Below are positions 1 to 64,000 of a stretch of DNA of 64,000 nt, piece by piece. Each line of letters opens with the position of its first letter. The stretch's first letter is position 1. The position numbers and the translations under genes were made by a program. The notes below the pieces were generated by a model. That model had not been told where the DNA came from and searched no databases. It saw nothing but the letters and a program-made list of their open reading frames with translations. The DNA lies in assembly GCA_001563305.1 (NCBI GenBank), contig CP013703.1, positions 1 to 64,000 on the forward strand, written 5' to 3'. This DNA comes from a methanogenic archaeon mixed culture ISO4-G1. Its GTDB lineage: Archaea > Thermoplasmatota > Thermoplasmata > Methanomassiliicoccales > Methanomethylophilaceae.

Positions 1-1236
1 ATGACAGAGACCAACATTTTTACTCAATATCTCGAGAAGAGAAGGACATTGGTGAAGAACAAGAAGATCCTCCAACCATCCTACATACCGGATTATCTTC
101 CGCACAGGGATCATGAGATCAGCACGATTGCGGAGATAATCGCTCCTTCATTGAATAAGAACAAACCTTCCAACATCCTGATCATCGGAAAGACCGGAAC
201 AGGTAAAACAGCTGTGATGAACTTCATAGGGAAGGAACTGAAAAAAGCAGATCCCGCGGAAGAGAACTGCACATTCATCATGATCAACTGCGAATTAGTG
301 GATACACCTTACGGAATCCTTTACAACATCGCGAACTACATCATATCCGATCCTTCGAGGAAGATCCCTTACACCGGATGGAGCGTCGATAAGATCCTTC
401 TCGAATTGACCAATTACATCGAGGAGAAGAACAGGACTTTCATTATAGTCCTGGATGAGATCGACAGATCGTTCCAGAAGAATGGGGATGACATCTTCTA
501 CTATCTCACATCTATCAATGATAAGCTGAAGAATTCGACGGTCTCGATAATCGGTATCACTAACAACACGAAGTTCACCGAATTCCTCGGACCAAAAGTG
601 AAGAGCAGACTTACTGAAGTGAAGATCGTCTTCCCTCCCTACACCGTGGAGCAGCTTCAGGATATCCTCTACGACAGGGTCAAGGATGCATTTGACGAAG
701 GGATCCTCTCTGAAGGTGTAATCCCTTACTGTGCTGCTTTAACTGCGCAGGAAGGAGGGGATGCTAGAAGGGCCCTCGGACTCCTCAGGATGTCTGCCGA
801 TATCGCAGAGAGGAATGGGGATTCGATCATCTCAGAGGCTCATGTCAAATCCGCAAAGAACACATTGGAATTGGATGCGGTTTCAGAAGTGATCAAGACC
901 CTCAACGCCCAATCGAAGATGGTCCTGATGAGCATCATAAAGAACACCGAGGAAGGTCTCAACGTGATGATCACCGGTGATGTCTATACCACTTACAAGT
1001 ACCTCTGCGAGGTCACCGGAACATCTGTGATCACTCAGAGGAGGATCGCTGATCTGATTTCAGAATTGGACATGCTGGGTATCATCCATGCAAGGGTCAA
1101 ATCCTTCGGCAGGGCCGGGCGTACAAAGGAGATCGAACTCAGTGCTCCCAAGGAGATCGTGAACCTTCTGAAATCCGACGATCTGTTCAAGGAACTGGAG
1201 AAATACAAGCCTCCAAAGCAGACCACTCTGATGTGA
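1..1236 (+). CDS. cdc6: Orc1/Cdc6 replication initiator
   Basis: This is the archaeal origin-binding AAA+ initiator that marks replication origins and loads the MCM helicase. The 411-residue protein has the usual family length. Walker A (GKTGTGKT) is at residues 63-70, Walker B (IIVLDEID) at 148-155, the sensor 1 asparagines near 188 and a sensor 2 stretch (GGDARRA) at 252-258. A winged-helix DNA-binding domain follows from about residue 300. The ATG is the first base of the window, so upstream signals cannot be seen, but the N-terminus matches the family. The gene looks more A+T-rich than most of the window. Because genomes are often numbered from this gene, an origin probably lies just upstream. 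Confidence 0.95.
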   Translation: MTETNIFTQYLEKRRTLVKNKKILQPSYIPDYLPHRDHEISTIAEIIAPSLNKNKPSNILIIGKTGTGKTAVMNFIGKELKKADPAEENCTFIMINCELVDTPYGILYNIANYIISDPSRKIPYTGWSVDKILLELTNYIEEKNRTFIIVLDEIDRSFQKNGDDIFYYLTSINDKLKNSTVSIIGITNNTKFTEFLGPKVKSRLTEVKIVFPPYTVEQLQDILYDRVKDAFDEGILSEGVIPYCAALTAQEGGDARRALGLLRMSADIAERNGDSIISEAHVKSAKNTLELDAVSEVIKTLNAQSKMVLMSIIKNTEEGLNVMITGDVYTTYKYLCEVTGTSVITQRRIADLISELDMLGIIHARVKSFGRAGRTKEIELSAPKEIVNLLKSDDLFKELEKYKPPKQTTLM

Positions 1237-1291
1237 AAATCTCGCACAGATACCCTTCAGGAGTTCCAGTGGAAATGGTGGGGTGGGGGTC

Positions 1292-2128
1292 TCAGAAATC
1301 CCACTTGCTTTCCTCTTCCAATTTCTTCATGTAGGACTTCTTCACGATGTGCATGTCGCTGAACCATATCAGCGAGAAGACGGTGACGAATAGCATTATC
1401 AGGGACAGCAGCGAGTTGAAGGAATGCTCCATCACGTTGTGACGGTAATCATCGGACATCATTAGCTTGACGATGCCTCCCCAAGGGATCTCCATCATCG
1501 CCACCGAACGTATGTTGTCCCATCCGATGGGATAGGTGATGATGTGGCTGTTCTGGTCGAAGTTCCTGTTTGTAGTAGGGTTGTCACCCATCGTGAGGAA
1601 TCCGCTCTGGTTCCTCGTGAAGGAGTTCAGGTCGACGCTGACATCCTTGTGGGATTGTGTTATGCCTGTGAACGACAACTTTCCGGAGAGCCTCATGTAA
1701 TCGGAGGATCCAGTGCAGCTCCATTCACCTTCGTAGTTCGCAAGAGAGGGTGCGCTCCATGTCCCGTTGCCGTTGTAGTCCAGCCAGATGATGGCACGGT
1801 GGATGATTGGGTTCTTGCTGCTCCCGCCCTCGTAGATGATCACCGATCCGTAATCCCCGAAGGTCTGGTAGCCGGTCTGGAGGGCCTCGACATAACTCTG
1901 GATCTGATCCTTGCTGGCCGCTTGGCTCACGCTCTGCAGTACGACGGCGTCCCCGGTGTCGATGACACCCAGCTGGGAATAGCTGTTGTCATGCTGCATG
2001 CTGTTGGACGTGACGACGCTGAGGGAGGAATCCAGATCCGACGACACCTTGACATAGAGCGTCAGCCCCCCTACCGCCGCCAGCAGCACGCATATCGCGA
2101 CAACGAGGATCTTCGTACTAGCGTTCAC
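1292..2128 (-). CDS. Signal peptidase I (S26B, archaeal/SEC11 type)
   Basis: This membrane protease removes signal peptides from secreted proteins. The 278-residue protein has an N-terminal membrane segment at about residues 6-26. The catalytic serine is in the SNSMQ motif (Ser43), the histidine is in PIIHRAIIW (His110), and the conserved GDN box with a following aspartate lies at about 181-191. This Ser-His-Asp arrangement is typical of archaeal and ER signal peptidases rather than the bacterial Ser-Lys type. A second hydrophobic segment near 235-258 gives a C-terminal anchor. The start is GTG, about 27 bases from a TATA-like element, so the message is probably leaderless. The gene converges on cdc6 with a 55-base gap that holds nothing recognisable. 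Confidence 0.85.
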   Translation of the reverse strand: MNASTKILVVAICVLLAAVGGLTLYVKVSSDLDSSLSVVTSNSMQHDNSYSQLGVIDTGDAVVLQSVSQAASKDQIQSYVEALQTGYQTFGDYGSVIIYEGGSSKNPIIHRAIIWLDYNGNGTWSAPSLANYEGEWSCTGSSDYMRLSGKLSFTGITQSHKDVSVDLNSFTRNQSGFLTMGDNPTTNRNFDQNSHIITYPIGWDNIRSVAMMEIPWGGIVKLMMSDDYRHNVMEHSFNSLLSLIMLFVTVFSLIWFSDMHIVKKSYMKKLEEESKWDF

Positions 2129-2148
2129 GCGTGGGAGATGGTGTCGAC

Positions 2149-2160
2149 TTATTTATAAAA
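2149..2160. promoter_or_regulatory. TATA element probably shared by divergent genes
   Basis: An A/T-rich, nearly symmetric element (TTATTTATAAAA) lies between the signal peptidase and the dCMP deaminase. Read leftward it is about 27 bases from the GTG of the peptidase, which fits a leaderless transcript. Read rightward it predicts a start near 2180, leaving a leader of about 25 bases with a GGGAAGGA ribosome site for the deaminase. Use in both directions is inferred from spacing. Confidence 0.5.
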
Positions 2161-2204
2161 GTGGAAAGAGGTATGGGTTCAGCACCCTTTAGGGAAGGAT
2201 AGAC

Positions 2205-2663
2205 ATGGAAAGACCCAGCAATGACGAATACTTCATGGAGATGGCACAGTTGGTCTCGTCGCGTTCCACGTGCATGAGGAGGAAGGTAGGCGCCGTCATC
2301 GTCAAGGAGAAGAGGGTCCTCTCCACCGGCTATAACGGATCCCCCAAGGGAACGAAGCACTGCGAGGAGCTTGGATGTATCCGTGTGAAGCTCAACGTTC
2401 CGTCCGGTACGAGGCATGAGCTCTGCAGGGGGGTGCACGCCGAGCAGAACGCAGTGACCCAGGCTGCCTATTTCGGTGTCAGCGTGGACGGCGCAACGAT
2501 CTACACGTCGACCTATCCGTGCTCGATGTGCGCGAAGATCCTCATCAATGCTGGCATAAAGGAGATCGTCTACAGCGAGGGATACGCGGACGACCTCTCC
2601 AAAGAGCTCCTCACCGAAGCGGGGATTAAAATAAGGGAGTACAAACCCCTCAAAAAGCTGTAA
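2205..2663 (+). CDS. Deoxycytidylate (dCMP) deaminase
   Basis: The predicted enzyme converts dCMP to dUMP, feeding thymidylate synthesis. The 152-residue protein has the zinc-binding and catalytic signature of the cytidine/dCMP deaminase fold: HAEQNA at residues 78-83, with His78 as ligand and Glu80 as proton shuttle, and PCSMC at 105-109, with Cys106 and Cys109 as ligands. The extra cysteines and histidine near residues 52-58 and 71-74 are typical of the ComEB/dCMP branch. A GGGAAGGA ribosome site precedes the ATG. It is divergent from the signal peptidase. Another nucleotide-deaminase specificity is possible but less likely. Confidence 0.88.
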
Positions 2664-2702
2664 CCAAGCCTATTTAACCGTTTCCAAAAAACCCCTTGGT
2701 CC

Positions 2703-2720
2703 TTTATAATAATATAAATA
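2703..2720 (+). promoter_or_regulatory. Promoter of the ATP synthase operon
   Basis: Two overlapping A/T-rich TATA-like blocks (TTTATAAT and AATATAAATA) lie 55-75 bases before the first ATP synthase gene. The usual spacing of about 25 bases predicts transcription start between about 2731 and 2742. The preceding gene ends at 2663 on the same strand, and this is the only clear promoter before the nine-gene operon. Confidence 0.55.
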
Positions 2721-2750
2721 CGCACCCTTTAAGTAATAACACAGATTACG

Positions 2751-2789
2751 ATGGCTCAAGTCGGGGAGTGTAAATTTGAGCCGGACTGA
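2751..2789 (+). other. Possible 12-codon leader ORF overlapping ahaH
   Basis: An ATG at 2751 opens a 12-codon frame ending at 2789, inside the first codons of ahaH. It lies 10-20 bases downstream of the predicted transcription start and has no ribosome site, so it could be read from the mRNA 5' end. Its codons run across the ahaH ribosome site and TTG start. Translation is unproven, and the frame may be chance. Confidence 0.25.
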
Positions 2790-3108
2790 AATACTTACGG
2801 AGATAAAACAAGCGGAAGCGAAAGCTGACGCCCAGGTCGCAATGGCCCAGGACGAACAGAAAGCAGCTCTCGCAGAAGCTCGCAGAGATTCTGTGAAGAA
2901 GATTCAGGACGCCGAAGCTCAGATGCGCAGCTCTTACGAGTCCGCAGTAGCCGCGGAAAAGGACAAACTTGCCGCAGAACACGAGTCCAAGCTCGTGGAG
3001 GGCAAGACTGAGGCCGATAATATCGGCAGCAGTTCCAAGGCGAAGAAAGAGGAAGCAAAAGAATTCCTTAAAAATGAAGTTGAGAGGATTTTGAATGTTT
3101 CTTCCTGA
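2776..3108 (+). CDS. ahaH: A-type ATP synthase subunit H (peripheral stalk)
   Basis: Subunit H pairs with subunit E to form the peripheral stalk that keeps the catalytic head from turning. The 110-residue protein is almost entirely a charged, alanine-rich coiled coil, typical of AhaH/subunit G. The start is TTG at 2776, eight bases after a GGGGAG ribosome site, and no in-frame ATG would give a better N-terminus. It is the first gene of the nine-gene operon and overlaps the next gene by 14 bases. Assignment rests on coiled-coil composition, length and operon position, since the family has little sequence signature. Confidence 0.82.
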   Translation: MSRTEILTEIKQAEAKADAQVAMAQDEQKAALAEARRDSVKKIQDAEAQMRSSYESAVAAEKDKLAAEHESKLVEGKTEADNIGSSSKAKKEEAKEFLKNEVERILNVSS

Positions 3109-5170
3109 GTCGATGAGTAGGATTGTGATCGTGGGCGCTAACTCATGCATCGACGAGACAATTGATGTCTTGTACGATCTCGAGAAGGTCCACCTGATCG
3201 ATCATACCGTCGACGCGGATGAGGGTTTCACCCTCGGAACGCCCCGCCCGTATTCCTCCAAGACAGCCGAGAGGCTTCTGAAGGTACGTGCGATGGAGAA
3301 GGATCTGGGTGTCAACAAGCACACCAAGACCCAGACGATTTCAGAGAGTGAAATCAGGAGCCAGATAACATCTGACAGCGTCGAATCTGTCGAGAAGGAC
3401 GTTAGGGTCGTTCTCGATAAGAGGAATGATCTCAATCAGAGAATCACCGAGTTAAACGCAAAGAAGAAGAGTCTCGAGCTCCTTGTAAGACTACCTATCG
3501 ACCTTGACATGTACTCCGGTTACAGGAGTATCTGTTCGATGGTCGGAACCGTGGAGAGAGACCCCACCCAGGCATTCGCTGATCTGGGTGAGATCTTCGT
3601 TTCCATGGACAAGAAGAACGGCAGCGTCGTGGCAGCGTTCGTCAAGAACGATGACAGGATGAAGGCCCAGAGCATCTTGTCCGAGTACGGTTTCAGCGAG
3701 ATGCCCCTGCCGGAAGGCAAGGGATCGGCGAAAGCCGCCCTGGACAGCGTCGACAGCCAGCTGGAGACACTGAACAAGGAACTCGAGGTAGTACAGAAGG
3801 AAACAGAGGTTCTTTTTGAGAAACACAAGCATTTCCTCAGAGCATCCGACGAGGCTCTGTCAGGCGACGCCGAGAAGGGTACCTTGCCCGTAAGGATCGC
3901 CACTACGAAGTACGCGTTCGTAATGGACGCGTGGGTCCCCACAAAGGACGTCGAGGGCGTCAAGAACGTCATCGAGGACAAGATCCCTGCAGTCTATGTG
4001 GAGATCGAGGAGGACCGCAGTAGGAGACAGGAAGATTCGGATTCACAGGAGGACAGATTCAAGACCGTGCCCACCAAGATGAAGCACGGCAAGACCACCA
4101 AGCTTTTCGAATACCCCACAAGGATGATGTCGATCCCCAAGTACAACGAGGTCGACCCCACTGTGCTCATCGCCATCTTCCTCCCGCTGTTCTTCGGATT
4201 CATGGTCGGAGATGTCGGTTACGCCATCCCCTTCATCATCCTGGGGGCATATGGACTCAAGTTCGCCAAGAACCCGGACTGGCGCGCAATCGCGACCGTT
4301 CTGTTCTTCGGAGGAATCTGGGCGTTCATTTTCGGGTTCTTCTTCTTCGGAGAGGCTCTCGGAATGCACTTCATTGGGCCCGAAGAGTTTGTAGAAGGTA
4401 CGGTCACATACACCTGGGCAGGACTGCTGGGACTTGACAACCTACACCTGTTCTTCGAGCAGTTCCTGATTCACGGACACGGAGTCGGAAAGATCGATCC
4501 CGAGTTCGTAGGAATGCTGCTCAGGCTTTCAGTGTACGTCGGAGTCGTCCATCTCGCGATCGGATACCTCGTCGCCATCTATAACAAGACTGTACAGCAC
4601 GGATTCAAGCACGGATTCCTCGAGAAGGGAGGACCTTTCCTCATCTTCATCGGAGTCGTACTGCTTGGTTACGGCGTCGGATTCTGGCTGATCATGCAGA
4701 CTCTGACCCTCGATGACGCAATGCCGTTCATCGGAGTCGCTGCCGTGTTCATAGCCATCGGAGCCGTTATCGTCGCTAAGTCTGAAGGCGCGATGTCGAT
4801 CCTGATCGAGACGGTCGACGCGTTCGGAAACATCCTTTCATACACTCGTCTGGTCGCTATCGGAATGTCCAAGGCCGGAATGGCACTGGCATTCAACTAC
4901 ATAGCGTTCGGAATGATCGCAGGCATCGATCCCAACCCCGCAGTGGCGTCCGAGATCGGAATAGTCATGCTCGTCGTAGCTCTGTTACTGTTCTGCGTCC
5001 TGCATCTGATGATTTGGACTTTGGCTATCCTCTCCGGAGGACTGCACGCGTTAAGGTTGCAGCTCGTCGAGTTCATGATCAAGTTCTATGAGGGAGAGGG
5101 AACCGAGTTCACACCCCTCAAAATCAAACACATCAAAACCGTTTCAGATATCAAAGCAAAAGAGGCATAA
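3095..5170 (+). CDS. ahaI: A-type ATP synthase subunit I (membrane subunit a)
   Basis: Subunit I forms the ion half-channels beside the rotor ring and anchors the peripheral stalk. The 691-residue protein has the expected two parts. Residues 1-350 are soluble and partly coiled coil. The C-terminal half carries several membrane helices, starting with a segment rich in F and G at about residue 350. The stretch YTRLVAIGMSKAGMALAFNY near residue 590 holds the conserved arginine that faces the rotor carboxylate. The start ATG at 3095 has a GAGAGG ribosome site. A second ATG at 3113 gives the more standard family N-terminus (MSRIVIVG) and is the alternative. It sits two bases before ahaK. Confidence 0.93.
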   Translation: MFLPESMSRIVIVGANSCIDETIDVLYDLEKVHLIDHTVDADEGFTLGTPRPYSSKTAERLLKVRAMEKDLGVNKHTKTQTISESEIRSQITSDSVESVEKDVRVVLDKRNDLNQRITELNAKKKSLELLVRLPIDLDMYSGYRSICSMVGTVERDPTQAFADLGEIFVSMDKKNGSVVAAFVKNDDRMKAQSILSEYGFSEMPLPEGKGSAKAALDSVDSQLETLNKELEVVQKETEVLFEKHKHFLRASDEALSGDAEKGTLPVRIATTKYAFVMDAWVPTKDVEGVKNVIEDKIPAVYVEIEEDRSRRQEDSDSQEDRFKTVPTKMKHGKTTKLFEYPTRMMSIPKYNEVDPTVLIAIFLPLFFGFMVGDVGYAIPFIILGAYGLKFAKNPDWRAIATVLFFGGIWAFIFGFFFFGEALGMHFIGPEEFVEGTVTYTWAGLLGLDNLHLFFEQFLIHGHGVGKIDPEFVGMLLRLSVYVGVVHLAIGYLVAIYNKTVQHGFKHGFLEKGGPFLIFIGVVLLGYGVGFWLIMQTLTLDDAMPFIGVAAVFIAIGAVIVAKSEGAMSILIETVDAFGNILSYTRLVAIGMSKAGMALAFNYIAFGMIAGIDPNPAVASEIGIVMLVVALLLFCVLHLMIWTLAILSGGLHALRLQLVEFMIKFYEGEGTEFTPLKIKHIKTVSDIKAKEA

Positions 5171-5172
5171 AA

Positions 5173-5400
5173 ATGGCAGCAGCAGAAGCAGCAGGAATGA
5201 TCGCAATCGGAGCAGGACTGGCAGTCGGACTCGCCGGTATCGGAACAGGTCTGGCACAGAAGGACATCGGAGCAGCAGCAGTCGGAGCAATCACAGAGGA
5301 CTCCAAGATGCTGGGAAAAGCACTGATGTTCATGGTGCTCCCTGAGACTATCGTTATCTTCGGACTGGTTATCGCTATCCTTGCAATCTTCACAATGTGA
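5173..5400 (+). CDS. ahaK: A-type ATP synthase subunit K (rotor proteolipid)
   Basis: This is the small membrane subunit whose ring turns as ions pass. At 75 residues it is a single hairpin of two membrane helices with no leader peptide. The ion-carrying glutamate is in the LPETIVIFG motif of helix 2, at about residue 58. A glutamine (GTGLAQKD) in helix 1 and the ET pair are residues often found in sodium-binding rotor rings, so sodium use is possible, but the sequence alone does not settle this. It lies between subunits I and E. Confidence 0.93.
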   Translation: MAAAEAAGMIAIGAGLAVGLAGIGTGLAQKDIGAAAVGAITEDSKMLGKALMFMVLPETIVIFGLVIAILAIFTM

Positions 5401-5422
5401 TTTCGCCAATCGAGGTAATCTC

Positions 5423-5980
5423 ATGGCATTGAACAACGTGACCGCGGAGATCAACTCCATCGCAGACTCGAAGGTGCAGGAAATCCAGGCCCAGACGGCT
5501 CAGGAGATCCACCGCATCCAGGAGGAGACGGAGAAGAAGATCGCCGGGTTGAAAGAAAGTGAAGACAAGAGGCTCGCGGATACCCTCGCACGCATGGACC
5601 GCCAGGAAGCCTCCAGCGCAGAGCTGGAGAGCAAGAAGGTCGTCCTCGCGAAGAAGAAGGAGATCCTCTCGGAAGTCTTCGACGAGACGCTCAAGGAGCT
5701 CGAGACAGCGTCGGCCGATGTAAAGCTGGCACAGTACAAGAGCATGGTAGCGTACGCGAAGACCATCATCGACTCGCCCAAGGCCATAATGTCGGAGAAC
5801 GACAAGTTCACCGCCAAGCAGCTGGGAGTCAAGTCGGTCGAGCAGGACAGCAGGATCGTCGCAGGACTCATCCTCCAGAGCGAGGACGGTCAGATCGAGA
5901 TCGACATGCAGTACTCCGCACTCCTCCGCACCGTATGGGACCGCGGCATCAAGGACGTGTCCGACATTCTCTTCGGGTGA
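5423..5980 (+). CDS. ahaE: A-type ATP synthase subunit E (peripheral stalk)
   Basis: Subunit E pairs with H in the peripheral stalk and contacts the catalytic head. The 186-residue protein has a long N-terminal coiled coil (about residues 1-90, rich in E, K and Q) and a compact C-terminal domain, as in the family. The ATG at 5423 was chosen because a GAGGT ribosome site lies seven bases upstream. An in-frame start at 5381 would overlap ahaK and lacks such a site. The stop is five bases before the subunit C start. Confidence 0.9.
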   Translation: MALNNVTAEINSIADSKVQEIQAQTAQEIHRIQEETEKKIAGLKESEDKRLADTLARMDRQEASSAELESKKVVLAKKKEILSEVFDETLKELETASADVKLAQYKSMVAYAKTIIDSPKAIMSENDKFTAKQLGVKSVEQDSRIVAGLILQSEDGQIEIDMQYSALLRTVWDRGIKDVSDILFG

Positions 5981-5985
5981 AGGAA

Positions 5986-7041
5986 ATGTTCGGGCTCAGC
6001 AAGAGTAAAGGCAACTACGCATACACCGCAACCAGAGCGAAAGCGATGAAGTCGCTTTTGATCAAGGAGGACGACTACAACAAGATGTTGCAGCTCAGCG
6101 TCAGCGAGCTCGCCCGCGCGACCGCGGAGGCAGGATATCAGAAAGAGATCACCGACCTCGCGGACAAGACGGAGGGCGTCGACCTGGTCGAGCGTGCCAC
6201 CTACATGTACACGGCGAACACCTTCAAGGCTCTCTTGAAGGGTGCACAGGGAGAACTCTACACCCTGATGGCCGCATACCTGCAGAAGTGGGACAACTGG
6301 AACATCAAGGTCATACTCCGCGGCAAATCGTACGGTCTGCCGGTCGACGAGATCAGAGCTGATCTGGTCCCCGCCGGTAACTTGAGCACCGAAGATCTAG
6401 AGAGACTCATCGCACTTGAATCGAGCGAAGACATACTGGCAGCCTACTCCAAGGCAGAGTCCGTCGATATTCCCACAGAGCTCCTGGCCGAGTACAAGGC
6501 AACAGGCAACCTGGGGCACATCGAGGACTACATCGACAAGTTCCAGTACATCAGGCTCCTGAAGGTCATCCCGACCAACTCGATCCCCACCCGCATGTTC
6601 TCAGAGTACATCAGGCAAGAGGTCGACATCAGGAACCTCGAGACGATACTGAAGCTGAAGATCGAGGGTGTCGACGGGGAGAAGATCATGGAATACATCA
6701 TCCCCGGAGGAAAGCAGATCGACATGAAGCTGGCAAAGCAGCTTGCCGACGCCAAGACCGTTCAGGATACATATCCCGATCTCGCCCAGCTCGATTTCTA
6801 CGACTACATCAAGGAACTGATCGACGCAGGAAACATGACCGTTCGCGATCTTCTCCTGCGCACAAAGAGATACGAAATTGACGAGGCCAAGAAGTTCTCA
6901 CAGGAGTACCCCTTGTCCATCCTCCCCGTCATCGACTACATGGTCAACATGGAGAAAGAGGCGAGGAACATCAGGACGATCGCGAGAGGTATCGAGAGCG
7001 GACTCGACAAAGAGACTATCAAAGGATTGCTGGTGATCTGA
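5986..7041 (+). CDS. ahaC: A-type ATP synthase subunit C (central stalk adaptor)
   Basis: Subunit C links the central stalk to the rotor ring and is the archaeal counterpart of V-ATPase subunit d. The 351-residue protein is all-helical, starting with the family-typical region NYAYTATRAKAMKSLL. The ATG at 5986 follows a GAAGGA sequence directly and comes five bases after the subunit E stop. Extending to 5935 would add basic residues that are only the shadow of subunit E. The stop overlaps the start of subunit F in TGATG. Confidence 0.92.
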   Translation: MFGLSKSKGNYAYTATRAKAMKSLLIKEDDYNKMLQLSVSELARATAEAGYQKEITDLADKTEGVDLVERATYMYTANTFKALLKGAQGELYTLMAAYLQKWDNWNIKVILRGKSYGLPVDEIRADLVPAGNLSTEDLERLIALESSEDILAAYSKAESVDIPTELLAEYKATGNLGHIEDYIDKFQYIRLLKVIPTNSIPTRMFSEYIRQEVDIRNLETILKLKIEGVDGEKIMEYIIPGGKQIDMKLAKQLADAKTVQDTYPDLAQLDFYDYIKELIDAGNMTVRDLLLRTKRYEIDEAKKFSQEYPLSILPVIDYMVNMEKEARNIRTIARGIESGLDKETIKGLLVI

Positions 7042-7346
7042 TGGAAATCGCAGTATTGGGAAGTGAGGAGTTCACACTCGGATTCAGGCTTGCCGGAATC
7101 AGGCGCGTATTCGTAGCAAACCCAGATAACTATCAAGAAAAGATGCTGGAAGCAATGTCCCAGCAGACAATAGGTATCCTCGCAGTAGATGCGAAGGACC
7201 TCGACAATCTCCCCCAGAACCTCAGGCACAAGGTCATGGATTCGATCCAGCCTGTGGTCGTTGCAGTCGGAGGATCGGATGACGATCTCCGCGAGAAGGT
7301 CAAGAGGGCGATTGGCGTAGATTTATACAAGAATGAGGATGATTGA
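7041..7346 (+). CDS. ahaF: A-type ATP synthase subunit F (central stalk)
   Basis: Subunit F sits in the central stalk with D. The 101-residue protein matches the family in length and opens with the characteristic region AVLGSEEFTLGFRLAGI, a Rossmann-like fold. Its ATG overlaps the subunit C stop codon, implying translational coupling, and its own stop directly abuts the ATG of subunit A. Confidence 0.93.
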   Translation: MEIAVLGSEEFTLGFRLAGIRRVFVANPDNYQEKMLEAMSQQTIGILAVDAKDLDNLPQNLRHKVMDSIQPVVVAVGGSDDDLREKVKRAIGVDLYKNEDD

Positions 7347-9074
7347 ATGAGCACTGAAGGTGTAATTTACAGGGTCGCCGGACCTGTCGTGACCGCCACA
7401 GGTATCTCGCCCAAGATGTACGACGTCGTACACGTTGGAAACGAGCAGCTGATGGGAGAGGTCATCAAAATCGTCGGCGAGTACTCCATCATCCAGGTTT
7501 ATGAGGACACAGACAACGTCAAGCCGGGAGAGCCTGTCACGAACACAGGAATGCCCCTGTCCGTTGAGCTCGGTCCCGGACTTCTGACATCCGTTTACGA
7601 CGGAATTCAGAGGCCTCTCCCCGTTCTGAGGGAGAAGATGGGAGACTTCATTTTCCGTGGAGTCGCCGCACCTGGATTGGATCACGCGAAGAAATGGGAG
7701 TTCAACCCCACGGTCAACAAGGGAGACGAGGTCTCCCAGGGAATGGTCATCGGTACCGTCCAGGAAGGACCTATCGAGCACAAGATCATGGTCCCCATCG
7801 GACTCAAGGGAAAGGTCGACTCCATCGAGAAGGGACAGTTCACCATCGACGAGACGGTCGCCGTCATCGACGGAAAGGACGTCAAGATGATGCAGTACTG
7901 GCCCGTCCGTAACCCCAGGCCCGTGCAGGAGAAATACCAGCCGGACATCCCCCTGGTCACCGGACTCCGTGTCCTGGACACGATGTTCCCCCTCGCAAAG
8001 GGAGGAGCAGCCGCAATCCCCGGAGCATTCGGAACCGGAAAGACCGTTACCCAGCAGTCGCTGGCCAAGTACTCCGATGCCGAGATCGTCGTCTACATCG
8101 GATGCGGAGAGCGCGGTAACGAGATGACCGAGGTTCTGACGGAGTTCCCCGAACTCGTCGACCCCAAGACGGGCGAGTCCCTGATGAAGAGGACCGTCCT
8201 GATCGCGAACACTTCCAACATGCCTGTCGCGGCTCGTGAGGCATCGGTTTACACCGGAATGACCATCGCCGAGTACTTCAGGGACATGGGATACAACGTC
8301 GCCCTGATGGCAGACTCCACCTCCAGGTGGGCAGAGGCCATGAGGGAGATCTCCTCAAGGTTGGAAGAGATGCCCGGAGAAGAGGGATACCCCGCATACC
8401 TTGCAGGACGTCTCTCCGAGTTCTACGAGCGTGCGGCACGTGCGAAGGTCCTGTGCGGTGCGGACGGATCCGTTTCCGTTATCGGAGCGGTCTCACCTCC
8501 CGGAGGAGACCTTTCGGAGCCTGTCACTCAGAACACCCTCCGTATCGTCCGTGTCTTCTGGGCACTGGACACCAAGCTCCGTGAGAGGAGGCACTTCCCC
8601 ACAATCAACTGGCTGACATCGTACACCATGTACGACAGGCAGCTGGTCGATTGGTTCAAGGCCAACGTCGCAGAGGACTTCCCTGCGCTGAAGGCCTGGG
8701 CAATGAAGACCCTCCAGAGAGAGGCCGAACTTCAGGACGTCGTCCAGATGGTCGGATCCGACTCACTCCCGGACGAGCAGAAGATCACACTCGAGGTCGC
8801 CAAGATGATCCGTGAGATCTTCCTCCAGCAGAACGCGTACCACCCCGTCGACTGTTACTGCCCGCTCAGCAGGCAGTACAAGATGCTGACCCTGATCAAG
8901 AAGTACTCCGACCTCTCGGAGAAGGCTCTCCAGGCAGGCGCACCCGTCGACAAGATTGCATACCTCCCCGTCAGGACCAGGTTCAACCAGGCCAAGTACG
9001 AGGAGAACGTGGACGACGAGCTGGCAGCAGTAGACGCAGACATGGACAAGCAGTTCATGGAGCTCGGAGCGTGA
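7347..9074 (+). CDS. ahaA: A-type ATP synthase catalytic subunit A
   Basis: Subunit A binds and makes or hydrolyses ATP at the three catalytic sites of the head. The 575-residue protein has the full family length. The P-loop GAFGTGKT is at residues 226-233, within the longer [18 protein letters not shown] stretch. The non-homologous insert typical of A/V-type A subunits lies before it. The region [20 protein letters not shown] follows near residue 323. No intein is present. The ATG immediately follows the stop of subunit F. Confidence 0.97.
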
Positions 9075-9079
9075 TTATA

Positions 9080-10498
9080 ATGGCAGCAAAGAAAGCAACG
9101 AAAGACAATGCAGCCCCCGCAGGAGTCAGCAAGGAGTACAAGACCGTCTCCCAGATCGCCGGACCTCTCATCTACGTCAAGAATACGGAGCCCGTCGGAT
9201 ACAAGGAAATGGTCAACATCAGGCTCTCCGACGGAACCACCAGGAGGGGACAGGTCCTCGATTCCTCGGATGAGGTCGTCGTCGTCCAGGTGTTCGAGGG
9301 AACATCCGGAATCGACAGGGACGCATCCGTAAGGTTCCTGGGCGAGACGATGAAGATGCCCGTTTCCAGGGACATGCTCGGAAGGATCCTCTCCGGATCC
9401 GGACAGCCCCTCGACGGCGGTGCACCCATCGTCCCCGAGAAGGAGCTCGAGATCAACGGAGCCGCCATCAACCCGTGGGCAAGGGACTCGCCTTCTGATT
9501 TCATCCAGACAGGTATCTCCACCATCGACGGAATGAACACCCTGGTCAGGGGACAGAAGCTCCCTATCTTCTCCGCCTCAGGACTTCCCCACAACGAGAT
9601 CGCTCTCCAGATCGCTCGTCAGGCAAAGGTCCGCGGAGAGAACGAGGAGTTCGCCGTCGTGTTCATCGCCATGGGTATCACCAACGAAGAGAAGCAGATG
9701 TTCATGAAGGAGTTCGAGAGAACCGGAGCCCTGAAGAACGCTGTCGTCTTCCTGAACCTGGCGGACGACCCCGCTGTAGAGCGTACCCTGACACCCCGTC
9801 TGGGACTCACCACCGCGGAGTACATGGCATTCGACCTCGGTATGCAGGTGCTGGTCATCATGACCGATATCACCAACTACTGTGAGGCACTGCGTCAGAT
9901 CGGAGCAGCTCGTGAAGAGGTGCCCGGAAGGCGTGGATACCCCGGTTACATGTACACCGATCTGGCACAGCTGTACGAGCGTGCCGGAAGGATCAAGGGA
10001 AAGAAGGGATCCATCACTCAGATCCCCATCCTGTCCATGCCCGGAGGAGACATCACCCACCCGATCCCCGACCTGTCCGGTTACATCACCGAGGGACAGA
10101 TCGTTCTGTCCATGGACCTGCACAGGAACGGTATCTACCCGCCGATCAACGTTTCATCATCCCTCAGCCGTCTGATGGGAGGAGGAACCGGTAAGGGCAA
10201 GACCCGTGAGGACCACAAGGGAGTATCCGATCAGCTCTATGCGGCATACGCAGAGGGTAAGGACCTCCGTGGACTGGTCGCAATCGTCGGAAAGGACTCG
10301 CTTTCCGCAAAGGACAGGAAGCTCCTGGACTTCGCGGACCTGTTCGAGGACCGCTTCGTAAGGCAGGGACTCGAGGAGGACCGTTCCATCGAAGAGACCC
10401 TCGACCTCGGTTGGGAACTGTTCACCGCTCTCGATATCGATCAGATCACCAGGATCGATCGTAAGTACATCGAGCAGTACTTGCCCAAGAAGGCTTGA
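9080..10498 (+). CDS. ahaB: A-type ATP synthase regulatory subunit B
   Basis: Subunit B alternates with A in the head and carries the non-catalytic nucleotide sites. The protein lacks a Walker A P-loop, as expected for B, and contains the conserved stretches [19 protein letters not shown] and [20 protein letters not shown]. The start chosen is ATG at 9080, ten bases after GGAG, giving 472 residues. An in-frame GTG at 9071 lies only one base from that site. The stop overlaps the TTG of subunit D. Confidence 0.96.
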
Positions 10499-11124
10499 TA
10501 TCCGTGGGAGCACACGATGTCACCCCCAACCGTTCCGTACTGCTCCAGCTGAAGAGCAGGATCAAACTGACCCAGGGAGGTCACAAGGTCCTCAAGATGA
10601 AGAGAGACGGTCTCATCATCGAGTTCTTCGAAATACTGGAGAAGGCAAGGCAGATGCGTGCTGGCGTGTCCTCGGACTACGAGAACGCGATGAAGACCAT
10701 CACCATCGCCCGTGCGGTAGAGGGAGAGGTCGCCGTGAGATCCGCGGCATATGCCCTAAAGGCAGACCCGCAGGTGAATGTCACCAGCAAGAGCATCATG
10801 GGAATGGTCGTTCCCAAGGTGGAGGCTGACCACATCCACGTCGTCATGACGGAGAAGGGATACGGAGTCATCTCCACCTCGGCCTACATCGAGGCCGCCT
10901 CGATCGCCTTCGAGAAACTGCTCGAGACGATCGTCCGCGCCGCGGAGGTAGAGACCACCATGAAGAAGCTCCTGGATGAGATCGAGAAGACCAAGAGGCG
11001 TGTCAACGCCCTCGAGTTCAAGATCATCCCCGAGCTCAAGGAGTCTGAGAGGTTCATCAAATTCAGTCTCGAAGAGATGGAAAGAGAGAACACCACCAGG
11101 CTCAAGCACCTGAAGAAGGCATGA
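10495..11124 (+). CDS. ahaD: A-type ATP synthase subunit D (central shaft)
   Basis: Subunit D is the rotating shaft inside the head. The 209-residue protein is a long coiled coil at both ends and contains the family signature [20 protein letters not shown] near the N-terminus, followed by [12 protein letters not shown]. The start is uncertain. TTG at 10495 overlaps the subunit B stop as TTGA and is preferred because of coupling. GTG at 10504 is the alternative, and no in-frame ATG exists near the N-terminus. Confidence 0.93.
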
Positions 11125-11134
11125 GGCAAACAGT

Positions 11135-11284
11135 ATGAAATCCATGGAGGAACGCCTCGAGGAGCTGACCGAGGACCCTGAGAAGTTCAGGAAGGCCTTC
11201 AAGGTCACGTGGATCGTGGCGTACTCCATGCTCGTACTGGGCGGCATCATCATCATTTGGGTACTGCTCCAAGGCCGTATCTAA
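11135..11284 (+). CDS. 49-residue single-span membrane protein after ahaD
   Basis: A short frame begins ten bases after the ahaD stop with a GAGG ribosome site eight bases before its ATG. The product has an acidic, amphipathic N-terminal half (about residues 1-20) and one membrane helix (about 26-45, VTWIVAYSMLVLGGIIIIWV), ending in a short polar tail. It lies inside the operon before the terminator, so it is probably co-transcribed with the ATP synthase. Methanosarcina has a small gene, ahaG, at the same place, but I cannot claim homology. The function is unknown; a role in enzyme assembly is a guess from position. Confidence 0.7.
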   Translation: MKSMEERLEELTEDPEKFRKAFKVTWIVAYSMLVLGGIIIIWVLLQGRI

Positions 11285-11305
11285 ACCCCTTAAGAATCCA
11301 TTTCC

Positions 11306-11325
11306 ATCGGCCCTCCGGGGCCGAT
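11306..11325. terminator. Hairpin ending the ATP synthase operon
   Basis: A perfect 8-bp stem (ATCGGCCC with GGGCCGAT, loop TCCG) lies 21 bases after the last gene of the operon. The same hairpin also lies downstream of the minus-strand RNA copy A, so it could end transcripts from both sides. Confidence 0.5.
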
Positions 11326-11383
11326 AAACTTCTCATGTGAGCCTTTATAAACTATCAGACGAATCCAATCGATAGTCTGCTGA

Positions 11384-11629
11384 CGTTTAGGACCCCCGAA
11401 GGGGTCCATGGGTTCCTTTCAGAACCCTGTGAGTAACGCGAGCAGAACCCGCATTACCCAATAGACCAGGGTCCATCCGTGCAAAGAGCGACCCTGGTCC
11501 TCTTCCTCAGGTAAGTTCTCACCCCCTTTCAGATTCTCAGGACCGAGTCCAATGCAACAGACGATAGTCCATTGTACACTGGACTTCGCCCTGGCAGATT
11601 ACTCATGTGCCAGCGGAGTATATGTAACG
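11384..11629 (-). ncRNA. Structured RNA, copy A of a two-copy family
   Basis: No protein frame explains this region, but its reverse complement aligns end to end with a plus-strand region at 30735-30978. Helices preserved in both copies include a perfect 10-bp stem (11464-11473 with 11490-11499), an 8-bp stem whose loop is GGTTCTGCT (11433-11457), a GGGTTC/GAACCC hairpin (11410-11427), an 8-bp pairing of 11547-11554 with 11577-11584, and a closing 7-bp hairpin with a TTCG loop (11390-11407). Several pairs differ between the copies in a compensatory way. The conserved motif GGGGGTGA (11519-11526 reversed) resembles a ribosome-binding sequence. It has its own TATA promoter. It does not match the cores of RNase P RNA, SRP RNA, 5S rRNA or tRNA. 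Ends are estimates. Confidence 0.75.
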
Positions 11630-11646
11630 ATGACCCGCTCTCTAGG

Positions 11647-11656
11647 CTTTAAAAAA
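11647..11656 (-). promoter_or_regulatory. TATA box of RNA copy A
   Basis: Reading on the minus strand, the element TTTTTTAAAG is followed by CCTAGAGAGCGGGT. Apart from one base, this whole 24-base stretch is identical to the promoter of RNA copy B. The predicted start of transcription is about 23 bases downstream, at the conserved CGTTA near 11629. It lies between the 3' end of polB and the RNA, on the same strand. Confidence 0.65.
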
Positions 11657-11709
11657 GCTAAGCGGGACCATTGCATCCAACTTGAGTTTCGGATTCTTTC
11701 AATTGAGGA

Positions 11710-13143
11710 TCAGTTGAAATCCTTCATCTCGACCTTGCCGGTCCCGAGATCCACCATAGGCATGATCGCAGGATCGGGATTGAAGTTGTGCATCCTCTGG
11801 TATTCGGTCTGGCTCTGCCAGGTGGATGCGTTGATCAGGCGGGCCCCGTTGTACTGGAGCTGTCCGGCCCCGTGGACATGCCCGGAGACGAATATGTCCG
11901 GGATGAACTCCATCGCCATGTAGTCCTTCTTCTCGGGAGCCAGCGCATTCTTCTGGCCGTAGATGGGCGCAAGGTGCCTCCTGACGCACATCTCCTTCAT
12001 GACTCTCAGCGGGTCCTCGTAGGTCAGACCACGGACCGCCGAGACCCAGTCGTCGATGCTCTTCCCGTGGTATGTCAGGACGGTCCTTCCCTCCACGTTC
12101 AGATAGACGGGGTTTCCGAGCATCAGGATGTTCGAGTCGAATCCCTTGGTGAACACCGAATTGAGCGCAGGCTGCGGCTCCGCCGGGCGGGCGGCGTCAT
12201 GGTTCCCCGGGTGGACGACCATCTTGATGTGGTCGGGGATCTCCTTGAGATACTCCGCCAGCTTCTCGTACTGGAGATAGATGTCCGGGATGTCCAGTTC
12301 CTTGTCCTGGTCCGGGAACACTCCGATACCGTCGACGACGTCACCGGGGAACACCAGATAGTTGATGTTCTGCTCCAGGGCGTTGTCCTTCAGCCACCTG
12401 ACCATCTTCTCCCACTGGGGCTCCAGGAAGGTGCTGCTGCCCACGTGGACATCGGACAGGAAGATGATCTTCGACGTGGTGTCCGTGACCTCCCAGGTGT
12501 TGTTCTTGGGGATGTCCGGCCTGACGATCTTGTCGGCCATGATCATCTCCATCCTGCTGTTGAACTTGCCTTCGATACCGATGACCTCGTCATCCACGAA
12601 CAGTTCTCCCGAGAGCGGCGAATCCTTGGAGATGAAGACCTTGATCATCCCGGTGTCGTCCTCGATGCTTAGGATGGTGTGGCCGTTCTTCGTCGTACTC
12701 TTATCGTAAACGATGCCGACCAGGCGGATCTCCCTGTCGAAGGTGCTCTTGGCCCTCTCGATGCTGGAGGCCTTCCCGAAATCGTTGCGCTTCTCGATGA
12801 GCCTCCTCATCGTGTAGTATCTCGCCTTGAAGTACTGGGCGAAGTCGTTGACCTTCCCCTCGCAGGTGGATTCTCCCGTGATGTCGGTACCCTTGACGAC
12901 CGTCAGGTCGGAGGTGAACCTGTTGTTGGGCTTGATCTCCTTCGGCGATTCAAAGAGCACCTTGTCCCCCGCGATGCAGTCCATGATGTCCTGTTTGTCC
13001 ACGAACATGGTGTTCTTGGACAGGTGGGCGAAGACGGTGTTGACGAACTCCATCGGCTTGTTGTTGGAGAGTATCATCTCCATAGCGTCGGGGGAGAAGA
13101 ATATGCCCCTGCTCATGGCCGCCGATAGGATCTCGTCCTTCAT
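11710..13143 (-). CDS. polB: DNA polymerase D small subunit DP1 (3'-5' exonuclease)
   Basis: DP1 is the proofreading subunit of the archaeal replicative polymerase PolD. The 477-residue protein has an OB-fold region at about 130-210 and a calcineurin-like phosphoesterase domain. The metal-binding motifs are DVHVG (231-235), GDVVDG (267-272), GNHD (313-316) and GHVHG (421-425), all intact, so an active Mre11-like nuclease is expected. The N-terminal 60 residues resemble the helical domain of the family. The ATG at 13143 lies about 25 bases from a GATTTTAATC element, so the message may be leaderless. The large subunit DP2 is not in this window. Confidence 0.95.
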   Translation of the reverse strand: MKDEILSAAMSRGIFFSPDAMEMILSNNKPMEFVNTVFAHLSKNTMFVDKQDIMDCIAGDKVLFESPKEIKPNNRFTSDLTVVKGTDITGESTCEGKVNDFAQYFKARYYTMRRLIEKRNDFGKASSIERAKSTFDREIRLVGIVYDKSTTKNGHTILSIEDDTGMIKVFISKDSPLSGELFVDDEVIGIEGKFNSRMEMIMADKIVRPDIPKNNTWEVTDTTSKIIFLSDVHVGSSTFLEPQWEKMVRWLKDNALEQNINYLVFPGDVVDGIGVFPDQDKELDIPDIYLQYEKLAEYLKEIPDHIKMVVHPGNHDAARPAEPQPALNSVFTKGFDSNILMLGNPVYLNVEGRTVLTYHGKSIDDWVSAVRGLTYEDPLRVMKEMCVRRHLAPIYGQKNALAPEKKDYMAMEFIPDIFVSGHVHGAGQLQYNGARLINASTWQSQTEYQRMHNFNPDPAIMPMVDLGTGKVEMKDFN

Positions 13144-13214
13144 GCGAACCCTATGGTCACCCTGATTAAAATCAATACCGACTGCATTATTATCTCCGTA
13201 TCCGATTAGGATTC

Positions 13215-13601
13215 ATGACCTCCTTGACCATCGAGTGCCCGGTGAATCCCAGCGAGGATTCCGAGAAGGTTTCGGCCGCTATCCTGTCGATATTCCCCGA
13301 CGCGGAGCTGGAGCTCCAGGAAGGGAGATTCGTGGGATGTGCCAGCATAGATCATTTCTCGAAGCTCATACGCAAGCAGAGGATACTTGACGCCACGAGA
13401 GGGGTCATGATCAAGAACAGGCGCGGGGACAAGACATGGGTCAACCTCAACAAGCAGGTGGCCACCGTCGGGAAGGTCTCCTTCGCCGACAGGAACCCGG
13501 TCCTGGGAGCCATAGAGGTCTGCATCGAGGACCCGGATATCGAAGCGCTCATCGACAGGGTCGCACCGGTCACCGTGGACGGGGAGGAGGTCAGGATATG
13601 A
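13215..13601 (+). CDS. UPF0201 family putative RNA-binding protein
   Basis: The 128-residue protein matches the archaeal UPF0201 (DUF54) family in length and sequence: an N-terminal ferredoxin-like half ending near SKLIRKQRILDATRGVM, followed by a region with KNRRGDKTWVNLNKQVA. Members are thought to bind RNA and have L5-like folds, but the cellular role is unknown. Its stop overlaps the ATG of the following TIM-barrel gene, so the two are translationally coupled. Confidence 0.8.
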   Translation: MTSLTIECPVNPSEDSEKVSAAILSIFPDAELELQEGRFVGCASIDHFSKLIRKQRILDATRGVMIKNRRGDKTWVNLNKQVATVGKVSFADRNPVLGAIEVCIEDPDIEALIDRVAPVTVDGEEVRI

Positions 13602-14356
13602 TCGGGATTTCCTGCACTGCGTTCTCCTCCGACCCGCCGCAGGAATGGCTGGACAGGATCGTCGGCAACTTCGACCTCTGGGAGATCTTCTCCGAGGCGG
13701 ATCACAGCATCGTTCACAACTTCAAGGTCTTCGAGGACCTGCTCCCCTCGTACGACATCAGCTATTCGGTCCACGCACCGATATGCGACATCAACATCGC
13801 ATCCATCAGCGAATCCATCAGGACCGCGTCGATGAAGGAGACGGTCGACACCATCAAGGTCGCCAACTTCCTGGATATCGACAGGGTCACCGTCCATCCC
13901 GGACTGTCTTCCATGTCGGTCCACGGCATCGAGGAGAGGTACATCGAATGCGCCAAGGAATCCATGAAGGTCCTGGACACCATGGCCGACGAGTACGGCG
14001 TGTCCGTGGCGATCGAGAACATGCCCGACATGTTCTTCTTCCTCGGCCGCACGGCCCAGGAACTCGAGTCAATCGTCGAGGGCACCGAGCTCGGGATATG
14101 CTTCGACATAGGTCATGCGAACACTATGTGCCAGATAGACGAGATGATAAGCACTTTCGGCAACCGCATAACCAACATACACATCCACGACAACAACGGG
14201 AAGAGGGACGAGCACCTCACCATCGGCGAGGGCAGCATCGACTTCAGGAAGGTCCTCTCCAAGCTGTCGTTCTACGATCAGAACTATGTGATCGAGTCCA
14301 AGACATTCGAGTCCGCCGTGGATTCTCAGTCCGAGCTGGAATCGCTGCTGTCCTGA
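13598..14356 (+). CDS. Xylose isomerase-like TIM-barrel protein
   Basis: The 252-residue protein belongs to the sugar-phosphate isomerase/epimerase and AP endonuclease 2 superfamily. Metal-site regions of the fold are visible: HAPICD near residue 55, VHPGLSSMS near 97, VAIENMPD near 136, CFDIGHAN near 169 and IHIHDNNGKRDEH near 194. The Glu, Asp and His ligands needed for a metal centre are therefore present. The substrate cannot be told. The start ATG has a GGAGGAGGT ribosome site and overlaps the stop of the UPF0201 gene. The last 31 bases overlap the convergent protease gene. Confidence 0.8.
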   Translation: MIGISCTAFSSDPPQEWLDRIVGNFDLWEIFSEADHSIVHNFKVFEDLLPSYDISYSVHAPICDINIASISESIRTASMKETVDTIKVANFLDIDRVTVHPGLSSMSVHGIEERYIECAKESMKVLDTMADEYGVSVAIENMPDMFFFLGRTAQELESIVEGTELGICFDIGHANTMCQIDEMISTFGNRITNIHIHDNNGKRDEHLTIGEGSIDFRKVLSKLSFYDQNYVIESKTFESAVDSQSELESLLS

Positions 14357-15390
14357 TCCCTTTCGATACCGGTACCGGGAAGATCCCGGATGTGCTTCAC
14401 GCCGTAGCCGAACTTGGTGAGCAGCGTCGGCAGCGTGAGCAGCCCCACAACCAGCAGCAACAGCACGCCCACACCTCCCAGCAGTCCGAACTGGGTGCTC
14501 CACATCCCCGCGATGAAATCGTTCAGGATGTGCGCGGTTATCGACACGTGCAGGCCGTATCTCGCGAACAGGTATCCCAGCATGAGTGCGCCGGGCATGA
14601 TGCTGAGCATCTTCCAGAGTCCCCATCCGCTGACGTGGGCGAATGCGAACAGGAGGGACGTCACGACCAGGAGCACCACGGTCATTTTGCTGATGCCGAA
14701 CCCGCCGAATATGAACCTCAGGGCATCCTTCCTGCCCAGAACCGCGGCGGCGAACACCATCGGTATTCCGAACGGTATCAAGCGGAACGCGATCTCCTCC
14801 CACACGCCGGCCTCCGTATAGATGAACACTGCCTCGCCCATCGTTATGTCGATGAGCTCTCCGGGGACCTCAGGCGATTCGCCCGCCAATATCATCAGGC
14901 CAGTGATGATGAGTTCAAGGAAGATACTGGATGCCAGGACCACACTCATTCCGAACAGCGGGGTGTCCTTCACCCTCTCGATGTAACGGTAGTCCCCGAT
15001 GTCGCGGAAGGCCTGCCTGGATTCGTAGAGGACGATCAGGAGGCTCGAGACGGCCACTGCGGCGAGGAATGCGAAGAAGCATTGGGCTTCCATCCCGGTC
15101 ACAGTGGTGATGATGACCTCAACGGGCAGGAACAGCCAGATTTTCACAATCTCGTCCCATACGAACGTGGCGGCATCCCCGAAGTAGATCAGGATGATGG
15201 CGATGCATATCGGGATGGATACGGCGAAGAACGCCATCCCTATCTTCGCCAGGGAATCGAACGAGTTCGGATTCAGGCGGCCCTGTATGTGATGCTGGGG
15301 CACCTCGGCGGTCTCCGAGAAGTCCTCTCCGCATTTGATGCAGAACTTGTATCCGAGTGCCTTGCATCTCTCGCAGTCGTCGCACGCCAT
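14326..15390 (-). CDS. CPBP-family membrane protease with zinc-ribbon N-terminus
   Basis: This is a polytopic membrane protein of the CPBP/CAAX-like intramembrane protease family. About 354 residues begin with a short zinc-ribbon-like cysteine cluster (CDDCERCKALGYKFCIKC). At least eight hydrophobic segments follow. The catalytic motifs are EEIAFR in one helix, FAFAHVSG in the next and HILND in the last, all intact. ATG 15390 was chosen because GGAGTGA lies five bases before it; an in-frame ATG at 15420 would overlap the upstream gene. Targets are unknown. The gene is co-directional with the unknown protein and regulator upstream, suggesting one operon. Confidence 0.82.
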   Translation of the reverse strand: MACDDCERCKALGYKFCIKCGEDFSETAEVPQHHIQGRLNPNSFDSLAKIGMAFFAVSIPICIAIILIYFGDAATFVWDEIVKIWLFLPVEVIITTVTGMEAQCFFAFLAAVAVSSLLIVLYESRQAFRDIGDYRYIERVKDTPLFGMSVVLASSIFLELIITGLMILAGESPEVPGELIDITMGEAVFIYTEAGVWEEIAFRLIPFGIPMVFAAAVLGRKDALRFIFGGFGISKMTVVLLVVTSLLFAFAHVSGWGLWKMLSIMPGALMLGYLFARYGLHVSITAHILNDFIAGMWSTQFGLLGGVGVLLLLVVGLLTLPTLLTKFGYGVKHIRDLPGTGIERDQDSSDSSSD

Positions 15391-15394
15391 CCGA

Positions 15395-16003
15395 TCACTC
15401 CAGCCTTCCGACGATGCCATCCACGCGTTCGACTTCGATGGCCGCCAGCAGGCTTTTTTTGTAATTCGAGATGTCTTTTATCTCATTTGCGATGTGTTCT
15501 TCCCTCTTTTCGGCGAGTTTCCCGTAGGATTTGATGCTCGAGTTGACGAACTCGTCCCATTTTTTCGCGAGCCCTTCGGGCGTAGGACTGTCGAAGATCC
15601 TCTTCATGCCCTTCTTCGCGACATGATGCTCCCTGATGAACTCGGAAGCACCGACAGTATCGCAGTAGAGTTCGGTGTAATCGTATTCGTTCATGTCAAG
15701 TGCCAGACACAGATTCCCAGTGTCCGTGACGAGGTCGATGAACGTGTACATGGCAGGGGACGGTATCTCCACCTTGCCGAAAATCTCCATGTGATGCGCA
15801 TATACCATGTCCAGCTCGCTCACGTCGAACTCGTCCTGGATGTTGCGGCGGTTCTTGAGGCATTGGACCCCCTCGATCCCCAGCGATATGCCGTATGATT
15901 CGTGCTCAGAGAATTCGGAGCGGACTCTGTCCGCTTCGGACACCAGCCCGTTGACCACCGGGAGGATGTCTACCTTGCAGTCTCCCACATCGAGGGAGAT
16001 CAT
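15395..16003 (-). CDS. Uncharacterised 202-residue protein
   Basis: I do not recognise this family. The protein is soluble, acidic and probably mostly helical, with no membrane segment or signal peptide. A likely helical region near the C-terminus (about residues 145-190) is rich in K and E. Histidines and acidic residues cluster around AHHMEIFG (about residue 69) and REHHVAKKG (about 122), which could bind metal, but this is only suggestive. Its ATG overlaps the stop of the upstream regulator (ATGA), and its stop is five bases from the protease gene downstream, so the three are probably co-expressed. Confidence 0.7.
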   Translation of the reverse strand: MISLDVGDCKVDILPVVNGLVSEADRVRSEFSEHESYGISLGIEGVQCLKNRRNIQDEFDVSELDMVYAHHMEIFGKVEIPSPAMYTFIDLVTDTGNLCLALDMNEYDYTELYCDTVGASEFIREHHVAKKGMKRIFDSPTPEGLAKKWDEFVNSSIKSYGKLAEKREEHIANEIKDISNYKKSLLAAIEVERVDGIVGRLE

Positions 16004-16944
16004 TTCTTCGTTCCCCTTTCGGCGACGAGGTCGGTCAGTGCGTTGGGGCCGTCGATCTTCTTCAGCTCCTCGTTGGAGACGACGGCGGTCGAATTGATAT
16101 TGTCCCTCTCGTGCTTCTTCTCCACGATGAGGACCGAGAACTTGTCCACGATCCTGGATATTTCCGAGGCCACTATGGCCCTCTCGATGACCTTTTCGTC
16201 ATCGGCGCCCAAGCTGGTGAGCATCAGGGCCTTGTCGTTGCTGCTGACGGCCTCGAACGGGCTCCTGATGACCGGTCTCACGGAGAATCCCAGTGTTGAC
16301 AGTTGCTGCAGTGCGAAGGTCCCCTCCACATTGGTTGGTTCCCTCTTCTCCTCGAGCCTCTCCTTGCTCTTGAATGTGAACGGGTCGATGGGTTCGATGA
16401 TCGGCAGTCCGAGATACTCCTCCATGCGCAGGGCGGCATCGATCATGGCACCCATGCCGGATTCGTACATCTGGATGGTACGCCTGGATACCCCTGCGGT
16501 CTCTGCTAATACTCCGAGGCTGATGCCCCTCTCCTCCCTGACGGCCTTCAGGAGATCGCTGTCGAGCCTGACGTAGAGTCCGCCGGGCGCGGCGAAGATG
16601 AACGGGGGCGCCTCCTCCAGGAGGAGGTCGGCCAGGGTCTCGTTGGATACGATGGATATGTTGAATCTGGAATAGACGATGCCGGGCTCCAGCGCTCCGG
16701 AGCTGGAGCGCTCGCCGGTGACCATGGGCGTAGCCCCCAGGGATTCCGCCAGGACCTTCATCTCGTCGGCGTTGTCCTTGGAGAACGCGTCAATGTTGCT
16801 GAGGACCTTGACGATTAGGATCTGCTTGTCCCTCCTGGCCACGATGTCGAAGCATATGCCCCTCAGCGTCAGGGCCGAGGAGACGTCGAATCCAGCTTTC
16901 GCTAGGATGGCACGTGTCGTGTTGATCAGCTCGGTCCTGTCCAT
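16000..16944 (-). CDS. Archaeal HTH-type transcriptional regulator (MTH_967-like)
   Basis: The 314-residue protein matches a conserved archaeal family: an N-terminal nuclease-like alpha/beta domain (about residues 1-110, containing CFDIVARRDKQILIVKVLSN), a central Cro/C1-type helix-turn-helix (about 130-185, LGVLAETAGVSRRTIQMYES) and a C-terminal alpha/beta domain. The family is annotated as putative DNA-binding regulators with unknown targets. It is the first gene of an operon with the unknown protein and the membrane protease, coupled by ATGA. A role in controlling that operon is a reasonable inference. Confidence 0.85.
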   Translation of the reverse strand: MDRTELINTTRAILAKAGFDVSSALTLRGICFDIVARRDKQILIVKVLSNIDAFSKDNADEMKVLAESLGATPMVTGERSSSGALEPGIVYSRFNISIVSNETLADLLLEEAPPFIFAAPGGLYVRLDSDLLKAVREERGISLGVLAETAGVSRRTIQMYESGMGAMIDAALRMEEYLGLPIIEPIDPFTFKSKERLEEKREPTNVEGTFALQQLSTLGFSVRPVIRSPFEAVSSNDKALMLTSLGADDEKVIERAIVASEISRIVDKFSVLIVEKKHERDNINSTAVVSNEELKKIDGPNALTDLVAERGTKK

Positions 16945-16996
16945 ATGTCCAGGAGCGCTTTTCTTCGTATAAATGGTATCGCTGTCCTGACAGTTC

Positions 16997-17015
16997 AGGG
17001 GGCCTACGGCCCCCT
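16997..17015 (-). terminator. Hairpin terminator after cdc48
   Basis: A perfect 8-bp stem (AGGGGGCC with GGCCCCCT, three-base loop) begins seven bases beyond the cdc48 stop codon on the minus strand. No clear T-tract follows, so it may act as an RNA 3'-end stabiliser as well as a terminator. Confidence 0.5.
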
Positions 17016-17021
17016 AAGGTT

Positions 17022-19702
<2,681 letters not shown>

Positions 19703-19716
19703 CGGATCACCTGGTT

Positions 19717-19733
19717 GTTAACCGTTGGTTTAC
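19717..19733. promoter_or_regulatory. Inverted repeat, probable operator of the HTH-cdc48 operon
   Basis: The sequence GTTAACCGTTGGTTTAC is an inverted repeat of 7-base arms with one mismatch and a 3-base centre. A TATA-like element (TTTTTATAG on the minus strand, 19757-19765) predicts transcription start near 19736, which places the repeat at the first transcribed bases. A dimeric winged-helix repressor such as the first gene product could block the promoter here. Binding is inferred. Confidence 0.45.
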
Positions 19734-19805
19734 TACTCGATAATACATCTGAACTTCTATAAAAAGTTAACTAAAATGGATATGGGAGAGCCGAAGATAG
19801 TCGCG

Positions 19806-20186
19806 TCAAACACCAAGTTGTTCGAGACACTCTTCAGCAGCTTTCTTTATCAATAGCCTCTCCTTAGTAAGGAAGACCCATACGATGTGGTAGTTGATGT
19901 TCTCATATTGATGGACCGTGATATCCCTCATCCCATGGAACTCACCAACTATGGGTCTAAAGTACGCATCATATTCGGATCTGTGGTTTTTGTTGATTCT
20001 GTTCAGACATTCTGCTATTTGGCCTATCTTAGACAGACAACAGTCTTGAAACATCTCATTTTCAAGGAATTCTTCATAGCTGCGATTGAAGTAGCTCAGA
20101 TAGTTTTCGATGCTGTCTGAGTATCTGATGATCCAGTGAAGATTCTCATTAAGATCTCCAAGGGGCCTGCGATTCTCATGATTCAT
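19806..20186 (-). CDS. hepT: HepT-like toxin (DUF86) of an MntA-HepT system
   Basis: HepT-family toxins are HEPN-domain RNases. The family signature R-X4-H-X-Y is intact as RDITVHQY near residue 90, giving the catalytic Arg and His and the tyrosine that the partner antitoxin modifies. The 126-residue length fits. ATG 20186 overlaps the end of the upstream nucleotidyltransferase gene by 11 bases; TTG 20192 is an alternative. The pair has lower G+C than its neighbours and looks acquired. Toxicity is predicted from family knowledge only. Confidence 0.85.
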   Translation of the reverse strand: MNHENRRPLGDLNENLHWIIRYSDSIENYLSYFNRSYEEFLENEMFQDCCLSKIGQIAECLNRINKNHRSEYDAYFRPIVGEFHGMRDITVHQYENINYHIVWVFLTKERLLIKKAAEECLEQLGV

Positions 20187-20493
20187 ACACAAGCACCTTA
20201 TCTTGGCCTACAATGGAGTTGAATCCGCTCGTGAGATAATCTTCGTATGCGAAATCCACGGGCTTGTCCAGTGCTTTGATTAATTCATTACGGAAATTGG
20301 TCAGCCCTATAAGACCCATGTCGTCGGGGCACAGGATGATGAAATCGTAATCGCTGTCCTCGTCATTATCTCCTCTTGCGCGGGAGCCGAATAGGAATAT
20401 GCGCTTGATATTGTAGCGGATTGCTATGGGGCGCACTATGTCTTTTAATTCATCCAGCGTGATGTTTGAAGAATTGCCGTCTTTCTTGGACAT
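20176..20493 (-). CDS. mntA: MntA-like minimal nucleotidyltransferase antitoxin
   Basis: In the MntA-HepT type of toxin-antitoxin system this enzyme transfers AMP groups to the tyrosine of HepT and so silences it. The 105-residue protein has the nucleotidyltransferase core FLFGSRARGDNDEDSDYDF, with the GSRARG signature and the DYD metal-binding pair. ATG 20493 was chosen because GGAGGG lies a few bases upstream; the 12 extra residues of a longer frame overlap the region upstream of endA. It precedes and overlaps hepT, the usual order for this system. Confidence 0.85.
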   Translation of the reverse strand: MSKKDGNSSNITLDELKDIVRPIAIRYNIKRIFLFGSRARGDNDEDSDYDFIILCPDDMGLIGLTNFRNELIKALDKPVDFAYEDYLTSGFNSIVGQDKVLVYES

Positions 20494-20627
20494 CTGCACC
20501 CTCCGATTGATCGATGGGTGCACGGACATATAAAAGTGAGGAGGAGAAGAACAATCTTCTGAGTATTCGAATCCGATGCGTTTCCTTTGAGATAACCGAT
20601 TTATACGCAGTTTTTCTACTCTCAGTC

Positions 20628-21701
20628 ATGAGAGGAGAGCTCGCCGGGGACTATGTCATAGTCAGGGATCAGACCGAAGGCAATCAGCTGTACGGCAAGG
20701 GCAACTACGGTTATCCGCGCAGCGGAGGCGGTGTGGACCTGGACATGCTGGAGGCATGCCTTCTGGTGGAGCTCGGCAAGCTGGACGTCTTCGACGGGAA
20801 GAAGAGACTCACCTTCGAGGACATCTTCAGATTATCATCCGGTCTGATCGAGGACTTCGACATCCTGTACATCGTCTACAGGGATATAAGGCTAGGAAGG
20901 GGACTTGTCGTCAAGCAGGAGTCCGGGAACTACGACCTCTCGGTGTTCGGCGCCGGCAAGAGGCAGTCGAACTCCCGTCCGGCGTATATGCTCAGAGCTG
21001 TTTCCGAGAGGAGCGTCCTCGACATCTCCGATTCCCTGGAAGGTGCTAAGGAGACCGTGGAGAGGAGGAAGAACCTGCTCTACGGCGTTGTCGACGAGGA
21101 GGGGGACGTCACCTACTACAAGATGCACGTCAGGGATCCCGCAGGGAAGGTGTTCCCCACGGACATCAAGGGCCGTGCGGACGGTGTCCTGGTCAGCGAC
21201 CGCGTGTTCATCTTCGACCAGGCCCAGTGCGGTTTCCTGCACGATTACGGATTCTTCGGGAAGCTCATTAACGGGATCTACCAGCTGTCCCTTGTGGAGG
21301 CGTGCTACCTCCTGGGCAAGGATAGGCTGATCGTGAAGGACATGGACGGGAACGCCCTGGACTACGACGACCTCTTCGAGTACGGTTACAACGAGCAGGA
21401 GGGCTTCGAGGACCGCCTGAAGGTGTACACCGACCTCCGCGAGAGGGGTCTGGTCGTCAAGGCCGGTTTCAAGTTCGGTACCCACTTCAGGGTCTATCAG
21501 GAGGATCCGGACGACTGCCACGCCAGGTTCCTGGTGCATGCGGTACCTTTCGACATAACGAAGATGTGGCCGGATATTTCTAGGACAGTGAGGCTGTCCG
21601 GAGGCGTCAAGAAGGAGATCCTCTTCGCCATGGTCAAAGGGAACTCGATACAGTATCTCGAATTCGAGTGGTACAAACCGGGATTGATCCCGGGAAAGTG
21701 A
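20628..21701 (+). CDS. endA: tRNA-splicing endonuclease EndA (tandem-repeat form)
   Basis: EndA cuts introns out of archaeal pre-tRNAs. At 357 residues this is the fused two-repeat form that works as a homodimer, as in Archaeoglobus and Thermoplasma. The C-terminal repeat has the catalytic triad: Tyr in FKFGTHFRVY, His in CHARFLVHAV and Lys in RLSGGVKKEILFA. The N-terminal repeat (VYRDIRLGRGLVVKQ) has the fold but lacks the triad. The ATG at 20628 lies about 25 bases after TTTATACG, so the transcript is probably leaderless. It diverges from the toxin-antitoxin pair. Confidence 0.92.
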   Translation: MRGELAGDYVIVRDQTEGNQLYGKGNYGYPRSGGGVDLDMLEACLLVELGKLDVFDGKKRLTFEDIFRLSSGLIEDFDILYIVYRDIRLGRGLVVKQESGNYDLSVFGAGKRQSNSRPAYMLRAVSERSVLDISDSLEGAKETVERRKNLLYGVVDEEGDVTYYKMHVRDPAGKVFPTDIKGRADGVLVSDRVFIFDQAQCGFLHDYGFFGKLINGIYQLSLVEACYLLGKDRLIVKDMDGNALDYDDLFEYGYNEQEGFEDRLKVYTDLRERGLVVKAGFKFGTHFRVYQEDPDDCHARFLVHAVPFDITKMWPDISRTVRLSGGVKKEILFAMVKGNSIQYLEFEWYKPGLIPGK

Positions 21702-21724
21702 GAAGGTTAAGGGGTTTCAGGGTT

Positions 21725-21740
21725 CCCAGGTCCGCCTGGG
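21725..21740. terminator. Hairpin between convergent endA and ferredoxin
   Basis: A 6-bp perfect stem (CCCAGG with CCTGGG, loop TCCG) sits in the 42-base gap between the two convergent stop codons and can act on both strands. Confidence 0.4.
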
Positions 21741-21743
21741 AGC

Positions 21744-21905
21744 TCACTGGATGGCGCCTGAGGGGCACTCGTCGATGCAGACTCCGCAGTCAACACACAC
21801 ATCAGGGTTGATGACGGCGACGTCTCCGACGGTGATCGCGGATGAGGGGCATGCGTCTGCGCATGCACCGCAGGCAGTGCATTCAGATTCGTTGATTGTG
21901 GGCAT
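21744..21905 (-). CDS. 2[4Fe-4S] ferredoxin, 53 residues
   Basis: This small electron carrier has two complete CxxCxxCxxxCP clusters: CTACGACADACP near residue 9 and CVDCGVCIDECP near residue 37, which bind two [4Fe-4S] centres. The length of 53 residues is typical of clostridial-type ferredoxins. The ATG at 21905 follows GAGGTTACTAA, and a TTTAAATAAT promoter lies upstream. Which oxidoreductase it serves cannot be told from the neighbours, which are unrelated. Confidence 0.93.
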   Translation of the reverse strand: MPTINESECTACGACADACPSSAITVGDVAVINPDVCVDCGVCIDECPSGAIQ

Positions 21906-22047
21906 TTAGTAACCTCGGAGGATTGATTGGGGTTCACATTATTTAAAAAGTCCCCTTTGGACGTTCGGTATTCTGACCGAATTCCGGATGGCAGATCACC
22001 CATTATACGGATGTCTGGCACAGTTGACCTTAGAAGAAGAAAAGGGA

Positions 22048-22061
22048 GGGGCGTTCGCCCC
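22048..22061 (-). terminator. Hairpin after the two-span membrane protein gene
   Basis: The stem GGGGCG with CGCCCC around a two-base centre lies nine bases past the stop codon on the minus strand and is followed by a pyrimidine-rich tract (TCCCTTTTCTTCTT). Confidence 0.5.
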
Positions 22062-22069
22062 AAGCGTTT

Positions 22070-22327
22070 TCACTCGGATTCCTTTGCGAGGGATTCCTTG
22101 GCCTTGCCGAGGGCCCTTGAGATCAGGAGCGTCATGATGACCGCGAGGATCGTGACGATGATCGCGTAGACGAGAAGTCCGAGCAGGCTGTCCTCCGTTC
22201 CGAAGACCGCTGCAACGGCTGTCTTGATGGTCTCGTTCCACGCGAGAGCCGCGACAAGTCCGAAAGCTGCGGTGATCAGGGCTGCGAAGGTCTCCAAGAG
22301 CTGAACCTTGAATGCTGAGCTTGCCAT
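22070..22327 (-). CDS. Small two-span membrane protein (DUF5654-like)
   Basis: The 85-residue protein has two hydrophobic helices (about residues 13-31 and 48-70) separated by a short loop, and a charged C-terminal tail. The pattern, with a conserved-looking LETFAALITAAFGLVAALAW stretch in the first helix, resembles the archaeal DUF5654 family, whose function is unknown. A TATTAAATA promoter lies about 30 bases upstream of the ATG, so the gene is transcribed alone, with its own hairpin terminator. Confidence 0.7.
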   Translation of the reverse strand: MASSAFKVQLLETFAALITAAFGLVAALAWNETIKTAVAAVFGTEDSLLGLLVYAIIVTILAVIMTLLISRALGKAKESLAKESE

Positions 22328-22373
22328 GATTCCGAAATCACAGAGTTCGGTATTTAATATAATCGAAAAAGAG

Positions 22374-22392
22374 CAGGGGGCTACGCCCCCTG
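22374..22392 (-). terminator. Terminator of the tfb gene
   Basis: A perfect 8-bp stem (CAGGGGGC with GCCCCCTG, three-base loop) lies just after the TFB stop codon on the minus strand and is followed by CTCTTTTT, a good archaeal termination signal. Confidence 0.6.
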
Positions 22393-22400
22393 ATAATGTT

Positions 22401-23333
22401 TCAGAGCTGGATCTCGATACCGAGCTTCTCGGTGAGTTCCTTGTATCTGTTCCTGATGGTGACCTCTGTCACTCCGGCGACATCGGCGACCTCCCTCTGG
22501 GTCCTGCGCTCGTTGCACATGATCGAGGAGATGTAGATCGCCGCCGCGGCGACACCGGTGGGCCCCCTTCCGGAGGTCAGCTCCCTCTCGGATGCGTCCT
22601 TCAGGATCTCTGCGGCCTTGGACTGGACCTCTCCGCTGAGCTTGAGCTCCGAGCAGAACCTCTGGACGTAGTCCTGGGGCTTGGTCGGCATGAGCTTCAG
22701 TTTGAGCTCGCGGGTCATGAAACGGTAGGTCCTCCCGATCTCCTTCCTTCCGACACGGCTGGAGTTCCCGACCTCGTCGAGGGTCCTGGGGACACCGCAC
22801 TGCCTGCATGCGGCGTAGAGCGAAGCGGCTACGACTCCTTCGATGGACCTTCCCCTGATCAGGTTCTTGTTGACGGCCTTCCTGTAGATCATGGCTGCGG
22901 TCTCCCTGACGTTCCTGGGCAGTCCCATCGCGGACGCCATCCTGTCCAGTTCGGACAGTGCGAACGCGAGGTTCCTCTCTGTTGCGTTCGATACACGGAT
23001 CCTTCTCTGCCACTTCCTCAGCCTGTACAGCTGGGCCCTGTTCCTGGTCGGGATGCTCTTCCCGTAGGAGTCCTTGTTCTTCCAGGAGATCTCGGTGGAC
23101 AGTCCCTTGTCGTGGATGGTGTAGGTCATCGGTGCACCGGTACGGGCCCTCTTCTCTCCCTGCTCCACGTCGAATGCCCTCCACTCGGGACCCTGGTCGA
23201 TGAACTGATCGTCCAGTACCAGTCCGCAGTCCTCACAGAGGAGTTCTCCGCGCTCGTAGTCACGTACGAGGTGGTGGCTTCCGCACTCGGGGCATACCTC
23301 GATTTCTTCTGCTCCTTCCTTTGTCTTTACCAT
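22401..23333 (-). CDS. tfb: Transcription initiation factor B (TFB)
   Basis: TFB bridges the TATA-binding protein and RNA polymerase at archaeal promoters. The 310-residue protein has the N-terminal zinc ribbon (CPECGSHHL and CEDCGLVL, about residues 14-38), the B-finger/reader region (about 45-80), and two cyclin repeats (about 120-205 and 215-300), the second ending in the helix-turn-helix [18 protein letters not shown] that reads the BRE element. ATG 23333 follows GAGGGGG. Its first 74 bases overlap the 3' end of the gar1 frame, so the two are probably co-transcribed. Confidence 0.96.
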
Positions 23334-23589
23334 TCGTTTTTCCCCCTCTGGTATAAAGGTCGGTTCCCTTTGATGTGTTCTTGTCTGGTGCTTTCGATTC
23401 GACAGATGCGTACGGTCCGTCCACCGGTCCGAACACCCTGTTGATCGTCCCAATCATGTTACCCTTCTGGTCGAAGACGGCCTGTCCGATATCGGGTACG
23501 TTCGAGCACTCAACGATCAGTCTTCCGTCGTTGGTGGTTTCCGTCACTTTACCCAAAAATTCCATAAGCCTATTCCGCCGAGGGGCCAT
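23260..23589 (-). CDS. gar1: Gar1, H/ACA RNP subunit
   Basis: Gar1 is part of the H/ACA guide RNP that makes pseudouridine in rRNA. The core beta-barrel is seen in [18 protein letters not shown], then [20 protein letters not shown] and [13 protein letters not shown] long basic tail rich in K, R, G and P makes up the last 35 residues. That tail is encoded in a different frame over the first 74 bases of tfb. ATG 23589 gives 109 residues; ATG 23565 (starting MEFLGKV) is the alternative. Gar1-TFB adjacency is common in euryarchaea, which supports the call. Confidence 0.82.
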
Positions 23590-23928
23590 GACCCTTATGT
23601 GTGTTGGTTATACACATTTCTTATATAAAGATTTAGGTTTACTTTATATTTAATCGGTAGATTTTTTGGTCCATATATTTAACCATCTCGTCGTATATTT
23701 TCGGTGGTTGGATGAGTAATCCAAACAATTAGAAAGTTCACAGATTCCCGAGGATATTCAGAGATGCGGAGACTCATCCAGGACGGATACTCAATCCATC
23801 GGATCGGACCCGGGATTCGGGTTTTCCGCCAATATTGTCATAAAAATGCGGGCGTAGAATTAAATAAGGCCCATCTTCTACTCGTCAGCATTATGCCCGT
23901 CTGACGGGATGAAAAATGGAGTGACAAA
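23590..23928. other. Intergenic region between gar1 and a membrane protein gene
   Basis: This 339-base stretch between divergent genes holds no protein frame or RNA gene that I can support. Its left part carries the gar1 promoter (TTTATATAAG on the minus strand, about 23624-23633) and an inverted repeat. The middle has several A/T-rich blocks that resemble TATA elements. The right part has AATTAAATAAGG (near 23860-23871), a likely promoter for the next gene, followed by a hairpin (CCCG, TCTGA, CGGG) in the predicted leader. Confidence 0.5.
23597..23617. promoter_or_regulatory. Inverted repeat at the gar1-tfb promoter
   Basis: The arms ATGTGT and ACACAT are exact complements separated by nine bases. 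The repeat lies between the TATA element of gar1 and its first start codon, overlapping the predicted transcription start near 23603, a position suited to a repressor. No regulator is identified. Confidence 0.3.
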
Positions 23929-24243
23929 ATGGCACTAGAAATCTGGTCAATGGACTTCGTCAGCCTCGTTGTCGTCGCTTTCGCCATCGTGATGCTGATC
24001 GCGGGTCTTCTGGCCGCATTCTTCGGCTCGGGCAGGGCAAAGGCGTTCGGCGCGCTCATGGCTGTGATCGGTATTGCCCTTCTGGGAATCTGGATTTGGC
24101 TGTGCGGATTCAGCGACATCGCGGTCTTCGCAGACGTCAACCTCTGGGACGTATTCATCGACGGAATCATCAACCTCATCGGTATCCTTGTCGGAGCACT
24201 GATCGCGGTCGGTATCTTCCTCGTCGTGGTCCTCAAGAGCTGA
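23929..24243 (+). CDS. Small membrane protein, 104 residues
   Basis: I do not recognise this family. The protein has three predicted membrane helices (about residues 9-32, 38-60 and 76-101) joined by short loops, and almost no soluble part. A GGAGTGA ribosome site lies a few bases before the ATG. The gene is alone on its strand, with a promoter and a small hairpin in the leader. The helix packing, with small residues (G, A) repeated, hints at an oligomeric membrane protein; nothing points to a specific function. Confidence 0.65.
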   Translation: MALEIWSMDFVSLVVVAFAIVMLIAGLLAAFFGSGRAKAFGALMAVIGIALLGIWIWLCGFSDIAVFADVNLWDVFIDGIINLIGILVGALIAVGIFLVVVLKS

Positions 24244-24326
24244 TCCGGAATACCGATAAACACCCTTACCCAACCACTTTACCTTTTTCCAAAAAAATGC
24301 TGTGCCAGCGCAGGCGCTCTATGTTC

Positions 24327-24560
24327 TCAGGCGAGTCTCCATTCCTTCAGATTGAACGTGCAGCACTGCACCTTCGACGACACGATGACGCCGTCCTTCC
24401 AGAGGCGCTCCATGATCGGTCTTAGATGATCCATGTACTCCTTGTACGCGGCGGGATCCTTGTACTCTTCCGGGCGGAGATGTTTCACGATACCGCGGCT
24501 GCAGATCATCGGGTTCTCCCTGATGACGTTCAACAATTCTTCTTCGGTGATCGGATTCAT
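24327..24560 (-). CDS. Small putative winged-helix protein, 77 residues
   Basis: The protein is not recognised as a named family. Its predicted layout is helix-helix-helix followed by a beta hairpin (about residues 5-65), with MICSRGIVKHLRPEEY and RLWKDGVIVSSKVQCCTFN fitting a winged helix-turn-helix. Two adjacent cysteines occur near the end. The ATG is 25-26 bases from a GTTATATAATCC element, so the transcript should be leaderless. It is convergent with the three-span membrane protein gene. Confidence 0.6.
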   Translation of the reverse strand: MNPITEEELLNVIRENPMICSRGIVKHLRPEEYKDPAAYKEYMDHLRPIMERLWKDGVIVSSKVQCCTFNLKEWRLA

Positions 24561-24642
24561 GACGAAAAAATCGTCATTTGGATTATATAACCAACACCAT
24601 CAGAATGATGGAAGAAGGGAAAGGGGATTTGGAAGAGAGGGC

Positions 24643-24900
24643 TCAGTTGCCCTGGCTGATCATCTCGAGCTGGCTCATGACCTGGTAGATCAGGGTCCTG
24701 CCGTGCATCGGGATGTTCGGGTCGTTGGCAAGGTCGTCGAGGATGACGATCGCACCGGTGGCGCGCACGTCCATGGGTTCCTTGGTGTCGAGGAGCCTTG
24801 CCTTGGCGTCGGTGGCGCCCTTCCTGATGTTCCTGGGGATGGAGGTGTCTTCTGCGAGCATGTCGAGAACGTCTGTGATCTGTTTGACCTTGTCTGCCAT
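24643..24900 (-). CDS. UPF0147 family protein
   Basis: The 85-residue protein matches the archaeal UPF0147 family over its full length: an all-helical small protein with the conserved stretches EDTSIPRNIRKGATDAKARL and DDLANDPNIPMHGRTLIYQV. The function of the family is unknown. A CAGGTGAT ribosome site precedes the ATG, and the gene lies 16 bases after the 54-residue protein gene on the same strand, probably in one transcript. Confidence 0.85.
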   Translation of the reverse strand: MADKVKQITDVLDMLAEDTSIPRNIRKGATDAKARLLDTKEPMDVRATGAIVILDDLANDPNIPMHGRTLIYQVMSQLEMISQGN

Positions 24901-24916
24901 GGAATCACCTGAACGG

Positions 24917-25081
24917 TCAGAATGTCTCGAACTCTTCCTGAAGGTCCTGAACCATCTGGTCGAGGACTTCCTCGAAGTTCATCGATTTGTATTCCCTGAC
25001 ACCGCCGAGGTCGCTCTGGATCCTCACGACAAAATCATTGTTCTCTTTCACAAGCTCTACGTTGCACAGAATCTCTTCCAT
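24917..25081 (-). CDS. Small acidic protein, 54 residues
   Basis: I do not recognise this protein. It appears to be a beta-hairpin (CNVELVKENNDFVVRIQS) followed by a helix ending in an acidic tail. ATG 25081 was chosen because a G-rich ribosome site lies about ten bases before it; a longer frame to 25123 would run through the TATA region (CTATATATG, near 25122). It is the first gene before UPF0147. Confidence 0.6.
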   Translation of the reverse strand: MEEILCNVELVKENNDFVVRIQSDLGGVREYKSMNFEEVLDQMVQDLQEEFETF

Positions 25082-25245
25082 TGTTCTTACCCCCGTAGGT
25101 AGAACTGCGAATATGGACTGCATATATAGTGATGACGGTCGCGGTCACGCCGGGATGGGAGCACTCCCCTCCTTATTTTATTAGGGATTTAGAAGAAAAG
25201 TTTATAACGGTCTCCCTGTTAAAGGGGGTTGTTCTGTGTTGTTAT

Positions 25246-25286
25246 CGCTTCAGCGAAAGCAAGCACGGAAAATCGGCATCGCCGAT
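25246..25286 (+). promoter_or_regulatory. Two hairpins in the secE-spt5-rpl11 leader
   Basis: The TATA element (AGTTTATAA, near 25198-25206) predicts a leader of about 75 bases. It contains TCGCT-TC-AGCGA (25246-25257) and a perfect 6-bp stem ATCGGC-ATC-GCCGAT (25272-25286). The second stem covers the first ATG (25285), leaving the ATG at 25300 exposed. A control role is only a possibility. Confidence 0.35.
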
Positions 25287-25299
25287 GGAGAACGATAAA

Positions 25300-25527
25300 A
25301 TGGTAGACGAGGAAGAGTCAACGTACGAAGAGCTCCAGGACGAGTTCGAGTCGAAGGCCCGCGGATTCGGCAAGGGAAAGTACGGCAGGATCCTTAAGAT
25401 GGCCCGCACGCCCAGCAAGGACGAGTATGTGAAGACCGTGTACATCACGGGAGCAGGTATACTCATCATCGGATTCGTGGGATTCGCCATCTGGTGGCTC
25501 ATGACGGTCCTCCCGACCTATTTCTGA
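25300..25527 (+). CDS. secE: Protein translocase subunit SecE/Sec61-gamma
   Basis: SecE clamps the SecY channel in the membrane. The 75-residue protein has an amphipathic helix (about residues 20-45, with KMARTPSKDEYVKTVYI) and one C-terminal membrane helix (about 46-70), the usual archaeal layout. ATG 25300 was chosen because GGAG lies nine bases upstream; ATG 25285 adds five residues but sits inside a hairpin. The secE-spt5-rpl11 order is conserved in archaea and parallels bacterial secE-nusG-rplK. Confidence 0.9.
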   Translation: MVDEEESTYEELQDEFESKARGFGKGKYGRILKMARTPSKDEYVKTVYITGAGILIIGFVGFAIWWLMTVLPTYF

Positions 25528-25542
25528 GGAGGCACGACAGAC

Positions 25543-26352
25543 ATGATGCTCACTGGTGAGAACAACCTGAAGAAAGTTGCAGCCAGCGGTATTGTCTCTT
25601 GGACATTCCAGATCAACTCGGGTGCCAACAAAGCGAAGCTATCGTTCTCAGTCGTAGCTGGACCCGATGCGGAGAACGCCCCTGAGTGGACGGTCAGTCT
25701 GCACGACGCTACCGACGGCGAAATCTGGACTAACGACACCAGCAGGACGGAGATCGAACTCCCCCTCCCCGGCAAGAACGCCAAGGAGCTGAAGCTGGAG
25801 GTCATCTGTCCCAACGGAGCAAGGTACGGCGACTCCGTTAAGACCACCATCACCGCAGATGCCGACGACGGCGTCTCGTCGATGGTGTTCGAGGCCGTAG
25901 CACAGCAGTCCATAATGGTCCTTAAGACCCAGATCGACCAGGAGAAGACAGTCGCAAACGAGCTGGCTTCGAAGGCGAACAAGGCCAAAGACAAGGACAT
26001 ATATGCGATCCTGAGTCCCGCCGGACTCAGGGGATACGTGTTCGTCGAAGGGATGAACACGGATCGCGTCCGCGAGAAGTCCAAGGACATCAAAAAGGCC
26101 AGGAACTTCATCGACGGAGAGGCGGACATCAGCGAGATCAGCCCCTATCTGACACCCGTGTCCGCAGTCGTGGGAATCGTGGAGGGAGACATAGTCGAAC
26201 TCATCAACGGTCCCTTCAAGGGTGAAAAAGCAAGGGTGCAGCAGATCGACCAGGGCAAAGAGGAGATCACCGTTGAGCTCATCGAAGCCATGGTCCCTAT
26301 ACCTGTCACTGTCAAAGGAGACAGTGTCAGACTACTTGAAAAGGAGAAATGA
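25543..26352 (+). CDS. spt5: Transcription elongation factor Spt5 with extra N-terminal domain
   Basis: Spt5 (NusG family) with Spt4 keeps RNA polymerase processive. The C-terminal part (about residues 120-269) is the normal protein: an NGN domain starting at QQSIMVLKTQIDQEKTVANE, with AGLRGYVFVEGM, and a KOW domain with EGDIVELINGPFKGEKARV. Before it come about 118 residues rich in beta strands (for example SFSVVAGPDAENAPEWTVSL), which look like an immunoglobulin-type sandwich and are absent from most archaeal Spt5 proteins of about 150 residues. A GAGGAGG ribosome site precedes the tandem ATGs. It is followed after three bases by rpl11. Confidence 0.92.
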   Translation: MMLTGENNLKKVAASGIVSWTFQINSGANKAKLSFSVVAGPDAENAPEWTVSLHDATDGEIWTNDTSRTEIELPLPGKNAKELKLEVICPNGARYGDSVKTTITADADDGVSSMVFEAVAQQSIMVLKTQIDQEKTVANELASKANKAKDKDIYAILSPAGLRGYVFVEGMNTDRVREKSKDIKKARNFIDGEADISEISPYLTPVSAVVGIVEGDIVELINGPFKGEKARVQQIDQGKEEITVELIEAMVPIPVTVKGDSVRLLEKEK

Positions 26353-26355
26353 GCA

Positions 26356-26826
26356 ATGGTAGATACTGTTGAGGCATTGGTGGATGGAGGACGCGCTTCC
26401 GCAGGTCCACCGCTCGGTCCCGCACTGGGTCCGAAAGGAGTGAACATCGGTCAGGTCATCGCGAAGATCAACGAGAAGACCAAGGCTTTCGATGGAATGA
26501 AGGTCCCCGTCAAGATCCTGATCAACGACGACAAGACATTCGACATCAAGGTCGGAACACCCCCGGTGTCCGCACTGATCAAGGGAGAGCTCGGAATCGA
26601 TTGTGGAGCACACAACGCCAGGACCGAGAAGGTCGGAAACCTGACCCTCGACCAGGCGAAGAAGATCGCCGACATGAAGGGAGACGATCTCCTCGGAGCG
26701 ACGCTCAAGGCAAGGGTCCTCGAGGTCGCCGGAGCCTGTGTCGCCATCGGTGTCACCATCGACGGCAAGGGCCCCAAGGACTTCACCAAGGCCGTCAAGG
26801 CCGGTGAGTACGACTCCCAGTTCTGA
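26356..26826 (+). CDS. rpl11: Ribosomal protein uL11
   Basis: L11 sits at the base of the ribosomal stalk in the GTPase centre. The 156-residue protein has the N-terminal signature GPPLGPALGPKGVNIGQVI in near-family form (PPLGPALGPKGVNIGQVI at about residues 16-33) and a C-terminal rRNA-binding domain with GDDLLGATLKARVLEVAGAC. It is the last gene of the secE-spt5-rpl11 set and is followed by a terminator hairpin. Confidence 0.96.
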   Translation: MVDTVEALVDGGRASAGPPLGPALGPKGVNIGQVIAKINEKTKAFDGMKVPVKILINDDKTFDIKVGTPPVSALIKGELGIDCGAHNARTEKVGNLTLDQAKKIADMKGDDLLGATLKARVLEVAGACVAIGVTIDGKGPKDFTKAVKAGEYDSQF

Positions 26827-26835
26827 AACTTTTAC

Positions 26836-26850
26836 GGGGGCTTCGCCCCC
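26836..26850 (+). terminator. Terminator after rpl11
   Basis: The stem GGGGGC with GCCCCC and loop TTC lies nine bases past the stop codon and is followed by ATTCTTTCTTCTTTCC, a pyrimidine-rich tract. Confidence 0.6.
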
Positions 26851-26937
26851 ATTCTTTCTTCTTTCCATAGAATAATAAGTTAACATTCACGCAGGCGTAA
26901 TATAAACTTTAAATATGACCTGTCAATAACGGAAGAA

Positions 26938-26969
26938 TACTTGTAGGAGAGCCGCAAGGCTCGCAAGTA
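26938..26969 (+). promoter_or_regulatory. Probable L1-binding autoregulatory hairpin in the rpl1 leader
   Basis: Just at the predicted mRNA 5' end (TATA CTTTAAATATG near 26908) lies a two-part hairpin: outer stem TACTTG (26938-26943) with CAAGTA (26964-26969), an asymmetric internal loop (TAGGA against G), and inner stem GAGCC/GGCTC closed by a GCAA tetraloop. In methanogens L1 represses its own operon by binding a hairpin with an asymmetric internal loop that mimics its 23S rRNA site. The match here is structural and inferred. Confidence 0.5.
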
Positions 26970-26986
26970 CTACAGGAGGAATTGTA

Positions 26987-27625
26987 TTGGCAGAAAAACC
27001 AACCGTAATGGCCGTGCAGAAAGCACTCGAGGGTGCAAAGAAGCGCAACTTTACTGAGACGGTTGAGTTGGCCATCAATCTCGTGGATGTCGATCTGACT
27101 ATCCCCAAGAACCGTATCCAGGAGGATATCATTCTCCCGAACGGACGTGGAAAGACAGTGAAGATCTGCGTCATTGGTGGTGGCGAACTAGCCTTGAAAG
27201 CCAAGGACGTGGCCGATCTCGTGATCACACCCGAGGAACTCGGAACGATCGCGGACGACAAGAAACAGGCAAAGAAGATCGCGAACAGTACCACATACTT
27301 CATCGCTGAGGCACCTATGATGGCTCAGGTCGGTAAGAGACTGGGAACTGTGCTCGGTCCTCGCGGAAAGATGCCGAAACCAATCGCTCCGGGAATGGAT
27401 CCCGCCCCGATGATCGACGGTCTCCGCAAGTCTGTGTCCATCAGAACGAAAGACAGGAAGACATTCCATGCACCCGTCGGATCCGCCGACATGAGCGCAG
27501 AGGACATCGCCGAGAACATCGACGTCATCCTCAAGCGTGTTGAGTCCCGCCTTGAGAAGGGTAGGCACAACATCGCCTCCGCTTATGTCAAGACCACGAT
27601 GGGTCCCTCGGAGAAGATCCTGTGA
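26987..27625 (+). CDS. rpl1: Ribosomal protein uL1
   Basis: L1 forms the mobile stalk at the tRNA exit side of the large subunit and is a known translational repressor in methanogens. The 212-residue protein shows family motifs: PNGRGKTVKICVIGGGE, the region GKRLGTVLGPRGKMPKPI, and the C-terminal ENIDVILKRVESRLEKG. The start is TTG at 26987, six bases after AGGAGGA. It opens the rpl1-rpl10-rpl12 operon behind its own promoter and leader hairpin. Confidence 0.96.
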   Translation: MAEKPTVMAVQKALEGAKKRNFTETVELAINLVDVDLTIPKNRIQEDIILPNGRGKTVKICVIGGGELALKAKDVADLVITPEELGTIADDKKQAKKIANSTTYFIAEAPMMAQVGKRLGTVLGPRGKMPKPIAPGMDPAPMIDGLRKSVSIRTKDRKTFHAPVGSADMSAEDIAENIDVILKRVESRLEKGRHNIASAYVKTTMGPSEKIL

Positions 27626-27637
27626 GGAGGTTTTAAG

Positions 27638-28642
27638 ATGGCACACGTCGCAACTTGGAAGAAGGATCTGGTGAGCGAGCTGGTACAGGATATGCGCGAG
27701 GCTCCAGTCGTCGCAGTCGTCGACATGGAGAACATCCCCGGACAGCAGATCCAGTCCATGAGGGCAGGACTCAGGGCTCACGCCAAGCTCAAGATGACCA
27801 AGAACAAGCTCATGCGCTTGGCCTTGGCCGAAGTGGCAGCGGACAAGCCCGGAATCGAGGCTCTCGAGGACAGTGTCGACGGTCAGTGCGCGATCATCAC
27901 CACTGACATGGACCCCTTCAAGCTGTACGCACAGCTGAAGAAGACCATGACACCCGCACCTGCAAAGGCAGGACAGCTGGCGCCCTTCGACATCGTTGTA
28001 CCCAAGGGACCGACCCCGTTCGGACCCGGCCCGATCATCGGTGAACTTCAGAAGATAGGCCTTCCCGCAGCAATTGAGGGAGGAAAGATAGGAATCAAGA
28101 AGGATACGACGCTCGTTAAGCAGGGAGAACCTATCCCCGCGAACGTAGCCGCCATGCTCCCCAAACTGGAGATCCTTCCGATGGTCGTAGGACTTGACCT
28201 CAGGGCCGCCTACGAGGACGGAACGGTCTACCACAAGGATGTATTGGACATTCCTGAGGATTACTACGCTAACATGTTCGCTACGGCAGCGTACAATGCA
28301 CTGGCACTCGGTGTCGAGATCGCGTTCCCCACAAAGGCCACGATCGAGCCGCTCGTCGCTAAGGCATACAGAGAGGCACTCGCCGTCTCCGTCGCAGCCG
28401 CGATACCGACCAAAGAGAATATCGACATACTCTTGGCAAAGGCAGATGCTCAGATGCTGTCTGTTGCCTCCGCTAGCGGATACCAGAGCGATGCAGTCGC
28501 AGCAAGGGCAGGAGCCGTTGCCGCAGCAGCGCCCGTTGCAGCCACAGCCGCCGCACCCGCAGAAGAGAGTGTGAAAGAGGATGAACCCGAGGAAGTTAGT
28601 GAGGAGGATGCAGCAGCAGGCCTCTCAGCACTCTTCGGATGA
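27638..28642 (+). CDS. rpl10: Ribosomal protein uL10 (stalk base P0)
   Basis: P0 carries the L12 dimers and anchors the stalk to rRNA. The 334-residue protein has the full archaeal layout: an rRNA-binding domain (about residues 1-105), an insert domain (about 110-180), helical L12-binding spine segments (about 230-285) and an alanine-rich hinge leading to the acidic tail [14 protein letters not shown], which recruits elongation factors. That tail is shared with L12. A GAGGAGG ribosome site precedes the ATG, 12 bases after rpl1. Confidence 0.95.
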   Translation: MAHVATWKKDLVSELVQDMREAPVVAVVDMENIPGQQIQSMRAGLRAHAKLKMTKNKLMRLALAEVAADKPGIEALEDSVDGQCAIITTDMDPFKLYAQLKKTMTPAPAKAGQLAPFDIVVPKGPTPFGPGPIIGELQKIGLPAAIEGGKIGIKKDTTLVKQGEPIPANVAAMLPKLEILPMVVGLDLRAAYEDGTVYHKDVLDIPEDYYANMFATAAYNALALGVEIAFPTKATIEPLVAKAYREALAVSVAAAIPTKENIDILLAKADAQMLSVASASGYQSDAVAARAGAVAAAAPVAATAAAPAEESVKEDEPEEVSEEDAAAGLSALFG

Positions 28643-28663
28643 AGATAAAAGGAGTTGAATTAA

Positions 28664-28975
28664 ATGGAGTATATCTACAGCGCAATGGTGCTCTACTCTG
28701 CTGGCAAGGACATCACCGAGGACGCAATCAAGGCAGTCCTCACAGCCGCCGGAGTCGACGCTGACGCAGCAAAGATCAAAGCACTGGTTGCATCTCTCGA
28801 GGGAGTCAACATTGCAGATGCCATCGCGAACGCCGCAGTCGCAGCGCCCGCAGCAGCACCTGCAGCCGGAGCCGCCCCCGCAGCAGCCGCCGCACCTGCA
28901 GCCGCCGAGGAACCCGAGGTCGAGCAGGTCAGCGAAGAGGATGCAGCAGCAGGTCTCTCTGCTCTCTTCGGATGA
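28664..28975 (+). CDS. rpl12: Ribosomal protein P1/L12 (stalk)
   Basis: L12 dimers form the flexible stalk that recruits translation GTPases. The 103-residue protein has an N-terminal helical dimerisation domain (about residues 1-55), an alanine/proline hinge (about 60-85) and the acidic tail [14 protein letters not shown], the same as the last residues of P0. The ribosome site is AAGGAGTTGA. It ends the rpl1-rpl10-rpl12 operon. Confidence 0.95.
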
Positions 28976-29090
28976 ACGTTCAGTTGATCTAAGAGTCAAT
29001 ACAAACCACTTACCACACCCTTGTGGTTTCTTTTCTCATCCATACTGTGGACAGGATTATACACGTCCCAAGACATACAGTGTCGTTAAG

Positions 29091-29858
29091 ATGGCCGATG
29101 TTCTCGTAATCGCATGCGGCGGAGGAGCCAACAACGCCTTGAAGAAGGAGGCAGAGGAGGGCGCCTTCCCGATCGAGAGGGTCACAAGGGACGGATCCAC
29201 GATACCCATCGACGACCGTCTGGCACTTTCGGAACTATTCAATTCTTACCGTGTGATAATGCCGTTCAGCATCCTCGGCGGTGCGGTGGGTTCCGATGCC
29301 ATAGGGGACATCATCTCATGCGCCAAGGAGGCCGGCTGCCGCGTCGTGTCCGTCTTCGGCATCCCGATGGCCCTGGAGCCCGAACGCCGCCGGAAGGCGC
29401 TGGAGATGCTGCCTTCGCTTTCATCCCAATCCGATTGCACAATGGTCCTGGACATGCAGAAGTCCATGGAGCTCAACATGGAATACGACGAGAACAAGCT
29501 CTGGGAGAACTACATCAGGATGAGCGACCGCATGCTGGCAGGCACCATCGGCGCCCTCATAGAGTCCACGGAGGGGCCGTTCTTCACGGTCTTCAGCGAG
29601 GGGCTGTACTCCTTCGTCCCGTTCTACGACGTGCTTCCGGTGAACGCCGTGCTGAAATCGTGGGACCGCATGCTCTTCGACAGCGGCCACGCCGGGGACG
29701 GTGCGGTCGTGATGGTGGGATCCAACATCAAGACCCCGGAGATCGAGGATATCAAGAATCAGATCGTGACCAGATACGGGGTGATGCCGGAAGTACTGAT
29801 AAGGTCGGATCCGGATGATTCCAAAGTGGTTGTCTTCAGGGCGATGGAGCCCTTCTGA
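29091..29858 (+). CDS. Compact divergent FtsZ/tubulin-family protein
   Basis: The 255-residue protein resembles FtsZ from end to end but is about 100 residues shorter. VIACGGGANNALKK at the start corresponds to the first nucleotide-binding loop of FtsZ. GGAVGSDAIGDIISCAKEAG stands where FtsZ has its GGGTGTG signature. SVFGIPMALEPERRRKALE matches the strand and helix that follow it. The end (GDGAVVMVGSNIKTPEIEDI) looks like the C-terminal domain. The T7 loop with the NxDxxD residues that drive GTP hydrolysis is not seen, so it may bind nucleotide without normal turnover. A GATTATACAC promoter lies just upstream, and the gene stands alone. It may be a regulator or scaffold related to cell division; this is inference. 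Confidence 0.72.
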   Translation: MADVLVIACGGGANNALKKEAEEGAFPIERVTRDGSTIPIDDRLALSELFNSYRVIMPFSILGGAVGSDAIGDIISCAKEAGCRVVSVFGIPMALEPERRRKALEMLPSLSSQSDCTMVLDMQKSMELNMEYDENKLWENYIRMSDRMLAGTIGALIESTEGPFFTVFSEGLYSFVPFYDVLPVNAVLKSWDRMLFDSGHAGDGAVVMVGSNIKTPEIEDIKNQIVTRYGVMPEVLIRSDPDDSKVVVFRAMEPF

Positions 29859-29859
29859 C

Positions 29860-30591
29860 TCATTCCTTCCTGTCCTTGTTCCAGGGCTTCCCGTACTTGA
29901 GATACTTCGCCGCGTCGCCGAACACGCCCATGAGCGTGTTGTACTCGTATTTGGTGGGGATCGCGCGCCCCATCATCCTCCTAAACATGATGGTGGTGTT
30001 GTTCCTCCTCTCCTTGGGATAATCCACGGCATCCAGGAGATCGCCGAAATACGCGAACATGAGCTCCTTCTCGTTCTTGTCCGCGGGCTCCGGCCTCCTG
30101 GGTTCGGAATGCATCGCCTGGAAGAACTCGTAGAGCACGGTGTGCGCAGCGTGCGAGAGGTTGAGGATCGGATACTCGTCGCTGGCGGGTATCGTCACAA
30201 GTACATCGCAGTAGTTCAGCTCGTCCTGCAGGAGCCCTATGTCCTCCCTTCCGAACACGACGGCGATCTTCTCCGTGTATCCGCGGCAGTGCTCGGCGAA
30301 CTCCCTCACCGGCATAGGCACGCGGGTGTAGTTGCTGTCGCCCTTGGTGACGACCCCGCTCGTCCCGACTACGAGGAAGCAGTCCTTGGTGGCCTCCTCG
30401 AGGGAACTAACGATGACCACGTTGTCCAGGATGTCCGCCCCGTGCTTGGATCTGCGGTATGCGTCGTCCCCAAGCTCGCAGGGGTTCACGAGATACAGCT
30501 CCTTGATGTCAAAGTTGGCCATGGATCTGGCGATCGCACCGACGTTCCCCTCGTATTTGGGACCGACTACCACTACACGGATTTCGGGCAT
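29860..30591 (-). CDS. TrmJ-like SPOUT RNA 2'-O-methyltransferase
   Basis: The 243-residue protein belongs to the SpoU/TrmH class, group 1 (TrmJ), which methylates ribose 2'-OH, in archaea usually at position 32 of tRNA. The three SPOUT motifs are visible: GPKYEGNVGAIARSMANF at the N-terminus, AVVFGREDIGLLQDEL, and IPASDEYPILNLSHAAHTVL containing the knot region that binds S-adenosylmethionine. A C-terminal helical extension matches TrmJ. It converges on the FtsZ-like gene with one base between the stop codons. Confidence 0.88.
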   Translation of the reverse strand: MPEIRVVVVGPKYEGNVGAIARSMANFDIKELYLVNPCELGDDAYRRSKHGADILDNVVIVSSLEEATKDCFLVVGTSGVVTKGDSNYTRVPMPVREFAEHCRGYTEKIAVVFGREDIGLLQDELNYCDVLVTIPASDEYPILNLSHAAHTVLYEFFQAMHSEPRRPEPADKNEKELMFAYFGDLLDAVDYPKERRNNTTIMFRRMMGRAIPTKYEYNTLMGVFGDAAKYLKYGKPWNKDRKE

Positions 30592-30663
30592 GAACGGGAC
30601 AGAAACTATTCCGTTAATAATCGTATCGAGTGGATAATTCGATTCACGGGCAGCAGTTATCGA

Positions 30664-30691
30664 TGTTAATTCTTACCCATCACAATTAACA
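30664..30691. promoter_or_regulatory. Inverted repeat upstream of RNA copy B
   Basis: The 7-base arms TGTTAAT and ATTAACA are exact complements, 14 bases apart, ending 17 bases before the TATA box of RNA copy B. The same repeat is not present at copy A. It could be an activator or repressor site, or it could belong to the divergent methyltransferase gene. Confidence 0.3.
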
Positions 30692-30707
30692 TAGCCAGAT
30701 GACTAAG

Positions 30708-30717
30708 TTTTTTAAAG
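30708..30717 (+). promoter_or_regulatory. TATA box of RNA copy B
   Basis: The element TTTTTTAAAG is followed by CCTAGATAGCGGGT. This stretch differs by a single base from the promoter of RNA copy A. The conserved CGTTA, 23 bases downstream of the box, is the predicted start of transcription in both. Confidence 0.65.
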
Positions 30718-30734
30718 CCTAGATAGCGGGTTTC

Positions 30735-30978
30735 CGTTAGAAATAGTGAGCAAGGGCATGGTCATTACGCCGGGGATGAAGTCCAATGTACAGTGGGCTT
30801 CTGTCCTAGTACGTTGGGCTCGACCCGAGTTCTTCCGAAGGAGGTGAAAATACGTCCGAAAAGGAAGACCAGGGCCGTAGGCTCCAACTTAGGGTCCTGG
30901 TCTGTTTAGTGATCCGGGTTATGCTCGGATTGCTAATCGGGTTCTTATGAACTCTGAGACCCTCGGGGGCTCTAAACG
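30735..30978 (+). ncRNA. Structured RNA, copy B of a two-copy family
   Basis: This gene-free region aligns along its whole length with the minus-strand copy A. Shared helices are a 10-bp stem (30867-30876 with 30893-30902), a 9-bp stem with loop GGTTATGCT (30908-30934), the hairpin GGGTTC-TTAT-GAACTC (30939-30954), the pairing GTCCAATG/CGTTGGGC (30781-30788 with 30812-30819), a small hairpin CTCG-ACC-CGAG just after it, and a terminal GAG..CTC hairpin (30956-30972) followed by TAAACG in both copies. In the 10-bp stem a T-A pair of copy A is C-G here and a G-C pair is G-T, so pairing rather than sequence is conserved. GGAGGTGA at 30840-30847 is a perfect complement of the 16S anti-Shine-Dalgarno core. 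Ends are estimates; function unknown. Confidence 0.75.
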
Positions 30979-31115
30979 TTCAAAGAACCGATTATTCGAT
31001 TAAGTTCATGATTTATATATTGTGCCCCCAGCCGTCGGTCGCTAGTGCATCTTTATCTACACCGTAGGGAATCGGGTACCATTATGCTCCGCATGATGCG
31101 GAAGAGGAAGATCGA

Positions 31116-31874
31116 ATGGATATACCGAAGGATCATCCAAGATACAAATCATTGATGACAAGGGAACGTCTGGCACATATGGTGGAAGAGGGGCTTGTCA
31201 CCCCTACCGGGCTGATATCCCACGGAAGGGGAGAGGCCTACGACTATCTCATGGGGGAGAAGAGCATCCCTCCCGCCCTCGAGGCAGAGAAGGTCGCCGC
31301 GGCGTATCTCCTGAGGGCGAAGAACCCTGTGGTATGCGTAAACGGGAACGCGGCGGCGCTGGACCCCGAGAACCTCATAGCTCTGGCGAAGGCCGTCCCG
31401 GCCAAGATGGAGGTCAACCTGTTCCACAGGACCCCCGAGAGGATGGAGGGACTGATCTCCTATCTGGAGTCGAAGGGCGCCGAGAACGTCCTGGGAAGGG
31501 TACCGGACTGCAGGATCCAGGGTCTGAACCACGATCGCGCCCTGTGCACCAAGGAGGGGATCTTCGACAGCGATGTGATAGTGGTACCGATAGAGGACGG
31601 CGACCGCGCAGAGGCGCTGGTCTCGATGGGAAAGGTCGTCATTTCCATCGACCTCAACCCCCTGTCCCGCACCTCATGCAAGGCAACGGTGCCGATCTCC
31701 GACGAGATGACCCGTGCGCTGGAAAATATCATCAAATTCATCCAGGAACTCAGGGGCGACGAACAGGCAATGCTTAAAATTATCAGCCAATACAGTAGCC
31801 AAAAGAACCGTCGCGAGACCGTGAAGTACATCTGCGATTCGCTGATGTCAGGTTTCGGAACGGAGGATGATTAA
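31116..31874 (+). CDS. 4-phosphopantoate--beta-alanine ligase (archaeal CoA pathway)
   Basis: This enzyme makes 4'-phosphopantothenate from phosphopantoate and beta-alanine with ATP, replacing bacterial PanC in archaeal coenzyme A synthesis. The 252-residue protein matches the COG1701 family over its length, with TPTGLISHGRGEAYDYLMGE near the N-terminus and VNLFHRTPERM, NHDRALCTKEGIF and SIDLNPLSRTS further on. A GAGGAAGA ribosome site precedes the ATG. The 5' leader contains the hairpin CCGCATGATGCGG (31089-31101) just before that site. The stop directly abuts the ahcY start. Confidence 0.9.
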   Translation: MDIPKDHPRYKSLMTRERLAHMVEEGLVTPTGLISHGRGEAYDYLMGEKSIPPALEAEKVAAAYLLRAKNPVVCVNGNAAALDPENLIALAKAVPAKMEVNLFHRTPERMEGLISYLESKGAENVLGRVPDCRIQGLNHDRALCTKEGIFDSDVIVVPIEDGDRAEALVSMGKVVISIDLNPLSRTSCKATVPISDEMTRALENIIKFIQELRGDEQAMLKIISQYSSQKNRRETVKYICDSLMSGFGTEDD

Positions 31875-33113
31875 ATGGATGATCTCGTCAAACAGGGATC
31901 CCTGAGGCTGCACTGGGTCGAGACCCACATGCCGGTCCTTCAGGAGATCAGGAAGAATTTCATCAAGGAGCAGCCTCTGGCAGGGCTCAAGATCGGAATG
32001 GCCCTCCACACGGAGGCCAAGACAGGTATGCTCGCCATCACCCTCGCGGATGCGGGAGCGAACATACGTCTCGCCAGCTGCAACCCGCTCTCGACGGACG
32101 ACTCCGTCGCGATGGCGCTCCGCGACGAATACGGACTCGACGTCTTCGCAAAGAAATGGGAGAGCCAGGAGGAGTACTACGCCAACCTCAACTCGGTCCT
32201 GAACATGAATCCCGATTTCATCATAGACGACGGTGCGGACCTCATCACCATGGTCCACACCACACGTAAGGAGGTCCTTCCCAACGTGAAGGCCGCCAAC
32301 GAGGAGACCACCACAGGTGTCACTCGCCTCAAGGCCATGGCGGCGGACGGTACGCTCCAGTTCCCCGTCCTCGACGTCAACGACGCCAAGATGAAGTTCC
32401 TCTTCGACAACAGGTACGGTACCGGCCAGTCCGCATTCGACGGGTGGATGAACGCCACCAACCTCCTGGTCGCAGGCAAGAACCTTGTCGTCGCAGGATA
32501 CGGATGGTGCGGAAAGGGGATCGCCATGAGGGCCAAGGGACTGGGCGCCCACGTCATCGTCACGGAAGTGGACCCGGTCAAGGCCATCGAGGCCAAGATG
32601 GACGGTTTCGAGGTCATGAGGATGATCGACGCCGTCAAGGTCGCCGACATGGTGTTCACCGTCACGGGATGCAAGGACATCCTCGCACTGGAGCACTTCC
32701 AGGTCATGAAGGACGGCTGCGTCTTAGGGAACGTCGGCCACTTCGACAACGAAATCAACAAGGAGCACCTCTACGCCCTTTCGGACACGGTCACAAGGGT
32801 CCGCGACTTCATCGACGAGTACAGGATGAAGGACGGACGCCGCATCTACCTCATCGGAGAGGGACGCCTGATGAACCTGGCGGCAGGCCAGGGACACCCC
32901 GCGGAGATCATGGACATGAGCTTCGCGACGCAGGCCCTCGGTATCGAGTACATGTCCAAGAACTACGACCACCTGGAACCGGTGGTCCACAGGGTCCCGG
33001 ACATGATCGACTCGAAGATCGCCAGCATCAAGCTGGAGTCCATGGGGGTCCTCATCGACCGTCTCAGCGACGAGCAGATAAAGTACACCACGGGATGGAA
33101 GGAAGGCACATGA
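31875..33113 (+). CDS. ahcY: S-adenosylhomocysteine hydrolase
   Basis: The enzyme splits S-adenosylhomocysteine, the by-product of methylations, into homocysteine and adenosine using bound NAD. The 412-residue protein is the short archaeal/bacterial form without the 40-residue insert. The NAD-binding loop GYGWCGKGIAMRAKGLGA is at about residue 212, and KMKFLFDNRYGTGQSAFDG lies just before it. The gene follows the phosphopantoate ligase with no gap and overlaps the following kinase by ATGA. The kinase may remove adenosine and pull the reversible reaction forward. Confidence 0.96.
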   Translation: MDDLVKQGSLRLHWVETHMPVLQEIRKNFIKEQPLAGLKIGMALHTEAKTGMLAITLADAGANIRLASCNPLSTDDSVAMALRDEYGLDVFAKKWESQEEYYANLNSVLNMNPDFIIDDGADLITMVHTTRKEVLPNVKAANEETTTGVTRLKAMAADGTLQFPVLDVNDAKMKFLFDNRYGTGQSAFDGWMNATNLLVAGKNLVVAGYGWCGKGIAMRAKGLGAHVIVTEVDPVKAIEAKMDGFEVMRMIDAVKVADMVFTVTGCKDILALEHFQVMKDGCVLGNVGHFDNEINKEHLYALSDTVTRVRDFIDEYRMKDGRRIYLIGEGRLMNLAAGQGHPAEIMDMSFATQALGIEYMSKNYDHLEPVVHRVPDMIDSKIASIKLESMGVLIDRLSDEQIKYTTGWKEGT

Positions 33114-34033
33114 GCGGCAAGCCCTTCCTGTCCGTCTACGGCCACGTGACCGTGGACCAGATCATGACGGTCAGGAAGTTCCCCGCGCCCAACACCACCG
33201 AGGACATAATCACCAAGCTGACCACCCTCGGGGGGACGGGGACCAACATCGCCGTCGCCGCGGCGAAGCTGGGCTGTCCCACGGCGCTCTGCGCGTTCGT
33301 CGGCAACGACTTCCCCGCGAAGTTCGAGGAGGAGATCAGGGATTCCGGATTGATCCTGGACGAGTTCCTCCACGTGGACAAGTTCGAGACATCGGGAGCG
33401 GTAGTGGTCAACGACCCCGACATGACCCAGAAGGTCGTTTTCTATCAGGGGCCTCAGGGTTTCGGGGACGAGGTGGGCATCAAACTGGAATCCAACGCGA
33501 AGAAGTCGGAGTTCACCCACTTCTGCACCGGCCAGCCCTCGTACTACATCGGTATAATGGACGACATCAAGGGCAAGACCAAGATCGCCGTCGACCCCGC
33601 CCAGGAATCGCACAGGATATGGAACTCGGACAACTTCCCGAAGGCCCTTGCTCTATCGGATTTCCTGTTCTGCAACAACTTCGAGGCGGAATCCCTTAGG
33701 AAGTATCTGGGATTGGGCAGCATCATGGATGCGGACGCGGAGCTCGTCGTCTGCACCAGGGGCGAGGGCGGGAGCACCGCGAAGTTCAACGGGGAGACGT
33801 TCACCGTACCTCCGGTCCAGGCCAAGAAGGTCGTGGACCCCACCGGATGTGGGGACACATACAGGGCAGGTTTCTACACGGCCCTCTACAAGGGATTTGG
33901 CATCCCGGAGGCGCTGACGCTTGCAGCGACCGTAGCATCCTTCGTCATCGAGAAGACCGGCGCCCTGACAAACATCCCCACATGGGACATGGTCTTGGAC
34001 AGGGCCGAGCCCTACATGAAAGAGATCCAATGA
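33110..34033 (+). CDS. PfkB-family kinase, probably adenosine/nucleoside kinase
   Basis: The 307-residue protein is a ribokinase-family sugar or nucleoside kinase. The N-terminal signature GGTGTNIAVAAAKLG (about residue 40) and the C-terminal catalytic motif DPTGCGDTYRAGF (about residue 246, with the second Gly-Asp as anion hole and base) are present, although the motif reads GCGD instead of the usual GAGD. The ATG overlaps the stop of ahcY. Because ahcY makes adenosine, adenosine kinase is the most sensible function, but ribokinase or another specificity cannot be excluded from sequence. Confidence 0.85.
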   Translation: MSGKPFLSVYGHVTVDQIMTVRKFPAPNTTEDIITKLTTLGGTGTNIAVAAAKLGCPTALCAFVGNDFPAKFEEEIRDSGLILDEFLHVDKFETSGAVVVNDPDMTQKVVFYQGPQGFGDEVGIKLESNAKKSEFTHFCTGQPSYYIGIMDDIKGKTKIAVDPAQESHRIWNSDNFPKALALSDFLFCNNFEAESLRKYLGLGSIMDADAELVVCTRGEGGSTAKFNGETFTVPPVQAKKVVDPTGCGDTYRAGFYTALYKGFGIPEALTLAATVASFVIEKTGALTNIPTWDMVLDRAEPYMKEIQ

Positions 34034-34563
34034 CGCTTTTCGCTATCACCGGCACGCCCGGGACGGGCAAGACATCGGTCTCGGAGGAGCTCCGCAGGAG
34101 GGGCTACACAGTCATCGACATGAACCGTCACATCCGCGAGCACGGACTGCTGGGGGATCTAGACGCGAAGAGGGACACCCACGAGGTGGACCTGGACGCG
34201 CTCAACGATTCCCTCGAAGAGTACAGGACGGCGGAAGGCATCGTGCTCATGGACAGCCATCTGTCGCATTTCATGGACTGCAGCGGCATCATCGTAATCA
34301 GGTGCAAACCGGACGTGCTGGCACATCGTCTGGAGGCACGCGGTTACTCCTGCGAGAAGGTCCTTGAGAACGTCCAATCGGAGGTGCTCGATGTGATCCT
34401 CTGCGAGGCCACGGAGTCCGACATCCCTGTCTACGAGGTGGATTCCACCGACGGAGATGTTACGGATTTGGCTAATTCCATAGAGAAAATACTAAAAGGG
34501 GATAGTACTGACTATCTCCCAGGAAAGACCGATTGGTCAGAGGAGATGGACAAATGGTTCTAG
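34030..34563 (+). CDS. AK6-type adenylate kinase (Fap7/Hcr1 family)
   Basis: The 177-residue protein is the archaeal member of the AK6 family, which combines adenylate kinase activity with a role in late small-subunit ribosome assembly in eukaryotes. The P-loop GTPGTGKT is at residues 8-15, and the typical DMNRHIREHGL and MDSHLSHFM segments follow. The start ATG overlaps the stop of the kinase gene. In this operon it could turn the AMP made by adenosine kinase into ADP, linking the three enzymes into an adenosine salvage route. This is an inference from order. Confidence 0.88.
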   Translation: MTLFAITGTPGTGKTSVSEELRRRGYTVIDMNRHIREHGLLGDLDAKRDTHEVDLDALNDSLEEYRTAEGIVLMDSHLSHFMDCSGIIVIRCKPDVLAHRLEARGYSCEKVLENVQSEVLDVILCEATESDIPVYEVDSTDGDVTDLANSIEKILKGDSTDYLPGKTDWSEEMDKWF

Positions 34564-35231
34564 ACGGACAGAGATCGAAGGCGGAATTCGCGCTGGCGCC
34601 GGTCGCCAGGAAGTTCATAAACGTCAATCCCAACACCGTCTCCTGGATCGGGCTGATCATCGCCCTGCTCAGCGGTATCGTGTTCTATCTGAGCGGCTAC
34701 TATGACAGGGAGTGGATGCTCCTCATAGGAGCGATCCTCGTCATCGTCTCCGGTTATTTCGACGCGCTTGACGGCAAGATCGCCAAGCTCGCCGGCAAGT
34801 GCAGCGCCAAGGGGGACTATCTGGATCACGTCTTCGACAGGTATGCGGACGTGTTCATGATCGGAGGTATCGCCTTCTGCGGATACTGGTGCAACCCCTA
34901 CCTCGGAATGCTGGCCCTCGTCGGTGTGCTCCTCACATCCTACATGGGGACCCAGGCCCAGGCCATCGGAGCACCCCGTCTCTACGCGGGTCTGCTCGGC
35001 CGTGCGGACAGGGTCGTCCTCTCGACGCTGTTCCCCCTGCTCCAGCTGATCTTCGGCATGCTCGGTTACGGTTGGTTCACATTCGACATCGGATCCTGGG
35101 CAGTCACCTTCAACTGGCTGACCATCATGATGCTCTGGTTCGCCGTGGTCGGCAACCTGACCGCCATCCAGAGGGCGATCATAACCTGGAACAACCTTAC
35201 CAAGATGGAGAACGAGAAGAAGGATCAGTGA
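34554..35231 (+). CDS. CDP-alcohol phosphatidyltransferase (archaetidylinositol-phosphate synthase-like)
   Basis: This membrane enzyme attaches a polar head group, probably inositol phosphate, to CDP-archaeol. The 225-residue protein has about six membrane helices and the CDP-alcohol transferase motif spread over DALDGKIAKLAG and KGDYLDHVFDRYAD, in which the DG..AK..G...D...D residues bind metal; the usual arginine is lysine. ATG 34554 has GAGGAG upstream and overlaps the previous gene by ten bases. The last seven bases overlap the convergent priL. The exact alcohol substrate is not certain. Confidence 0.88.
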   Translation: MVLDGQRSKAEFALAPVARKFINVNPNTVSWIGLIIALLSGIVFYLSGYYDREWMLLIGAILVIVSGYFDALDGKIAKLAGKCSAKGDYLDHVFDRYADVFMIGGIAFCGYWCNPYLGMLALVGVLLTSYMGTQAQAIGAPRLYAGLLGRADRVVLSTLFPLLQLIFGMLGYGWFTFDIGSWAVTFNWLTIMMLWFAVVGNLTAIQRAIITWNNLTKMENEKKDQ

Positions 35232-36289
35232 CCCTGTTCCGCCGCGGGCGCGGGGGGATTCTGGGTCTTGTTCCTGTCCTTGGACTTGGTCCTGTAATAC
35301 TTGAGCGGGTGGTTCATCCACTCCTGCTCGCACAGTTTGTCGGGGTTGTAGCAGAGACCGTTGGTCTTCATCGTCTTGCATTCCGGCGGGGAATAACCCT
35401 CCCCTCCGCTGATCTCCCCCAGGATGTGCTTGATCTGGTATTCCGACTTGGATTCGTCGAAATCCGGGGATTCCGCGAAGACCTTGATGATGTCCTCATA
35501 ACCCAGCCCGAGCGCCTTCAGGAACGTCACGATGGAGAATCTGGCACTGTGCGGGAGGTTCAGTCCGTTCCTGGACATCTCGAGTATGTGGACGAGGCAG
35601 GGCGGGAGGTAATCCATCTTCATCCCCTCGCCGTTGGTGGGGCTCATCTTGATCTTGGCGTCCGCCAGTGCCATCTTCACCGCGGTCACGTCCCCGGCGA
35701 GGTACTTCTTGTACTCGTCAGGGGTCAGCAGAGGCAGCTCCGACTCGATCTTGTCCTGCAGGGCGTTCTGCATCAGACGGCTGAACTTGTCCTGCGGAAG
35801 ATATACGACGCCGTGGTGGATGTCGCTGTTGATGAGCTTCCAATCGATGCTGTTCAGTCTGCTGGACAGCCTGAGGAAATCCGGGAACTTCATGTGCAGC
35901 GTGCCGTCCCTGTCGGTCTCCGCCGTGACGCCCAGTTCCTCCGAGACCATGTGGACGGTGTCCCTGTTCTCGCCGCTGAGGAGCTTGTTCATCCTCACCG
36001 CCTCCGCCAGGGCGTATCTCTTCGTGAGGAAACGGTCCCCGATCTGCGAGACGATCATCCTGGCGTAGGGATACGACATGACCTCGATGAGCCTGTCGTA
36101 ATCGTTCATCAGTTCTACGTAGGATACCTCTGAATGGTCCAGTGCCTGAAGGACCCTCTCCCTGCCCCTGGTGCGGGCGGGAGCGTAGGACTCGGTGGTC
36201 AGGAGGGCATCGAGATCCGCCGAGTTCTTTTCCGCGAATTCCGCGGATTCCCTCAGGAATGGGTATCTCGCGGCACGTTTGGTATCCAT
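35225..36289 (-). CDS. priL: DNA primase large subunit PriL
   Basis: PriL is the regulatory [4Fe-4S] subunit of archaeal primase. The 354-residue protein has a helical N-terminal domain and a C-terminal iron-sulfur domain; cysteines at about residues 230, 303, 312 and 320 (in LPPCLVHI, PPECKTM, NGLCYN and DKLCEQ) are the four expected cluster ligands. A basic region with KYYRTKSKDRNK follows, and a proline-rich tail ends the protein. The catalytic subunit priS is 9 kb away on the same strand. The 3' end overlaps the convergent lipid gene by seven bases. Confidence 0.93.
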   Translation of the reverse strand: MDTKRAARYPFLRESAEFAEKNSADLDALLTTESYAPARTRGRERVLQALDHSEVSYVELMNDYDRLIEVMSYPYARMIVSQIGDRFLTKRYALAEAVRMNKLLSGENRDTVHMVSEELGVTAETDRDGTLHMKFPDFLRLSSRLNSIDWKLINSDIHHGVVYLPQDKFSRLMQNALQDKIESELPLLTPDEYKKYLAGDVTAVKMALADAKIKMSPTNGEGMKMDYLPPCLVHILEMSRNGLNLPHSARFSIVTFLKALGLGYEDIIKVFAESPDFDESKSEYQIKHILGEISGGEGYSPPECKTMKTNGLCYNPDKLCEQEWMNHPLKYYRTKSKDRNKTQNPPAPAAEQGH

Positions 36290-36341
36290 GGCGTGTAGAC
36301 GAACATAATGATAGATAACGGTTCACATCCCGCGTCAGAAC

Positions 36342-37955
36342 TCACAGGAATTCTATCAGAGGCTCCAGTCTCTTCGAGATCTCCGGATCCTCTATGACCC
36401 TTTCCAGCTCCTCCATGGACGAGAAGGGTCTCTTCAGAACGAGGTTGGTGGCCCTCTTCTTGCCGATCCCGGGAAGCGCCTCCAGCGCGGACATGGGCAT
36501 GTGGTTGATGTCGAAAGGATAGGTGATGCCGGTCACGGACCTGAATCCCCATTCGGTTATGACCACGTCCACGAACCGCTCGGTATCCAGCTTGTACGGT
36601 ATGCCTATGAGCAGCGGATAGGAGCCTATCTGTCTTCCGAACGTGGTGTTCCCGTCGTTGAGCTCTAGATACACGTCCTTCAGGACGGTACCGAAGGGCA
36701 CCAGGCGCTGGAGCATGACCCTGTCGATGCCCTCCCTGACGTCTTCCTTGAACCTCTTGAACCTGCGCTGATCGACCTTGGTCCCGAACTTCCTTCTCAC
36801 GGGGAGGACCTGGCGTATGTTGATGCGGCGGATGATGAGGTCCTCATCGGCCATCCTCTTCAGGATGTCCATGTCCATGCCGTACGTTTCGGACGTCTCC
36901 CCGTCCAGACCGCAGATGATGTTGATCCCCGGGAGCAGTTTCGGCATGCCCCTCGGACCCCTCTCCGACCCGATGCGGTTGATCATCCTGACCGCGTCCA
37001 TGACCTGCACCGGCGTGCTGTTCAGGTTGTTCTCGGTAATCACGAACGGATCGGCCGATTCCATACCAAGTGCCAGCACGTTGCCGTCGGTGCAGCATTC
37101 TGTGATGATCCTGAGGCATTCCCCCGCCTCCTCGGGATAGTTGGCGATGACAGCGGGATTGGCGTTGTCCACATGGATGGTGTCGAACCCCATCCCCTTC
37201 AGGCCGCAGAAGAGTTCCCTCAGGGCCTCGGGGTTCGGTCTGGGGACCTCCGAATCGTCCTCCGAACCGTAGGACACTATGCAGGTCTGGCCCCCTATCC
37301 TGATGTTCCTGACGCCCAGTTCCCTGAGTCTCCCGGCCTCGGCCAGGATATCCCTGGGGGATCTCATCAGGGGCTTTCCTTTCAGTGGTTCGATGCAGTA
37401 GGAGCATCCTCCGGATCTGTACCTGTGGCAGCCCCTGTAGGATTCTATCTCCGCGACCAGCGGTTCCGGGAAGTCCTGATGCTGCGTCACGATGTCGGCA
37501 CCCAGGAGCATCCATCTGTTCCACTCTTCGAGGGTGCGAAGCCTCTCTCCGACCTCCTTTCCGATCATGCCGTCGTAGAGCGATGCCGCCGGATCCTTCC
37601 TGATTATGAAATCGAAGGCCTCAGCTTCCTTGGAATCGGCCGCCGAACCGCTGATCATCTTCCATCCCTTGAGCTTCGGCGTCAACTGTGCCAGCTCCTT
37701 CAGGGACATGGGCATCGACCTGAGGTATTTCCCCGGGACTGTGTTCCCCGACAGCACCACGGTGACCGATGCATCGGGGATCCTCCTGCCCTTCCTGATC
37801 ATGTCTATGGAGACGTACTCGACCCTGTCCGCTCCGGCGTCCAGCGCGGCACCGGCTATGGAGCGGATCATGGGGGAGATGTACGGAGGTACCCCTAGTG
37901 CTGCCGGGTCGTCGATGTACCCGTCTATGAGGACCACCCTGATCTCCTTGGCCAT
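36342..37955 (-). CDS. Radical SAM protein with C-terminal helix-hairpin-helix (COG1031-like)
   Basis: The 537-residue protein belongs to an archaeal radical SAM family of unknown reaction. An N-terminal domain of about 170 residues resembles a cobalamin-type Rossmann fold. The iron-sulfur motif is C-x7-C-x2-C (CHRYRSGGCSYC, about residue 187), unlike the canonical CxxxCxxC but usual in this family. The TIM barrel contains GGQTC and LALGMESADP. The C-terminus (about 490-537) has a helix-hairpin-helix, LPGIGKKRATNLVLKRPFSS, which suggests nucleic acid binding. ATG 37955 fits a leaderless start about 25 bases from GATATACG. Nucleic acid modification is a reasonable guess. Confidence 0.85.
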   Translation of the reverse strand: MAKEIRVVLIDGYIDDPAALGVPPYISPMIRSIAGAALDAGADRVEYVSIDMIRKGRRIPDASVTVVLSGNTVPGKYLRSMPMSLKELAQLTPKLKGWKMISGSAADSKEAEAFDFIIRKDPAASLYDGMIGKEVGERLRTLEEWNRWMLLGADIVTQHQDFPEPLVAEIESYRGCHRYRSGGCSYCIEPLKGKPLMRSPRDILAEAGRLRELGVRNIRIGGQTCIVSYGSEDDSEVPRPNPEALRELFCGLKGMGFDTIHVDNANPAVIANYPEEAGECLRIITECCTDGNVLALGMESADPFVITENNLNSTPVQVMDAVRMINRIGSERGPRGMPKLLPGINIICGLDGETSETYGMDMDILKRMADEDLIIRRINIRQVLPVRRKFGTKVDQRRFKRFKEDVREGIDRVMLQRLVPFGTVLKDVYLELNDGNTTFGRQIGSYPLLIGIPYKLDTERFVDVVITEWGFRSVTGITYPFDINHMPMSALEALPGIGKKRATNLVLKRPFSSMEELERVIEDPEISKRLEPLIEFL

Positions 37956-38090
37956 GCTGATGCCATGGGGATGCGCGTATATCAAACGACGACCAGGCCG
38001 GACTCTTTGTTTTATATAATTAAAGTAGGATGAAAGAGACAGTCCGACAACGGCTGGCGATTGGTATCAGCACGTATCGAGGTGAATAAA

Positions 38091-39440
38091 ATGGTAAACG
38101 ACCAGGATATCAGCGTAGAGGAGCGTCTGGCAAAGGCGAAGAAGCCCGGCCAGGACGCAATGAAGATGCACCCGTACTACGGGGGCAAGATCGAAGTCGT
38201 GCCGAAGGCGTGTGTAAGGTCCTTCGACGACTTTGCCATTTGGTACTCCCCCGGAGTCGCCGAGCCCTGCAAGGACATCGCTGCGAACCCCGAGAAGGTA
38301 TACGAGCACACATGGAAATGGAACACCGTTGCTGTTGTATCGGATGGAACCCGCGTTCTTGGTCTGGGAGACATCGGACCCGAAGCCGCTATGCCCGTCA
38401 TGGAAGGTAAGGGTATGCTCTTCAAGTACCTCGGAGGAGTCGACTGCGTCCCGATCTGTCTGGACACCAAGGATCCGGAGAAGATCATCGAGACCGTAAG
38501 GCTCATCGCCCCCTCGTTCGGAGGAATCAACCTCGAGGACATCTCGAACCCCAAGTGCTTCGACATCCTCGACGAGCTCAGGAGGGACTGCAAGATCCCC
38601 GTATGGCACGACGACCAGCAGGGAACCGCCACCGTCGAGGTCGCGGGTGCGATCAACGCCATGAAGCTCGTAGGGAAGAAGCTCGAGGACGCCCACATCA
38701 CCGTCATCGGTGCCGGAGCGGCATCCATCGCCATCGCGAGGCTGCTCCTCGCCACCGGATTCAAGCCCGAGCACATGTGCATGTGCGACTCGAAGGGAAT
38801 CCTCAACCAGTCCAGGAAGGACGTCGAGGGTTCGTTTAAGCAGAAGTGGGAGATCTGTAAGAAGACCAACGGAGCAGGAAAGGAGGGCGGAATGAAGGAG
38901 GCCTTCGAGGGCGCCGACATCGTCATCGCCGCATCCAAGCCCGGACCGGGAACCATCCCTCCGGAGTACGTGGACCTCATGGCCGACGACCCCGTCATCT
39001 TCGCCACCGCCAACCCGATCCCCGAGATCTGGCCCTGGGAGGCCAAGGAGCACGGAGTCAAGATCTTCGCCACCGGCAGGTCCGACTTCCCCAACCAGGT
39101 CAACAACTCAATGGGATTCCCCGCGATCTTCCGTGGAGTACTCGATGTGAGGGCCAAGACCATCACCGACGAGATGTGCATCGCCGCGGCAAGATCCCTG
39201 GCGGCATCCGCCGAGAAGAAGGGAATCACCCCCGAGTACATCATCCCCACCATGTCCGAGACCGAGGTCTTCATCGACGAGGCCGTCGCTGTCGGTGCCA
39301 AGGCACAGGAGCAGGGCGTCGCCAGGCTCAAGCTCTCCAAGCAGGAGATGCACGACAGGGCCGAGTTCATGATCAACAGGTCCAGGAACCTCACGGCTCA
39401 GATGATGAAGGAAGGCTTCATCAAAGAGTACAAAGAGTGA
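38091..39440 (+). CDS. Malic enzyme (oxaloacetate-decarboxylating malate dehydrogenase)
   Basis: This enzyme decarboxylates malate to pyruvate with reduction of NAD(P). The 449-residue protein has the family motifs YSPGVAEPCKDIA near residue 55, GDIGPEAAMPVMEGKGMLFK with the catalytic lysine, HDDQQGTATVEVAGAINAMK with the metal-binding acids, and the nucleotide-binding loop VIGAGAASIAIARLL at about residue 206. ATG 38091 has GAGGTGA seven bases upstream. It is a single gene, divergent from the radical SAM gene, with its own terminator. With the fumarase pair in this window it links fumarate, malate and pyruvate. Confidence 0.94.
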   Translation: MVNDQDISVEERLAKAKKPGQDAMKMHPYYGGKIEVVPKACVRSFDDFAIWYSPGVAEPCKDIAANPEKVYEHTWKWNTVAVVSDGTRVLGLGDIGPEAAMPVMEGKGMLFKYLGGVDCVPICLDTKDPEKIIETVRLIAPSFGGINLEDISNPKCFDILDELRRDCKIPVWHDDQQGTATVEVAGAINAMKLVGKKLEDAHITVIGAGAASIAIARLLLATGFKPEHMCMCDSKGILNQSRKDVEGSFKQKWEICKKTNGAGKEGGMKEAFEGADIVIAASKPGPGTIPPEYVDLMADDPVIFATANPIPEIWPWEAKEHGVKIFATGRSDFPNQVNNSMGFPAIFRGVLDVRAKTITDEMCIAAARSLAASAEKKGITPEYIIPTMSETEVFIDEAVAVGAKAQEQGVARLKLSKQEMHDRAEFMINRSRNLTAQMMKEGFIKEYKE

Positions 39441-39452
39441 TCCAAATCCCTT

Positions 39453-39470
39453 AAGGGCCTTACGGCCCTT
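39453..39470 (+). terminator. Terminator after malic enzyme
   Basis: A perfect 7-bp stem (AAGGGCC with GGCCCTT, loop TTAC) starts 13 bases past the stop codon and is followed by CCTTTCCTCCGATTTTG, a pyrimidine-rich run. Confidence 0.6.
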
Positions 39471-39502
39471 CCTTTCCTCCGATTTTGTGACGGCTCGGGC
39501 TT

Positions 39503-39516
39503 AGATATTTATATCT
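39503..39516. promoter_or_regulatory. Palindrome over the TATA box of the abiE pair
   Basis: The arms AGATAT and ATATCT are perfect complements around TT, and the palindrome itself contains the TATTTATA promoter core, 28-41 bases before the abiEi ATG. AbiEi antitoxins are known to repress their own promoters through inverted repeats, so this is a plausible operator. Confidence 0.45.
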
Positions 39517-39543
39517 TCAGTTTTGTAATTATTTGGAGATACA

Positions 39544-40149
39544 ATGATCTACACCGGAGAGATGATCATCGGAGAGTACTTCAAGGAGGAGCCCGCCTAT
39601 GTCTGCCCTCGTGTCAAGCTGAGCAGGGAGGCCAAGTCCGGTAAGTACATCAGGTTGAAGAGGGACCTTTACGTAAATGACCCAGATGTCCCAAGCATAG
39701 CTCTCGCCCAGGCAATCTACGGCCCATCATACATCTCCTTCGATTATGCATTATCATATTACGGGATCATCCCCGAATTGGCATACAACGTCAGCTGCGC
39801 GACATTCAACAAGCGTAAGGACAAGGTTTTCAAGACGGATATTTGCTCCTTTTATTATACAGATGTCCCGCAGAAGGTCTTCCCGAAGGGAATCGAATGC
39901 AGGAACATAGATGGATACGCCTACGCCATAGCCACTCCAGAAAAGGCGATTTGTGACAAGTTGTACAAGGTCCCTCCGATGACCAGAATCAGTGAATTCG
40001 AGCAGCTGTTGTTCGATGACATCAGGTTCGATGAGATGTTTTTAGAGGAACTGAACATCAATCTGATATCGGACCTTTCCGAATCGTATGGTTGCCGTAA
40101 CGTGACGATGCTGAAGCATTACCTGTTGGATCAGGAGGTCTACTTATGA
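39544..40149 (+). CDS. abiEi: AbiEi-like antitoxin
   Basis: In AbiE systems this protein represses the operon and counters the nucleotidyltransferase toxin encoded next to it. The 201-residue protein has the typical core SYISFDYALSYYGIIPE followed by the DUF-type domain with YAIATPEKAICDKLY. The N-terminal winged helix that usually binds DNA is short but present (about residues 5-45, with SGKYIRLKRDLYVN). The gene overlaps the toxin gene by ATGA, and both are more A+T-rich than neighbouring genes, as expected of acquired DNA. The call rests on this core and on the partner. Confidence 0.85.
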   Translation: MIYTGEMIIGEYFKEEPAYVCPRVKLSREAKSGKYIRLKRDLYVNDPDVPSIALAQAIYGPSYISFDYALSYYGIIPELAYNVSCATFNKRKDKVFKTDICSFYYTDVPQKVFPKGIECRNIDGYAYAIATPEKAICDKLYKVPPMTRISEFEQLLFDDIRFDEMFLEELNINLISDLSESYGCRNVTMLKHYLLDQEVYL

Positions 40150-41012
40150 ATTATCTTACTTCTATCACTGGAAAGCATTTTTCGAATCCCACTTTGGCCG
40201 TGAACTCGGCCAGAGAGATCATGCAGGAGATCGTTCTGTGCGGTCTCTACCGTGCCAATTTCTTCAACCACGTAGCCTTCCACGGCGGGACCTCATTAAG
40301 GCTATTCCACGGATTGGACAGATTCTCGGAGGATCTGGACTTCTGCATAGTGGATGATGGTTTCGAGGTCAATTTTGATAAGATCTCGAGTTACGTGGAG
40401 AACGAGATCAAGTCGTTCGGACTTGATTACAGCATCACCAAGGTGAAGGGCCCAGATGCATTCATCCAAGGGTGTTACGTAGAGGGCAATGCTGTTGACA
40501 CCCTGAGAGAGATGGGCTATTCCGACGAGGAATTGACGCTGATTCATCCCCGTACCAAGCTGAAGGTCAAGATGGATGTGGATCGCAATACTCCCAAGGG
40601 ATTCAGACTGGACCATCTGTACAAGGGATACCCGTTCCAATATGGGATAACCCTGTTGGATATACACAGTCTGTTCGCAGGGAAGACATCTGCAGTGATT
40701 ACCCGTCATTGGAAGAATAGGGTGAAGGGCCGCGATCTGTACGATTTCGAATGGTACATCAATAACAAGATCCCGGTCAACATGGATTATCTGGAGAGCA
40801 ATCTGGTCAGGGAAGGGCTCGTACAGGAATCAGAATTGGATAGGGACATGCTCTTGGAACTCCTTGCTAACCGTTTCAATGCCTTGGACTACAAGAGCGC
40901 CTTGTCGGATCTGAGCATGTTCGTTCAGAACGTCCCCGATAATTGGTGCCCGGAACACTTCATCGAGCTGTCCAAGGACATATTGATCAAGGATTACGGG
41001 TCCCCGGAGTGA
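40146..41012 (+). CDS. abiEii: AbiEii-like nucleotidyltransferase toxin
   Basis: AbiEii toxins transfer nucleotides to target RNA or proteins and cause growth arrest. The 288-residue protein has the family core HGGTSLRLFHGLDRFSEDLDF (split as GGTSLRL and RFSEDLDF, at about residues 47-67), with the SEDLDF motif giving the two metal-binding aspartates. A second conserved region, FAGKTSAVITRHWKNRVKGR, with the DLYDFEWY that follows, lies in the C-terminal half. Its ATG overlaps the antitoxin stop. No frameshift or truncation is seen, so the toxin should be active. Confidence 0.88.
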   Translation: MNYLTSITGKHFSNPTLAVNSAREIMQEIVLCGLYRANFFNHVAFHGGTSLRLFHGLDRFSEDLDFCIVDDGFEVNFDKISSYVENEIKSFGLDYSITKVKGPDAFIQGCYVEGNAVDTLREMGYSDEELTLIHPRTKLKVKMDVDRNTPKGFRLDHLYKGYPFQYGITLLDIHSLFAGKTSAVITRHWKNRVKGRDLYDFEWYINNKIPVNMDYLESNLVREGLVQESELDRDMLLELLANRFNALDYKSALSDLSMFVQNVPDNWCPEHFIELSKDILIKDYGSPE

Positions 41013-41045
41013 ATCAACATCGGTAAAACGTCGGAGGTGCATTAC

Positions 41046-42278
41046 GTGGGCATGAAGTCATTGGACAGGATAATCGCCGACATCGATTCTCAGCAATCGG
41101 AGATCATCGATACCACTATGAGTATGATCAGGATCCCGGCGCTGGCGCCGGTGAACGGAGGCGATGGGGAATCCAAGAAAGCGGATTACCTCATGACCAA
41201 GACCGAAGGCTTCGACGAGGTCAGGAGATTCGATGTGCCAGACAGGAGCGATCCCACCGTCATGAGGTCCAACATAGTGGCCATCAAGAGGGGCAAGGGG
41301 AAGGGAACGCTGTGGTTCGTCGCGCACATCGACGTCGTCCCCACTGGCGACCCCGAGCTGTGGGACACGCCCCCGTTCGACCCTGTGCTGAAGGACGGGA
41401 GGATCTACGGCCGCGGGACCGAGGATGACGGGCAGTCCGTGATTTCGACCATGTATGCGGCCAGGCAGTTCCTCGGGGAGGAGCTTGACGGTATGTCCCT
41501 GGGAGTGGCCTGGGTCGCCGACGAGGAGACCACGAGCGTCTGCGGTATTCAGTATCTCCTGGATCAGGGCGTTTTCTCGGAGGACGATGTCATAGTTGTC
41601 CCGGACTATTGCACCCCCGACGGGGGAAGGGTGGACGTCGCGGAGAAGCACATCATGTGGCTGAAGTTCAGCATCGAAGGGAAGACAACCCATGCCTCCA
41701 CGCCGCACAAGGGCATAAACGCCTATAAGGTCAGCACCCTCCTGCTGATGGATCTCATAGAGTCGTTCGACAGCAGGTTCGATGACACCGATCCGATGTA
41801 CCTTCCCAAGAATTCCACCTTCGAGCCCACCAAGAGGCCGGCGACGGTCGAGAACATCAACACGATCCCGGGACACGATGAGTTCTGCATGGATATCCGT
41901 CTCAACCCCGAATACGACCCGGAGCTCGTCATGAAGCTTGCCAGGGAGACCGCGGAGGTGTACGAGAGGTCCACCGGCGCGAGGATCACCGTGGAGGCGG
42001 TCCAGATGGGTATCGCCGGAAGGCCCTCGTCCGTCGATTCGAATGGTTACAGGGCACTGTCCGATTCCATCGAGGAGGTCATGGGCAGGAAACCGGAACC
42101 GGTAGGGATCGCGGGCGGCACATGTGCCAACTTCTTCAGGCAGAAGGGTCTGGATGCTTATGCATGGCAGACCGGAGATAACTCACTGCATGCGCCCAAC
42201 GAGTATCTGGTCGTGGACAATCTGATGAATGATACGAAGGTATTCGCGACCCTGATCCACAAGCTATGTTCGCAGTGA
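41046..42278 (+). CDS. M20-family metallopeptidase/deacylase
   Basis: The 410-residue protein is a zinc-dependent hydrolase of the M20 family (ArgE, DapE, carboxypeptidase). Metal and catalytic residues are visible: FVAHIDVVPTGD (His-x-Asp), YGRGTEDDGQS (bridging Asp), ADEETTS (Glu-Glu) and GGTCANFFRQKG near the end, where many relatives have a His. The start is uncertain: GTG 41046 lies eight bases after GGAGG, whereas ATG 41052 lies 14 bases away. The substrate may be N-acyl amino acids (diaminopimelate or arginine routes) or a dipeptide; nearby genes do not help. Confidence 0.85.
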   Translation: MGMKSLDRIIADIDSQQSEIIDTTMSMIRIPALAPVNGGDGESKKADYLMTKTEGFDEVRRFDVPDRSDPTVMRSNIVAIKRGKGKGTLWFVAHIDVVPTGDPELWDTPPFDPVLKDGRIYGRGTEDDGQSVISTMYAARQFLGEELDGMSLGVAWVADEETTSVCGIQYLLDQGVFSEDDVIVVPDYCTPDGGRVDVAEKHIMWLKFSIEGKTTHASTPHKGINAYKVSTLLLMDLIESFDSRFDDTDPMYLPKNSTFEPTKRPATVENINTIPGHDEFCMDIRLNPEYDPELVMKLARETAEVYERSTGARITVEAVQMGIAGRPSSVDSNGYRALSDSIEEVMGRKPEPVGIAGGTCANFFRQKGLDAYAWQTGDNSLHAPNEYLVVDNLMNDTKVFATLIHKLCSQ

Positions 42279-42280
42279 AC

Positions 42281-43369
42281 TCACTCGAACATCCTCTCGA
42301 TCATCCACTCGGTGTTGAACTTGACGATGTCGTCGTATTCCTGACCGTTGCAGACGAATGCGATGGGTTTGCCGATGGTGTGGGCGATGGACAATGCCGC
42401 ACCGCCCTTAGCGTCGGTGTCGATCTTTGTGAGGATCACGGCATCGATGCCGACCGCGTCGTCGAAGACCTTGGCCTGCTCGATGGCGTTGTTCCCTGCC
42501 AGCGAATCGCCGACGAAGACCTTCAGGTCGGGCTTGGCGACCCTGACGATCTTCTTCATCTCCTCGATGAGGTTGTTGTTGGTCTGCATACGTCCGGCGG
42601 TGTCCACGAGGACGACGTCCTTGAACTTCGTCTTGGCGTGCTCCACCGCATCGTAGGCGACCGCGGCGGGGTCGGCGTCCTGCGTCTGCTTGACGATCTT
42701 GCATCCGAGCCTCTCGGCGTGGATGGAGAGCTGTTCGATCGCTCCAGCCCTGAACGTGTCGCAGGCCGCCATGACGACGGTCTTGCCGGACTTCTGGAGA
42801 CGGTTGGCGATCTTCGCGATCGCAGTGGTCTTCCCGGTACCGTTGATACCGACGAACATGATGACTGTCGGCTTCTTCTGCTCGGTGATCCACTGGTCGA
42901 AATCGAACTCGTTGATCTCGAGGACGTTCCTGACGGCATCCTTGACGGACATCTCCACGATCTCCTCGAGGGAGTAGGAGCGGTCGTACTTCTTTCCGAG
43001 GAGGTTCTCCCTGACGCCTTCCTTGATCTTGTCGGCCACTGGAAGGGCCACATCCGCCTCCAGGAGGGTGAAGTACAGGTCGTCTAGGATCTCGTCGAGT
43101 GCCGAGTCCTTGATCTTCTTTCCGCCGCTGTCTGAGACGAGCGACGATGATTTGTGTGCCTCGGGTGCTGCGGCCTTCTGCTGCTTCTGGAGCTTGAGCA
43201 TCTCCTTCCTTGACAGCTTGGGCTGCTCCTCGGCCGGTTTAGAATCCTGAACTGGTTTTTCTGTGGTGGTTACGGGCTGTTCGTCCTCTTTGTACAGATC
43301 CTCCTTGTCGAGGTTCTTGTCGGCCTTGCTGAAGATCCCCCTCAGCTTGGATTTGAGAGAATCGAACAT
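42281..43369 (-). CDS. ftsY: Signal recognition particle receptor FtsY
   Basis: FtsY is the membrane-bound receptor that meets SRP and passes ribosomes to the translocon. The 362-residue protein has an acidic, low-complexity A domain (about residues 15-75), the four-helix N domain, and the G domain with GINGTGKTTAIAKIA (G1, about 160), DTFRAGAIEQL (G2), VDTAGRMQTNNNL (G3) and TKIDTDAKGG (G4). It is the last gene of the rpl18a-pfdA-ftsY operon, a widely conserved archaeal set. It converges on the M20 peptidase with two bases between the stops. Confidence 0.95.
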   Translation of the reverse strand: MFDSLKSKLRGIFSKADKNLDKEDLYKEDEQPVTTTEKPVQDSKPAEEQPKLSRKEMLKLQKQQKAAAPEAHKSSSLVSDSGGKKIKDSALDEILDDLYFTLLEADVALPVADKIKEGVRENLLGKKYDRSYSLEEIVEMSVKDAVRNVLEINEFDFDQWITEQKKPTVIMFVGINGTGKTTAIAKIANRLQKSGKTVVMAACDTFRAGAIEQLSIHAERLGCKIVKQTQDADPAAVAYDAVEHAKTKFKDVVLVDTAGRMQTNNNLIEEMKKIVRVAKPDLKVFVGDSLAGNNAIEQAKVFDDAVGIDAVILTKIDTDAKGGAALSIAHTIGKPIAFVCNGQEYDDIVKFNTEWMIERMFE

Positions 43370-43379
43370 CCCTTACCAC

Positions 43380-43814
43380 TCACTGTGTCGGGGCCTGCTG
43401 CCTGTTTACGTATTCCGTCTGGACTGCCTGGGATACGGTCTCGAGAGCCTGCTGGACCTCCTGAAGGGCGTCCACGGTCTTCTTGAGCGCCTCCCTGAGT
43501 TCGGCGGCGTTCGCTTCCATGTACTTGCTGGCATCCTCGGGGCCCTTCTCGACTGAGATACCGGACCCGATCCCGACGATGATGTTTTTGTTGGAAGTTA
43601 CCTTCACGTTCATGAACGACGAAGCTCCGATTGGAATCATGATCTCGTCTCCATCCTTGGCGTTCATGAGCGCCGTGATGGATTCGTGGGCCATGTTGAC
43701 CTCGTCGAGGGTGCCGCGGAGAACCGTGACCTGGCGGTTGAGTGCCTCGGCCCTGTTCTTGTAGCTTTCCATCAGAGCTAGCATCTGACGGAGTTCGTCG
43801 TCGTTCAAGTTCAC
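43380..43814 (-). CDS. pfdA: Prefoldin alpha subunit
   Basis: Prefoldin holds unfolded proteins and passes them to the thermosome. The 144-residue protein has the alpha-type layout: an N-terminal coiled-coil helix (about residues 1-45), a central double beta hairpin (about 58-85, with MIPIGASSFMNVKV and NIIVGIGSGISVEK) and a C-terminal coiled coil (about 88-132). It overlaps the rpl18a stop by four bases and lies ten bases before ftsY. Confidence 0.93.
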   Translation of the reverse strand: MNLNDDELRQMLALMESYKNRAEALNRQVTVLRGTLDEVNMAHESITALMNAKDGDEIMIPIGASSFMNVKVTSNKNIIVGIGSGISVEKGPEDASKYMEANAAELREALKKTVDALQEVQQALETVSQAVQTEYVNRQQAPTQ

Positions 43815-44038
43815 TCACCAATCTGGTATTTCACGACGTGGTTAGTGACTTCGTCAGCAGAGAGCTCCTTGACGGCGGTAATGTTGATCTGCCATCTCTT
43901 GAGCTTGTGCTTGCTTCCGATCGTGGAGAGTGCCTTCTCCCTGACCGCGGCCTCGTCGTCAGCTGCCATCTCCACTGCGAAGGGCTGCTGGACCTGCCTG
44001 GGGTCAGCGTATGTTCCTGAAATGAGGAAAGCTTTCAT
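43811..44038 (-). CDS. rpl18a: Ribosomal protein L18Ae (LX)
   Basis: LX is the archaeal short form of eukaryotic L18A/L20. The 75-residue protein starts with the characteristic MKAFLISGTY and contains the GSKHKLKRWQINI region. It opens the rpl18a-pfdA-ftsY operon. The region before it (44039-44164) is gene-free and carries the promoter (CTTTATTAATGG, near 44075) and a short leader. Confidence 0.92.
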   Translation of the reverse strand: MKAFLISGTYADPRQVQQPFAVEMAADDEAAVREKALSTIGSKHKLKRWQINITAVKELSADEVTNHVVKYQIGE

Positions 44039-44164
44039 TTTATTACCTAAGGGGACGAGATAAAAGACCCATTAATAAAGGTATCGCGTTTATTTTCAGG
44101 CGTGCAATATAGGCTAAGGGCATGAATTCCCAAATTTTTTCGCGCATCCTCAGGATGTGCCAGA

Positions 44165-45394
44165 TCAGAAAAGTTTCTCCTTTTGGCTCTCCTCGGATGC
44201 AAAACCGTAGGACGCCATCTTCCTGCCTATCAGGAATACCGCCGCATACTCGGGCACAGTGGTCTCGCCGCTGAGCTTGAAGTGCTGACCCTTCATGTCC
44301 AATTCGGCATCCTTGCGCATGGTGATCTTGACCTCATCGTCGGAATACTCCTTGGGGACGGCCATCTGCAGGGGGTCGAAGTCCGTGAGCTCCGCCCTGG
44401 TAATGGGGGTGACTCTCAGTCCGCTCTTTCCGTGGACGGAACCGGGCAGACGGATCAGTCTCTTGATATCCGCGGTGACGGGTTCGTCGACCTCTCCCGA
44501 GAGCCTCGGGGCCATATCCTCCTTCATGACCTTGACAAGGATGTTCTGGGTCGACTGGGACAGTATGGCCATGGTGTTCTTCTCGAACAGGGTGCCCCTG
44601 GTCTTCCTCAGCTCCTCCTGGGCCTTGAACAGCGTCGCGGCCTGGCTCCCCTTGATGCTGGGATACTCCTTCTTGAAGTCCTTGACCTCGCCGTCGCAGA
44701 GGTCGTTCACGACGTCCATGAGGGCGTTCCTCATCATGAGCTTCCATCCCCCGGAGTCCTCCGGCGGGATGAGGCGGTCCTTCGCGATGTTCGTGCGGAC
44801 GCCGTTGCCGGTGGCGATCTGGGATGTGGCCACCCTGTTGAACGGGAACACCCAGTCGATGTTCAGACCCGATCCGGTGATGAAGTCCACCAGCTCCCTT
44901 CTCTCGGGGGCCCCCAGGCTCATGATGTCCGGAGTGCGGACATGCGCGTGGTATCCTCTCCCTCCGGAGAACGTTATGTGGATCTGGTCTTCCTGGAATC
45001 CGAGGTTGTCCATGAGGAACGTGTCCACCAGATGCATCATCTGGGAGCGGATCTCCCTGAGCATCTCCGCATAGGTCATGTTGCCGGCGCCCTCCAGGTG
45101 GTCCGCGTCCAGGTCGAAGATGAGCTCCGCGCCCATCCAGCCCTTCTCGTCCATGGTCGGGGCGTCCGGTTTGCGGTAGTACGATGTGGAGTAGTAGCTG
45201 TGCGACGGGACCTGTCCCATCATGAAGCGGTGCAGGTCCTCGGGACTGGTGAAGCCCATGTGCCTCTGCACGTAGGTCTTGTCGAAGAACATGAAACCGA
45301 ACTCCCTGCGGGTGAACCTGTCCGGTAGGATAGGGGTGTTCACCTTGTAGTATTTCCTGAACGCCTTCAGCAGGAAGCGTTGGTTCGAGTCCAT
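44165..45394 (-). CDS. priS: DNA primase catalytic subunit PriS
   Basis: PriS makes the primers for DNA synthesis. The 409-residue protein has the AEP-family catalytic residues in GAELIFDLDADHLEG (the two metal-binding aspartates, about residue 103), the region FSGGRGYHAHVRTPD (about 152, with the conserved histidine) and RLIRLPGSVHGKSGL near the C-terminus. ATG 45394 (MDSNQRF) lies about 27 bases from a TATA core; ATG 45418 lies almost within that element and is less likely. The start region is divergent from the TatD gene. Confidence 0.94.
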   Translation of the reverse strand: MDSNQRFLLKAFRKYYKVNTPILPDRFTRREFGFMFFDKTYVQRHMGFTSPEDLHRFMMGQVPSHSYYSTSYYRKPDAPTMDEKGWMGAELIFDLDADHLEGAGNMTYAEMLREIRSQMMHLVDTFLMDNLGFQEDQIHITFSGGRGYHAHVRTPDIMSLGAPERRELVDFITGSGLNIDWVFPFNRVATSQIATGNGVRTNIAKDRLIPPEDSGGWKLMMRNALMDVVNDLCDGEVKDFKKEYPSIKGSQAATLFKAQEELRKTRGTLFEKNTMAILSQSTQNILVKVMKEDMAPRLSGEVDEPVTADIKRLIRLPGSVHGKSGLRVTPITRAELTDFDPLQMAVPKEYSDDEVKITMRKDAELDMKGQHFKLSGETTVPEYAAVFLIGRKMASYGFASEESQKEKLF

Positions 45395-45416
45395 CGGATA
45401 CGGATTATCGACTGTC

Positions 45417-45425
45417 ATAATATAT
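45417..45425. promoter_or_regulatory. Symmetric TATA element between priS and tatD
   Basis: The core ATAATATAT lies centred in the 51-base gap between the priS ATG (45394) and the tatD ATG (45446). It is about 27 bases from the first and 25 from the second. Both spacings match the normal distance from TATA to transcription start in archaea, so one element could make two leaderless transcripts in opposite directions. Confidence 0.55.
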
Positions 45426-45445
45426 CCTATGCCGATTCGCAGCCC

Positions 45446-46282
45446 ATGAGCGAGAAGGTCCCGGTCTACGACAACCATCTCCACAACAGCCCTTCGGGCA
45501 GGAACGTGGAGGCACTCAAGGAGTTCCAGTCCCTGGGCGGTACCGGGCTCACCCTCGTGACGCTCCCCTACAAGGAGGTCCAGATCACCTGCGGGGAGGA
45601 TTTCGGGAGATCCTACGAGATAACCTACGGACTGGCATCCAAGGGCAGGGAGCAAACGGACCTGGAGATCAACATCGCGGTCGGACCGTATCCGATATTG
45701 CTGATCTCTTTGGCGGAGGCTTACGGCCTCCAGAAGGCCGAGGAGACCATGATCGAGGGCATGGAGATCGCCGCAAGGGACATCGCCGAGGGCCGCGCAT
45801 GCGCCATCGGGGAGATCGGAAGGCCCCACTTCCCGGTATCCGAAGAGATATGGGACGCATCCAACAGGGTGCTCCTGAGGGGGATGGAACTGGCCAAGGA
45901 ACTGGATGTGCCAGTCATCATCCACTGCGAGAATTCCGACGACACCGACAGGTCGCTGGCGGAGCTGGCGGACAAGGCCGGGCTGGACCGCGGACTGGTC
46001 GTTAAGCATTCGTCCCCGCCGCTGGTCCTGCCGGAGGAGACTCACGGCGTCATGCCGTCGATCCCGGCGTCCAAATCCCTGCTGAAGGAGGCGCTGTCCA
46101 AGGGTACGGACAGGTTCATGATCGAGACCGATTACATAGACGATCCCGAGAGGCCGACATCCATAATGGCGGTGTCCACCGTGCCCAAGAAGGTCGCGTC
46201 ATGGGTCGCCAGCGGGCAGGTGCCCATGGAATCGATTTATAGAATCTGCAAGGATATACCCGATTCACTCTACCATCGCTGA
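45446..46282 (+). CDS. TatD-like metal-dependent hydrolase (COG1099-like)
   Basis: The 278-residue protein belongs to the TatD-type amidohydrolases, which are predicted metal-dependent nucleases or hydrolases. Metal-site residues are visible: DNHLHNSPSG near the N-terminus (His-x-His), AIGEIGRPHF (Glu), VIIHCENS (His), VVKHSSPP (His) and MIETDYIDD (Asp). The archaeal COG1099 branch is uncharacterised. The ATG is 25 bases after a TATA core, and the MBL-fold gene follows after nine bases. Confidence 0.85.
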   Translation: MSEKVPVYDNHLHNSPSGRNVEALKEFQSLGGTGLTLVTLPYKEVQITCGEDFGRSYEITYGLASKGREQTDLEINIAVGPYPILLISLAEAYGLQKAEETMIEGMEIAARDIAEGRACAIGEIGRPHFPVSEEIWDASNRVLLRGMELAKELDVPVIIHCENSDDTDRSLAELADKAGLDRGLVVKHSSPPLVLPEETHGVMPSIPASKSLLKEALSKGTDRFMIETDYIDDPERPTSIMAVSTVPKKVASWVASGQVPMESIYRICKDIPDSLYHR

Positions 46283-46291
46283 GGTCATGAC

Positions 46292-47038
46292 ATGAGTACG
46301 AAGATCACATGCGTCTACGACGAAGGTTCGCAGCCGGGCACCCCGCTGATAGGTGCGAAGGGCACATCATTCCTCATCGAGAAGGATGGGAAGAGGATAC
46401 TGTTCAACGCGGGTCTCCGCGACAGGTACCTGATCCACAACATGGAGCATCTGGAGATCGATCCTGCATCCATCGATGTGGTCGTGATATCGCAGAGCAA
46501 CCCCTGCGCCTCTGGGGCGCTGAACGGTCTCCTGAAGGGAAGGGAGGCACCGATCGACGTGTACTGTCCGAACGGACTCTACGGCGGAAGATCCCTACTC
46601 AGCAGGGGGGTCGGCCTGTCCGAGGAGAACAGGTCCAAGCCGGTGTTCCATGACATCGGCGAATGGCAGGAGATCATTCCGGGAGTGTACATAACGCCGT
46701 TCTACTACGACGCGAAGGGTTACGGCGAGACGTTCCTCGCCGTCAAGGACGGGAACAAGCTGGCGCTGATGAGCGGAAGATGCTCATGCTATCCCGATGC
46801 CGTGATCGCGGATGTGACGTCACATATCGGCACGAAGCCCACGGTCTTCATGGGCCCGGTGCTCCTCGAGAAAAAGAAGAAGGCGGTCGCCAAGGTGTAC
46901 GCGGACATGCTGTGCCAGATACCCGAATTGTACATCAACCACTGCGTAGGGAAGGACGGGATGGTGAACCTCCGCGTCAACCTCGGGCTGGCGGGCGTCC
47001 AGGATTTCTACGTCGGGGACACGTACGACCTGAAGTGA
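46292..47038 (+). CDS. MBL-fold protein lacking the usual metal ligands
   Basis: The 248-residue protein resembles the COG1237 group of metallo-beta-lactamase-fold proteins, to which an enzyme of methanopterin synthesis belongs. The opening TSFLIEKDGKRILFNAGLRD fits. Where the family has an HxHxDH motif, this protein reads SQSNPCASGAL (about residue 69), with all the histidines gone. Later parts, GRCSCYPDAVIAD and LYINHCVGKDG, align with the family but differ at ligand positions. It is probably not a metal hydrolase, or it uses other ligands. It follows the TatD gene by nine bases and is likely to be co-transcribed with it. Confidence 0.75.
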   Translation: MSTKITCVYDEGSQPGTPLIGAKGTSFLIEKDGKRILFNAGLRDRYLIHNMEHLEIDPASIDVVVISQSNPCASGALNGLLKGREAPIDVYCPNGLYGGRSLLSRGVGLSEENRSKPVFHDIGEWQEIIPGVYITPFYYDAKGYGETFLAVKDGNKLALMSGRCSCYPDAVIADVTSHIGTKPTVFMGPVLLEKKKKAVAKVYADMLCQIPELYINHCVGKDGMVNLRVNLGLAGVQDFYVGDTYDLK

Positions 47039-47113
47039 TCCGAAATCGGAATCATTGAAGTGTTCTTATGTAACATTTTTATACGAGTACATACACAGTC
47101 CTAGTGATTAAAA

Positions 47114-48007
47114 ATGCGTTTCTGGCGCGGAAGGACCGCTCTGATGTTCGTCGCGATGACGGGGATCCTGGTTGCACTGGGATCGGTGATAGGCTACATC
47201 TTCAACTACATGTGGGTCGGATTCTACATAATGATGGCCCTGTCGCTGGTCATCTGTTTCTGCTCGTACTTCTTCTCCAAGAAGATGGCGCTCACGGCGA
47301 ACAAGGTCCGCATAGTGACCGAGGCCGAGGAGCCCAGGCTCTACAGGACGGTCCAGAAGCTCGCGATGAAGGCAAACCTCCCCATGCCCCAGGTCGGTGT
47401 CGCCGATCAGAACATGCCCAACGCGTTCGCGACCGGGCGCAGCCCGAAGGACGCGGCCGTGGTGGCCACGAGGCCGCTGCTGGACATGCTCACGGATGAG
47501 GAGCTCGAGGGAGTCCTGGCGCACGAGATGTCCCATGTGAAGAACAGGGACATCCTCGTCATGAGCGTCGCATCCGCTATGGCGGTCATCATTTCGTATG
47601 TGACCAGGATGGGTGTCTGGACGGCCATCTTCAGCAACAACAGGGAGAACCCGGGGGCCCTTGCCATAGCGATCCTCGCCGACCTCACCCTGCCGTTCGC
47701 AGCGATGCTGGTCCAGCTCGGCGTGTCGAGGAACCGCGAATATCTGGCGGACGAGTCCGCTGGAAGGCTCACCGGCAAACCGATGGCACTCGCCAGTGCT
47801 CTCGAGAGGCTCGAGACCGGATGCTCGTCAAGATACAACAAGTACGACAATCCCTCATGCGCCAACATGTGGATCTCCGATCCCTACGGAAGGGGAAGGG
47901 ATTCGTTCATCACCACCCTCTTCAGGACTCACCCGACCACCGCTGACCGCGTGGAGAAGCTGAAGGAGCTCGATTACGAGCTCAACGGCGTGCGCCACGT
48001 TTACTGA
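47114..48007 (+). CDS. htpX: HtpX-like membrane zinc metalloprotease
   Basis: HtpX is a membrane protease that degrades misfolded membrane proteins. The 297-residue protein has two N-terminal membrane helices (about residues 8-28 and 34-55) and two more around 150-200. The zinc motif is HEMSH at about residue 136, and the third ligand is in RNREYLADESAGRL. All catalytic residues are intact. A TTTTTATACG promoter lies about 35 bases upstream. The last seven bases overlap the convergent HPS-RraA gene. Confidence 0.93.
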   Translation: MRFWRGRTALMFVAMTGILVALGSVIGYIFNYMWVGFYIMMALSLVICFCSYFFSKKMALTANKVRIVTEAEEPRLYRTVQKLAMKANLPMPQVGVADQNMPNAFATGRSPKDAAVVATRPLLDMLTDEELEGVLAHEMSHVKNRDILVMSVASAMAVIISYVTRMGVWTAIFSNNRENPGALAIAILADLTLPFAAMLVQLGVSRNREYLADESAGRLTGKPMALASALERLETGCSSRYNKYDNPSCANMWISDPYGRGRDSFITTLFRTHPTTADRVEKLKELDYELNGVRHVY

Positions 48008-49293
48008 ACAGGTTCCCACTTCGAGAGTTCGTTGACCTTCGAGAGGGTCGATCCCCTCTTGATCTCCTCTCTCGTGCGGTTCTCCCTCTCGTGGACGTCC
48101 AGGGAACGGTTCGCGACCTCGACGGCCATCTCCTTGGGGATGACCACGACCCCGCTCTCGTCACCGACGATCCAGTCGCCGGTCCTGACCCTCTGTCCGC
48201 CGACGGTGACCTCGATCCCGATGCCGCCGTATCCCTTCGGTTCCCCGGCACAGGGCGCAACCGTCCTGGAGAATGCCGGGAACTTCAGGTCCCTTATGTC
48301 GTCGATGTCCCTGATGGCACCGTCGATGACTATACCGTTGGCGCCCATGACCATCGCCGAGCATGTGGCGAGCTCGCCCCAGACCGCGACGGGGGCTCCG
48401 CCCACGTCGACGACCAGGACGTCGCCCTTCTTCACGTGATCTATCGCCTCCACGGGCTTCGCCCAATCGCCGTTGGCTGTCTGGACGGTCAGTGCCCTCC
48501 CGACCATCCTCTGCCTGTGCTGGAGGGACTGGGGAACGATGCCGATCATTACGCCCTGTTTGTGGAACGCGTCCGAGATGTTGCAGGTGGAGACCTTCGA
48601 GAACGCCTCGAAGAGTTCGTCCTCGGTGTACTTCTTGGAGATCCTGGTGTCGATCTTGGCCCCGGCCATCGCCTTCTTGACGTTTTCCGCGGCCTGTCTG
48701 ATGTTACCGGTCTTGATGATGGCCCCGCCGACGATGATGTCGGTCGCTCCCGCCTCCGCGTAGAGTCCCGCGTTCTCGGCGGTGATGCCTCCGGCGACTG
48801 CCACGGGGATGGACACGGCCTCGACGACCTTTCTGAGAGTATCTATGGGCGGCTCCTCGCCCTTCATCTGCGTGTCGATGCCCATGTGCAGGCAGATGTA
48901 TGCCACTCCGAGCTTCTCGACCTCCTTGGAACGGGCCACTTTGTCGGGCACGTTGATCATGTCCACCATGACCTCGGCGCCGTACTTCCTGCCCGCCATG
49001 ACCGCCTCCTCGATGGTGGAGTCCTCGGAAAGACCCAGCACGGTGATTATGTTGGCACCGGCCTTGGCCATGATCTCCACTTCGACCCCTCCGACGTCCA
49101 TCGTCTTGGTGTCGGCTATGATCTTCTTCCCGGGGAATTCCCTGCGGAGCGTGCGCACGGCCTCGGCGCCTTCGCTCTTGATGAGAGGTGTTCCGACCTC
49201 GACCCAATCCGCGCCTCCGTCCACCGCCTCATGTGCGATGACGACGGCTCTGTTCAGCTGCATCAGGTCCAAAGCGATCTGCAATACGGGCAT
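48001..49293 (-). CDS. Fused 3-hexulose-6-phosphate synthase and RraA-like domain
   Basis: The 430-residue protein joins two enzymes. The N-terminal half (about residues 1-210) is an OMP-decarboxylase-type barrel like 3-hexulose-6-phosphate synthase, with LQIALDLMQLNRAVVIA, VEVGTPLIKSEG and IADTKTMDVGG. In archaea this activity, run backwards, makes ribulose-5-phosphate for nucleotides. The C-terminal half (about 225-430) is RraA-like, with DAFHKQGVMIG and GDESGVVVIP, a fold that includes aldolases and decarboxylases. ATG 49293 has a GGTGGG site. Such fusions are known in archaea. The role of the second half is uncertain. Confidence 0.9.
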   Translation of the reverse strand: MPVLQIALDLMQLNRAVVIAHEAVDGGADWVEVGTPLIKSEGAEAVRTLRREFPGKKIIADTKTMDVGGVEVEIMAKAGANIITVLGLSEDSTIEEAVMAGRKYGAEVMVDMINVPDKVARSKEVEKLGVAYICLHMGIDTQMKGEEPPIDTLRKVVEAVSIPVAVAGGITAENAGLYAEAGATDIIVGGAIIKTGNIRQAAENVKKAMAGAKIDTRISKKYTEDELFEAFSKVSTCNISDAFHKQGVMIGIVPQSLQHRQRMVGRALTVQTANGDWAKPVEAIDHVKKGDVLVVDVGGAPVAVWGELATCSAMVMGANGIVIDGAIRDIDDIRDLKFPAFSRTVAPCAGEPKGYGGIGIEVTVGGQRVRTGDWIVGDESGVVVIPKEMAVEVANRSLDVHERENRTREEIKRGSTLSKVNELSKWEPVQ

Positions 49294-49487
49294 GGTTCCC
49301 ACCTATCGTGTGTGCATATTTACCCATATTGGGAGAGAATGCCACTCAGCTCGCCCGTCTATCATCACTTTCAGCTCGATAAAACGATCATCATCGTGGC
49401 GATGCACCATGTGCGTGGTCGTTCAAATCAGTTCCTATCCAAACCCATCATTTTAACTAGGTGGGAACGTATCGAAAGCCCGGTATC

Positions 49488-49967
49488 ATGTTCGGCAAGA
49501 AGGACGAGAAGAAACCTCGCATACTCTTCCTCGACAGGAAGAACGATTACGTGTCGCAGCTGGCGGAGTATTTCACCAACCAGCTCTTCGAGGGCAGGTA
49601 CGAGGTCTACAGTGCCGGTTTCGAGCACGACATCATCGACTGCGAGATGATATCCGTCATGTATCAGGTCGGAGAGGACATGAGGAGGCAGGTCGCCAAG
49701 GACCTGAAGAACGACGAGCTGCTCCCGAAGGATGACAATTACGATCTCGTCATCTACCTGGAGAAGCCGATCTTCGACGAGTACTCCAAGAAGTCCCCCT
49801 GGCAGGGGAAGCAGATTCTCGCACCGATGATCGCCCGTGAGGACTTCACCGCCACCGACGACGCCGAGCTCTACCAGGATTACGTCAAGGTCATCGAGCA
49901 GGTCAAGGCGTGGGTCAAGGACAACATGGGCGACTTCGAGGCCCTGTCCAAACTGGTATCCGCATGA
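49488..49967 (+). CDS. LMW phosphatase/arsenate reductase-like protein without the catalytic Cys
   Basis: The 159-residue protein resembles low-molecular-weight tyrosine phosphatases and ArsC over most of its length. In those enzymes the N-terminal loop reads like VLFVCTGNSCRS. Here it reads ILFLDRKNDYVS, with the nucleophilic cysteine replaced by aspartate and the loop arginine replaced by valine. Other features remain: AEYFTNQLF, the YEVYSAGFE strand and a late acidic region. It is therefore probably a non-catalytic relative. ATG 49488 was chosen over an upstream GTG at 49461. It overlaps tsr3 by ATGA, so a link to ribosome maturation is possible. Confidence 0.75.
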   Translation: MFGKKDEKKPRILFLDRKNDYVSQLAEYFTNQLFEGRYEVYSAGFEHDIIDCEMISVMYQVGEDMRRQVAKDLKNDELLPKDDNYDLVIYLEKPIFDEYSKKSPWQGKQILAPMIAREDFTATDDAELYQDYVKVIEQVKAWVKDNMGDFEALSKLVSA

Positions 49968-50479
49968 TCCCGGTCATAATCTTCGACAAGTGCCAGTGCG
50001 ACCCGAAGAAGTGCACGGCTAAGCGCATGCTGAAGTTCAATCTAGGCAAGGAGGCCAAGACCCTCGGGGCGATCCCGAAAGGGTCGGTGGTGCTGTCCCC
50101 GTTCTCTGACAGGGCGATGTCCCCCGCGGACATACACGCCGCCAGGAAGGGGCTCGTGGTCATGGACCTGACCTGGACGAACATCGACGAGTTCCCCCGT
50201 CTCAAGAACGTGGAGGAGAGGGCCCTCCCGTATCTGCTTGCATCGAATCCCATCAACTGGGGCAGGCCGATGGAGCTGAACAGCGCCGAGGCGGTCATGG
50301 CCGCCCTGTACATACTGGGCGAGAAGGACCAGGCAGCCGAGTTCCTCGGGAGGTTCAACTGGGCCCCGGAGTTCATGCGCCTCAACGGGGAGATGCTCGA
50401 GGAGTACTCGAGGGCGAAGGATTCCTCCGAGGTCGTCCGCATACAGAACGAGTACATCGAGGCCGTCCGCAAAGGCTGA
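49964..50479 (+). CDS. tsr3: Tsr3, 18S/16S rRNA aminocarboxypropyltransferase
   Basis: Tsr3 adds the aminocarboxypropyl group from S-adenosylmethionine to a hypermodified base in the decoding region of small-subunit rRNA. The 171-residue protein matches the archaeal family in length and contains FDKCQCDPKKCTAKRM near the start, VMDLTWTNID and YLLASNPINWGRPMELNSAE in the catalytic region. The ATG overlaps the stop of the phosphatase-like gene. After it, 50480-50582 is gene-free and holds a promoter (TATCAAATAC, near 50547) for the next operon. Confidence 0.9.
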   Translation: MIPVIIFDKCQCDPKKCTAKRMLKFNLGKEAKTLGAIPKGSVVLSPFSDRAMSPADIHAARKGLVVMDLTWTNIDEFPRLKNVEERALPYLLASNPINWGRPMELNSAEAVMAALYILGEKDQAAEFLGRFNWAPEFMRLNGEMLEEYSRAKDSSEVVRIQNEYIEAVRKG

Positions 50480-50582
50480 TTTTCTTCGATTTCTTTCATG
50501 AAAACGCGACCCTTCGGACACGTGCGAGCGACGGCTCATGTAACGTATCAAATACTTCGGATTGTGTACCATCACGGCGCGC

Positions 50583-50819
50583 ATGAAAGACAGTTTGCTG
50601 ATGATGATTTGGGATGCCCTGGGGAACGATAGACTTACCACCAGGGATGCCAGCGAAAGGCTGGACAGCCTGTTCGGATACCGCTGCCCGGACGATCTCG
50701 CGAAGACCCTGTCCAAGTACCGCAAGGAAGGTACCGTTAAGGGCGAGATCTCCATGGAGATGGGCGGATGGATCTGGTGGGTGGACGATGACTGTCGTGC
50801 GAAGGTGGGAGATCAATGA
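50583..50819 (+). CDS. Small winged-helix-like protein upstream of mcm
   Basis: The 78-residue protein appears to be a single winged helix: helices around LLMMIWDALGNDRLTTRDA and ERLDSLFGYRCPDDLAKTLS, followed by a beta wing (EGTVKGEISMEMGGWIWWV). I do not recognise a named family. ATG 50583 was chosen because it is near the predicted transcription start; a longer GTG start at 50562 is less likely. The stop overlaps the mcm ATG (ATGA), so its synthesis is tied to MCM. It could be a regulator of the operon or a helicase partner; neither is proven. Confidence 0.65.
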   Translation: MKDSLLMMIWDALGNDRLTTRDASERLDSLFGYRCPDDLAKTLSKYRKEGTVKGEISMEMGGWIWWVDDDCRAKVGDQ

Positions 50820-52903
50820 CATACGAGGACAGCGAGATAGCAAAGCTGTGGGAGACCATCCTCTCGACGGACAAGTACCGCGTTATGATCGCGGACATCG
50901 CGGACAACTTCCCGAAGAAGAAGAGCGTGAACATCGATTACAACGATGTCAACCTCTATGATATCACATTCTCAGCATACCTTCTCGAGAACCCGGACAG
51001 GTGCCTCAGGATCGCGAAGAAGTCAGTCATGGAGCTGGTCCCCAACATCGATCGTCCCGGACAGAGCATCAACGTCAGGATTTACAACCTGCCCCGCGAC
51101 GCCAAGGTCGAGATCAGGAACCTCAGGGCGGACCATCTCGGAAAACTGGTCGCCGTTGAGGGTCTCGTGAGGAAGGTCACCACCGTCAAACCCCGTATGA
51201 CATACGCCCTCTTCAGATGTGCCAGATGCAACTCCGAGATATGGGTGGAGCAGACCGGCATGCTGATGAAGGAGCCCCTCATGTGCAACAATCCGGACGG
51301 GAGCTGCAACAAGCAGGCCACACGTTTCATAGAGGATCTTGCCGCCTCATCGTACATCGACACCCAGAAGGTGGAGATCCAGGAGAGGCCAGAGGGACTC
51401 AGGGGAGGTTCCCAGCCCGAGAGGCTGACCGGTTTCGTCGAGGACGACATCGCCGGTCTGGTGACCCCTGGTAACAGCATCACGCTCAACGGTATCCTCC
51501 GCTCGCAGGAGAAGCCCGACAGGGACAAGACCACAGTCTTCGAGACGTTCCTGGATGTTGTTTCGATCGAATTCGAGCAGCACGAGTACGAGGAGATCCA
51601 GATCACGGAAGAGGACGAGAGGCAGATCAGGGCCATCTCGAGGGACCCCAACCTCTTCAATAATATCATCAAATCCATCGCGCCGTCCATCTTCGGAATG
51701 GACGAGCAGAAGAAGGCCATCGCCCTGCAGCTCTTCGGAGGCTGCCACAAGGTCATGGACGACGGTACGAACATCAGGGGGGACATACACATCCTCCTGA
51801 TCGGAGATCCCGGAGTCGCGAAGTCCCAGATTCTCAGATACATGAGCAGTCTGGCCCCCAGGGGAATCTATGCTTCAGGAAAGTCCGCATCCGCAGCGGG
51901 ACTCACCGCCGCGGCCGTCAGGGACGATTTCGGCGACGGAAGGTGGACCCTGGAGGCCGGTGCGCTGGTCCTGGCGGACAAGGGATTGGCATGCATCGAT
52001 GAGTTGGACAAGATGTCGGAACAGGACAGGTCGTCCCTGCACGAGGCAATGGAGGCCCAGAAGATCTCCGTCGCCAAGGCTGGTATCAATGCGACGCTGC
52101 AGTGCAGGTGCTCGATGCTCGCCGCCGCGAACCCCATGCACGGGAGGTTCGACGAAGAGAGCGACCTGTATGACCAGATCAATCTGCCCGCACCTTTGGT
52201 TTCGCGTTTCGACCTCGTGGAGGTCCTGATGGACAAGCCCGAGAAGGAGCACGACGAGAGGCTGTCGAGGCACATCCTCCAGACCCACGCCCGCGGAGAG
52301 GCCAGGATGGTCCCCGAGGGAATGGATGTGAGCGGTGTCAACGTCAATACGATCCTTGACAAGACGGATTCCATCAAGCCGGTCTATGACATCGAGACCC
52401 TGAGGAAGTACGTCGCTTACTCCAAGCGCATCACGCCGGTCATGTCCGACGAGGCCATGAAGATCATCCAGGACAGTTTCCTGAGGATCAGGAAAAAGGG
52501 CAACGGCAAGTCCGTCCCGATAACCGCGAGGCAGCTGGAGGGATACGTGCGTCTGGCGGAGGCATCGGCCAAGATGCGTCTCTCCGACACGATCACGGAC
52601 AGGGACGCCAACATCGCGGCCGACCTGGTGGAGCAGTATCTCGAAACGATAGCGGGCAACGGCGACGGAACATATGATATCGACAAGATCGCATCAGGCA
52701 TATCGTCGAGGGACCGCGATGTGCTGGATACGATCCGCGGGTACATCGAGGAGAACAGCGATGTCGGCGTGAAGATGGACGAGATACTGGCATACGCCAC
52801 AACCAACGGTCTCACCGAGAATCAGGCGGAGCGCGCGATGAAGCAGCTGAGCGACAGCGGCGAGATCTACAAGGGTCCGTCCGGTGTTTACAAGAAGGCT
52901 TGA
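50816..52903 (+). CDS. mcm: MCM replicative DNA helicase
   Basis: MCM is the hexameric helicase that unwinds DNA at replication forks. The 695-residue protein has the N-terminal OB fold with a zinc-finger-like cluster (CARCNSEI and CNNPDGSC, about residues 137-165), the AAA+ core with Walker A GDPGVAKSQ (about 331), Walker B CIDELDKM (about 396) and the arginine finger in PLVSRFDLVEVL (about 463), then a C-terminal winged helix (about 620-695). No intein is seen. It is coupled to the small gene upstream, and DUF424 follows after five bases. Confidence 0.96.
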   Translation: MTYEDSEIAKLWETILSTDKYRVMIADIADNFPKKKSVNIDYNDVNLYDITFSAYLLENPDRCLRIAKKSVMELVPNIDRPGQSINVRIYNLPRDAKVEIRNLRADHLGKLVAVEGLVRKVTTVKPRMTYALFRCARCNSEIWVEQTGMLMKEPLMCNNPDGSCNKQATRFIEDLAASSYIDTQKVEIQERPEGLRGGSQPERLTGFVEDDIAGLVTPGNSITLNGILRSQEKPDRDKTTVFETFLDVVSIEFEQHEYEEIQITEEDERQIRAISRDPNLFNNIIKSIAPSIFGMDEQKKAIALQLFGGCHKVMDDGTNIRGDIHILLIGDPGVAKSQILRYMSSLAPRGIYASGKSASAAGLTAAAVRDDFGDGRWTLEAGALVLADKGLACIDELDKMSEQDRSSLHEAMEAQKISVAKAGINATLQCRCSMLAAANPMHGRFDEESDLYDQINLPAPLVSRFDLVEVLMDKPEKEHDERLSRHILQTHARGEARMVPEGMDVSGVNVNTILDKTDSIKPVYDIETLRKYVAYSKRITPVMSDEAMKIIQDSFLRIRKKGNGKSVPITARQLEGYVRLAEASAKMRLSDTITDRDANIAADLVEQYLETIAGNGDGTYDIDKIASGISSRDRDVLDTIRGYIEENSDVGVKMDEILAYATTNGLTENQAERAMKQLSDSGEIYKGPSGVYKKA

Positions 52904-52907
52904 TACG

Positions 52908-53198
52908 ATGTATGTAAAGATCCACAGACACGAGAGGGACACGATCCTGGCCGCCTGCGACGAGGGCGTCGTGGGAATGACCTTCAGGGACGACGGCGCC
53001 AAGCTGGACGTCAGCGAGATATTCTACAAGGGAGAGGTCACGGACAGGCCGGGTCTCGTGGAGCGCATGAAGAACGTCTCCATCATGAACCTCGTCGGGG
53101 ACGAGGTCGTCGCCATCGCCGTGGAGGAAGGATATGCATCCGAGGAGGATGTCATCACCATCGGCGGCGCCAAGCACGTCCAGGTAGTGTTATTGTGA
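52908..53198 (+). CDS. DUF424 family protein
   Basis: The 96-residue protein matches archaeal DUF424, whose members are often found near nmd3 or translation genes and have no proven function. Motifs typical of the family are MYVKIHRHERDTILAACDE at the start and the central FREDGAKL-like stretch (here MTFRDDGAKLDVSE). It comes five bases after mcm, and its stop overlaps the GTG of nmd3. Confidence 0.88.
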   Translation: MYVKIHRHERDTILAACDEGVVGMTFRDDGAKLDVSEIFYKGEVTDRPGLVERMKNVSIMNLVGDEVVAIAVEEGYASEEDVITIGGAKHVQVVLL

Positions 53199-54226
53199 AC
53201 TTCTGCGTGAAATGCGGCCGTGACTGCGAGGAATCCCTCCAGGGTCTGTGCATAGACTGCTGGCTGGACGGCCGCAAGCTGACCGAGCTCCCCCACCATG
53301 TGGACCTGAAGGTCTGCACCAACTGCGGGGAGTTCATGTTCGGCGACAGGTGGGTCAAGAAGGAGCTCACCGAGGCGGTGCAGGATGCTGCGGTCAACAG
53401 CCTGTCCGTCATCCGCGACGCGGAGGTCGAATCGGTCAGCACCACTTATGAGTGCCAGGACCCCTATGTTTACGTGGTGAGCGTCCACTCCGAGTGCAAC
53501 ATAATGGGCTACATCGCGGAGGATGACGCCTCCACAATCGTCCGCATCAAGAACAACGTCTGCAAGAGGTGCTCCAGGCAGCTCGGCAGCTACTACGAGG
53601 CCATTCTCCAGATACGCACCGGGGCAAAGGGGTCGCTCACACCCGAGCAGAGGGATAAGTCCCTGGCGTTCGTCGAGGACTACGTCGCCAACGCGGCGAA
53701 GACCAACAAGTCCCTCTTCATCACCAAGATGGAGATCGTCACCGGAGGCGTGGACGTCTATCTGTCTTCCATATCGTTGGGCAAGAACATCGCGAAGGAG
53801 TTCTCCGAGCAGTTCTGCGCCGAGACGAAGGAATCTCCGAAACTGGTCGGGCAGACCACCGACGGGCAGGACATGTACCGCCTGACCTATCTGGTCCGTC
53901 TGCCGGAGTACCACGTCGGGGACGTGGTCATCTTCGAGGACAGGTACTGCAAGCTCACCAGGGTCTCGGGCAGCGGCGGACGCGTGCTGGACCTCATGAA
54001 CTTCAGGGAGAAGTCCGTCAGGAGGTCCGACATGACCTCCATCAAACTTTACGAGAAGGAGGACGACCTCAGGGAGGCGACCGTGGTCAGCAATATGGGC
54101 ACCGAGATACAGGTCCTCCATCCCGACAACTACTCCACCGTGGACCTCAAGGTCCCGGAGGGATTCGAGCCAGGGGACTCCGTCATGACCGTGGTCATCG
54201 ACGACGTCCTGTATCTGGTCCCGTGA
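53195..54226 (+). CDS. Nmd3 ribosomal large-subunit factor
   Basis: Nmd3 in eukaryotes exports the 60S subunit; archaeal relatives are thought to bind the large subunit. The 343-residue protein starts with two zinc-binding cysteine pairs (FCVKCGRDCEE, LCIDCWLDG) and continues with VCTNCGEF and VCKRCSRQLGS, giving four CxxC pairs as in the family. The start is GTG 53195, which overlaps the DUF424 stop (GTGA). It lacks the nuclear export tail of eukaryotic forms. The stop overlaps the start of the fumarase gene. Confidence 0.92.
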   Translation: MNFCVKCGRDCEESLQGLCIDCWLDGRKLTELPHHVDLKVCTNCGEFMFGDRWVKKELTEAVQDAAVNSLSVIRDAEVESVSTTYECQDPYVYVVSVHSECNIMGYIAEDDASTIVRIKNNVCKRCSRQLGSYYEAILQIRTGAKGSLTPEQRDKSLAFVEDYVANAAKTNKSLFITKMEIVTGGVDVYLSSISLGKNIAKEFSEQFCAETKESPKLVGQTTDGQDMYRLTYLVRLPEYHVGDVVIFEDRYCKLTRVSGSGGRVLDLMNFREKSVRRSDMTSIKLYEKEDDLREATVVSNMGTEIQVLHPDNYSTVDLKVPEGFEPGDSVMTVVIDDVLYLVP

Positions 54227-55128
54227 TTCTGAAATACTCCGAACACCTAATGCCGGGCATGATCAAACTGCCTGAACCTGTCGAGGACGTCGTAGTCAAC
54301 CTGCTCCGTCTGGCAAACACCAAGCTTCCCGAGGATATCGGTTGGGCCATGGAGGCCGCATCCGGATGGGAGCAGAACCAGATCGCATATACACAGCTGG
54401 GAGCGATCATGGACAACTCGAAGAAGGCAGAGCACATCGGAAGGCCGATGTGCCAGGATACCGGAATCCCCGTGTTCTACGTCAGGGGAAGGTTCGATTC
54501 GTCCATAGCCAAGGACATCGCGAAGGCCGTCGAGAGGGCGACAAAGGACATCCCTCTCAGGCCTAACACCGTGGATCCCATCACGCGTGAGAACTGCGGT
54601 TCGAACCTCGGTCCCGGCATGCCGATCATACACTATCTTCCCACCGATGACGAGTTCACCGAGATCACGGTCCTGCCCAAGGGGGCGGGGTCGGAGAACA
54701 TGACCCGTCTGGCCATGCTCAACCCGGCCGACGGCATCGATGGGGTCAAGAGGTTCATCATCGATTCGGTCCTGGATGCCGGAGGGCGCCCCTGCCCGCC
54801 GACCATAGTAGGGGTCGGAATCGGAGGCACATCGGACGTATGCGTGGCCATGGCCAAGGAGGCCCTGCTCGTCCCGCTGGACGAGGAGAACCCGGACCCG
54901 GTCCTGAGGCAGATGGAGGAGGACATCTTCGTCGCTCTGAACAGTTCCGGCCTTGGTCCGATGGGACTCGGCGGATCCACAACATCTCTGGGTGTCAGGA
55001 TCAAGAAGTGCGCCTGCCACACGGCAAGCCTTCCGGTCGCGGTCAACATCGGGTGCTGGGCGACGCGCCGCGCATCCGCGAGGATCACATCCGAGGGCGT
55101 CACATACTCCCAGGGGGTGAAATTCTGA
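54223..55128 (+). CDS. fumA: Class I fumarate hydratase alpha subunit
   Basis: With the next gene this forms a two-subunit [4Fe-4S] fumarase that interconverts fumarate and malate. The protein matches the alpha/TtdA domain, with CQDTGIPVFYVRG near residue 84, ENCGSNLGPGMPI, GIGGTSDVCVAMAKEAL and a late CACHTASLPVAV; the cysteines in the first and later motifs bind the cluster. GTG 54223 overlaps the nmd3 stop (GTGA) and gives 301 residues; ATG 54250 or 54259 could be the true start. The 3' end overlaps the beta subunit. Confidence 0.93.
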   Translation: MILKYSEHLMPGMIKLPEPVEDVVVNLLRLANTKLPEDIGWAMEAASGWEQNQIAYTQLGAIMDNSKKAEHIGRPMCQDTGIPVFYVRGRFDSSIAKDIAKAVERATKDIPLRPNTVDPITRENCGSNLGPGMPIIHYLPTDDEFTEITVLPKGAGSENMTRLAMLNPADGIDGVKRFIIDSVLDAGGRPCPPTIVGVGIGGTSDVCVAMAKEALLVPLDEENPDPVLRQMEEDIFVALNSSGLGPMGLGGSTTSLGVRIKKCACHTASLPVAVNIGCWATRRASARITSEGVTYSQGVKF

Positions 55129-55697
55129 ACGGCCTCAGCACACCGCTGGACGAGCAGACAGTCAGGTCGCTCAAGCTGGGGGAGACCGTCTATCTCAGCG
55201 GTCCGGTCATAACCGGGCGCGACGAGGTCCACATCCGTGCCCTCGAATACCTATCCGAAGGGAAGGAGGTGCCCAAGGACCTCTACGGATCCGCGCTGTT
55301 CCACTGCGGCCCTATCATGGTCCAGAGGGAGGACGGTTCCTGGGGTGTCATCGCCGCAGGCCCCACCACATCCGCCAGGATGAACAAGCTCGAGCCTGAA
55401 TTCATAAGGAAGTTCAAGGTCCGCGCGATCATCGGCAAGGGCGGTATGTCCAAGGAGACGGCCCAGGCCATGAAGGAGGTCGGATGCGTCTATCTGGCCG
55501 CCACCGGTGGAGCCGCCATATCCCTTGCGGAGGGGCTCAGCAGATGCACCGGCGGGGAGTGGCTGGACCTCGGTATGCCCGAGGCCATGTGGAGGTTCGA
55601 GACGGATAAGTTCGGACCCCTCATAGTCGCCATCGATGCCGAGGGCAACAGTCTGTACGAGAAGGTCAGTTCGAACCTGGTCAGGCCTCAGAACTGA
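55125..55697 (+). CDS. fumB: Class I fumarate hydratase beta subunit, non-standard start codon
   Basis: This is the second subunit of the fumarase. About 190 residues match the family: LSTPLDEQTVRSLKLGETVY at the start, ITGRDEVHIRAL with the conserved RD..H, GPTTSARMNKLEP and the GKGGM glycine motif. No ATG, GTG or TTG lies in frame near the start. A strong GGGGGTGA ribosome site (55114-55120) is followed by ATT at 55122 and CTG at 55125. CTG overlaps the alpha stop (CTGA), so it is the preferred start. The nearest in-frame ATG, at 55317, would remove conserved residues. The 3' end overlaps the convergent gene by ten bases. Confidence 0.88.
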   Translation: MNGLSTPLDEQTVRSLKLGETVYLSGPVITGRDEVHIRALEYLSEGKEVPKDLYGSALFHCGPIMVQREDGSWGVIAAGPTTSARMNKLEPEFIRKFKVRAIIGKGGMSKETAQAMKEVGCVYLAATGGAAISLAEGLSRCTGGEWLDLGMPEAMWRFETDKFGPLIVAIDAEGNSLYEKVSSNLVRPQN

Positions 55698-56578
55698 TCG
55701 TCCTCATCCTCGTCCTCATCGCCGCTGGGGCTCTGGTGGACGGCATCGTTAACGATGAATATGCCGCCCTCCTTCTCGGGCCTCTTGATCAGATAGATCG
55801 TCGTGAGCGCTATGAGCAGGAGTAGAAGGCATCCGAACAGTTCCAGCGTATGTACCAGATCAAGTCCCAGTATGACCTCGTGGCTCTTCTCCGCGAGGGT
55901 TATGTAGAGCTGCTCTTCCGAGGGGTAGATGTTCCCGATGGAATAGTCGACGAATCCCCCCGCCTGAACGGTGACCTGGTACGGTGTTCCGATGGAGCAC
56001 ACGACCTCGAAGTATCCGTTGTCGTCGGTCTTCGTGCTCTGGGGTGCGTACATGGATGTCAGCGTCACACTCGCGCCCTTGAGGGCCGTCGCCATGCCGT
56101 TGACGTTTCCGGTTATGTAACCGGAGATGGTCGAGGTGGCGCGCATCATTATTGCGGTCTGCTTCATGTCCCCGTAGAGATTGTGGACGCCGCCGGTCTC
56201 TTTGGCCTCGATCGCGTCCCTGTTGAGTTTGTACAGGGAGGTCTGGCCATATGGACTCATGTCCACCTCGTAGCACGATGTCACAGAGTACTGTTCCTTC
56301 TCGAAGGAGATGAAGGTCACGCTCTCGTCGTAGGCGGTCATGAAAAGTCCGTTCTTATCCGTCGTGGCCGTGTTGAAGACGGTGTCCACATCGAGCCACA
56401 TCGTGACCTTGACATTGGCCATGGGGGTCAGGTTCTCCCCCTGGAACTCATAGACGTAGCCCCTCAGTTCGTTGACCGCAGACTCGTCCGCGGAGACGTC
56501 GTCGGAGACTGCTAAAGAAGATATCGATAGCGCCGCCAAGAGCATCAGCAGTGCTGCCGAGTACAGTCTCCATCTCAT
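55688..56578 (-). CDS. Secreted membrane-anchored protein with CarboxypepD_reg-like domains
   Basis: The 296-residue protein has a signal peptide (about residues 1-30), two beta-sandwich domains of the carboxypeptidase-regulatory type (about 38-100, with GLFMTAYDESVTFIS, and 145-230, with ISGYITGNVNGMATALKGAS and GYFEVVCSIGTPY), and one membrane helix (about 240-262) followed by a short acidic cytoplasmic tail (GDEDEDEDDQF). Such proteins sit outside the cell with a single anchor. The function is unknown; surface adhesion or envelope assembly is possible. It converges on fumB. Confidence 0.78.
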   Translation of the reverse strand: MRWRLYSAALLMLLAALSISSLAVSDDVSADESAVNELRGYVYEFQGENLTPMANVKVTMWLDVDTVFNTATTDKNGLFMTAYDESVTFISFEKEQYSVTSCYEVDMSPYGQTSLYKLNRDAIEAKETGGVHNLYGDMKQTAIMMRATSTISGYITGNVNGMATALKGASVTLTSMYAPQSTKTDDNGYFEVVCSIGTPYQVTVQAGGFVDYSIGNIYPSEEQLYITLAEKSHEVILGLDLVHTLELFGCLLLLLIALTTIYLIKRPEKEGGIFIVNDAVHQSPSGDEDEDEDDQF

Positions 56579-56693
56579 GCGGGATGAATCCGCCTAAAGA
56601 ATATATAAACAAACACCCGGAAAGCACGGTAAAATCGGGCGGAATCCGTTGGATTAACAATCCGTCCAGACAAAGGTTATATTCTATCCAGTA

Positions 56694-59600
56694 ATGTTCT
56701 CCACGATTAAATTCATGGTCGAGAGAGTAGACAGGACATACAGTAAGGAAGAGGTCATGGGAATGATGGAGCCTCTCATCTCCACATGGTTCGATGAGAA
56801 GTACGATGACCTCACCATCCCGCAGGCCAAGGCCATTCCGGTGATCCATCAGAGGCGGAACGTTCTCGTTTCGTCCCCGACGGGATCGGGAAAGACCTTG
56901 ACGGCGTTCACCAGCATCATCAATGAGCTGACGCGTTACGCCAGGGAAGGGACGCTCGAGGAGCGTGTGTACTGTATCTACGTCTCACCGCTGAAAGCTC
57001 TCGGTAACGATGTCAACCGCAACCTGAACACCCCCCTGGCGGAGATGAGGGAGGTCGCGGAGAGGCATGGGATGAACATCCCGAACATCACCGTCGCGGT
57101 GAGATCGGGCGACACATCGCAGGCCGACAGGCAGAAGATGGTTCGCCATCCCCCACATATCCTGATCACTACACCGGAGAGTCTGGCACTTATCCTTGCG
57201 GCGCCCAAGTTCAAGGAGGCGTTCAAGAAGGTCGAGTGGGTCATCCTCGATGAGATCCACGACATCTGCGACTCCAAGAGGGGTGCCTTCCTGTCGCTCA
57301 CGCTGGAGCGTCTCAGGAGGCACTGTGAAAACGAGTTCGTTCGCATAGGATTGTCGGCGACGCTGGCGCCGATAGAGGAGATCGCCGCCTACCTCGTGGG
57401 GTGCAATCCAGACGGTTCCCCCAGGGACGTGGCGCTCATAGAGTCGGGTTCCAAGAAAACGCTGGACCTTCAGGTCATCTGTCCCACCAGGGACCTCACC
57501 ACACTGTCATCCGACATCGTCAACTCGATGATGTACGACACCCTGAAGGAGCTCATCGACACCCACGATACCACGCTGGTGTTCACCAACACAAGGTCCG
57601 GTGCAGAGAGCGTCGTCTACAAGCTCAAGGAGCGCGGTCTCGAGAACATCGAGGTCCACCACAGCTCGCTGGGGAAGGACATCAGGCTGGACGTGGAGGA
57701 GCGTCTGAAGCGCGGCGAGATCAAATGCGTCGTCTCCTCGACATCGCTGGAACTGGGGATAGACATCGGTTCCGTGGACCTGGTGTGCCAGATCGGTTCC
57801 CCGAAGTCTGTCGCCAAGGGTCTGCAGAGGATAGGCAGGAGCGGTCACAGCTTCGGCAAGGTGGCCAAGGGAAGGCTGCTGGTCTTCGATCCGGACGACC
57901 TGGTGGAATGCGCCGTCATGTGCCGTGCCGCCCACAGGGGGGACATAGACCGCGTCGGCATCCCCGAGAACTGTCTCGACGTCCTGTCGCAGACCATCGT
58001 CGGCATGAGTCTGGACAGCAGGTGGGACATCCAGGACGCCTACGACCTGGTGAAGGGGTCCTACTGCTACCGCAACCTGCCCATGGACAGCTTCATGCAG
58101 GTCATCCGCTACCTGGGCAGCAAGGACGACTTCGAGGGAGTATATTCCAAGATATGGTTCGACGAGGAGGAGAACCAGTTCGGGAAGAAGAAGGGCTCCC
58201 GTATGATCTATTTCATGAACCTCGGTACGATCCCGGAGGAGGCCAACTACCGTGTCATTACCAACCACGGATCCGTCGCGGGGGAGCTGTCGGAGAAGTT
58301 CGTCGAGAGGCTGTCGCCCAGGGACGTCTTCGTGCTGGGCGGGCGCTCGTTCGAGTTCGTGCGCTCCAAGGGGATGACCGCATACGTCAAGGAGGCCAAC
58401 GGGAGGAAGCCCACCGTGCCGTCATGGGCCGGCGAGATGCTCCCCAGATCCTTCGACCTCTCCATGGACGTCGCCGTGTTCAGGAGGGAGATGTCCGCCA
58501 GGATCCTCCAGAACGAGGACGAGGCCATCAAGCAGATATCCGCCGAGTTCGATGTGGACGAAGGTTCCGCCAGGAGCATCTATTCGTACTTCAAGGAACA
58601 GGACGCCGTGGCCGGGTTCATACCAGACGACAGGAAGCTGGCGGTCGAGGAGTATATCGACCCCTCAGGCAACCAGAAGCTGGTGTTCCACTTCCCGTTC
58701 GGCCGCAGGGTCAACGATGCCCTCTCGAGGGCGTACGCCCACAGGCTGTCAGGCATGCTGGGTGCCAACGTCTCTGTCACGATCTCCGACGACAGCTTCA
58801 TGCTGGGATGCCCCAGGACGTTCGACATGGACCAGCTGCCGGGCATAATCAAGGCCGGCGAGCTGGAGACCGTCCTCAGGAAGTCGCTGAAGGATTCGGA
58901 GATATTCAAGCTCAGGTTCAGGCACACCGCCGCCAGGAGCTTCATGATCCTCAGGAACTACATGGGGCGCCCCATATCGGTCAACAGGCAGCAGGTCAGG
59001 TCCACCTACCTGCTGGAGGCTCTCAGCGGCATGGACAGGGTGCCCGTCATCGAGGAGACCTACAGGGAGGTCATGGAGGACGACATGGACATCAAGAACG
59101 CCAGGCTGGTCCTCGACATGCTCGATTCCGGTGAGATGCAGCTCAGCCTGATCCGCTACTCTGGCACTCCTTCCCCATTCGCACATTCCGCCATCCTCTC
59201 GGGATTCTCGGACATTGTCCTTATGGAGGACCGTTCGGCACTGCTCAGGGAGCTCCACAGGAAAGTCCTATACCGTGCGCTGGGTGATTCGGTGAGCGAG
59301 TTCGAGTTCACCGAGGACCAGGTCATACCTTACTATGCACAGAAGCCCACACGCATCACCTGCAAAGAGGACATCCCCACGCTGTTGATGGAGACCGGTC
59401 CCCTCCAGGCCCTGCGCGAGCGCGGGAGGAACATCTACACATACACCGACGAGGACAGGAAGACAGTCGACGGCTGGGTCCGCGACCTCATAAACACCGG
59501 CGAGCTGGGGACGGTGTTCCTGGACGAGCCTCACATAATGGTCGCAGACGAGATCCCGTACTACGCCGAGGCCACGAAGAAGGCCCGCGAGCTGAACGAG

Positions 59601-62075
59601 ACCGACAGGGACGTCTACGACCAGATCACTATGGACACGCCGATGTCCGATGTCGTCGAGAAGCTGGAGATCAGCGAGGACATGGCCATCAGGTCCATCA
59701 GGAAGCTGGAGTCCATGTACCTGATCACGAGGTCCGCCCTCTCGGGCAACAAATGGCTGTTCGGACGCGTGGAGTATCCGAAGACGGACAGGAACGAGGC
59801 CACGGACCGCATCGTCATGAGGTATCTGGACTGCTTCGCGCCCGCTTCGGTCCAGGAGGTATCTTACGCGCTGTCGATAACCGACGAGCAGGCCAAGGCA
59901 TCGCTGGAATCGCTGGTCGCCAACGAGGATGTCGTCAAGGGCAGGTTCCTCGTATCCGAGAACGACCAGTATATGCTGAAGATCGACCACATGAGGCTAA
60001 GGGCAGGCAGGGATAACGTCTACAGCTACGAGGCCGTGGAGCGCTACAGGCTCTCCAAGGGCCAGCATTTCGACACGATCAAGGAGTTCTTCGACTTCCA
60101 CGGCTCCGCCGGGAGCGAGCTCGACGTGTACAACAGGGTGAAGGACTTCGACCTGGACGAGTGGTACTCCATGCGCAAGTCCGGGGACATCCAGCTGGGA
60201 AGGTTCGTCAGGGGCAGGGTCAGGTACGTCATGAGGGACGACGCGGACAGGTACGCCGCTATAAGGAACGACGAGACCTCCCCGGAGGACATGGACCTCC
60301 TGAACCTCATCGAGAGCATGGGCATGGCAACCCTCCGCCAGCTGGTCGCCGAGACCGGCAAGGACAAGGATGTTGTGAGGGATTCCATCATGCGTCTGGA
60401 CCGTTCGCTGCGCATCATCCGCGCGTTCAACGAGAAGGAGGACTGGGGTACGGAGAACACCTACGCCGTGTTCAATCCCGGGAAGGCGGAGGGAGATCCG
60501 GTCAAGGACCTGGTCTCCAAGGCCATCAGGGCGTACGGGCCCATCCCGTCGTCGGCGCTGCGCTACATGGTGGGCGTCCCTATGGACGTGGTGGAGGAGA
60601 TCGCCGAGGACATCGGCGCCAAGCCAGTGACCGTAGGGGAGTCACAGACCCAGATGTACATAATGGGGGACGAGATCCCGGCACTTGAGAAGGTCACGGA
60701 GGAGGAATACCCGCTCAGGCTGCTCTCCCTGTTCGACCCCGACCTGGGCTCCAAGTGGGCGGAGATCGCCGCCCGTTACGGCGACAGGTGGATCTACCCT
60801 CTGGTGAGAGGATCGACCATAGTCGGCGCCCTGGAGATCTGGGAGATGTCAGGGTGCATAGAGGTCCGTTCCATGGACATGGACGACCCCGGCATGCTGC
60901 CGGAGGTCCTGGACACGATGGACCACCTGATGGGATTCTACAACCAGAAGGGCATCGAGATCATCCGCGTCAGGGAGGTCCTCGGGACCGACGCCGCGGA
61001 GCTGGACGAGGAGAAGGTCGCCGTATTGAAAGGGCACGGATACGTCCTCGTCAACGGATTCTATGCCAAGGGAAGGTTCGAGCCCTGGACGATGACCGAC
61101 GAACAGCTCGTGGCATACGTCTTCGGCAAGCAGAGGATCTCCAGGTCCAACAAGTATCAGACCGTGGCCGAATGCGTCGCGGTCCGCGGATACATCCGCG
61201 GGGACCAGGAGGTCATGACCCGCGTGTCCGAGAAGACCACAATGAAGAAGCAGATGGAGAAGGGATACCTGATGAAGATGTCCCTGATACCCGGCTACCA
61301 GGGATACACGGATTCGGAGCACGCCCATCTGTTCAGGGAGGCCAAGGGATATGTGCCAGATGAGGATTCGAAGATGCTCATGGACCTCATCGCGAAGAAG
61401 CAGCCGATCTCAAAGAGGCAGATCATAGAGGACTCGCCGCTGTCGCTCGAACGCACCAACGAGATCTTCGCCGATCTGAACAAGATGTCCGTGATCTACC
61501 AGGATTCGGATTCCAATTACAGTCTCGTTCCCACGACCGGAATGGGTCAGTTCGAGGCGCTGAAGGAGATCGCCAGGATGCACTTCCGCGACTTCGGGAC
61601 ATTCTCCGCCGACGACATGGCGATGTTCCTGTCCAGCAGGATGTCCGCGACCAGGAGGATACTCCGCGAGCTGGAGGACGAGGGCTTCCTCAAGAAGGGG
61701 TTCTTCGTGCAGGACGATCCGACTCTCAGATGGATGCTGGCAGAGGATGTCGGCAAGAATGTCCGCAGGGTCGGGGACTCGTTCATCCTCAACACGCAGG
61801 ACAACCTCAGCATCTACCTGCGCGACAGGATCAAGGCGGAGGTCGGAGGCACGAGGTCGGTGATCATCGCCAACAACAAGATCATCGGGTCGTTCGTCGG
61901 TAAGATCTGCGGCAACGGCGCGAAGGTCGAGGACTTCATAGGATCCGACAGGGCCGGGCGCATGATGAAGGAGGCGGCCCAGTCCGTAGGCATGCGTCTG
62001 GACACCCAGAGGCAGAGGGAGGACGACGATTGGGATGTGTCCGAGTTCTACACCAAGGTGAACACGGGCGCATGA
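56694..62075 (+). CDS. Giant Lhr-type superfamily 2 DNA helicase with C-terminal glycosylase-like modules
   Basis: The 1793-residue protein begins with an Lhr helicase core: motif I SPTGSGKT (about residue 60), LDEIHDICDSKRGAF (motif II, about 183), SATLAPIEE, and motif VI QRIGRSGHSFG (about 380). The Lhr winged-helix and beta-barrel domains follow. The second half (about 900-1793) has many winged-helix repeats and segments such as YPLRLLSLFDPDL and DRWIYPLVRGSTIVGALEIW, which resemble the AlkZ/YcaQ family of DNA glycosylases. E. coli Lhr has a similar glycosylase-like C-terminus. ATG 56694 is used; ATG 56715 fits the promoter TTATATTC (near 56675) better. A DNA repair role is likely. Confidence 0.9.
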   Translation: MFSTIKFMVERVDRTYSKEEVMGMMEPLISTWFDEKYDDLTIPQAKAIPVIHQRRNVLVSSPTGSGKTLTAFTSIINELTRYAREGTLEERVYCIYVSPLKALGNDVNRNLNTPLAEMREVAERHGMNIPNITVAVRSGDTSQADRQKMVRHPPHILITTPESLALILAAPKFKEAFKKVEWVILDEIHDICDSKRGAFLSLTLERLRRHCENEFVRIGLSATLAPIEEIAAYLVGCNPDGSPRDVALIESGSKKTLDLQVICPTRDLTTLSSDIVNSMMYDTLKELIDTHDTTLVFTNTRSGAESVVYKLKERGLENIEVHHSSLGKDIRLDVEERLKRGEIKCVVSSTSLELGIDIGSVDLVCQIGSPKSVAKGLQRIGRSGHSFGKVAKGRLLVFDPDDLVECAVMCRAAHRGDIDRVGIPENCLDVLSQTIVGMSLDSRWDIQDAYDLVKGSYCYRNLPMDSFMQVIRYLGSKDDFEGVYSKIWFDEEENQFGKKKGSRMIYFMNLGTIPEEANYRVITNHGSVAGELSEKFVERLSPRDVFVLGGRSFEFVRSKGMTAYVKEANGRKPTVPSWAGEMLPRSFDLSMDVAVFRREMSARILQNEDEAIKQISAEFDVDEGSARSIYSYFKEQDAVAGFIPDDRKLAVEEYIDPSGNQKLVFHFPFGRRVNDALSRAYAHRLSGMLGANVSVTISDDSFMLGCPRTFDMDQLPGIIKAGELETVLRKSLKDSEIFKLRFRHTAARSFMILRNYMGRPISVNRQQVRSTYLLEALSGMDRVPVIEETYREVMEDDMDIKNARLVLDMLDSGEMQLSLIRYSGTPSPFAHSAILSGFSDIVLMEDRSALLRELHRKVLYRALGDSVSEFEFTEDQVIPYYAQKPTRITCKEDIPTLLMETGPLQALRERGRNIYTYTDEDRKTVDGWVRDLINTGELGTVFLDEPHIMVADEIPYYAEATKKARELNETDRDVYDQITMDTPMSDVVEKLEISEDMAIRSIRKLESMYLITRSALSGNKWLFGRVEYPKTDRNEATDRIVMRYLDCFAPASVQEVSYALSITDEQAKASLESLVANEDVVKGRFLVSENDQYMLKIDHMRLRAGRDNVYSYEAVERYRLSKGQHFDTIKEFFDFHGSAGSELDVYNRVKDFDLDEWYSMRKSGDIQLGRFVRGRVRYVMRDDADRYAAIRNDETSPEDMDLLNLIESMGMATLRQLVAETGKDKDVVRDSIMRLDRSLRIIRAFNEKEDWGTENTYAVFNPGKAEGDPVKDLVSKAIRAYGPIPSSALRYMVGVPMDVVEEIAEDIGAKPVTVGESQTQMYIMGDEIPALEKVTEEEYPLRLLSLFDPDLGSKWAEIAARYGDRWIYPLVRGSTIVGALEIWEMSGCIEVRSMDMDDPGMLPEVLDTMDHLMGFYNQKGIEIIRVREVLGTDAAELDEEKVAVLKGHGYVLVNGFYAKGRFEPWTMTDEQLVAYVFGKQRISRSNKYQTVAECVAVRGYIRGDQEVMTRVSEKTTMKKQMEKGYLMKMSLIPGYQGYTDSEHAHLFREAKGYVPDEDSKMLMDLIAKKQPISKRQIIEDSPLSLERTNEIFADLNKMSVIYQDSDSNYSLVPTTGMGQFEALKEIARMHFRDFGTFSADDMAMFLSSRMSATRRILRELEDEGFLKKGFFVQDDPTLRWMLAEDVGKNVRRVGDSFILNTQDNLSIYLRDRIKAEVGGTRSVIIANNKIIGSFVGKICGNGAKVEDFIGSDRAGRMMKEAAQSVGMRLDTQRQREDDDWDVSEFYTKVNTGA

Positions 62076-62187
62076 TTAACACCGTTAGCATCGGCATCCC
62101 CCACCGTCTGGCCAGGAGGCGTGCGCGGGCTCTAAGAATTTAGGTTTTAAAGTCAAATCATTTATACCTATATTCTGTCGGTATGCT

Positions 62188-62583
62188 ATGAAGATACCGT
62201 GCGAGGTCGTTGTCTGGTATGTACTACCGATCATCAGGAGGGAAGTCGCCAGCGAGCTTGTTAACGTGCACGGTATGACACAGGCGGAAGTGGCCAGGAA
62301 ATTCGGTGTCACCGATGCCGCCATCTCCCAGTACATCAAGAAGAAGAGGGGGGGCAACACCGAACTGGAGCAGAGTCCGTCCTATCCCAAGCTCATGGAG
62401 GCCGTCAGGGAGTCCGCCCAGAGCCTCGCGGACAGCAAGACGGAGATCGAGTACGAGCTATGCAAGCTCTGCAACACGGTCAGGACGATCGGCCTTCTCG
62501 ACGAGATCTACAGGAGGCAGGTCGGTTCAGAGCCGGTCACCTGCGCGAACATCGGCGGATTCTACAAGGTCACTGAGGAATGA
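62188..62583 (+). CDS. COG2522-type HTH transcriptional regulator
   Basis: The 131-residue protein has a helix-turn-helix at about residues 30-50 (MTQAEVARKFGVTDAAISQY) after a short N-terminal helix, then a second region with CKLCNTVRTIG and a later cysteine that may bind metal or a cluster. This layout fits the archaeal COG2522 regulators; targets are unknown. The ATG lies about 24 bases after TTTATACC, so the transcript is probably leaderless. Its last 14 bases overlap the convergent glycosylase gene. The preceding 62076-62187 holds this promoter and nothing else that I can see. Confidence 0.85.
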   Translation: MKIPCEVVVWYVLPIIRREVASELVNVHGMTQAEVARKFGVTDAAISQYIKKKRGGNTELEQSPSYPKLMEAVRESAQSLADSKTEIEYELCKLCNTVRTIGLLDEIYRRQVGSEPVTCANIGGFYKVTEE

Positions 62584-63376
62584 AATCCGCGTGATAGAGG
62601 AACTCCTGGGCGTATCCGGAGTACTGTCCGAACATCCTTCTTCCGAACTCCGACACCGTCTTGTAACTGCCGGTTACGCCGTACTTCTCCTCCATGACCC
62701 TGGAGATGCGGGCGTCGATCGGGAAAGCCTCCATGTGCTCGAAGGCGAATAGTGCCACACAGTCGGCTACCTTCGGCCCGATCCCTTTGATCCCCTGGAG
62801 TTCCGATACGCATTCCTCGTAATCCATTTCCGCGAACGCCTCCACGTCGATGTCGCCGGATTCCACTCTCTCGGCCAGTTCGAGGAACCTGCCTTCGCGG
62901 AACCCGAGCCTGCATTCGCCGATGCATCCGCAGCCGTCGAGGATCTGTCCGGGGGTCGGGAACGCATGCCTTTTTCCGAGATCCTTCCCGAAATGGTCGC
63001 AGACCGATTCCACCATCTTCCCGATGCGTGCGACGTTGGCGTTGGTGGCCAGAAGATACGTCGCGAGGCATTCCCAGTGGTCCTGGCGCATTATGCGGAG
63101 CCCCGGGCAGTTCCTGGCGAGGCCGGCCACGTACGGATCGGCCTCCGATATCCTGGAGATGATCGTGTCGAGGTCGTCGTCTCCTCCGAGGAGGCGGGTC
63201 ACACCTTCGCGGTCGTCCGTCCCGGAGACCTCCACGGTGTACGGATCGATCTGCCTCATGACGACGACAGCGTTTCTCCAGACCCCTTCCCAGCTGCCGT
63301 CCTCCTGCTTGTGCCAGCGGTGTGCCTGTCCGCATCCGAGAGTGGGGTCGAGGGAGACCTCGAGATCGATCTTCAT
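62570..63376 (-). CDS. ogg: OGG1-type 8-oxoguanine DNA glycosylase
   Basis: This repair enzyme removes oxidised guanine. The 268-residue protein has the HhH-GPD fold: GIKGIGPKVADCVALFAF gives the hairpin and the catalytic lysine (about residue 205), and PIDARISRVMEEKYG supplies the catalytic aspartate. An N-terminal beta domain (FDLEVSLDPTL-like, with GQAHRWHKQEDGSW) matches OGG1/Ogg2 proteins. ATG 63376 was chosen because of its distance from the TATA element at 63404-63411; ATG 63400 adds eight residues. It is divergent from endonuclease IV, another base excision repair enzyme. Confidence 0.88.
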   Translation of the reverse strand: MKIDLEVSLDPTLGCGQAHRWHKQEDGSWEGVWRNAVVVMRQIDPYTVEVSGTDDREGVTRLLGGDDDLDTIISRISEADPYVAGLARNCPGLRIMRQDHWECLATYLLATNANVARIGKMVESVCDHFGKDLGKRHAFPTPGQILDGCGCIGECRLGFREGRFLELAERVESGDIDVEAFAEMDYEECVSELQGIKGIGPKVADCVALFAFEHMEAFPIDARISRVMEEKYGVTGSYKTVSEFGRRMFGQYSGYAQEFLYHADFIPQ

Positions 63377-63403
63377 GGCCTCCGCATCGTCTTCCTGCAT
63401 AAT

Positions 63404-63411
63404 GATTTATC
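63404..63411. promoter_or_regulatory. TATA element probably shared by ogg and nfo
   Basis: GATTTATC lies between the divergent ogg and endonuclease IV genes. Read rightward it is about 26 bases from ATG 63434. Read leftward it predicts a start near 63382, six bases before ATG 63376. No second TATA-like block is seen in the gap. Confidence 0.45.
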
Positions 63412-63433
63412 CCCCCAACAGCATCACGGTCGC

Positions 63434-64000
63434 ATGATGAGATTCGGACCCGCAGGATACCCCTCGGCCGGGAAGACCCCGGAGGGATCGCTGGAGTACA
63501 CCAAGGGCCTGGGCCTGGACGCCCTGGAAGTCGAATTCGTCCGCGGTGCTCGCATCAGCGAGGAGAGGGCGAAGGTCATCGGCGAGAAGGCGAGGTCCCT
63601 GGACATCAGGCTCAGCTGCCACGCCCCGTATTTCATCAGTTTCAACTCCGACAGCCAGGAGACGCGCGAGAAGAGCATCGGGTGGGTCATGGACACCGCC
63701 CGCGCCGCTCACAACCTCGGAGCATATCTGATCGTGATCCACGCGGCGTCCTACGGGAAGACCCCGGAGACCGCGCTCCCGTCCGTCATAGACGGGCTCA
63801 GGAAGTGCAAGGACATGCTCGACGACGAGGGCATCAAGGACGTCGTCCTGGGAGTTGAGACCATGGGCAAGCTCGGCCAGTTCGGGACCCTCTCGGAGAT
63901 CGGGAAGGTCATGGAGCAGGTGGATGGCGTGCACCCCGTCCTGGACGTCGCACACGTCCACGCCAGGGGCCACGGGTATCTTAAGACGGAGGCGGACATG
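63434..64000 (+). CDS. nfo: Endonuclease IV (AP endonuclease), cut by the window end
   Basis: The visible 189 residues match deoxyribonuclease IV, a TIM-barrel enzyme that cuts DNA at abasic sites. The starting strand MRFGPAGYPSAGKTPEG is followed by LEVEFVRGARISEE, LSCHAPYFISFNS (metal ligand His), VIHAASYGKTPE (His), LGVETMGKLGQFG (Glu) and LDVAHVHARGHG (Asp, His). The remaining ligands should lie beyond the window. It starts at ATG 63434 or 63437. With the adjacent ogg gene it makes a base excision repair pair. Confidence 0.9.
   Translation, partial: MMRFGPAGYPSAGKTPEGSLEYTKGLGLDALEVEFVRGARISEERAKVIGEKARSLDIRLSCHAPYFISFNSDSQETREKSIGWVMDTARAAHNLGAYLIVIHAASYGKTPETALPSVIDGLRKCKDMLDDEGIKDVVLGVETMGKLGQFGTLSEIGKVMEQVDGVHPVLDVAHVHARGHGYLKTEADM

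Follow-up and report, generated by a model that had tools for sequence, protein, structure and literature searches.

Known type I systems and the ISO4-G1 copies

The closest described systems are bacterial type I toxin-antitoxin modules. In Bacillus, txpA/RatA and bsrG/SR4 each combine a short peptide ORF, a structured mRNA with a hidden Shine-Dalgarno (SD) sequence and an antisense RNA that meets the toxin mRNA head-on at its 3' end. The toxins TisB, Ldr, Ibs and Hok are amphipathic or transmembrane peptides of about 20 to 50 amino acids, with ldr and ibs occurring as tandem multi-copy loci. The hok mRNA has a metastable leader and folds end to end. Type I systems have been reported only from Proteobacteria, Firmicutes, Tenericutes and one cyanobacterium in the literature searched (PMC12390103), and no archaeal case was found in that literature. 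The Microcystis system msoT1/msoA1 is a bacterial type I module which was experimentally tested in E. coli (PMC12390103). CreTA is CRISPR-regulated and occurs in archaea and bacteria, with CreT sequestering a tRNA (PMC8501985).

ISO4-G1 (CP013703) is a Methanomassiliicoccales methanogen from the sheep rumen with a genome of 1,593,503 bases. It decodes UAG as pyrrolysine, and no prophage, plasmid or CRISPR was reported for it (PMC4824259). The window analyzed here is the first 64,000 nucleotides of this genome. It contains two paralogous elements, copy A (11384-11629, minus strand) and copy B (30735-30978, plus strand). Each copy is probably an archaeal module resembling type I toxin-antitoxin pairs, as judged from its anatomy. 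This anatomy consists of an amphipathic peptide, an SD predicted to be paired, weak initiators, a switchable leader, a putative convergent antisense promoter, and copies that are tandem and patchily distributed. The frame, the fold with its covariation, the position of the SD and initiator, the leader alternatives and the mostly antisense TATA were obtained by computation. Chances are about even that the elements form the first archaeal type I family, with a toxin ORF inside covarying helices whose translation is held down by near-cognate CUG, AUC, AUA and ACG initiators, by a bistable leader and by a convergent antisense RNA. If so, type I architecture would exist in Archaea too, and some copies would need pyrrolysine for full translation. 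The family would also serve as a natural system in which to study how archaea initiate at codons other than AUG and how their RNAs switch folds during transcription. In rumen methanogens, a group targeted for methane mitigation, it would supply elements for growth control.

The family resembles txpA/RatA and bsrG/SR4 in its short ORF, its structured mRNA with an SD predicted to be hidden, and its 3'-converging antisense RNA, the last being a prediction in this case. It differs from them in its archaeal promoters, in a frame placed inside covarying helices and in its near-cognate initiators, and a sequence relation to them was not found. The short amphipathic peptide is shared with tisB, ldr, ibs and hok, the tandem arrangement with ldr and ibs, and the metastable leader and end-to-end fold with hok. 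Unlike these, the family has an archaeal host, a different antisense geometry and no Pfam match to those toxin families. As with msoT1/msoA1, it lies outside the classical phyla and was found by anatomy rather than homology (PMC12390103), but the Microcystis system is bacterial and has been tested by experiment. CreTA likewise has a short toxin RNA with a mini-ORF in archaea. CreT, however, works as an RNA under repression by Cas, whereas here the peptide itself is conserved and the host reportedly lacks CRISPR (PMC4824259).

Fold, covariation and distribution

The sequence-only reading had described A and B as paralogous, structured RNAs that align along about 245 nt, and this was borne out. 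The alignment covered about 246 nt, and blastn with the promoter included gave 67% identity (E 4e-11). The predicted fold had a z score of -7.9 for copy A and -6.2 for copy B, values matched by none of 200 dinucleotide shuffles. The compensatory changes quoted for the stems are present in the sequence. Between A and B, P5 changes from GACCAGGGTC/GACCCTGGTC to GACCAGGGCC/GGTCCTGGTC, and two other stems change from GTAATGCG/CGCGTTAC to AGTGATCCG/CGGATTGCT and from GTCCAGTG/CATTGGAC to GTCCAATG/CGTTGGGC. Rfam searches of the 64-kb window and of each copy gave no match that reached the gathering threshold, and lax thresholds added none that was credible. No tRNA or tmRNA matching A or B was predicted. 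The earlier statement that neither copy has the core of SRP RNA, RNase P RNA, 5S rRNA or tRNA stands.

Helix P5 occupies 11463-11500 in copy A (GGACCAGGGTC/GACCCTGGTCT) and 30867-30902 in copy B. Helix P6 lies at 11433-11457, with a triloop, in A and at 30909-30933 in B. Both helices were assigned from fold and covariation. They are followed by the predicted hairpins P7, which holds the stop codon, and P8, which is terminal (11390-11427 in A, 30939-30972 in B). The two ends of each RNA pair with each other in the predicted folds (CGTT/AACG).

A covariance model of 110 positions, R1, was built from six sequences including A and B, as the sequence-only reading had proposed for the two copies. 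It scored copy A at 97.9 bits and copy B at 87.4 bits, both being among the sequences used to build it. When 147 genomes of the order were searched with R1, 32 of them yielded about 100 matches in all, a count that, like the other family counts, treats related copies as independent. Positive genomes carried 1 to 11 copies, many in tandem. A third ISO4-G1 copy (L046) was found at 602.1 kb. By blastn against 100 related genomes short matches were found in two others only and almost all members were missed. One contig matched in this way carried five copies at spacings of 454, 5898, 452 and 454 nt. With these homologues P5 and P6 covaried, giving 131 double-change cells where shuffles gave 39, and a score of 0.400 against 0.216, in an alignment that was fitted to the model structure. 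Slid registers of P5 and P6 gave far lower covariation scores.

Strong R1 matches were confined to one family (f1), whose named members are Methanomethylophilaceae and Thermoplasmata MAGs. No match outside that family was found in a class scan of 400 genomes (E <= 0.001) or a phylum scan of 293 genomes (E <= 0.0001). Weak matches outside f1 (G062, G066, G082; E > 0.001) were dismissed as noise because these stricter scans were empty. Some bacterial contigs fitted the P5 palindrome pattern by itself and were regarded as hairpins arising by chance. No family member turned up when viral contigs were searched for the P5-hairpin pattern, or when phages and plasmids were searched by tblastn with one family peptide (from the ATG-start L065, not A or B). 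A mobile or viral origin was rejected on these two empty searches and on the reported lack of plasmid and prophage in the host (PMC4824259). The elements are a previously unrecognized multi-copy family of gut methane-making archaea. In the draft assemblies G010, G016, G025 and G137 several copies lie near contig ends, as expected if assembly stops at tandem repeats. The copy numbers counted in MAGs are therefore probably too low.

The peptide frame inside the helices

The sequence-only reading had found no protein frame in the alignment, and in this it was wrong. Both copies have the same open frame, which extends from just past the SD to a TGA at P7 and is conserved in relatives. In copy A the SD GGGGGTGA (11519-11526) is followed by the frame PEEEDQGRSLHGWTLVYWVMRVLLALLTGF (11419-11514), with TTA at the initiator position. 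In copy B the SD AGGAGGTGA (30839-30847) is followed by SEKEDQGRRLQLRVLVCLVIRVMLGLLIGFL (30852-30950), with ACG at that position. Counted from the codon after the initiator position, the two frames span 11511-11419 (minus strand) and 30855-30950 (plus strand). Both SD sequences are paired within a small hairpin in the predicted folds.

Nearly all relatives have a strong SD followed by one conserved frame of about 30 codons with the pattern x(4-8)KDQGxxxxxKLxLVLxAIRLLxELLR-stop. The frame runs through P5 and P6 and ends at P7. Several relatives look like a plain gene, with AGGAGGTGA, a short spacer, ATG and about 30 to 37 codons. Examples are MSKSSKDQGGLIAKVNLVLQAIRLLVELLKV (L065) and MDDGEKDQGRWLQLLTLVLESIALLVQIIRLFW (L046, ISO4-G1's own). 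A profile was made from seven ATG-start peptides, and in 91 of 95 R1 matches the frame that fitted it best lay on the sense strand. Independently of that profile, the lengths of P5 were examined in the 60 best non-redundant R1 matches. The P5 span was a multiple of three (33, 36, 39, 42 or 45) in 59 of them, whereas the length of P6 (25 nt) and of the spacer between P5 and P6 (6 nt) hardly varied. Nothing would oblige a non-coding RNA to alter its loops three nucleotides at a time, which argues that P5 is coding. With P5 changing in threes and P5 and P6 nonetheless covarying, selection acts on the RNA fold and the peptide at once.

When TAG was counted as pyrrolysine, 64 of 69 elements kept the frame open through the whole of P6. 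Stops were TGA or TAA at clustered distances past P6. Five members had an in-frame TAG inside the ORF (L054, two copies in L056, L061:4313 and L074), a codon that the order is able to decode as pyrrolysine. Their full-length peptide would need this residue, so the output of toxin could depend on how much pyrrolysine is available.

The initiator position was located from the SD. At +12/+13 from the first G of GGAGG the in-frame codon was ATG or a one-base neighbor in 65-78% of elements, compared to 5-30% at most other offsets. Taking the best codon per element (n = 69), there were 19 CTG, 11 ATG, 10 ATC, 5 ATA, 3 ACG and 3 TTG. The usual codon at the initiator position is thus near-cognate (CTG, ATC, ATA, ACG) rather than ATG, and this is read here as selection for weak initiation. 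The non-ATG copies could also be partly decaying pseudogenes. Translation of copy A is doubtful as TTA is no accepted start. None of the usual start codons was present upstream in the same frame in A or B. A GTG overlapping the SD was considered as a start and rejected, since it does not share the frame in A, in B or in the +12 class.

A non-coding structured RNA, for example one acting on ribosomes through its anti-16S sequence with the frame as a by-product of the stems, is very improbable. The very strong conserved structure and its covariation, the perfect complement to the 16S 3' end and the missing start codon of copy A would suit such an RNA. Against it stand P5 indels only in multiples of three, an initiator signal whose spacing from the SD is constant, ATG in many members, and the conserved stop position and peptide pattern. 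The RNAs of this family are, very probably, mRNA-like molecules that code for a peptide of about 30 amino acids and carry selected structure as well. The family is an example of a coding gene with exactly the appearance of a structured, non-coding RNA.

The peptides have about 31 residues and are short and amphipathic, encoded in their own predicted mRNA. The helix segment had a mean moment of 0.46, with shuffle p < 0.05 in 57%. Pfam/NCBIfam searches with the window and related peptides matched no known type I toxin family and gave a single match at E 0.2, and PADLOC and PHROGs gave no match for the family peptides. A CreT-like RNA toxin, whose mini-ORF starves a tRNA while the peptide is not the agent, has a precedent in archaeal CreTA, where CreT sequesters tRNA (PMC8501985). 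It is extremely unlikely here. Peptide residues are conserved rather than particular rare codons, and CRISPR was not reported in the host (PMC4824259).

Benign peptides that bind membranes can have amphipathic helices as well. A small, non-toxic, membrane-associated regulatory peptide made from a translationally regulated mRNA, with the antisense RNA merely tuning expression, would fit all the coding and structural evidence equally. The rapid turnover, the tandem amplification, the range of 0 to 11 copies per genome and the absence from many sister species fit a selfish or defense-like module better, making the non-toxic peptide an unlikely reading, if one to be taken seriously.

Leader, promoters and proposed control

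Both window copies are preceded by a TATA box, TTTTTAAAGCCTAGA(G/T)AGCGGG, which is correctly spaced from the 5' end. In copy A the sense promoter is TTTTTAAAG with the motif CCTAGAGAGCGGG (11634-11655, minus strand), a pattern exactly common to the three genome copies. The genome motif search placed the same motif at 30709-30730 (plus strand) in copy B. The earlier claim of promoter-driven copies thus held for both, though the genome has three copies rather than two. The proposed dedicated RNA gene family, as opposed to a leader, was correct in that the family is independently promoted with downstream neighbors on either strand. It was not correct as to a non-coding RNA, the transcript being an mRNA for a peptide of about 30 amino acids.

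Two hairpins, Ha and Hb, can form in the leader but exclude each other, as GTCC is common to their 5' arms. Pairing analysis placed the leader at 11546-11585 in copy A (AGTCCA/TGGACT for Ha, AGTCCAGTG../..CATTGGACT for Hb) and at 30778-30820 in copy B (GAAGTCCA/TGGGCTTC for Ha, AGTCCAATGTAC/GTACGTTGGGCT for Hb). A bistable leader score of at least 7 was reached by 52% of elements compared to 1.6% of mononucleotide shuffles.

An A+T peak was found just beyond P8 (0.76 compared to about 0.5). At 32-39 nt after P8 the box TTTATATA (7 or 8 of 8) was found 14 times in antisense and 4 times in sense orientation, with 0-3 in other bins. The TATA score past P8 was better on the antisense strand in 33 elements and on the sense strand in 9 (n = 60). 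A promoter matrix trained on tRNA genes was higher on the antisense strand in 40 of 59. This matrix was used in place of a de novo motif search, which found no motif in the 5' flanks, probably because leader length varies. Some elements lack the antisense TATA. There is an apparent convergent antisense promoter at the 3' end of the elements. In copy A the putative TATA is CCTTTATAAAC (11342-11352, plus strand), conserved in position and orientation in the family, with a start predicted from TATA spacing near 11374, about 10 nt past the sense 3' end. In copy B the putative TATA is TATATAAA (31012-31019, minus strand), assigned from the A+T profile and TATA count with the same geometry as A, and its position would put the start near 30989. 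Its orientation is ambiguous due to a plus-strand ORF beginning at 31116.

The 3' TATA could instead be the promoter of downstream genes, leaving the element a solo peptide gene with no antisense antitoxin. In favor of this, TATA-like boxes are partly palindromic and the ORF at 31116 beside copy B is co-directional. The distance from P8 is fixed, however, and the antisense preference holds whatever the downstream strand. Downstream neighbors were on the opposite strand in 30 cases and on the same strand in 26. Genes thus follow on either strand about equally, which assigns the TATA to the element itself. A downstream promoter was rejected as the reason for the TATA on this even split, and the solo gene is unlikely.

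Under the type I reading, control of each copy would run as follows, with both-strand transcripts, non-ATG translation, antisense repression, membrane action and toxicity all inferred from the anatomy. The sense promoter would give an mRNA of about 245 nt, folded along its whole length. During transcription the leader would form the local hairpin Ha first and the longer Hb later. As the SD would be held in a small hairpin before a weak initiator, the full-length mRNA would be little translated. An antisense RNA starting about 10 nt past the 3' end would pair with the mRNA and lead to its block or destruction. Should the antisense RNA fail, an amphipathic or hydrophobic peptide of about 30 residues would be made and would act on the membrane.

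The three ISO4-G1 copies have the upstream motif TTTTT(A/G)AAG(C/T)CTAGANNGCGGG in common. It occurs at six genome sites within two mismatches and at none in a reversed-pattern control, so the three copies may share their regulation with a small number of other genes. The three other sites are at G000:C1:296825, 966828 and 1589280 (loci L190-L192). The motif precedes a DUF3800-like gene (MSWVVAIDESGDLGEHS..) and a leucine-rich surface-protein-like gene, both named by eye, and at the third site it is near a gene beginning MSRLLVCSEPDLPS. The upstream flanks of the members L099, L057, L089 and L095 have their own repeated motifs, for example CTAACCACTAATCGTAGTATGCTCCCATTAAATC and ACCTTAGATAATCGGC, which suggests lineage-specific regulation of the elements.
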